33,137 nt of DNA from Candidatus Magasanikiibacteriota bacterium (GTDB lineage: Bacteria > Patescibacteriota > Patescibacteriia > Magasanikbacterales > GWA2-37-8), in contig CALRGC010000010.1 of NCBI GenBank assembly GCA_943357105.1, forward strand, positions 1-33,137. The letters run 5' to 3'. Below, piece after piece: positions 1 through 33,137 of the stretch. Under the pieces are notes generated by a model. It was not told the DNA's origin. It saw only the letters and a program-made list of their open reading frames with translations, and ran no database searches. Position 1 is the stretch's first letter; each line of letters starts with the position of its first letter. Made by a program: the position numbers and the translations under genes.

Positions 1-2
1 CT

Positions 3-761
3 ACGGTAATCTACAATAATCTGATTAAAAACGGCGCCGACATTGAAATTTATCAGGATGAATTATTTCTGACCGCCGCCATTCAATCGATAGACGATTT
101 TTCCAAACGCGATTTTGGCCGACCGGGGCGGGATGATGAAAGCGGAATGTTGCCGCCAAAATTGGCGATGATAATGATCAATTTAGCCGTTACCAAAACC
201 GATAAAACTATTTTTGATCCGTCTTGTGGTTCTGGCACCATTGTTAGCGAAGCCGTTTTAATGGGTTACAAAAAAATTATTGCCACCGATATTTCCGATA
301 AAGCGGTGGACGATACCATAAAAAATTTACAGTGGCTCAAAACAAATTTCCAGATCCAACATAATACCGATGACATTAAAATTTTTGTTGGTGACGTGAC
401 TAAGATTTCTCAAAAAATAAAAATCGAATCCGTGGACGCGATTATCACCGAACCGTATTTAGGTAAACCATTAAGAGGTAACGAGAGTGGTCTGGTGTTG
501 GAGCAACAGGCGACTGAATTAAAAAAATTATATCTTCAATCTTTTGTCCAATTTCATAAAATATTAAAAAATGATGGTGCGGTAATATTTATTATTCCGC
601 GTTTTAAGACTCGAGACGGCTGGGTAAAAATTGAATGTGAAGATGAAATAAAAAAATTAGGATTTGAAAATAACTGCATCCTTGAAGAACAAAAACACCT
701 CCTCTATTGGCGTGAAACCCAACATGTGGGTCGTGAAATTTGGAGATTTAAAAAGATTTAG
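3..761 (+). CDS. Trm11/THUMP-type RNA/DNA methyltransferase (5' truncated by window edge)
   Basis: The frame of ORF 147..761 stays open to the window start (TVIYNNLIKNGADIEIYQDELFLTAAIQSIDDFSKRDFGRPGRDDESGMLPPK...). SAM-binding motif DPSCGSGTIVSEA and catalytic-type motif ITEPYLGKP. Confidence 0.85.
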   Translation, partial: TVIYNNLIKNGADIEIYQDELFLTAAIQSIDDFSKRDFGRPGRDDESGMLPPKLAMIMINLAVTKTDKTIFDPSCGSGTIVSEAVLMGYKKIIATDISDKAVDDTIKNLQWLKTNFQIQHNTDDIKIFVGDVTKISQKIKIESVDAIITEPYLGKPLRGNESGLVLEQQATELKKLYLQSFVQFHKILKNDGAVIFIIPRFKTRDGWVKIECEDEIKKLGFENNCILEEQKHLLYWRETQHVGREIWRFKKI

Positions 762-1831
762 CTAATATGAAAATATACCGTATCTCCGTCCTGCACAATA
801 TAATCTTTTCCTTCCAAACGAAGTTTACCGCTAGTTTTAATTCCGCTCCAGCCGCCAAACTCCACAAAATCTTTCCAATCACAAACATCGGCTTTAATAA
901 AACCTTTTACAAAATCGGTATGAATCACGCCGGCCGCTTCTGGCGCTTTGGTATTTTTCTTTACGGTCCAAGCGCGGGTTTCTACTTCACCGGAAGTAAA
1001 ATACGTTATTAAATTCAATAATTTATAACTGGCGGTTACCAATTTATCCAAACCGGTCTGAGACATACCAAGTGAGTTTAAAAATTCCCCGGCTTCTTCC
1101 ACGCTGAGTTCAGCTAATTCAGCTTCGAGCTTGGCGCTAATTTCTATCATCTCGGTACCAGCTGGCGCAACAAATTTATTATTTCCATTTTGACTTTCAT
1201 CCACATTTACCACATATAACATCGGCTTCATGGTCAATAGCTGTAGTTCGCGCATTATAATAATATCTTCTTCATCATATTCCAATTCACGCGCCGGCTT
1301 GCCTTGCTGTAATTGATCGTTAACCTTTTCCAATAATTCAATCTGTTTAGCAAATTCTTTAGCCGCTACACCTTTAGCGGATTTTTTGGCATTATCCAAT
1401 CTTTTGCTGACGGTTTGCAGATCAGCCAAGGCCAATTCCAAATTAATGACATCAGCATCATCCTTTGGATCCACTTTATTATTCACATGAATTACATTGG
1501 TATCCGAAAAAGCGCGCACTACCTGAGCGATAGCATCGACTTCACGAATATGAGACAAAAATTTATTCCCCAAACCCTGACCCTCGGAAGCGCCTTTTAC
1601 CAACCCCGCAATATCGACAAATTCAATTACAGTTGGAATTATTTTTTTTGATTTTGAAACTTCACTTAATTTAGCCAGTCGCTCATCTGGCACTTCTACC
1701 ACGCCAACATTAGGATCAATAGTACAAAAAGGATAATTTTGGGCTTGAGCCTGTTTACTCCTAGTCAAAGCATTAAAAAGGGTGGATTTACCCACATTTG
1801 GCAGGCCAACTATCCCAATAGAAAAAGACAT
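758..1831 (-). CDS. ychF: Redox-regulated ATPase YchF (OBG-family GTPase)
   Basis: [16 protein letters not shown]-loop, [44 protein letters not shown]-terminal TGS-like VKGFIKADV...VQDGD. Confidence 0.98.
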
Positions 1832-1851
1832 AAATTATTTTAAACAATAAA

Positions 1852-1870
1852 GGAGCCCTAAACGGCTCCC
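1852..1870 (-). terminator. Hairpin terminator downstream of tRNA-Ala(GGC)
   Basis: Minus-strand GGAGCC-GTTTAG-GGCTCC followed by TTTATT, between the tRNA 3' end and the ychF start. Confidence 0.55.
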
Positions 1871-1872
1871 AT

Positions 1873-1949
1873 TGGTGGACCTTAAGGGATTTGAACCCTT
1901 GACCTCTTCCATGCCATGGAAGCGCTCTAGCCAGCTGAGCTAAAGGCCC
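1873..1949 (-). tRNA. tRNA-Ala (anticodon GGC), CCA encoded
   Basis: Reverse complement GGGCCTTTAGCTCAGCTGGCTAGAGCGCTTCCATGGCATGGAAGAGGTCAAGGGTTCAAATCCCTTAAGGTCCACCA folds as a cloverleaf; anticodon loop ATGGCAT. Confidence 0.96.
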
Positions 1950-1999
1950 GTTAACGAATTAGATTATAGCACAACTCAAAAAAAATTCAATACCCTAAA

Positions 2000-4900
2000 C
2001 TACGGCTCGGTAGGAGTAGAGGGTGCAGAAGGCAGAGGTGTTTGGTCAGGAATTGCTACAACAGCTGGGGTTGGCACAACTGGCGGTTCAATAACCGGCG
2101 CGACCGATGATTCTAAATTGAGAGGTGGTACAGGTGATTTATCGGTAGTTATCAAGGGAACAGATGTCTGCACAGGAGCTGTATTGACTACACTTGATGT
2201 CGATTCTGTATTTGATAAAGCGGCTGAAGTAGTTGTGATAATAGCTGTAGTACTACTAGAAATAAAATCTAAATTAAGATTGACAGAAGGATTACCGGTG
2301 TTATTAATTATTGAATTGTTTATAATATTACCACTATTTGTCTGCGCTTCTTCATTTTTTCTACTAGCGACCACCATCCAATCAAAAGTGGCATTACTAT
2401 TGCCGCCATTTAATTCCTTGACGGTAAATCCTTGCGCTGTTTTTTCACTAACATAAATACCTTTGGCTTCACCGGAAGTCAAAGTAATATTAATTTTAAT
2501 TGGCTGTTGTTGATCGATAACTTCTTGAACATATTGATCAAACACCACCTTGACTTCTCCCGATACCATCTGTGAAGAACTGGAAAAAACAAACTCGGAA
2601 TTTGGTGATTGCACGGCATACATGTCTTTATCACCTTGCGATGTATTTAAACGAGTAATAAATCTACCTTGTTCATCAATTAACCAACGATTATTTTTAC
2701 CAATTATAACTGAAACATTCAATAATTGATTGCCTTGCAAATTTAAATCTCCGGCATTATAAGTAAGATTTCCGCCAATATTTTGAACATTTAAATTTTG
2801 TTCCGCTCCAAATTTCACTCCTTGAACAGCCGCCAATCTTTGCAGATTAGTTTTCATTAGCGACAAAGTACTGGCACTGTTATTCACCCAACCGGTTTTT
2901 ACCAAACCCATTATTTTCCCAGTGCCACTAGTTGCCAAATCTTCCAAGGCCAAACCGACTACACTAACTGTTTTCAAATCTTCGTCTTTCTGACTGTCAT
3001 AACGCATAGCATATCCGGGCAAAGAAGCGGTCACTAACAAATCACCCTTTTTAATTGGACCATTCTCAGAACTTACTTTTATCGGCACTCGCCCAACCAT
3101 TGCCATTAAAGCAGTGTTGTGGGTTTTTCCGTTACCAACGACAATAGTAGGGTTAGTGGAAATAACACCGGCAACCGTCTCACTGTATGCTTCACTACTG
3201 CGACGATAAGTATCAGCATTATTTATATCTACTGAGACTACATCACCGGCTTCAACATTTTCGTCAGAAGATATATCCACTCGTTCCGCTAAATCACCTG
3301 GATTGGTAGAAGTTCCAAAAACTGCGCCAGCGGCATAAATATTACCATTGGTGCGCACATCGCCATTAGACATTACAGAAAAACGCGGGTCATTATTGGA
3401 ACGCAATGATAATAAATAATTACTATTTGAATTGTCAAAACCTTCCGCGTTAAATATAAAAGCATGTGTATCGTTAGTTTTCGATTCCAATTGAGCTACA
3501 CCATTAAAAATTAATTTATAGGGTGAAGCTTCACTGCCTAAAGTAAGAGTTGAACTATTGGTATTTACCGTTAAAGCTTTATATAACTGATTCTGCCAAC
3601 CTAAATCTACAAATCCAATAATAGTGCTTTGGATTGTGCCAGAATATCCTTCCATGGCTATGGCCACTACCGGCACCTCACCTACAGCTTTAGCGGCCAC
3701 ACCATCTATAGTAGATAGAGTTAGTTTATCTCCTGGATTGATAATACCATTCTCTAAAGAAACTTTTATCGGCACACGACCGGCTAAAGCCACTTTTACT
3801 TTTCCTATATTCTCAGTTGGATTGGCCAGATCACCACCACCCAATAAGAAGCCTGGATCTGTAGAAACTACACCCACCATTTTATCAACTTCACTACTAG
3901 AACATTTTTTTACACCGACGGCTATAGAAGAATCAATACAAACTACATCACCTTCCTTAGGGCAGTTGCCATTAGATGAACATGAATTATTAATCGGATA
4001 AGTTTCAGCCAAGTCCAGACTAGTACTGGCGGTAATATAGGCAGTGGCACGAATAAAACCATTAACACCAATTGCACCATTACTCGCTCCGCCAGCATCT
4101 ATTTTTATTTTATATGAAGTGCCGTTAAAAGAAGTCGTATTCATTAGGATGTTACCGGATGAATTAATGATAAATATCGCCGCATTAGTGCTAGAAGAAA
4201 TTTGAAAAAAACTTCCACCAGAAATATTAGAGTGGATAGACAACGGACCTCCCATATCTATTGAGCCACCTGCATTAATTGCATTATGGACCGATAAATT
4301 ATTTCCAACATCCGCATTTTCCCAAACGGTCAGATCATTAGTGTTTATATTTCCAATACTGGCGGCACTAATATCCGCCCCTTTTATATCTAAAATAGCT
4401 AAATTGGCTGAACTTCTAGAAACAATATAGGCATATTTACCGGAAATGAACACACTACCAGGAGCAGACAAATTTGAACTACTGCTATAAATACCGATTA
4501 ATTTTAAACTAGTAGTAGTTGAGATATCAACTATAGACAAACTGTTGGCACTGGCCGCAGTCACATAAGCATATTTTCCAGAAACATAAACACTATTTAT
4601 ACCATTTAGATTAGTAGCATCAATTAAACTACCAGCTACTGTGGGTGTAGTTGGATCAGATATATCTACTAAAGCCAGCGACTTGGAGATATTACCGGCC
4701 ACGTAAGCATAATTCCCAGACACATAAACTGAAAGCGGACCGTTCATATTTGTACCATCTGAAACAGAACCTACTATGGTGGGGCTATCTGGAACAGAAA
4801 CATCAATTACCACCAAATAATTATTATCGCGACTAACCGCGTAAGCATACTTACCATTTACATATACATCCTCTACTGAACTAAGTTTAGTTGCATCGGT

Positions 4901-6397
4901 CACATGACCAACCACTCTCAAACTATAGGGATTGGAAACATCAACTACTGATACTGTATTAGTAGTATAATCACCAACATAGGCATAGTTACCAGACACA
5001 TAAACTGAAGAAGCGCCAGTTAATAAAGAGTTATCAGTAATTGTCCCAACAATGGACATCGACTTCGGATTGGAAATATCCACAATATTTAAAGTGTTGG
5101 AAGCATAAGATGCAATATAGGCATATTTACCCACTACCGTCAAAGCTCGATTAAATGTTCCTGCAATACCAGCAATACTTAAATAACTAATAGCTGTTGG
5201 ATTGGCTTTATTCTCAATATTTATACTTACCAGACCGTTAGCTGTAAGGGCATAGGCATTTTTACCATTAACATAAATAGATACGCCGGCTGGGCTACCT
5301 GAAAAAGTAAGAGTCCCGGATAAAGTTGGATTCACCGGACTGTCTACCAATAATGTGCCATCATATATATGCAACTTTTGTTGCGGTGTAGAAGTGCCTA
5401 TTCCAATATTCCCACTAAAACTGGTGGTGGCACCAAAAAGAGCAGTACCAATAACACTTAATGTATTACCAACACTGGTATTATTAGTAACATTTAAAGA
5501 GCCAATAGTTGAACTGCTGATTGTTGTCGTAGCCAGAGTGGTGGTGACACTAAAAGTATTAAGACCGGTAAAAGTTTGATTTGAAGCCAACAGCGCCAAG
5601 GTGGAAGAGTTAGAAAGATCACTAACGCTAATCGTACTGGTAGACCAAGTACCGGCAGTTACCTTTACAAACCCGGTCCAACCGGATGAATTTTGACCCG
5701 TACCGCCATAAGCATTGGAAATTACCGTGCCATTCCAAGTGCCGGAAGTAATCGTACCAAAAGAAGAATTACCGGTAACACTAAGTAAACCACTAATGGT
5801 TGTACTAGCTAAAGTAGAAGTGCCAGATACATACAATCCAGTAGAAGTTACAGTTTTAAAATTAAAGTTACCGCTTGAATCAGCTATTGGAATGTAAGCC
5901 GAAGTCTGCGGTGTGGCTGTCGCACTAATACCGTCTAAATATTTAGCATTAAAAGCATACGGAGCGGCCGTCAAACGTTTACGCGGCGATAGCGTCTCTG
6001 ATCCGATGATTACCTCCAAATAAACTGCGGAATTATTTTTAAATATTGTTGGATCTAAAGAATTAGTGCCAGTATCCCCTAAATTTACTGTAAAAAATCC
6101 ATTACTTAAAGTAGTGCTGACGGCTTGAGGAGAGCTGGTAGTACTGGAAGCTGAATACAATGCCGTACCACCACTTAAAGCATCATACAAAACAAACTTC
6201 ATCGACTGGGTAGTAGTGGCTACTGAACCATTTACCAATAATTTTCCTTGATAAGTAACAATGGTTGGGACATTAGCCGCTTGGGCTAAATTTTTGTTCA
6301 AAAATATTATAAAAGAAAAACAGAATAAAAATATCGCCGTATACCAAAATTGACGGTTTTTCAGGCCTATTTTTATTTTCTTTCCGAAATCTTCCAT
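2000..6397 (-). CDS. Giant exported adhesin-like protein with tail-fibre-like N-terminal repeats, LVIVD-type beta-propeller and two copies of a DLAE/GDVV...VPIKVS domain
   Basis: N-terminal hydrophobic segment (FWYTAIFLFCFSFIIFLNKNLAQA); IGIGTSTPQQKLHIYDG; seven G(K/N)xAY units with xxIVDIS motifs; LAETYP...GDVVCID...GVVSTDPG...GRVPIKVSLENG and LAERVD...GDVVSVD...GVISTNP...GRVPIKVSSENG; Pro/Ser/Thr-rich C-terminus. Confidence 0.85.
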   Translation of the reverse strand: MEDFGKKIKIGLKNRQFWYTAIFLFCFSFIIFLNKNLAQAANVPTIVTYQGKLLVNGSVATTTQSMKFVLYDALSGGTALYSASSTTSSPQAVSTTLSNGFFTVNLGDTGTNSLDPTIFKNNSAVYLEVIIGSETLSPRKRLTAAPYAFNAKYLDGISATATPQTSAYIPIADSSGNFNFKTVTSTGLYVSGTSTLASTTISGLLSVTGNSSFGTITSGTWNGTVISNAYGGTGQNSSGWTGFVKVTAGTWSTSTISVSDLSNSSTLALLASNQTFTGLNTFSVTTTLATTTISSSTIGSLNVTNNTSVGNTLSVIGTALFGATTSFSGNIGIGTSTPQQKLHIYDGTLLVDSPVNPTLSGTLTFSGSPAGVSIYVNGKNAYALTANGLVSINIENKANPTAISYLSIAGIAGTFNRALTVVGKYAYIASYASNTLNIVDISNPKSMSIVGTITDNSLLTGASSVYVSGNYAYVGDYTTNTVSVVDVSNPYSLRVVGHVTDATKLSSVEDVYVNGKYAYAVSRDNNYLVVIDVSVPDSPTIVGSVSDGTNMNGPLSVYVSGNYAYVAGNISKSLALVDISDPTTPTVAGSLIDATNLNGINSVYVSGKYAYVTAASANSLSIVDISTTTSLKLIGIYSSSSNLSAPGSVFISGKYAYIVSRSSANLAILDIKGADISAASIGNINTNDLTVWENADVGNNLSVHNAINAGGSIDMGGPLSIHSNISGGSFFQISSSTNAAIFIINSSGNILMNTTSFNGTSYKIKIDAGGASNGAIGVNGFIRATAYITASTSLDLAETYPINNSCSSNGNCPKEGDVVCIDSSIAVGVKKCSSSEVDKMVGVVSTDPGFLLGGGDLANPTENIGKVKVALAGRVPIKVSLENGIINPGDKLTLSTIDGVAAKAVGEVPVVAIAMEGYSGTIQSTIIGFVDLGWQNQLYKALTVNTNSSTLTLGSEASPYKLIFNGVAQLESKTNDTHAFIFNAEGFDNSNSNYLLSLRSNNDPRFSVMSNGDVRTNGNIYAAGAVFGTSTNPGDLAERVDISSDENVEAGDVVSVDINNADTYRRSSEAYSETVAGVISTNPTIVVGNGKTHNTALMAMVGRVPIKVSSENGPIKKGDLLVTASLPGYAMRYDSQKDEDLKTVSVVGLALEDLATSGTGKIMGLVKTGWVNNSASTLSLMKTNLQRLAAVQGVKFGAEQNLNVQNIGGNLTYNAGDLNLQGNQLLNVSVIIGKNNRWLIDEQGRFITRLNTSQGDKDMYAVQSPNSEFVFSSSSQMVSGEVKVVFDQYVQEVIDQQQPIKINITLTSGEAKGIYVSEKTAQGFTVKELNGGNSNATFDWMVVASRKNEEAQTNSGNIINNSIINNTGNPSVNLNLDFISSSTTAIITTTSAALSNTESTSSVVNTAPVQTSVPLITTDKSPVPPLNLESSVAPVIEPPVVPTPAVVAIPDQTPLPSAPSTPTEP

Positions 6398-6461
6398 AAA
6401 AATTTATCCTCTATATATTATACTACTTTTTTACTAATTTTAGAATAAAAAATGTGCATAA

Positions 6462-9434
6462 CTAAATAGATTTTTTATCCAAACCAATATCCTCGGCCAC
6501 AGTTTCAATTTCTTTGCCTTTTAGATCAATTATTTCTGTCTTTTTCGGCTCATAACCGTTACGATCGTAAGAAATATAATATTGATTTTCTCCGGCCACA
6601 AAATAATATTTTCCATCCGCGCTGGTGACTTCCGTAGCTACCAATTTATTAAATCTAGAATCAAACAGACGTGCCACCACATTACTAAGTGGTTTTTTAT
6701 TTCCATCATCATAAACTATACCCCAACCTTTGGCCGGTGGCGCCTTGGATAAGCGCCTAAAGATAATAGTCATCGCCAAATGCGCGCCCAGCAATAACCA
6801 CATATACCAGGTGGGAGAAATATACAAAGTAACAGTGGTAACCACCAGCCCCAACCAAGACACTGCGTGTTGAATACGACGCAATGACTTTGCCAACAAC
6901 AGGCTTCTTGGTGTTTTTATTGCTTGTCCGGAAGGATCCATTGGAATATTGGCCGTAATTACTATCCCTTGCTCGCTTACTATGATTTCTTCACCATGAT
7001 AAATATCGGATTTTTGACCATCAACTTGAAAATCTTTTAACAAATCGGATGGGAATAAAAAGTTTCCTTTTTTCACTTCCAAACGATACTTGCCAGCATT
7101 TACCACAAAGAAGTATCGCCCATCAGAGCTGGTAACTTTAGTCTGCAGTATTTTATTGGTTTCAGCGTTTATCAAACGAATTATCGCTAAGTCAATAGGT
7201 AATTTGCTCAAAGAATTATAGACTGAGCCCCACTTCTCTCTCTTTCCTCTTCCCAAAAGTAAAACTGGTTGTAAAAATAAAAATCTAAGTAGTGGTAAAA
7301 TATCTGCCCAAGAAACTACCGTCGCTGTACTGACTGCCGCTACACCAACTGCCGATGGGGCCACTACGGTTCTAGCCGCTTCTTTAACGGCCGGATCGGC
7401 GGCAACCTGTTGAGCTACTTTAGCCGCGTCACCAATTTTTTGCTTTGCCCTAATGGTAGCGGCTTTGGTTTTATCCGCCAGATTATTGACTACATTCACC
7501 ACATTTTGTCCAAGTGTGGCATTAGGATCAATAGCGTCAAGTAATTTTTTAGGAATTGTTACCAAAGTAATAGACTGATTTACTATATTATTACCAACAT
7601 CAAAACTTGAACTTTTATAATCATAAAAACCGTCTTTTGACGCCACCAAATAATATCGTCCACTTGGCACCATCCAACCAATTTGTTCCGTATTGTTGGT
7701 AACCAATGGATTAATTTGACCAAAAACTGAAGCCGGAAATATTTGATTATTTTCTTGATAAAGAGTTACTTGCGCGCCAGATATTTTTTGATTATTTTCA
7801 TCTTGGACTTGACCAAAATTTACCGCTTGTAAATCTATTCCTAGAGAATCAAATTGTCCGGCACCATAATCTATCTCTACAAAAGCTTGCCGACTACCGC
7901 TGGACGGAAAAATACTATCGGCAAAATAAGCGTCACCACTGGCGTTCGACACAAACTGATGTTGTTCACTATCGCCAATTCTTAAAATAAAACTTTTTGG
8001 CGTTCCGATTAGAGCGCTTTTTTTAATCTCTAGACTTATATTACTATTGGCCAAACCAGCTACATTATTGCCCTGAGGAAAAAGCTCTATCTGATGACTA
8101 CCGCCAAAAAATCTTACTTTATTCAGATTTAATTTATTAAAAGATGGTACGGTAGTTCCTGGTGGGCTATATTCATCACTATCACTGGCGCTAGTACATC
8201 CGGAATCAGCCGGAAAATCCACCAAACCATCATTATCGTTGTCGAGCCCGTCACTACAAGCCGGTTTGGCAATAATTGGCTCAGTAGAGCTTGGGATCTT
8301 TACCACACAGTTCTGATCATTCACACAAGCCGCGTCGGCACAATCAACTTTACCGTTATTATCATCATCAATATTATTATTACAAATCTCAGTGATTACC
8401 TGATTGAGCTCGGAGGAAACAAAAACTCCCGGACTATAATTAAGTGATTTATCGTAAGAAAAAATTGTATAATAATAGGTGTTATTGGCCAAAACCGAAC
8501 TATCACTATATGATTGATTATTACCTTTATATACTTCCGTAGCCGTGCTATCACTAGGAGAACTGGCGTGCGTTCCAATTTTACGCAAAACTTTTACTCC
8601 GGCAAAATCTGGAGTAAAAGCAACTGAGGGATTAGTCCAATTCAAGGCTAAATAGCCGGTACCAGTGGCGATTTTAAAATTAGAAACATCTGGGGGAGCG
8701 CTGGTATCTTTTAAGGTCTTAAAATTTAAAACTGTGGAATTAGCACTGTTGAGAGCAACATCAGTAGCAATAATCCGATAAAAATAAGTGGTGTTAGCGG
8801 TAAGTCCAAGCAAAGAAATTTCGTGACTGATGTCGGCGGAATTCCCTCCCAAAGAATTACTTCCAAGCCCCGCAGTTAAACCATAGTCCACTTGACCGGT
8901 TGAATTTTCATTAGTACTAAAAGTTATTACCGCGCTTGTTTGAGCGGGAGTGACAACAATATTGGAGATAACTGGCGGCGTCACATCAAGCGGCTGATTA
9001 GACAATGTTTGAAAATTTCCGGTGTAATTGGTAACTTGACTAGCGGTATCAGTAACGGCAATTTTATAATAATAAACTGTACTACTGGTCAGACCGCTCA
9101 AACTTACCCCGTAGGCTCCGCTTATATTCCCCGTCTGCCCATACAAATCTGTCAGACCATAAACAAAACTTACGCTTGTAATTCCCTTATCATCGCTAGC
9201 CGACCAAACAATGGCCGCGGAGTTATTACCCACAGTAGTTGTAACACCGCTGATAGTTGGCGCTTTATCTGCCGGTGGTGGAGGTAGTGGCGTCGGGGAA
9301 CTAGGTGGATTCTGTATCGTCATTTTTATATTCACTCCTTGATCTTCGGCCAAAACCTTACCAATACCAAAAAATAATTCACCACCGATCAAAATGGCTA
9401 ATAAAAAAATAAATTTTTTATTATACTGTGGCAT
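6462..9434 (-). CDS. Exported multi-TM protein with fibronectin-III-like domains, Ca-binding-type DxDNDG motifs and CnaB/carboxypeptidase-regulatory-like domains
   Basis: Signal-like N-terminus; FN3-like GLTSSTVYYYKIAVTD / GLTANTTYFYRIIATD; CNNNIDDDNNGKVDCADAAC and CSDGLDNDNDGLVDFPADSGC; C-terminal half has about three TM segments and two related KPL/LPI...VTSxDGxYxFV domains. Confidence 0.8.
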   Translation of the reverse strand: MPQYNKKFIFLLAILIGGELFFGIGKVLAEDQGVNIKMTIQNPPSSPTPLPPPPADKAPTISGVTTTVGNNSAAIVWSASDDKGITSVSFVYGLTDLYGQTGNISGAYGVSLSGLTSSTVYYYKIAVTDTASQVTNYTGNFQTLSNQPLDVTPPVISNIVVTPAQTSAVITFSTNENSTGQVDYGLTAGLGSNSLGGNSADISHEISLLGLTANTTYFYRIIATDVALNSANSTVLNFKTLKDTSAPPDVSNFKIATGTGYLALNWTNPSVAFTPDFAGVKVLRKIGTHASSPSDSTATEVYKGNNQSYSDSSVLANNTYYYTIFSYDKSLNYSPGVFVSSELNQVITEICNNNIDDDNNGKVDCADAACVNDQNCVVKIPSSTEPIIAKPACSDGLDNDNDGLVDFPADSGCTSASDSDEYSPPGTTVPSFNKLNLNKVRFFGGSHQIELFPQGNNVAGLANSNISLEIKKSALIGTPKSFILRIGDSEQHQFVSNASGDAYFADSIFPSSGSRQAFVEIDYGAGQFDSLGIDLQAVNFGQVQDENNQKISGAQVTLYQENNQIFPASVFGQINPLVTNNTEQIGWMVPSGRYYLVASKDGFYDYKSSSFDVGNNIVNQSITLVTIPKKLLDAIDPNATLGQNVVNVVNNLADKTKAATIRAKQKIGDAAKVAQQVAADPAVKEAARTVVAPSAVGVAAVSTATVVSWADILPLLRFLFLQPVLLLGRGKREKWGSVYNSLSKLPIDLAIIRLINAETNKILQTKVTSSDGRYFFVVNAGKYRLEVKKGNFLFPSDLLKDFQVDGQKSDIYHGEEIIVSEQGIVITANIPMDPSGQAIKTPRSLLLAKSLRRIQHAVSWLGLVVTTVTLYISPTWYMWLLLGAHLAMTIIFRRLSKAPPAKGWGIVYDDGNKKPLSNVVARLFDSRFNKLVATEVTSADGKYYFVAGENQYYISYDRNGYEPKKTEIIDLKGKEIETVAEDIGLDKKSI

Positions 9435-10272
9435 TTTTATTTTTTTTAAGGAGAAATAATATTAAAAAAACGATCAAAATTAATACGACCAAAGACCACC
9501 AGGGTAAATACCAAAAACCGGCGTTGCTCTGTGCTGTCTGATGAGTAAGTCCATAAATAATTTTTATTTCAGCTTGATAAAAACCAGGAAGCATTAATTT
9601 ATCTCCCACAAATAAATTAAGATTGGCCAGGCGATCCGATTGAGCAAATAAAGAGTTACCCAATGCCAAATAATTGCCACTAATCTTTTTTCCAAAATAA
9701 AATAAATCTTCATGACCAACTAAATCCAAACTAACATTACCTATATTTCTAATCTGCAATTGCCCCAACCAATTTTTATCAAAAAATATCTTTTTGGTTA
9801 AAAAAAACTTTTCAAATAATAGAGATTCATTCGCTATACCGGCTACTTGTAAATTCAAAGTTGTCACCAGTTGAGCCGAAAGTGACTGCCCGCTTTTTTG
9901 GCGCACAGCCAATCCTAAATAATGAGCGCCTGGCGGCGTATTCAAAGGCACAGAAATATTAAATTGCGCTGTCTTGGATTCACCGGCGGCCAAGGTGATA
10001 CTGTCTAATGAATCTTGAAACCACTTCTCGGCAATATCAACATCTTTATCAAAAACTGCTCTGCCCAAATTATCTTGTTTCTCTCCTAATACCACAGGAG
10101 AAAAAACCGCGCCTTGATCCGAATCATTTTTAATTTTAACTGACCAATCTTTACTTTCTCCGGGCGCAATAGTGGCACTATACTTTAAAGGGCTAATAGA
10201 AAAAGCTTGGGCGTCAAAACCAAACCCTAGCCCTAATAAAAAAAATAAAATTATAAAAAATTTCTTAACCAT
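9421..10272 (-). CDS. Exported protein with DUF916-like (WxL-associated) Ig-type domain and C-terminal TM anchor
   Basis: Signal peptide; FSISPLKYSATIAPGESKDWSVKIKNDSD...PLNTPPGAHYLGLAVRQ; C-terminal WWSLVVLILIVFLILFLLKKNK. Confidence 0.65.
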   Translation of the reverse strand: MVKKFFIILFFLLGLGFGFDAQAFSISPLKYSATIAPGESKDWSVKIKNDSDQGAVFSPVVLGEKQDNLGRAVFDKDVDIAEKWFQDSLDSITLAAGESKTAQFNISVPLNTPPGAHYLGLAVRQKSGQSLSAQLVTTLNLQVAGIANESLLFEKFFLTKKIFFDKNWLGQLQIRNIGNVSLDLVGHEDLFYFGKKISGNYLALGNSLFAQSDRLANLNLFVGDKLMLPGFYQAEIKIIYGLTHQTAQSNAGFWYLPWWSLVVLILIVFLILFLLKKNKNATV

Positions 10273-10273
10273 A

Positions 10274-10906
10274 TTAATTAGCGGCCACTGTCAAAATAAT
10301 ATTTTGCGAATAATTTTGAATTACGGTATCGGTTGAGCGCACGGCTTTAAAAATTAAAGTGGTCTGATCGTTCACCGCCGGAGAAAAATTTGAAGACAAA
10401 ATTAATCCAGCTACAATCGCGCGATCATCGGCATAGGCAGAATGGTTTCCGGTCACTTTCAAACCATATTCTTCAGTGCTTCCCGATCCATCTACCGACC
10501 CGTCGCTTACCGAAATTAAAGAACTGCCGCTTATTGATGAAACAGACAATGTATATCCAGAATCGGAATCCGTATTAACGGTAGCAACCAAGCTACTGGT
10601 TACCAAAACATTGGCGGCTGGCTTACCAAAATCAACGGTATTAGAATCTAAACTTAAAGTTAAAGTTCCAATCTTCATTCCCTGATAACCGGCCTTCACT
10701 TCATAACTGGTACTGGTGGTATCGCCTATTGCAATTTCACTACCGACACTATCTTGTAAATTATTACTGGTACTGGTCGCCAAATCACCCCCATAATCCA
10801 AAGAATCGGAGTAGATATAATAATTAGTAGAAGACATCGCGGCCCAAGCAATGTTGGGTAGAGATATGACCAAAGAAATTGCCAATAATACTTTAATAAC
10901 GCGCAT
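10274..10906 (-). CDS. Small exported beta-rich protein (WxL-like position and layout, family unassigned)
   Basis: Signal peptide ending IAWAA; MSSTNYYIYSDSLDYGGDLATSTSNNLQDSVG; ends NYSQNIILTVAAN; stop lies 1 bp from the next start, so operon context. Confidence 0.65.
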   Translation of the reverse strand: MRVIKVLLAISLVISLPNIAWAAMSSTNYYIYSDSLDYGGDLATSTSNNLQDSVGSEIAIGDTTSTSYEVKAGYQGMKIGTLTLSLDSNTVDFGKPAANVLVTSSLVATVNTDSDSGYTLSVSSISGSSLISVSDGSVDGSGSTEEYGLKVTGNHSAYADDRAIVAGLILSSNFSPAVNDQTTLIFKAVRSTDTVIQNYSQNIILTVAAN

Positions 10907-10908
10907 AA

Positions 10909-13224
10909 CTATTTTTTCTTTTTTATCACACTAGCGCCAGAAGTGTCGTCAATTTGCGCCCCAACCAAACTCTGAATCTTTTTCAAAATATCTTGATTGT
11001 TTGGATTAAGATCACGCACTTTATTATAATATTGCAAAGCCGTATTTCGATCACCGTGCGTTTCATACCACAAACCCAAACTATAGATGGCGTTAGAATA
11101 GTTTGGTTGGGCCTGAATTATATTTAACCAAATTTTTTGAGCCAGATCGCGATCGCCTTGAGCATTGCGATTGTACAACAGGCGACCATAATTATATAAA
11201 ATTTCCGGATTAGCTTGTTTACTGTTAATTAATTTTTCGTAAATCGCCATTGCTTGGTCGTTTTTTTGAGTCTGTTCGTAAACATTGGCCAACCCCAAAT
11301 AAGCGCCATAATAATCTGCTTTCAGATCAACTGCCTTCTGATAATTTTTGGCCGCATCATCCCATTTGGCTTGAGCCACATAACTATTTCCCAAACGCCA
11401 ATAATGAACGGGATTAGTGGGCTCTAAAACAATAACTTGTTGCAAAGTTTTAATGGACCAATCTCTGGCGTCCGGTACTAGCGCGGCGGCATTTTCATAC
11501 ATTGTAACCAAATTTTCCCAAAGCACTACTGATTGCGGAGACAGGTCCGTAGCCAACTTCGCTTCATTCACCGCTTTGGCCATCAGATCGCTCACTGATT
11601 GCACATCCGGTTTAGTCACTTTTGTTTTCTCCACCGCTTGATTTAAATAAATTTGCGCCAAGGCCGCGTGATAGGTGTCGGAATTTGCGTGTTTATCGAT
11701 AGCGTCTTTAATATAATCCTCGGCCTTATGGAGATCGGCAGAACGCAAAGATTGCGCGTAAGCAATTTCTCCCCAATATAGACGGGCGCCAAAAACGCTG
11801 ATCATTACCAAAGCGGTAGTCGCCACGATCATACCAAAAGAAAAAGACAAATTGTATTGAGGAGTATCCTCCATTGTCCAACTATACTCACTCACAAAAT
11901 GACGGTGATAAAAAGCCAAGCCACAGATACTCAGAGCCAAAAATAAAAACCATAACATCCAAATAACCTGATTATAAAATAAAAATAAAGAGCCACCGCT
12001 TAATATTAATAAAGCAATTACCACTAAAAAAATTTCAAATAATAGATCTTTTTTCTTAGCGTGACCGGTCTTTATTAAATCAGCCGCGCGCATCTTATTC
12101 CAAGCGGTAAGCGCGTGACCTAAAAATAACAAAATTAAAAACACGAAAGCTATCGGTAAAAACAGACCGTTTTCGGCTATCAAACCAAGCGCCGTACTAT
12201 ATGGCTGAGAAAAGCGCAGCGACCAGGCGACACTATCACTATTAAAAGCAGTATCTCGAAATTTGGAAAAGTCCACTCCAAAAGAAGTCGCGCCACTGCC
12301 AAGCAAAAAAGGTTTTATTCCGGACAACAAAGTATCATAAGTTACTGACCAGGATGATTTAAAACCAAGGGCTACCTCAGTGGGCGCGGTAACCTGTAAA
12401 TTTTTTGGTACTCCAAAGATGATGAAAATAATAGTCAGAACCAAAAAAGCAAACAAAGCCGACAACCACGGTAAACGGGCTTCACGCAAAAAATTAATTC
12501 CCAGCAACAACATCAATACTAAAGACGCCAATAAAATCCACCACAAAATTTTAAAATTTAGCATGAATAAGATAGAAAACGCCAACATGCCAATAAAAAA
12601 ATAAGTTATTGATCGGCCCATATTCAAATCTTTTCTAATCAATTGACCAAAAGACAAAATAAAGATCATTATTACCCAAAGGCCAAATAAACTATTGAGA
12701 ATATCAACGGTATTCAAACCTACTCCAAACCAACTATCTAAAAATTTAACTCTCACCACTGATTTAAGAATAAAAAACACCATTGATAAAAATCCGCTAG
12801 CCAAAAAGATATCAACCAAACCGCGCCAGGATTTCTCGGTATGAACTGAGTTAATAACTATATAATAAAATACTATGCCGAAAAATAAGGAAATATAGCT
12901 CAAAGAAAAAAAGTCCGCTCTTCCAAAAAAACTATCATATGGATTACTGGAAAATACCGCCGACAAAAGACCGACTATCAAAATCATCAATAATGGTTTG
13001 TCTAAAATTGATCTACTAAAAATAAATTTTTTAGTTAAAACAAATTTTATTACTAATAAAATTAAACTGATCAAAATCAAACCACCAAATACATACTGTT
13101 TTGGTATGATATAAAAATTATTTAAATTTTTATCCAAAAAAAGCGGTACCAAAAAAATATTTAAGGCCAAAAAAAAGTAAGAAAATGAGTCTAATAACTT
13201 AGTCACCCGAGATTGAACTAACAT
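10909..13224 (-). CDS. O-antigen ligase/polymerase-like multi-TM protein with C-terminal TPR repeats
   Basis: About 10+ hydrophobic TM segments, FSSNPYDSFFGRADFFSLSY loop, then TPR units (VHYWRLGNSYVAQAKWDDAAKNYQKAVDLKADYYGAYLGLANVYEQTQKNDQA). Confidence 0.85.
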   Translation of the reverse strand: MLVQSRVTKLLDSFSYFFLALNIFLVPLFLDKNLNNFYIIPKQYVFGGLILISLILLVIKFVLTKKFIFSRSILDKPLLMILIVGLLSAVFSSNPYDSFFGRADFFSLSYISLFFGIVFYYIVINSVHTEKSWRGLVDIFLASGFLSMVFFILKSVVRVKFLDSWFGVGLNTVDILNSLFGLWVIMIFILSFGQLIRKDLNMGRSITYFFIGMLAFSILFMLNFKILWWILLASLVLMLLLGINFLREARLPWLSALFAFLVLTIIFIIFGVPKNLQVTAPTEVALGFKSSWSVTYDTLLSGIKPFLLGSGATSFGVDFSKFRDTAFNSDSVAWSLRFSQPYSTALGLIAENGLFLPIAFVFLILLFLGHALTAWNKMRAADLIKTGHAKKKDLLFEIFLVVIALLILSGGSLFLFYNQVIWMLWFLFLALSICGLAFYHRHFVSEYSWTMEDTPQYNLSFSFGMIVATTALVMISVFGARLYWGEIAYAQSLRSADLHKAEDYIKDAIDKHANSDTYHAALAQIYLNQAVEKTKVTKPDVQSVSDLMAKAVNEAKLATDLSPQSVVLWENLVTMYENAAALVPDARDWSIKTLQQVIVLEPTNPVHYWRLGNSYVAQAKWDDAAKNYQKAVDLKADYYGAYLGLANVYEQTQKNDQAMAIYEKLINSKQANPEILYNYGRLLYNRNAQGDRDLAQKIWLNIIQAQPNYSNAIYSLGLWYETHGDRNTALQYYNKVRDLNPNNQDILKKIQSLVGAQIDDTSGASVIKKKK

Positions 13225-13263
13225 AAAAAATAATATTGTAAAAAATATCTTTCAACATTTAAT

Positions 13264-13272
13264 ATTATACCA
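13264..13272 (-). promoter_or_regulatory. Extended -10 promoter element upstream of the surface operon
   Basis: Minus-strand TGGTATAAT about 40 bp upstream of the 13224 start; the -35 is not well matched. Confidence 0.5.
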
Positions 13273-13347
13273 TATACAAGTTAATTTTGGTATGTGAATA
13301 AAAACAAAAATTTGATCTTATTTTTATAAGTTATAAACATCTATTTA

Positions 13348-13363
13348 TGTTTTATGTGAAACA
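13348..13363 (+). promoter_or_regulatory. parS-like site 1 (TGTTTTATGTGAAACA)
   Basis: Two differences from the canonical parS TGTTTCACGTGAAACA; keeps an intact GTGAAACA half-site. Confidence 0.4.
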
Positions 13364-13628
13364 TTTTTTGTAAATTAAAAATCACCCTAATTAATAAGAG
13401 TAATTTTGAATTTATATTTTTTATTATAAGATAGAAAAAGTCCATCATTCAGCTGTTGCATACCCACCAGATGAGCTTCAGTAACCAGATATATACTAGG
13501 TTAGCACACGAACTACCTTTGTAGTATAACTTGTTGACTTAATAAAAATCCGATGAATGAAAAAGTTTGCCCAGCAAGCTTACCATGTCAATTATTATGT
13601 ATTCTAATATTTTGACGGTTGTAAATAT

Positions 13629-13644
13629 TGTTTCACGTTAAACT
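13629..13644 (+). promoter_or_regulatory. parS-like site 2 (TGTTTCACGTTAAACT)
   Basis: Two differences from the canonical parS TGTTTCACGTGAAACA. Confidence 0.5.
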
Positions 13645-13719
13645 TTTTAAACTTAAAAAAAGACCAGAAAATGGCTTTTTTAGACAAAAATCCAACAATT
13701 TAAGGCAACTTATTTAAAT

Positions 13720-13735
13720 TGTTTCACGTTAAACA
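13720..13735 (+). promoter_or_regulatory. parS-like site 3 (TGTTTCACGTTAAACA)
   Basis: One difference from the canonical parS TGTTTCACGTGAAACA. Confidence 0.6.
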
Positions 13736-13850
13736 ACCAAAAAAGATATAAAAATGGCTATTAAAGTACCTTAAAATACAAAATTTGTATACACTAGTCT
13801 ATACAAACACACTTTTTAACCAAGTTATCCTCTTTTTCATCCCCAAATAA

Positions 13851-13874
13851 AAAATAGAGCTTTGGCTCTATTTT
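13851..13874 (-). terminator. Terminator downstream of the tRNA-Arg/tRNA-Ala pair
   Basis: AAAATAGAGC-TTTG-GCTCTATTTT, a perfect 10-bp stem; minus-strand read is followed by TTATTTG. Confidence 0.7.
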
Positions 13875-13894
13875 CACTATAAACCTGTTTTTTG

Positions 13895-13967
13895 TGGACC
13901 TGAGGGGAGTTGAACCCCTTACCTCAGCAATGCGAATGCTGCGCTCTACCAAATGAGCTACAGGCCC
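13895..13967 (-). tRNA. tRNA-Ala (anticodon CGC), CCA not encoded
   Basis: Reverse complement GGGCCTGTAGCTCATTTGGTAGAGCGCAGCATTCGCATTGCTGAGGTAAGGGGTTCAACTCCCCTCAGGTCCA; anticodon loop TTCGCAT. Confidence 0.95.
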
Positions 13968-13976
13968 CAGTCTATG

Positions 13977-14048
13977 TGCCCCCAGCATGAATCGAACACA
14001 CATTTTGCCCTTAGGACGGGCCTGTTCTATCCATTGAACTATGGGGGC
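13977..14048 (-). tRNA. tRNA-Arg (anticodon CCT), CCA not encoded
   Basis: Reverse complement GCCCCCATAGTTCAATGGATAGAACAGGCCCGTCCTAAGGGCAAAATGTGTGTTCGATTCATGCTGGGGGCA; anticodon CCT. Confidence 0.94.
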
Positions 14049-14099
14049 GGATCAATAACAGCCTTATTCTACAGTGTTTTCTGGCTTTTGGCAAGGATA

Positions 14100-14128
14100 A
14101 TGACAAACTATTATAATAATGCTACTAT
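14100..14128 (+). promoter_or_regulatory. Candidate sigma70-type promoter for rmuC
   Basis: ATGACA-N17-TACTAT about 20 bp upstream of the ATG at 14149. Confidence 0.5.
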
Positions 14129-14148
14129 ACCACCACTAAATAAATGCT

Positions 14149-15222
14149 ATGGCCAATATTATCTTAATCATTATCTCCTCCGGCTTATTTATTATCTTGT
14201 TATTTCTATATAACAAACTTAAAGAGCTGCAAAAACCTAAAGACGATAACAATTCCTTCGTATTATTGCAGAATCAAATTCAAGACCTTGGCCGCCAAAT
14301 GGAAAAAAAGATTGGCGACACCCACAACGCGATGAATCTCAACCAAACCAACATGCATCAAGCTATTCAAGGGCAATTTGGTCAAAGCGCTAAAATAATT
14401 AGCGAGGTAACCGAAAAACTTACCAAGCTGGATGAGACTAATAAACAAATAATGGGTTTTGCCGATCAGCTCCAAGACCTGGAAAATATTTTACAAAATC
14501 CCAAGCACCGTGGCATTCTAGGGGAGTACTATCTGGAAAATGTTTTAAAAAATGTTTTGCCGCCGGGTAGCTATCAGATGCAATACAAATTTGAAAATGG
14601 CGATATTGTGGATGCAGTGGTTTTTGTTAAAGATAAAGTCATACCAATTGACTCCAAATTCAGTTTGGAAAATTACAATCGCGCCGTGAGTGAAAAAGAT
14701 CCAGAACGCAAGTTAGAGTTAGAGGGTTTCTTTAAAGCCGACCTCAAAAATAGAATTAACGAAACCAGTAAATATATTAAACCAAAAGAAGGCACTATGG
14801 ATTTCGCGTTTATGTTCATCCCTTCTGAAGGAATATACTATGATCTATTGGTGAATCAGGTTGGCACTCTCAAAACCAACACTCAAGATCTGATTGAATA
14901 CGCTTTCAAAGAAAAACATGTGGTGATTGTTTCACCCACTTCTTTTCTGGCTTATCTCCAAACTGTCCTACAGGGACTGCGCGCGATGCAGATAGAAGAG
15001 TCGGCCAAAGAAATTCGCCAACGAGTAGAGGAGCTTAGCAAACATATGCTGGCCTATGATGAATATTTGAAAAGACTTGGCGCCAATTTAGGCACCACCG
15101 TAAACAGTTACAACACTGCCTACAAAGAATTTAATAAAATTGATAAAGACGTTGTCCGTATTGTCGGCACCGAAAAACAAATTGAGCCATCATACTTAGA
15201 AAAACCAAACTTAGAAGAATAA
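14149..15222 (+). CDS. rmuC: DNA recombination protein RmuC
   Basis: N-terminal TM, coiled coil, then core NPKHRGILGEYYLENVLKNVLPPGSYQMQYKFENGDIVDAVVFVKDKVIPIDSKFSLENY ... FMFIPSEGIYYDLL ... VIVSPTSFLAYLQTVLQGLRAM. Confidence 0.95.
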   Translation: MANIILIIISSGLFIILLFLYNKLKELQKPKDDNNSFVLLQNQIQDLGRQMEKKIGDTHNAMNLNQTNMHQAIQGQFGQSAKIISEVTEKLTKLDETNKQIMGFADQLQDLENILQNPKHRGILGEYYLENVLKNVLPPGSYQMQYKFENGDIVDAVVFVKDKVIPIDSKFSLENYNRAVSEKDPERKLELEGFFKADLKNRINETSKYIKPKEGTMDFAFMFIPSEGIYYDLLVNQVGTLKTNTQDLIEYAFKEKHVVIVSPTSFLAYLQTVLQGLRAMQIEESAKEIRQRVEELSKHMLAYDEYLKRLGANLGTTVNSYNTAYKEFNKIDKDVVRIVGTEKQIEPSYLEKPNLEE

Positions 15223-15401
15223 ACAAATAAAAAACGCATAATTTTTACCACATAAAAGTGAGCCCCTAATTGGCGTAAGTAAATTTGAGTGGTGCCTCTC
15301 ACGAGGCAACGGCTCTACCCTTAGAGCCGTAACGAAAATTTATAGCCAATTATGCGAACTTTTATCAGGTAAAAATTATGCGTTTTTTATTTGTTTATTC
15401 T
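15216..15401. repeat. 186-bp element bounded by perfect 34-bp inverted repeats with nested stems and two apical hairpins
   Basis: Arms AGAATAAACAAATAAAAAACGCATAATTTTTACC (15216-15249) and its exact reverse complement (15368-15401). Internal nested pairs ATAAAAGT/ACTTTTAT, TAATTGGC/GCCAATTA, TAAATTT/AAATTTA. Hairpins TGCCTC-TCAC-GAGGCA and ACGGCTCTA-CCCT-TAGAGCCGT. Confidence 0.95.
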
Positions 15402-15418
15402 GAAAAAATTAAACTGAT

Positions 15419-16123
15419 TTATTTAATTTCAATAGATTTAATCACAGTAGGCGTCACCGGCGTAGAAGCCTCACCAAACATCCCTGGCTTTACTTCACTT
15501 TCCGCAATTTTATCCACTGTATTCATCCCGCTGGTCACTTTTCCAAAAATTACATAATTATGCGGCAAAGGATAGTCGGCGTGCATTACAAAAAACTGAC
15601 TGCCATTGGTATTTGGACCAGAATTAGCCATCGCCACGGTACCACGAGTATACTCGCCATCAAATTTTTCATCATCAAATTTATACCCAGGGCCACCGGT
15701 GCCATTGCCCAATGGATCGCCTCCCTGAATCATAAAACCCTTGATAACTCGATGAAATATCGTTTTATCATAAAATCCTTTGCGGGCCAAAGTGACAAAA
15801 TTTTCTACTGTCTTTGGCGTCTGACCTAAATTAAAAGTGATGGTAAAATCACCACTGCTAGTATGAACTTCGGCCAAATATTGTTTCTTAGGATCAAAAT
15901 TATCCATAGAATTTTTCTTATTTAAATTATTAGTTGATTTAGCACTACTAGTGGCGACCGCCTTAGTAGTGGTAGTTTCTAACATACTACCAGTAGTAGT
16001 AGCATAATTCAATACCTCAATTGGAGCTGATTTAGTTGGCGAGGGCGCTTCTATTTTTGTTCCACATCCTGACAAAAATGGAATTAATAAAAGTAAAAAT
16101 ATTATCAACGATATCTTCTTCAT
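15419..16123 (-). CDS. Cyclophilin-type peptidyl-prolyl cis-trans isomerase, lipoprotein
   Basis: Lipobox LSGC; FHRVIKGFMIQGGDPLGNGTGGPGYKFDDE; MANSGPNTNGSQFFV. Confidence 0.96.
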   Translation of the reverse strand: MKKISLIIFLLLLIPFLSGCGTKIEAPSPTKSAPIEVLNYATTTGSMLETTTTKAVATSSAKSTNNLNKKNSMDNFDPKKQYLAEVHTSSGDFTITFNLGQTPKTVENFVTLARKGFYDKTIFHRVIKGFMIQGGDPLGNGTGGPGYKFDDEKFDGEYTRGTVAMANSGPNTNGSQFFVMHADYPLPHNYVIFGKVTSGMNTVDKIAESEVKPGMFGEASTPVTPTVIKSIEIK

Positions 16124-16135
16124 AATAAAAATAAA

Positions 16136-16687
16136 TTAATTAATATTTTTTAATTGTTTTCTTAAAATTTTCCAACCGGGCACAGTGCGCGCAACCAATT
16201 TCCAAAAATTCCGTCCGTGATTCATCTCTGACAAATGACACAATTCATGCGCCACAATATATTCGGCCAGCTCATCGGATAAGTATATCATTTTGTAGTT
16301 AAAATTCAAATTTCCTTGCTTGGAGCAACTACCCCAGCGAGTGTTCATATTTTTTATCGTCACTTTGGCATGCTTGAAACAATAAAAGACATTGAGCTTG
16401 GAAATCTTCTCACGCGCCAAACGCAAAGCCCGACTTTTATTAATTAAAAAATCTTTGTGACTCGACGGAAAAATACTTTTAGCGGCCTTTTCTTTATGTT
16501 GTTTTAATTTCTCCAAAATCCATTCTCCGTTATGGATTAAAAACTTCTCACCTTGCTTGGCGGAGACAAAAAATGGCGCTGTGACTGTAATTTTTCCATC
16601 TCTTTTGATTGAGATACGCAAAGATCGCGAGCGGCGCACACGCTTAAAAATATAATCTATATTTTGATCATTAATAACGACCCGCAC
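16136..16687 (-). CDS. YgjP-like (DUF45) metallopeptidase; GTG start
   Basis: NTRWGSCSKQGNLNFNYKMIYLSDELAEYIVAHELCHLSEMNHGRNFWKLV (HELCH zinc motif). Confidence 0.93.
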   Translation of the reverse strand: MRVVINDQNIDYIFKRVRRSRSLRISIKRDGKITVTAPFFVSAKQGEKFLIHNGEWILEKLKQHKEKAAKSIFPSSHKDFLINKSRALRLAREKISKLNVFYCFKHAKVTIKNMNTRWGSCSKQGNLNFNYKMIYLSDELAEYIVAHELCHLSEMNHGRNFWKLVARTVPGWKILRKQLKNIN

Positions 16688-16690
16688 AAA

Positions 16691-17581
16691 CTAAGTCAAT
16701 AAAATTAACCCAACCATGATTAACAAAAAGGCCAAAAATTTAATAGTTAAATTCTTCTTATCCAATGATTCAGCAATAAATCCAGGAAATATTTTGGCGG
16801 CCAAAAGCGCTAAGAAGAAAACAAATAAAACTTGGAAACCTTCAAAGGAATATACCAACGCCCCTGGTTTTAAAGATAGCACCCATTGATTAAATAATGT
16901 CCCAATATTACTGATAATCACCACGACCAAAAATAACAAAAAGAAATTTTTTGAACCGGATTTCACCGTGGCCATCAAATCTTTACTGACACCATTTTTA
17001 AATAAACAGACCAACACCATCAGCGCGTTAAATAAAGTTACCCAGAAAAAAATTGAGTAAAAGCTCAATTCTCTGGATAAAAAACGGATCACGACCGCGT
17101 AAGCCGCGTAAAAAATACAGGCTAAAATCATCAACCAAAAAGCTTTGGATAATCTAAAAGTGGACTGGTCGCTTTTGATGGAAGCCAGTACGGCGCCGCT
17201 AATCAAAAATATCATGGCAATAAATTCATGGATAGAAATTTTATCGCCAATTAAAAACCAAGCAATGATCAGATTAAAAATTGGAATAGTATTCCACAGA
17301 ATATTCAAACGAGTCACTTCTTCTATCTCCATGGCTTTAATATATGGCAGACTGCCCAGAGTATAGAGCACGCTGGCCAACAGTAACCCACCAATCGACC
17401 AGACAGTTGGCACAAAAATATACCGCTGAGGAATAAAAGGAACTGTCACTATGCTCAGTATCATTATTAAAATCAAAAAAACATACGGATTTTTTACTCG
17501 CGATCCAATCACTATTTTTGTATAAACATTTTCTACCGCCCAAGAAAAATGCGAAGCCAATACCAGAAATATCCAGGACAT
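16691..17581 (-). CDS. EamA/DMT-superfamily transporter
   Basis: About 10 TM segments; LNILWNTIPIFNLIIAWFLIGDKISIHEFIAMIFLISGAVL. Confidence 0.85.
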   Translation of the reverse strand: MSWIFLVLASHFSWAVENVYTKIVIGSRVKNPYVFLILIMILSIVTVPFIPQRYIFVPTVWSIGGLLLASVLYTLGSLPYIKAMEIEEVTRLNILWNTIPIFNLIIAWFLIGDKISIHEFIAMIFLISGAVLASIKSDQSTFRLSKAFWLMILACIFYAAYAVVIRFLSRELSFYSIFFWVTLFNALMVLVCLFKNGVSKDLMATVKSGSKNFFLLFLVVVIISNIGTLFNQWVLSLKPGALVYSFEGFQVLFVFFLALLAAKIFPGFIAESLDKKNLTIKFLAFLLIMVGLILLT

Positions 17582-17592
17582 AAAAAGCTATT

Positions 17593-18033
17593 TTATTTTT
17601 TGAGCGGATGCAGATGGGCGGCGATACCAATAGAAGCGGCGATAATCGCCATATTTTTGATAATATATTGTCCCTCCAAGGTTGGCACCAAAAAGTGCGA
17701 CCAGGTTTGAGAGGGCAAAAAAAACAAAGGCATCATGGTGGTCAACATATGGGCCAAAAGCATTGGTATGACCAATCTTTCCATACCTTTAATGAGAAAC
17801 AATAATCCGATAATCATTTCAAAAACACCAAACCACGCCACAAAACTATTGGGATTAAAAAATCCAATAGTTTGCGCCAATAAATCTTTTACCAATTCCG
17901 AAGCCGGACTATATCCCAAAACTTTCAAAATACCAAACCAAAAAAATACTACGAAGATAGACAAACGGGCCAACGGCACGGAAATATTTTTGGCGAATTT
18001 AATAAATTCAATATCAATTTGACGCAAAGTCAT
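17593..18033 (-). CDS. DoxX/DUF417-like small membrane protein
   Basis: Four hydrophobic segments; FFWFGILKVLGYSPASELVKDLL, FGVFEMIIGLLFLIKG. Confidence 0.65.
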   Translation of the reverse strand: MTLRQIDIEFIKFAKNISVPLARLSIFVVFFWFGILKVLGYSPASELVKDLLAQTIGFFNPNSFVAWFGVFEMIIGLLFLIKGMERLVIPMLLAHMLTTMMPLFFLPSQTWSHFLVPTLEGQYIIKNMAIIAASIGIAAHLHPLKK

Positions 18034-18075
18034 AGAGAAAAATTTTTAAATTAATCCAGGCTATTATATAACAAA

Positions 18076-18098
18076 AATCGCCCTTTGGATAGGCGATT
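18076..18098 (-). terminator. Terminator of the 18099-18566 gene
   Basis: Minus-strand AATCGCC-TATCCAAAG-GGCGATT followed by TTTTGTT, just after the stop codon. Confidence 0.65.
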
Positions 18099-18566
18099 CT
18101 AACACGCGAGTTTAAAATAACCAAAAGTAAATGGCAGACCGGGAATTATCCGCACATGGACTTTGCCCAGATATTCATTTGGACCAACCTGTACAATCTC
18201 ATCCAGAATAGCGCGGAGCCAAAAAGGATTACTCTGAATATTATAATCAATTTTAAGAACTGCCAAATTTTTGTCACGCAGACCACTGCCATAAGCAGTG
18301 ACAAAAGAATAGCGTTCCGCTTGTCCGCCTTTGCGATCATCAAAAATATTTATACCGGAATGATTAACGGCATCAAATTTTTTCCCAAGCCAAGAAACTT
18401 TGTGTCCAGGCACACTACCTTTATACAGCCCTTCTGGTGCCGGATTGGGCGACTGACCTTGCACAAATATTTTTTGATCGGCTGAATGTTCTATTTGCCA
18501 AGTTCTTATTACCGCCAATAATATGAAAATTAATAGGGTGACAAACAACAATTTAAAAAATAACAT
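18099..18566 (-). CDS. Membrane-anchored hypothetical protein
   Basis: N-terminal TM (FKLLFVTLLIFILLAVIRTW), then a soluble domain; no recognised family. Confidence 0.7.
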   Translation of the reverse strand: MLFFKLLFVTLLIFILLAVIRTWQIEHSADQKIFVQGQSPNPAPEGLYKGSVPGHKVSWLGKKFDAVNHSGINIFDDRKGGQAERYSFVTAYGSGLRDKNLAVLKIDYNIQSNPFWLRAILDEIVQVGPNEYLGKVHVRIIPGLPFTFGYFKLAC

Positions 18567-18612
18567 AATAAATTATTTCTTCTTAAATTCTAATTATATA
18601 GGGTTATTTTTG

Positions 18613-18699
18613 CGGAGAGGGTGGGAGTCGAACCCACGAGGCCATCGCTGACCTACCGCTTTTCGAGAGCGGCACTTTCGACCACTCAGACACCTCTCC
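18613..18699 (-). tRNA. tRNA-Ser (anticodon CGA)
   Basis: Reverse complement GGAGAGGTGTCTGAGTGGTCGAAAGTGCCGCTCTCGAAAAGCGGTAGGTCAGCGATGGCCTCGTGGGTTCGACTCCCACCCTCTCCG; long variable arm; loop CTCGAAA. Confidence 0.95.
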
Positions 18700-18795
18700 A
18701 AGATAATGGCATATTATCTAAAAAACGCTATTTTGTCCACAGTCCGCGCTTTTCCCTTATTGCTAATTATCGGCTAAAATATAGTCGTAAGACCA

Positions 18796-18824
18796 TTGAC
18801 AAACAGCCTCTTTTGTGTTATAAT
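18796..18824 (+). promoter_or_regulatory. Perfect consensus sigma70-type promoter
   Basis: TTGACA-N17-TATAAT, with the -10 ending 27 bp before the ATG at 18852. Confidence 0.85.
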
Positions 18825-18851
18825 TTCCCATTACTTGTTAAAAACAAAAAC

Positions 18852-19601
18852 ATGAAAATTTTCTCCAAAAAAACCCTTAATAAAGCCAAAAATAAGGCTA
18901 CTACCGGTACTTTTGCCCTTATTTTGACTATCTTAGCACTATCGCCGAGCGTGGCTTTGGCTAGACGCGATCCGTTTATACCTTATAAAACACCGGTAAT
19001 GGTGGTGATGCCTAGAGTCTATAATTTCCCAAATTTAACAGCTCCTTTGGAATGGAGAACCGTATATGATGGTTATGGCACTGTAAATTGGGACGTCAAC
19101 CTACAGCAAATTACCATGAGCCCCAAGCCAGCCACTCAGCCCACAGAAACCCACGCGGCTTTAGTGGTAAGCAAATCCAGCTACCACCAACCTTTTCAGT
19201 TGAACTACACCATGAAAACCACCAAACAACTCCGAGTGGGCTCTACTCCTAATGCTTGGGAAGTTGGTTGGTTAGTTTTTGGCTATAAGACTGACGGCAA
19301 ATTCAAATATCTTATTCTTAAACCAAATGGTTATGGTTTGGAGCTAGGCGAATCGCTTTTAAACGACAAACAAAACTTCCTCTACACTTCGGCCTTCAAC
19401 CAAGATCTATTCCCAGTTAACAAAGATTATAATGTGACAATAATCGCGCAAAATAATATTATCACCATTACTATAAATGGAAAACAATACGCTCCATACT
19501 CACTGACAAATAAAGACGCTTTGACTGTCGACGGCCAATACGGATTTTATACCGAAGACGCCGCCGTACAGGTGTCTAATATCAAAATGGAGCAATTTTA
19601 A
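18852..19601 (+). CDS. Exported concanavalin-like/LamG-type jelly-roll domain protein (249 aa; start corrected from 18621)
   Basis: Signal peptide MKIFSKKTLNKAKNKATTGTFALILTILALSPSVALA; beta-rich body ending in DGQYGFYTEDAAVQVSNIKME, typical of 3-keto-disaccharide hydrolase/LamG-like folds; the listed N-terminal extension is antisense to tRNA-Ser. Confidence 0.75.
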   Translation: MKIFSKKTLNKAKNKATTGTFALILTILALSPSVALARRDPFIPYKTPVMVVMPRVYNFPNLTAPLEWRTVYDGYGTVNWDVNLQQITMSPKPATQPTETHAALVVSKSSYHQPFQLNYTMKTTKQLRVGSTPNAWEVGWLVFGYKTDGKFKYLILKPNGYGLELGESLLNDKQNFLYTSAFNQDLFPVNKDYNVTIIAQNNIITITINGKQYAPYSLTNKDALTVDGQYGFYTEDAAVQVSNIKMEQF

Positions 19602-19610
19602 ATTAAACAA

Positions 19611-19645
19611 AATAAAAAATCCCGACTAATTCGGGATTTTTTATT
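19611..19645. terminator. Bidirectional terminator between convergent genes
   Basis: AATAAAAAATCCCGA-CTAAT-TCGGGATTTTTTATT, a 15-bp stem with A/T tracts on both sides. Confidence 0.85.
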
Positions 19646-19656
19646 TTTAAAAAGAG

Positions 19657-20688
19657 TTAATCAAACAAGCAATCAAAATCATTCACAAGCATAACGTTCA
19701 AAAAATGATTTAGAGACAGAAAATTTTCTTTGTTTTTATTTTGTTCGTACAGATCAATCGCCCAAAAAAATGTATAGATAATATAGGCGCGCAACGCCGC
19801 TTTTATATATTCATTTTCTTGAAAAACGCTAAAATTACTTTTACCATAAGCGCGACGATAATTACTCAAAGCGCTTTGTAATTTTTCTTTTTTAAATATT
19901 CCGTCTTTTTTTCCACCAAAATAATAATTGGTTTGGCTCAAAGCCGAGGCCAGATCACTAAAGCGACAGTCATATCTCGCCCAATCAAAATCAAAAATCG
20001 CGACAACCTTGTCATTTAAAAAATTCACATTACCAGGGTGCAGATCGCAATGAATTAGCTGTTTCGGTAAAGCATCATAGCCGGTTTTGACAAACTCTCG
20101 ATCTGTTTTTTTAATAAACTCCAAAATTTCTAAACGATATTTTAATACTAAATTTTTACCGATCGATGGCGATAATTTTCTAAACTTTTTAGCCAATATA
20201 TTTGAACCATTTTTTACAAAATACCCCAAACTTTGATTGGCGATATTATTATAACTAGGAAATTTTTCCACTGCTTTATTAAACTTAGCGATGGTCTGAA
20301 AAAAAGCTTGCGCCCGCTTGGCCGTAAGCCCGTCGGGCTTATTCCAGCTAGCTTTAATACTGCCAGGCATAAATGTCTGCAGTGTGAAAAATGATTTATT
20401 ATAAATAGTTATGTCCGTCCCTTTTAAATTACGAATGATCTGTGGCGTAGCGGCAAAATGATGATCCGACAAATATTCCAAAAGTTTTACTTCCAATTTA
20501 ATATGGGCCAAAGAAGTCGCCGGATTGGATTTACGCAAAACCAATTTTTTCTTACCGATAGTAACAAAATATATTTTATTTACAAATCCTACCGTGTCTC
20601 TGACTATTTTTATGTCTGTCAAATCAATACCATAAAGGCTGAGCACTGAAAAAATTTCTTTTAGTTCGTCTTTTTTTATTGAGGCCAT
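19657..20688 (-). CDS. APH/homoserine-kinase-II-like phosphotransferase (ATG start at 20688; the listed 20706 start is TTG)
   Basis: LIHCDLHPGNVNFLNDKVVAIFDFDWARYDCRFSDLASAL: kinase HxDxHxxN and DFD motifs. Confidence 0.88.
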   Translation of the reverse strand: MASIKKDELKEIFSVLSLYGIDLTDIKIVRDTVGFVNKIYFVTIGKKKLVLRKSNPATSLAHIKLEVKLLEYLSDHHFAATPQIIRNLKGTDITIYNKSFFTLQTFMPGSIKASWNKPDGLTAKRAQAFFQTIAKFNKAVEKFPSYNNIANQSLGYFVKNGSNILAKKFRKLSPSIGKNLVLKYRLEILEFIKKTDREFVKTGYDALPKQLIHCDLHPGNVNFLNDKVVAIFDFDWARYDCRFSDLASALSQTNYYFGGKKDGIFKKEKLQSALSNYRRAYGKSNFSVFQENEYIKAALRAYIIYTFFWAIDLYEQNKNKENFLSLNHFLNVMLVNDFDCLFD

Positions 20689-20750
20689 AGGTCTGTAATA
20701 TAACAAAAATACCTATATAATTCAAGATATTTTGTTATTTAGGATAGTTC

Positions 20751-21872
20751 CTAAAAATTAATCGTCAGCGGACTGCCCAGACCAGTGACATAATCATAAT
20801 GTTTACGCGCGCTGCAGAGATAACCACAATCACCATTTTGTCCACTAACAATATCACGAAAATAATTGTAATTTTTGTCTGAAGCTTTATCACTATAAAA
20901 ATTTTTGTTGGTGGCCGAAAGACCCAGGGCGTGAATCGCGGCCCACTGGGGCGCGCCGGCCGAAGTACCACCCAAAGTGTACCAACTTTTTTTGGAATTA
21001 CCAGTTGTACGATAAACCGAAAAACCAGTGGCCGGATCAGCATTGTAGGATACATCTGGTATAGCGCGATAGCCGCCGGCCTTTTTAATGTAATAATTTT
21101 TCTGATAATCAGGCTGAACCTCATAGGCACTAATGCCGCCGCCACTCCCACTCCAAGCAATCTCTTTTTTTAAACTACCATCATTATTAAAACTCAAACT
21201 TGTGCCGCCAACAGCTATCACATTTGGTGAAGCGGCGGGCCAACTTGCACCGGTGCCATCATCTCCAGACGAAGCAAAAAAACTAATGTCTCTGTCACCA
21301 GGAAAATGGTCGTCCAATTTTGTCTCCTCAAGAAATTCTGCACCACCCCAACTCATCGAAACCGCCACGACATCTTTTTGTTTAGTGGCATAATCAATGG
21401 CATCAAGCAAATTTTGACCACTTGGAGTTTTTGCTTCCACCAAAAGAATTTTACTTTGTGGCGCGATTGCGTGCGCCCATTCTACATCGAGCGATGTCTC
21501 TAGACTCCAACCACTATCTTTTTTGGGTGCTCCGATCGCATATTTTTCAAAACAACCATTTTTTGAAGTGCATTCTGGTAAATTAAATTGTTTACTAAAA
21601 ATATTTAAATCTTTTTCAATATTGTCATCGTCATAAGCGCCAATAATGGCGACAGTACCATTACCACCTGTAGCAGGCAAATGATAAACTTTTTTTATAG
21701 CGACCGGACTAAGTCCCATGGGTGCGCTCAGACCTCGGGCATAGATATGAATTGGCGGACGCGCTTTAAACTGAGCAAAATGATAGGCCGCCAACACATC
21801 GATCGGTGTTAAAAAAATAAATAAAAAAAATAGCGACAGAAAAATCACCATTCCCCCTCCTGTTTTTGACAT
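20751..21872 (-). CDS. Secreted S53 family (sedolisin/kumamolisin-like) serine-carboxyl peptidase
   Basis: Signal peptide; ETSLDVEWAHAIAP (catalytic Glu/Asp region), SMSWGGAEF, GGTSAGAPQWAAI (catalytic Ser), DYVTGLGSP. Confidence 0.9.
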   Translation of the reverse strand: MSKTGGGMVIFLSLFFLFIFLTPIDVLAAYHFAQFKARPPIHIYARGLSAPMGLSPVAIKKVYHLPATGGNGTVAIIGAYDDDNIEKDLNIFSKQFNLPECTSKNGCFEKYAIGAPKKDSGWSLETSLDVEWAHAIAPQSKILLVEAKTPSGQNLLDAIDYATKQKDVVAVSMSWGGAEFLEETKLDDHFPGDRDISFFASSGDDGTGASWPAASPNVIAVGGTSLSFNNDGSLKKEIAWSGSGGGISAYEVQPDYQKNYYIKKAGGYRAIPDVSYNADPATGFSVYRTTGNSKKSWYTLGGTSAGAPQWAAIHALGLSATNKNFYSDKASDKNYNYFRDIVSGQNGDCGYLCSARKHYDYVTGLGSPLTINF

Positions 21873-21930
21873 ATAATTTGTTTAAAAAATAAATTTACAA
21901 TTTTTATTGGCGCCAAACTGGAAAACCTGA

Positions 21931-22203
21931 TTATAAATTCTTATAGATATCATGTTTGCCTACTGAGATAAATAAAATCTCGCCGTCAATTTGTCTCTCA
22001 AAAATTATTCGATAACCTCCAGTTATTGATATTGACCACAGTCCTTTAAGCTTTCCTTGTAAGGCATGAAGACGGAGTGACGGATGCAGGGGGTTATCGC
22101 GGAACATTTTTTCCTTTCGTACAGCTAATACGGTTATCTCGCTTGGTAACTGCTGTAATTCACGAACAAATTTTGATGAATAAACAATCGAACTAACTAT
22201 CAT
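21931..22203 (-). CDS. RelE/YafQ-type mRNA interferase toxin
   Basis: VREL...RKEKMFRDNPLHPSLRLHALQGKLKGLWSISITGGYRIIFERQIDGEILFISVGKHDIYKNL, a RelE-superfamily pattern. Confidence 0.85.
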   Translation of the reverse strand: MIVSSIVYSSKFVRELQQLPSEITVLAVRKEKMFRDNPLHPSLRLHALQGKLKGLWSISITGGYRIIFERQIDGEILFISVGKHDIYKNL

Positions 22204-22427
22204 AACAGATCAGACAGTGAATTGGCTTTAATCGACTTTCCCGCACGGTATTCCTTACGAGCATCGCGTGCGCTTTTTAATAATTCGGTTTCCGATATCA
22301 AATCACGGTCTGCTTGAAATAAAAATTTAACATACAAACCTAAAGAATTGTAACCTCTTTTTTTGGCGACTTTTTTCAAAAGCACCGCTTCGGCAGCAGG
22401 CATTGATAAACTTAGTACTTTGCGCAT
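22200..22427 (-). CDS. RHH-type antitoxin partner
   Basis: 75 aa; MRKVLSLSMPAAEAVLLKKVAKKRGYNSLGLYVKFLF RHH-like N-terminus; 4-bp ATGA overlap with the toxin gene. Confidence 0.75.
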   Translation of the reverse strand: MRKVLSLSMPAAEAVLLKKVAKKRGYNSLGLYVKFLFQADRDLISETELLKSARDARKEYRAGKSIKANSLSDLL

Positions 22428-22433
22428 ATTTTA

Positions 22434-22454
22434 GTAACTTAATAATTAAGTTAC
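22434..22454. promoter_or_regulatory. 21-bp perfect palindrome, candidate TA operator
   Basis: GTAACTTAAT-A-ATTAAGTTAC located 6 bp upstream of the antitoxin ATG. Confidence 0.75.
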
Positions 22455-22458
22455 AGAT

Positions 22459-22487
22459 ATTGTAATACAGCTGTATGACAAAGTCAA
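22459..22487 (-). promoter_or_regulatory. Promoter of the TA module
   Basis: Minus-strand TTGACT-N17-TACAAT; the spacer contains the 12-bp palindrome ATACAGCTGTAT (22465-22476). Confidence 0.7.
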
Positions 22488-22490
22488 ATG

Positions 22491-22575
22491 CGGAGAGGGT
22501 GAGATTCGAACTCACGGTACCTTTCGATACGATAGTTTTCAAGACTATTGCCTTAAACCGCTCGGCCACCTCTCC
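22491..22575 (-). tRNA. tRNA-Ser (anticodon TGA)
   Basis: Reverse complement GGAGAGGTGGCCGAGCGGTTTAAGGCAATAGTCTTGAAAACTATCGTATCGAAAGGTACCGTGAGTTCGAATCTCACCCTCTCCG; loop CTTGAAA. Confidence 0.95.
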
Positions 22576-22619
22576 AGGTGTTTTGAGCACCCCTAAAATA
22601 TCATATATCTGAAGAAAAA

Positions 22620-25160
22620 TCAACCCCGCTTGATAATCTTTCCCGCCACACTAGCCACCTTTTTGACACCACTCACCACAATAGCTCCCCGCGATCTGGC
22701 CAAAAAACCCAAGATTAGAGTGGTTACGCCGCCGGCGGTAGCGGTCAAATATTTTTCTTCGGTGTCGCGCTGATTGGCTTTATCCGCTTCCATTTGCTGA
22801 GATAGCACCTGATCGGAATATCCCACCACTTTGATATCTTTTTCATCGCGCGGCGATACCCGCAAACCATTTTTAGATTGCTCCAAAATTCCCACCACTT
22901 CCAATTTGTCTCCTAATTTAAAATCTTGTTTATTAATTTTTGCTCCCGCGCGAAAATATATTACCGTTTCACTATCACCATCATCAACATATAGATAATT
23001 ACTTTTTATCGCAGTGATATCACCGTTAATTTTCACCAAAGCACCAACCGCATCCGCGCCGGCATCCGCCAAATTGAGCGGTTCAAAATTTGGATCTTTC
23101 CCCAAAACATTTACACTATTTTTATTGGCTATCTTCAGTCGTTTCACTCCAGACACTTCCGATTCCTCACCGCGCACGGCCACCTTATCGCCAATTTTTA
23201 AATTTGGAAAATCTTTTTTGTACTGATACACCTGATAGCCGGTTTCACCGTCGGAAATATAAAAATATTGCGAACCAAAATTTCCCGGTAGCTCCGTCAC
23301 CACTCCTTGCACCGATCGCCAATTACCAACACTAGCAGTTTTTAATGTTTTTGTTTCCTTTTTATCCGCTTCTTTTTTTACTGTCTTGGCACTTAACAAA
23401 ATTATTTTATCTATCTCTTTATCATTGGGCGAAGTCAGTCGAATTTCATCACCGTCTTTATCAAAACTCAGATGCGTAATACTGCGAAAAAATTTTAAGG
23501 TGCTTGAACCAAAAATGTTGGTATTTTCCGGAATCTCATACTCCTTGCCGCTCTTATTTTTTATCTTCCAACCGGAAATATTTTTGGAAGAGGTAGAAAA
23601 ATTTGCCAACTCAATAAATTCATCGTCACTGCTGGTAGCATCGACCAAATATTGGCCAATCTTTACCTGAGTTTGAGAAATAGAAAATTCCGGACCAACA
23701 TAAATTTTAAAATCTTTTTTACCGGTAGTGCTGGCCGTGCTCACGCCGGCAACTGTGACCAGATATGTGCCGGCAGTAGAGTAATTATGAGTAACAATAA
23801 AACCGGTACTGGTAATGTTATCACCAAAATTCCAAACCAAACTAATATCCCCACCACGCGGATCGGCCGTGCCTTCAGCGCTAAAAACTCCCGCCTCATT
23901 CACATCCAAACCATACGGCCAATTCAATTTCCAACTAATTTTTACCGGATCTACCACGCTTTTAATAGTAGTGGTACTGATTTTATTTGTTTTTGTACTA
24001 GTAGAGGAACTACCGACAACAGCAGAAACATTATTTGAGGAGCCAGCACCACCACTCGTGCTACCACTATTGGTATTTACTACCGGTGCCACCATTTTAT
24101 TGGCCGCGCCCACCGTGATATCTGTCGTAATTGCCCAATCATTGTCATTGTCCGTATCAACACCGTCGGATTTACGAATAATTGACTGACCTTTTGGCGG
24201 CGCATCCAAACCATCACTGCCATACACCACCTCATCCACAATATTATTATTTTCGTCTTTTAATATCACCGAATCGCCATCATTATTTAAATACCGATCG
24301 GTCAACAGATCCACTACTAACCAATCATGGCCTAAAATATTTCCAGAAAATAGTTTACAACTTGTGCCGGTAGAATCACAGATATGAGCAGTAATAATTT
24401 CCGCTGAGCTGGTACTATTATTATACAGCTCCACCAACTCATTGCCGTCAGTTGGATCAGAAATGATTTCATTTAACTTAATAAAGGCCCAATCAAAGAC
24501 CGACGCAATTGTACTCGAGGTAGAAGTGCTGGTGGATTGAGGTGCAGTGGTGGTGGGAGCGATAGAAGTAACAAAATTCGTCGATGTAGTATTTGTAGTC
24601 GAAGCGGTTGAAGAACTATTTTGATTAACAACTACAAAATTGCTATTTTGCGCGCCAACTGTATTACCAGATATATGCTCCTGCCAATTGGCGGCCGAAT
24701 AATCACTAACAAAAGGATCTTTGCGCTCTAGTGAAAACTTACTGCTAGATACATAAGTAAATTTCTCCACAAAATTTCCAGCTTCGTCTTTTAAACCAAT
24801 CTCTTCGCCGCTTTCATTGAGAATACTCCAAGAGGAATCCAATACCGAACCGATAAAATTCGGATAATCCCGCAAAAACAGATCGCCATCCTGACAAATT
24901 ACTCCAAATTCTCCCGGCGATATTATACTATCCGTTGTGCTCACGGCCTTGAGACTGTGATTGGTATTATTTTCCCAAAATTTCCAACTACTTAGATCAA
25001 CCGTGCCATCTCCCTTATTCCACACCTCTATCCATTCGTGCGTGCTGGTCGGATAGGCGCCGATTTCGTTGATCATTATGTCCGTGTTGGCCGCCCAAAG
25101 TTTTTGCGCAATAAAAAAACTGCCAAAAACAAAGACAGTCAAAAAAAATAAATATTTCAT
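22620..25160 (-). CDS. Exported protein with repeated lamin-tail-like domains, a PKD domain, two OB-fold-like domains and a C-terminal hydrophobic segment
   Basis: MINEIGAYPTSTHEWIEVWNKGDGTVDLSSWKFW (LTD); LNEIISDPTDGNELVELYNNS; SLVWNFGDNITSTGFIVTHNYSTAGTYLVTV (PKD); DEFIELANFSTSSKNISGWKIKNKSG (LTD); VQGVVTELPGNFGSQYFYISDG and INGDITAIKSNYLYVDDGDSETVIYF (OB-like). Confidence 0.85.
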   Translation of the reverse strand: MKYLFFLTVFVFGSFFIAQKLWAANTDIMINEIGAYPTSTHEWIEVWNKGDGTVDLSSWKFWENNTNHSLKAVSTTDSIISPGEFGVICQDGDLFLRDYPNFIGSVLDSSWSILNESGEEIGLKDEAGNFVEKFTYVSSSKFSLERKDPFVSDYSAANWQEHISGNTVGAQNSNFVVVNQNSSSTASTTNTTSTNFVTSIAPTTTAPQSTSTSTSSTIASVFDWAFIKLNEIISDPTDGNELVELYNNSTSSAEIITAHICDSTGTSCKLFSGNILGHDWLVVDLLTDRYLNNDGDSVILKDENNNIVDEVVYGSDGLDAPPKGQSIIRKSDGVDTDNDNDWAITTDITVGAANKMVAPVVNTNSGSTSGGAGSSNNVSAVVGSSSTSTKTNKISTTTIKSVVDPVKISWKLNWPYGLDVNEAGVFSAEGTADPRGGDISLVWNFGDNITSTGFIVTHNYSTAGTYLVTVAGVSTASTTGKKDFKIYVGPEFSISQTQVKIGQYLVDATSSDDEFIELANFSTSSKNISGWKIKNKSGKEYEIPENTNIFGSSTLKFFRSITHLSFDKDGDEIRLTSPNDKEIDKIILLSAKTVKKEADKKETKTLKTASVGNWRSVQGVVTELPGNFGSQYFYISDGETGYQVYQYKKDFPNLKIGDKVAVRGEESEVSGVKRLKIANKNSVNVLGKDPNFEPLNLADAGADAVGALVKINGDITAIKSNYLYVDDGDSETVIYFRAGAKINKQDFKLGDKLEVVGILEQSKNGLRVSPRDEKDIKVVGYSDQVLSQQMEADKANQRDTEEKYLTATAGGVTTLILGFLARSRGAIVVSGVKKVASVAGKIIKRG

Positions 25161-25264
25161 ATCCCCTCCAAATTAAATATGAATAAATTTATTATAACAT
25201 AGGTTTTAAAAAAGTAAAATAATTGCTTTTAGGGAGGCTCTGGGATATAATTAAGGCAATAAAT

Positions 25265-26896
25265 ATGTTCCCAAAAGAAATAATCGACGGAGAGGTTTTA
25301 GAGGATAAAGATAGTCTGCAAAAATACAGCCGCGATGCCAGTATTTTTGAAATTACTCCCAAAACTATCATCTACCCAAAAAATACCGACGACTTAAAAA
25401 AGATTGTGAATTTTGTAACGGAAAATAAAGCCACCAACCAAAATTTATCCCTCACCGCCCGCAGTGCCGGCACGGATATGAGCGGCGGCGCCATCAACGA
25501 CTCTATTATTTTAGACTTTACCAAATATTTTAATCACCTCTTAGAGATTGGCGATGATTATGCCATTACCGAGCCCGGTGTCTATTACCGAGATTTTGAA
25601 AAAGCCACTCTGGAAAAAAATTTAATCATGCCATCTTTTCCGGCTTCCCGCTCACTTTGCGCGCTGGGCGGTATTATGGCCAATAATTCCGGTGGTGAAA
25701 AATCTCTTTCCTATGGAAAGACCGAAAAATATTTAGAAGAAATTTCAGCCGTGCTATCCGATGGTAATGAATATAATTTCAAACCATTAAACGCAGAGGA
25801 GTTAAAAGAAAAAATGGCTTTGGAAAATTTTGAAGGTGAAATTTATCGCAAAATGTTCGCGCTCATCAATGATAATTACGAAGCTATCCAAAAAGCCAAA
25901 CCAAATGTGACCAAAAATTCGGCCGGATATTATCTCTGGAATGTTTGGGATAAAGCCACTTTTGACCTCACTAAATTATTAGTCGGCTCGCAAGGCACTC
26001 TGGGATTATTTACCAAAGGCAAATTCAAATTGGTCAAAACCACCGCTCATTCCAAAATGTTGGTAATCTTTCTCAAAGATCTCAAACCACTGGGAGACTT
26101 GGTAAACACCCTGATGCAATTTCATCCCGAAACTCTGGAAACTTTCGATGACAATACTTTCAAATTGGCCATTAAATTCCTACCGGCGATGATTAAAAAA
26201 ATGGGCGGAAATATTTTTAATTTGGGTTGGAAATTTTTACCGGAAATGTTGATGACCATTACTCACGGCGTACCAAAACTAATCATCATTGCCGAATTTA
26301 CCGGTGACAATGAAGAGGAACTCAGCAAAATTGCCCAAAGAGCGCAATTTGCTGTCAAAGAACAGTTCAATTTAAAAACCCACATCACCAAGAATACAGA
26401 GGAGTCACAAAAATATTGGACATTTCGCCACGAGAGTTTCAATCTTCTGCGAGAAAAAATAAAAAATCTGCATACCGCGCCATTTATAGATGATTTTATC
26501 GTTCACCCCCAAGATCTGCCGAAATTTTTGCCGCGCCTCGAAAAAATCTTTGTCAAATACCCGGAGCTTATTTATACCATTGCCGGACACGCCGGTGATG
26601 CCAATTTCCATATCATTCCCCTAATGGATTTAAGTCAAGAAAAAGAGCGCAAAATTATCCCAAAACTTTCTCAAGAAGTATACGACCTCGTATTGGAATA
26701 TAAGGGCTCAATTACCGCCGAACACAATGATGGGCTAGTCCGCGGACCATACTTAGAACAAATGTATGGAACAAAAATCTTTGAACTATTTAAACAAGTA
26801 AAAGAGATTTTTGACCCGCTCAATATTTTCAATCCTCACAAAAAAACTGACGCGACCAAAGAATATTTGGCAAGCCATATCCAAAAAAATATTTAG
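25265..26896 (+). CDS. FAD-binding oxidase/dehydrogenase, GlcD/D-lactate dehydrogenase type (ATG at 25265; the listed 25223 start is TTG)
   Basis: TARSAGTDMSGGAINDSIILDFTKYFN, ALGGIMANNSGGEKSLSYGKTEKYLEE, GSQGTLGLFTKGKFKL, AGHAGDANFHIIPLMD, TAEHNDGLVRGPYL...IFDPLNIFNPHKK. Confidence 0.93.
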   Translation: MFPKEIIDGEVLEDKDSLQKYSRDASIFEITPKTIIYPKNTDDLKKIVNFVTENKATNQNLSLTARSAGTDMSGGAINDSIILDFTKYFNHLLEIGDDYAITEPGVYYRDFEKATLEKNLIMPSFPASRSLCALGGIMANNSGGEKSLSYGKTEKYLEEISAVLSDGNEYNFKPLNAEELKEKMALENFEGEIYRKMFALINDNYEAIQKAKPNVTKNSAGYYLWNVWDKATFDLTKLLVGSQGTLGLFTKGKFKLVKTTAHSKMLVIFLKDLKPLGDLVNTLMQFHPETLETFDDNTFKLAIKFLPAMIKKMGGNIFNLGWKFLPEMLMTITHGVPKLIIIAEFTGDNEEELSKIAQRAQFAVKEQFNLKTHITKNTEESQKYWTFRHESFNLLREKIKNLHTAPFIDDFIVHPQDLPKFLPRLEKIFVKYPELIYTIAGHAGDANFHIIPLMDLSQEKERKIIPKLSQEVYDLVLEYKGSITAEHNDGLVRGPYLEQMYGTKIFELFKQVKEIFDPLNIFNPHKKTDATKEYLASHIQKNI

Positions 26897-26899
26897 ATG

Positions 26900-26908
26900 T
26901 GGTATAAT
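26900..26908 (+). promoter_or_regulatory. Extended -10 promoter for the pilin-like gene
   Basis: TGGTATAAT, the same 9-mer as the surface-operon promoter, about 30 bp upstream of the ATG. Confidence 0.55.
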
Positions 26909-26938
26909 AAAAAATATTAATATTTAATTTAATATCAT

Positions 26939-27367
26939 ATGAACAAAAAAGGGTTCACCTTGATAGAACTTTTGGTGGTGATAGCCATCATTGGATTGCT
27001 ATCCACTTTGGCGGTAGTCGCTTTGGGCAGCGCGCGCGTGAAAGCCCGCGACAGCAAACGCCTGGCTGACCTCAAACAGCTCGGCACGGCCTTGGAACTA
27101 TACAACAATGAAAATAATGCCTATCCCAATGGTTCAAGTTTAAATCTAGGCACCGGTAGCGCCGCTTGTCTCAATGCCAGCGGTTGGCAAACCGTCGGAT
27201 GTTCCGGCGCTTTTATGGATAATATTCCAGCCGATCCAAGCAGTGGCTACTATGTTTATACCGCCGCTTCCAGCTCCTACTTTATCGCCGCCACACTGGA
27301 AGGTACGAGCAATAATCTCAGCGGCCAGATAAAACAAACTCCATCAGGAATATTGCAAGGACCGTAG
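26939..27367 (+). CDS. Type IV pilin-like protein with prepilin N-methylation motif
   Basis: [63 protein letters not shown]. Confidence 0.95.
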
Positions 27368-27376
27368 AAATAAATT

Positions 27377-27412
27377 AAAAATACCTGGACTATTTAGTCC
27401 AGGTATTTTTTT
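27377..27412. terminator. Strong bidirectional terminator
   Basis: AAAAATACCTGGACTA-TT-TAGTCCAGGTATTTTT, a perfect 16-bp stem between convergent genes. Confidence 0.85.
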
Positions 27413-27434
27413 GTTCCACATAGTGGATTGTAAA

Positions 27435-27764
27435 TTAACTTTTCCCACCATACTCGAGCAGAGAGACCGCCACCAAACCTAACACTATGCCCACCATCTC
27501 AACAGTCGTTAGACGCTCATTAAAATAAAACCAACTAAATATGGTCAATGTTGTAATATTAAAAATTACAAACATCAAAGAAGCGATGGCAATGTTTTTA
27601 TATTTAAAACTAAATATTAAAAATATCAAACCAATTAAATAAAGAAATAATACCGCAAAAAAAAGATAATTTTTATTGCTTATTACCCATTGTTTGGCGA
27701 CAATATCTCCGGCGGTTAAAATCACTCCACCAAAAAATAACAGTAATAATGGAAATAAATTCAT
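27435..27764 (-). CDS. Small multidrug-resistance/EamA-like 4-TM protein
   Basis: 109 aa with four TM segments; WFYFNERLTTVEMVGIVLGLVAVSLLEY is characteristic of DMT/SMR. Confidence 0.7.
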   Translation of the reverse strand: MNLFPLLLLFFGGVILTAGDIVAKQWVISNKNYLFFAVLFLYLIGLIFLIFSFKYKNIAIASLMFVIFNITTLTIFSWFYFNERLTTVEMVGIVLGLVAVSLLEYGGKS

Positions 27765-27769
27765 AATTT

Positions 27770-28171
27770 TTATTCACCTTTTTCTTTGCGGCGAATAGTC
27801 ATCCAGTGAAAAGCAAAGACCGGTATCCCCACGACAATCATCGAAATGTCGCGTACCATATCACGCTGACGTTGACCTTCTTGACTATCTTTTTGGCGTT
27901 GTTTATTGGCCGCTTCCACTTTGGCGCATTCGGCTTCACTCATTTTTGGAGTAGAAGAATCCAAAGTTTTCACCATCGTTGGATCGCAAGCTGGCACCGG
28001 CCCGGCATAATAATCAAAATTGTCGGCTTTGGTAAATACCCAGGTACGCAAAGCGGTATTAATAAGATCAGCCAAAGAAAACACGACCATCATGAGCGCC
28101 ACAAAAGCGACCAGATAAAAATAGATATTCTTTATGACTGCTGTCTTGTTACTTGGTAAATTTTGTTCCAT
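27770..28171 (-). CDS. Hypothetical membrane protein with two TM segments
   Basis: NIYFYLVAFVALMMVVFSLADLI and DISMIVVGIPVFAFHWMTIRR. Confidence 0.65.
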   Translation of the reverse strand: MEQNLPSNKTAVIKNIYFYLVAFVALMMVVFSLADLINTALRTWVFTKADNFDYYAGPVPACDPTMVKTLDSSTPKMSEAECAKVEAANKQRQKDSQEGQRQRDMVRDISMIVVGIPVFAFHWMTIRRKEKGE

Positions 28172-28192
28172 ATTATTGAAAATTAAAATAAA

Positions 28193-29173
28193 TTATTTTA
28201 TTCCTACTAATTTTTGCACGACTTGCATATTGGCAGTAGCCACTTTTTGCGCTTTGGCCGCGCCTTTGGCCAAAATCTTTTCCAATTTTTTCTCATCTTT
28301 CAAGAGTTTTGCGCGTTTTTCTCTAAAATCTGCAAAATGTTTTGCAATCGCGTCGGACAAAGATTTTTTTAGATCACCATAGCGAATACTACCGTCTTTT
28401 TCGGCCGCCACAAAAGCCTCATAAACTTTTTTCTCACCAAATTCTTTTAATAATCCGAGCAAGTTCGCTACCCCTGGCGCTTGTGCGCCACCACTGGTGG
28501 CGGTCACCGCTCTTTTGACTTTATTTTCTATCTCTTCTGGAGTTTCTCGTAATTCCACCACATGCCCGGCGCCCAAACTTTTACTCATTTTCTTCTCCGG
28601 CTCCAGCAAACTCATTACTTTTGGCACATGGGTCAAAAGATGTTTAGCCTCTGGAAAAAATTCTCCATATCTATTGTTAAACCAACGCGCGACATCACGA
28701 GTAAGCTCCACATGCTGGACTTGATCCTGGCCTACCGGCACTTGCTCACCTTTATAGATCAAAATATCGGCCGCTTGAAGCACAGGATAGTCAAAAAGTC
28801 CGGCCGTAGTTTTATTTAACTGCTCTGATTTATCTTTATATTGAGTCATGCGCTCCAGTTCACTCATTGGAGTGACACAATTAAAAATCCAAGCTAAATC
28901 CGCATGCCCCACTACTTGAGATTGCACAAAAAAAGTAGTCTTGTCCGGATCAATCCCCGCCGCCAACAGCTCAGCCGCGGTAATTTTCACCTGCTCTCGC
29001 AACTGCTCGGCGGTTAATTTGCCGGTCAAAGAATGTAAATCGGCAATGAATATATATAGTTCATATTTACCAGACTTCTGAAGTTCAAGCCAATTTTTAA
29101 CGGCGCCTAAATAATTACCAATATGAAGATTCCCAGTCGGCTGAATACCCGACACAATTACAGGTTTGGACAT
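28193..29173 (-). CDS. trpS: Tryptophanyl-tRNA synthetase
   Basis: SGIQPTGNLHIGNYLGAVKNW (HIGH-type), VPVGQDQVQHVELTRDVARWFN, KKMSKSLG (KMSKS). Confidence 0.98.
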   Translation of the reverse strand: MSKPVIVSGIQPTGNLHIGNYLGAVKNWLELQKSGKYELYIFIADLHSLTGKLTAEQLREQVKITAAELLAAGIDPDKTTFFVQSQVVGHADLAWIFNCVTPMSELERMTQYKDKSEQLNKTTAGLFDYPVLQAADILIYKGEQVPVGQDQVQHVELTRDVARWFNNRYGEFFPEAKHLLTHVPKVMSLLEPEKKMSKSLGAGHVVELRETPEEIENKVKRAVTATSGGAQAPGVANLLGLLKEFGEKKVYEAFVAAEKDGSIRYGDLKKSLSDAIAKHFADFREKRAKLLKDEKKLEKILAKGAAKAQKVATANMQVVQKLVGIK

Positions 29174-29239
29174 AAAAAAAATTAAGTGCTAAACTGAGTA
29201 TAGTGTAGCTAATTTATAACAAATTGTAAACAATATAAT

Positions 29240-29620
29240 ATGTCGGAAATGGAAACCCAAATACTCGAAGCCATGAGGGGGGGCATTAAAAAATTTGATG
29301 TTTTTCTATCTCAAATACCTGATGATTTCTTTGGCCTACAAGGTTCTTCCCAAGAAGAATTGCAAAAACAATTTAAAGAATTATGGGAACAAAATCCCTA
29401 CCAAAACGCGCAACAAGTAATGGAAAAAATTGTCTCAAATGTTAAAAACGATCGCACTTGTACAGACGGAAATGTCTTAGTACAAATTTTAGTTATTGGC
29501 GCTAAAACCGACTTTGCTTCACCTAATTTACCAAATCCGCCATTATTTTTAGGAGAAATGAGGCCGGAAGACTTCAAAGGGGAAACTTTTATCGCCAAAA
29601 AACCGGATGAAATAAATTAA
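29240..29620 (+). CDS. Hypothetical protein (126 aa)
   Basis: Open frame in a divergent position to trpS; no recognised domain. Confidence 0.55.
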   Translation: MSEMETQILEAMRGGIKKFDVFLSQIPDDFFGLQGSSQEELQKQFKELWEQNPYQNAQQVMEKIVSNVKNDRTCTDGNVLVQILVIGAKTDFASPNLPNPPLFLGEMRPEDFKGETFIAKKPDEIN

Positions 29621-30096
29621 TAGTGGTATTGTCGACCACTTTCTATCATCATCGCGCGATAAATCTGTTCCAACAAAAATACGCGGATCATCTGATGAGT
29701 AAAAGTAAATAAAGAAAAAGATAATTTTAATTTAGCCATCTTCAAGATAGATTCATCCAGACCAAGTGGCCCGCCGATCACAAATACAAAATTACTATTA
29801 CCACTAAGCGCCAAATCAGATAATTTTTTAGAAAAATCTATTGAAAAAAATTGTTTGCCGCGCTCATCGAGCGCCACTATATAAGCGTCTTGAAATTTGT
29901 TCAGGGCGTTTTTTAATAATCGCGCTTCTGTTTCTTTTATCATTTGTGCTGGCATCTTGTCATCAAATGACTCCTCTTTGAGTTCAATAATCTCTACTTT
30001 GGCAAAAGCCGATAAACGCTTGAGATATTCGGCTTCAGCGGCCTGCCAATATTTTTCTTTTAATTTCCCCAGGCAAACCAATTTAATATGCAACAT
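29617..30096 (-). CDS. rlmH: 23S rRNA (pseudouridine1915-N3)-methyltransferase
   Basis: VCLGKLKEKYWQAAEAEYLKRLSAF; VIGGPLGLDESIL; FTHQMIRVFLLEQIYRAMMIESGRQYHY. Confidence 0.97.
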   Translation of the reverse strand: MLHIKLVCLGKLKEKYWQAAEAEYLKRLSAFAKVEIIELKEESFDDKMPAQMIKETEARLLKNALNKFQDAYIVALDERGKQFFSIDFSKKLSDLALSGNSNFVFVIGGPLGLDESILKMAKLKLSFSLFTFTHQMIRVFLLEQIYRAMMIESGRQYHY

Positions 30097-30097
30097 A

Positions 30098-31255
30098 TTA
30101 CTGCCAATTGTTTATAAATTCCGCGTATCTATCTTCCAAAATTGCCGCGCGTGCTTGTCTCATCAACTCAAGCATAAAATGAATATTATGAATGGTCGCC
30201 AAACGCAAGGCGGATAATTCTCCGGCATTGAACAAGTGGTGTAAATACGCGCGTGAATAATTTTGACAAGTCAAACAAGTGCAGTCCGCGCTAATTGAAG
30301 AAAAATCTTTGGCAAAAGCGGAATTTTTTATATTCAAACGGCGTTTTGGATCTTCTTTGGTATTTACAAACACCATACCATGACGAGCCAACCTAGTCGG
30401 CGCCACACAATCAAACATGTCCGCTCCCCCGGCCACTACTTTTAATAAATCTGCCGGATCTAGGCCCACACCCATAGTGTAGCGGGGTTTATTTTTTGAA
30501 ATAAACGGCATTACCAAACGCAAAATATTTTCCGTGGCTTCCATATTATAACCAATACTTTCTCCGCCGATAGCGATACCATCAAAATCCAATCCAGTAA
30601 TAAATTTCGCGGACTCTTGGCGCAACTCTTCGTGATTGGCGCCTTGAATTATGCCAAATAAAAATTGACGATAACCGTGATAAGAAATATTTTTCTGATG
30701 TTCACTCACACAGCGCTCCGCCCAGCGATGCGTTCGCTCCATGGCCGCTTTGGTATATATGTAGTCGGCATTATCCGGCGTGCACTCGTCAAAAGCCATG
30801 ATAATATCCGCGCCAATTTTATGTTGGCACTCAATTGCCGATTCGGGAGTGAAGCGATGTTCCGAACCATCTATATGCGAACGAAATTTCACTCCGTCCT
30901 CATCAATTTTTACCAACTTACCTTGTTGGCCTTTTTGTTCTTTTTGAATTCCTAAAGAAAATACCTGAAAACCACCCGAATCGGTCAAAATCGGCCTATC
31001 CCAATTCATAAATTTATGCAGTCCGCCCACGCCATCAATTAAATCTTCGCCAGGTCGCAAATGCAGATGGTAGTTATTGGCCAAAATAATTTTTGGATCC
31101 AAAACCAACAAATCTGTCTGATCCAAAGTTTTTACACTGGCCTGCGTACCCACCGGCATAAAGGCTGGAGTGGGAATATCGCCGTGTTCAGTATGCATTA
31201 TGCCAGCTCGAGCGCCAGTATTTTTGTCTTCGTGAATGAGTTCAAAAAATGACAT
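30098..31255 (-). CDS. tgt: Queuine tRNA-ribosyltransferase
   Basis: MPVGTQASVKTL, ILANNYHLHLRPGEDLI, LTDSGGFQVFSL, DIIMAFDECTP, GIIQGANHEELR, IGGESIGY, YTMGVGLDPADLL, CTCLTCQNYSRAYLHHL. Confidence 0.98.
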   Translation of the reverse strand: MSFFELIHEDKNTGARAGIMHTEHGDIPTPAFMPVGTQASVKTLDQTDLLVLDPKIILANNYHLHLRPGEDLIDGVGGLHKFMNWDRPILTDSGGFQVFSLGIQKEQKGQQGKLVKIDEDGVKFRSHIDGSEHRFTPESAIECQHKIGADIIMAFDECTPDNADYIYTKAAMERTHRWAERCVSEHQKNISYHGYRQFLFGIIQGANHEELRQESAKFITGLDFDGIAIGGESIGYNMEATENILRLVMPFISKNKPRYTMGVGLDPADLLKVVAGGADMFDCVAPTRLARHGMVFVNTKEDPKRRLNIKNSAFAKDFSSISADCTCLTCQNYSRAYLHHLFNAGELSALRLATIHNIHFMLELMRQARAAILEDRYAEFINNWQ

Positions 31256-31325
31256 AGATATTAATTTAAGCCAACTCTACGCTATTTTGCTCAAAAAATC
31301 AAGGTGTGTTAAAATGTAAATTCAT

Positions 31326-33137
31326 ATGATCAATTTTGAACAAAAACTAAATAAAGAGCAGTTGGATGTCGTGCAAAACGGTGACGGCCCTTGTTTAGTT
31401 TTGGCCGGAGCCGGCAGTGGCAAGACCCGCACCATCACCTACCGCGTCGCCTATCTAATAGAAAAAGGAACAAACCCAGAAAATATCTTGTTAGTAACTT
31501 TCACCAATAAAGCGGCCAATGAAATGATTGACCGTGTTCAAAAAATTACCGGATCTGACCAGCGACTCCCTTGGTCGGGCACATTTCATCACATTAGCAA
31601 TAAAATTCTACGCAAATACGCCACTCATTTAGGATATAAAAATAATTTCACCGTGCTTGACGCCGATGATTCTCAGGCACTTTTAAAAATTGTCGTAAAA
31701 GAATTTAAAACCGGCGAAAAATTTCCTTCCGCCAAAATTATCGGCAATATTATTTCCTATGCGCGCAATGCCGACTCGGCCGTGGCTGAAGTAATTGATA
31801 AAAAATACCCTGGCTACTGGCCGTTGTCGGATACTTTTGTCGAAATCGCCAGTCGCTATGCTCTCAAGAAAAAAGAAGCCAACGCGATGGATTTTGACGA
31901 CCTGTTGGTAAATTTTTCTGCACTCTTAAATCTCCCGGCCATTCAACATTATTTTGCCACGCAATTTCAATATATATTGGTAGATGAATATCAGGATACC
32001 AACAAACTGCAGGCCGGTATAATAGACAAATTGGCCAAAATTCATAAAAACATTTTAGTGGTTGGCGATGACGCGCAAAGTATTTATTCTTTTCGCGCGG
32101 CTGATATCCGTAATATTTTAAATTTTGAAGAAAAATATCCAGATGCAAAAATATTTCGCTTAGAAACAAATTACCGCTCCAGTGAAGAAATTTTAAATCT
32201 GGCCAATAATATTATTAGCAATAATTCCAAACAGTACGCCAAAAAATTACGCGCTCTAAAAAGTGGCTTACCAAAACCAGCACTTCATCCCCAAATGGAC
32301 CAGGAATCAGAGGCAAATTTTATCGTGAAAAAAATTACCGAAGCACTAGACATGGGCATAAATCCCAATCAAATGGCGATTTTATTTAGGGCCACTCATC
32401 ATTCGCAAGCACTGGAAATCGCTCTGGCCCGCGCCGGAATTCTCTATGATTATCGCGGTGGTTTACGCTTTTTTGAACGCGCTCATGTGAAAGATATCTT
32501 AAGTTATTTGCGAATTTTTAATAACCTCTCCGACACTGCCGCCTGGATGCGCGTATTGCAACACGAAGAAGGCATTGGCCCAGCCGCCGCGCAAAAAATA
32601 ATTTCTCAAGTACAAAGATTGGAAAATATTGACCAGTTAAAAAATATCGGCGATACTCTTGGTGGCAAAGCACTGTTGGGTTGGAATAATTTTTTCAAAA
32701 TATTTGAAAAACTTTTGGAAAAATCCGCTGACCCAGATTCCAACACCGGAGAATTAATTTCCGCTCTGATCGACTCACCTTATAATGATTATTTAGAAAT
32801 AGAATTTCTCGATAGCGACGAAAGAAAAAAAGATTTAAAACAGTTAGCTGAACTTTCCAGAAAACAAAAAGATCTTTCCGACTTTTTGGCCGAAGCCTCA
32901 CTCCAAGAATCCTTTGCTCATCCAACTGACCAACAAAAAATAAAAGAGGGGCGAATTGTTTTATCCACTATTCACCAGGCCAAGGGTTTGGAATGGAAAA
33001 ATGTTTTTATTATCAATCTAGTCAACGACGGTTTCCCCAACGCCCGCGCCCTGCACGAAGAAAATGGTCTAGAAGAAGAGCGTCGCCTATTTTATGTCGC
33101 TGTTACCCGCGCCAAAGAAAATCTATACCTCACTTTC
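31326..33137 (+). CDS. UvrD/PcrA-type superfamily I DNA helicase (3' truncated by window edge; missing from ORF track)
   Basis: Translating from ATG 31326: MINFEQKLNKEQLDVVQNGDGPCLVLAGAGSGKTRTITYRVAYLIEKG...LLVTFTNKAANEM...ILVDEYQDTNKLQ...VVGDDAQSIYSFRAADIRNI...STIHQAKGLEWKNVFIINLVNDGFPNARAL...RRLFYVAVTRAKENLYLTF; 604 codons open to the window end. Confidence 0.97.
   Translation, partial: MINFEQKLNKEQLDVVQNGDGPCLVLAGAGSGKTRTITYRVAYLIEKGTNPENILLVTFTNKAANEMIDRVQKITGSDQRLPWSGTFHHISNKILRKYATHLGYKNNFTVLDADDSQALLKIVVKEFKTGEKFPSAKIIGNIISYARNADSAVAEVIDKKYPGYWPLSDTFVEIASRYALKKKEANAMDFDDLLVNFSALLNLPAIQHYFATQFQYILVDEYQDTNKLQAGIIDKLAKIHKNILVVGDDAQSIYSFRAADIRNILNFEEKYPDAKIFRLETNYRSSEEILNLANNIISNNSKQYAKKLRALKSGLPKPALHPQMDQESEANFIVKKITEALDMGINPNQMAILFRATHHSQALEIALARAGILYDYRGGLRFFERAHVKDILSYLRIFNNLSDTAAWMRVLQHEEGIGPAAAQKIISQVQRLENIDQLKNIGDTLGGKALLGWNNFFKIFEKLLEKSADPDSNTGELISALIDSPYNDYLEIEFLDSDERKKDLKQLAELSRKQKDLSDFLAEASLQESFAHPTDQQKIKEGRIVLSTIHQAKGLEWKNVFIINLVNDGFPNARALHEENGLEEERRLFYVAVTRAKENLYLTF

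Follow-up and report, generated by a model that had tools for sequence, protein, structure and literature searches.

The Yersinia palindromic sequences (YPAL, also RU-2) are about 168 bp long and target sites that span or adjoin dyad symmetries (PMC2229807). Among other described repeats, the EFAR elements of Enterococcus are listed among the MITEs (PMC3733652), the SPRITE repeats of S. pneumoniae are named after a terminator-like hairpin (PMC10969869), and the REP/BIME sequences are intergenic hairpins that may act in termination or mRNA stability and also serve as IS targets (PMC3733652, PMC1525189). In mitochondria, potentially mobile, non-coding intergenic palindromes, including double hairpins, have been reported (PMC2800124). 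Furthermore, template switching creates and mends perfect stems and produces multibase compensatory changes (PMC8794818).

Here, we analyze a 186-bp palindrome at positions 15216-15401 of a 33,137-nt stretch of DNA (hereafter, the window) from the 925-kb, 34-contig genome (G000) of a Candidatus Magasanikiibacteriota bacterium. The palindrome lies between two convergent genes, rmuC on the left (14149-15222, + strand, PF02646) and a gene for a cyclophilin-type PPIase on the right (15419-16123, - strand, PF00160). We consider it probable, if far from certain, that it is one copy (of a family that we denote A) of a miniature dispersed element, palindromic and non-coding, that is non-autonomously mobile and sits on the bidirectional intrinsic terminator between rmuC and the PPIase gene.

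The architecture is as the initial annotation had described it. The left outer arm (34 nt, 15216-15249) is the exact reverse complement of the right outer arm (34 nt, 15368-15401), neither being assigned to a strand, and thus the two form perfect 34-bp terminal inverted repeats. The rmuC stop codon falls inside the left arm, at 15220-15222, and the frame of the PPIase gene ends 17 bp past the right arm. Apart from its inner end, ..TTTTTACC, the left arm is private to this locus, whereas the family A core, ACC...GGT (124 nt, 15247-15370, + strand), is common to nine other loci of the genome. The nested inner helices and the two abutting tip hairpins are all present: on the + strand, ATAAAAGT (15252-15259) pairs with ACTTTTAT (15358-15365), a helix invariant in all ten copies; GAGC (15260-15263) stands opposite GCGA (15354-15357), a frame that also bounds the tip of a second family, C; TAATTGGC (15267-15274) pairs with GCCAATTA (15345-15352), and GTAAATTT (15279-15286) with AAATTTAT (15336-15343). 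The tip consists of apical hairpin 1, TGCCTC-TCAC-GAGGCA (15293-15308, + strand), and apical hairpin 2, ACGGCTCTA-CCCT-TAGAGCCGT (15309-15330, + strand), the latter occurring in two main compensated versions across the copies. The predicted RNA fold of the palindrome has a free energy of -91.7 kcal/mol, compared with -34.4 for shuffled sequences (z -13.6), and that of the opposite strand -88.9 kcal/mol (z -12.8); folded as DNA, the palindrome reaches z -15.2. The fold is the same for both strands, a rod that forks at its tip into the Y shape foreseen from the letters. Perfect inverted repeats within 280 bp reach 36 bp in 150 kb of the real genome sequence, but do not exceed 12 bp in a Markov version of it.

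The initial annotation had pointed to further copies and to compensatory changes as informative, and both exist. We identified ten dispersed family A copies in this genome, in addition to two more families described below, and family A was absent from the 333 other genomes of the class among the 334 sampled, under the stricter filters used for the large genome searches. A 15-mer scan of genome contigs was too unspecific, with at least 117 unrelated matches. The copies are short and lack a conserved ORF. Their core, 120-124 nt long, reads ACC[AG]CATAAAAGTGAGCCCCTAATTGGCG...GCCAATTATGCGAACTTTTATCAGGT, with 97.7% identity among copies over its 88 conserved positions. Of the inverted repeats, only the inner TTACC..GGTAA and the core helices recur from copy to copy. 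The outer 20-30 bp of the arms differ at every locus and show no relation to one another, yet each copy is self-complementary over 23-36 bp. Of the 293 arm pairs, 288 are Watson-Crick, and the copy at ftsZ/nrdR (contig C8) shows a few mismatches. A remnant at the 3' end of clpP (C3:17071-17140) retains the arms as a simple hairpin whose loop holds the final bases of an A core, and would represent a deletion of the core joined at a GAA microhomology.

Within the alignment of the core and 12 nt of arm, 99.5% of the cells are paired. No two of the ten copies have the same apical hairpin 1, a hypervariable part that is paired in every one of them. Two-sided changes occur at 16 pairs, in 42 cells, and one-sided changes in none; this level of compensation was reached in 0 of 500 shuffles, and slid registers likewise came nowhere near it. 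The lack of one-sided (G-U) intermediates points to a structure required on both strands, or to copying of one arm from the other, rather than to an RNA made from one strand.

A scan of 370 kb for long inverted repeats revealed two sets besides family A in which the inner length is constant, and in both the arms are locus-specific and almost perfectly paired. The core of family B measures about 140 nt. With minus-strand echoes of the same loci left out of the tally, this family has 10 loci in the genome under study, 2 in its closest sister (G003), 5 in G004 and 5 in G020, with single matches in three other genomes. The 55-nt core of family C, GAGCGGGTTATG-hairpin-CATCC-hairpin-AAAAAGCGA, occurs in 8 to 21 copies in every genome of the genus. 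Three other genera of the same family have 7-17 copies, and isolated single copies occur beyond these, including one in another family of the class. Families A and C share the frame TTACC..GAGC...GCGA..GGTAA, and the motifs GAGC..GCGA (outer) and GAGTGG..AACGA (inner) are no more than suggestive of family A having arisen as a C-like frame that encloses a C-like tip. One copy of family C in the studied genome (C8:18279-18431) has 47-bp arms that extend into the last codons and stops of the convergent metK and a 580-aa ORF, and consequently both genes end in ...GTA AAA TAA.

These patterns bear on an alternative that we regard as unlikely, namely, that the palindromes form a structured RNA family, a cis-acting 3'-UTR element or a small RNA, in which the Y-shaped tip is conserved for an RNA function and the outer stem is the closing helix. 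The conserved tip and the fully compensated variation of the stems agree with it, as does the persistence of family C at one tRNA-adjacent locus in five species of two genera, where the arms are mostly wholly different yet well paired. In the family C arms, G-T also exceeds A-C mismatches, but this excess is chiefly core-proximal and thus assigns no strand. Against an RNA function stand the lack of one-sided changes in family A, the equal folding of the two strands and the complete absence of family A from the sister species. Moreover, the orientation relative to co-directional genes is mixed in family A (2 same, 1 opposite) and family B (5 and 3) and mostly antisense in family C (9 and 25), and a comparison of the palindrome with Rfam gave nothing above the gathering score, only sub-threshold plant miRNA hairpins.

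Comparison with related species shows what can stand at the same junctions. In G003, with 81-83% protein identity, the rmuC/PPIase junction carries a simple bidirectional terminator, ACAAAATAAAAAAACACCGGTA-TTGAT-TACCGGTGTTTTTTTATTTTGT, whose arms measure 22 bp and whose loop has 5 nt; its A/T foot and TTTATTCTTCTAA flank match those of the studied genome; no such hairpin was found at this junction in G001, G002 and G004. At the radA, pmm and C5 sites, family A in the studied genome likewise contrasts with simple terminators in the sisters, except that G004 carries a C element at the C5 site. Elsewhere, one tip is replaced by another: A in the studied genome vs C in G003 at groEL and at nrdR/ftsZ, where the A and C arms are recognizably homologous, A vs C in G002 at tsaD/parB, and B in two species vs C in two others at secY/recG and rpoC/yebC. 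Thus, orthologous junctions can hold A or C, B or C, a plain bidirectional terminator, or nothing. At metAP/ruvX, a B element with its arms is present where G003 has an 8-bp spacer; the B arms are therefore absent there, and a pre-existing hairpin is not needed. These genomes are drafts, mostly metagenome-derived, with one genome per species, so that the comparison is between species rather than across a single observed insertion event. The locus-private outer arms and the swapping of tip families at orthologous sites are the two features that had escaped the initial annotation.

As classified with simple ORF-based gene calls, the family A sites comprise 7 convergent, 3 co-directional and 0 divergent junctions, the family C sites 17, 34 and 5, and the family B sites 2, 8 and 7, respectively. 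Families A and C lie mostly at the 3' ends of genes, and family B mostly in 5' leaders. At convergent junctions, the foot of A and C elements is A-rich on the left and T-rich on the right, a pattern also found at two plain terminators in the window (19609-19647 and 27377-27410). At rmuC/PPIase, the foot of the right arm is the T-rich TTTTTTATTTGTTTATTCT on the + strand, with an A-rich counterpart on the - strand, and both transcripts between the convergent genes are predicted to carry a stable stem with a U-rich tract. Judging from this arrangement, the palindrome most likely remains a working terminator for transcription arriving from either side. A terminator scanner called no classical terminator at 15216-15401, because its loop limit excludes such a structure. 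The earlier suggestion of a specialized bidirectional terminator fits the site, given the plain bidirectional terminator of the closest sister. Several genes have a family B element in the 5' leader with arms that start 1-14 nt downstream of a -10-like hexamer (as in TTGACA-17-TATACT and TTGACC-17-TATTAT), which suggests that B mostly forms the 5' end of the mRNA. Together with a family A copy (C1:20827-20996) that lies within an operon-like co-directional gene pair and has no T-tract, this location of family B means that the term 'terminator' fails to cover every copy.

Could the palindrome be only an oversized terminator that grew in place, with template switching lengthening and perfecting hairpins and the repeats being by-products rather than mobile units? 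The known capacity of template switching to create and repair perfect stems (PMC8794818), the nearly complete Watson-Crick pairing of the family A arms and the simple terminators of this genome, which are long perfect palindromes too, would all be accommodated. This scenario accounts for the arms but not for the tips: the same 120-nt tip recurs at ten unrelated loci, which refutes it as a complete account, and we consider it improbable. Growth of the arms by template switching is nevertheless probably part of the best explanation.

That explanation, a non-autonomously mobile element on a terminator, does not include the target duplication proposed earlier. The GAA triplet thought to flank both ends does not do so, the trinucleotides that abut the arms being AGA and GAA, and no target-site duplication was detected in 24 copies, the flanks of which share a mean of 4.9 nt, compared with 4.7 nt at random positions. 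Of the three readings in the initial annotation, the mobile palindrome thus gains from the copies, and the terminator from the site, the GAA duplication falls, and the RNA is disfavored by the pattern of compensation. The search for a mobilizing enzyme covered two families, Y1_Tnp and RVT_1. Y1_Tnp was found in none of the five genomes of the genus and in 5 of 14 control genomes. The one reverse transcriptase (RT) of the studied genome is a 304-aa RVT_1 protein (L264:1351-2265, contig C19), which we take to resemble the RTs of diversity-generating retroelements; matches are also present in G001, G002 and G004. We rejected it as the mobilizing enzyme: the gene adjoins rpsB and tsf and is unlinked to the element, and G003, which is 88% complete, contains B and C elements without an RT match, so that there is no obvious connection between the RT and the elements.

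Under the favored reading, the tip of about 120 nt (ACC...GGT with the two apical hairpins) would be the movable unit, presumably moved in trans by an enzyme, and the outer stem would belong to the locus. Hairpin-rich sites may be preferred or merely tolerated, and, on a terminator foot, the element would keep or take over bidirectional termination. The arms could stay paired through selection for structure on both strands, through template switching during replication, or both. An excess of two-sided change among C-C orthologues points in this direction, although the automated count behind it is only partly reliable, being degraded by registers that failed. A, B and C would be alternative elements of one architecture, each able to take the place of another at a given site in a different species. 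A more far-reaching version of this scheme, which we put forward tentatively as possible rather than probable, is that these are modular mobile palindromes, in which the conserved double-hairpin tip is a cassette exchanged between locus-private stems (terminators for A and C, mRNA 5' ends for B). The cassette would be recognized by structure rather than by target sequence, the stems would be extended or repaired by fold-back copying, and at least three interchangeable tip families would be spreading in one genus without an identifiable transposase.

Two further alternatives carry little weight. Parvovirus-type termini are T-shaped, a long stem enclosing two small palindromes that abut each other, and the T/Y-shaped tip resembles them; the palindromes might accordingly be the ITR-like ends of a hairpin-ended virus or plasmid that integrated repeatedly. 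Each copy is, however, a lone palindrome, and viral contigs gave a single match to a core 16-mer, a chance match inside a structural gene, so that we hold this origin to be very improbable. An assembly or amplification artefact, to which the position of several copies near contig ends (for example, G003 C134 and G018 C5) might point, is scarcely credible given dozens of copies at differing loci in independent assemblies, with orthologous flanks and locus-specific stems.

The window contains other features of note. Three parS-like sites (13348-13363, 13629-13644 and 13720-13735), which match TGTTTCACGTGAAACA with 1-2 mismatches where 0.2 are expected by chance, lie in an extended non-coding region that precedes two tRNA genes and rmuC and may mark a ParB loading region near the origin; the GC skew does not switch within the 33,137 nt. 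An operator-like palindrome, TTGTATACACTAGTCTATACAA, is located at 13785-13806, with two copies of the motif upstream of an HTH-domain gene (C8, about 15955-16084) and a slightly changed version in G004 (L163, about 1329-1350). At 2000-6397, a 1465-aa protein with LVIVD repeats is encoded by a gene that also has internal repeats at the DNA level, which have diverged (family D1; 4386, 4524 and 5076). The 846-aa product of 22620-25160 combines three lamin-tail domains with a PKD domain.

The broader implication is that, in very small bacterial genomes, tiny mobile elements can land on terminator hairpins time and again, so that one junction is filled in one species and unfilled in its sister. 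The unrelated arms, nearly all Watson-Crick and, in family A, lacking one-sided intermediates, amount to a natural experiment on the origin and persistence of perfect stems, in which selection and template-switch copying become directly testable with strain-level data.

Compared with the known systems, the palindrome differs from the REPs, which are 20-40 bp long with a GTAG/CGTC tag, in size and ends, and the genus lacks a Y1 transposase; we accordingly rejected a REP/RAYT assignment, and the likeness to REP/BIME extends to intergenic hairpins with a putative role in termination. The mitochondrial elements are organellar, and the sponge RHE has conserved stems and variable loops, the reverse of family A. 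YPAL is similar in being palindromic, non-coding, intergenic and polymorphic between related genomes, and in having a dyad-symmetry target, the counterpart here being the simple terminator of G003 at the junction and of the sisters at radA, pmm and C5. Unlike the elements described here, YPAL makes target duplications of 3-26 bp and has inverted repeats that lie inside a single consensus, whereas the outer arms here are locus-private. Efar and SPRITE, compared by description rather than by sequence, are likewise small dispersed repeats and terminator-like MITEs, for which exchangeable tip families on locus-private stems are not described in the accessible literature. Locus-private stems under exchangeable tips match no known kind exactly and are undescribed in that literature, which is not proof of novelty. 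Short, non-coding and dispersed as MITEs are, if lacking a target duplication, the element works like a terminator-associated MITE, and its nearest kinds are the MITEs of the YPAL, Efar and SPRITE type.
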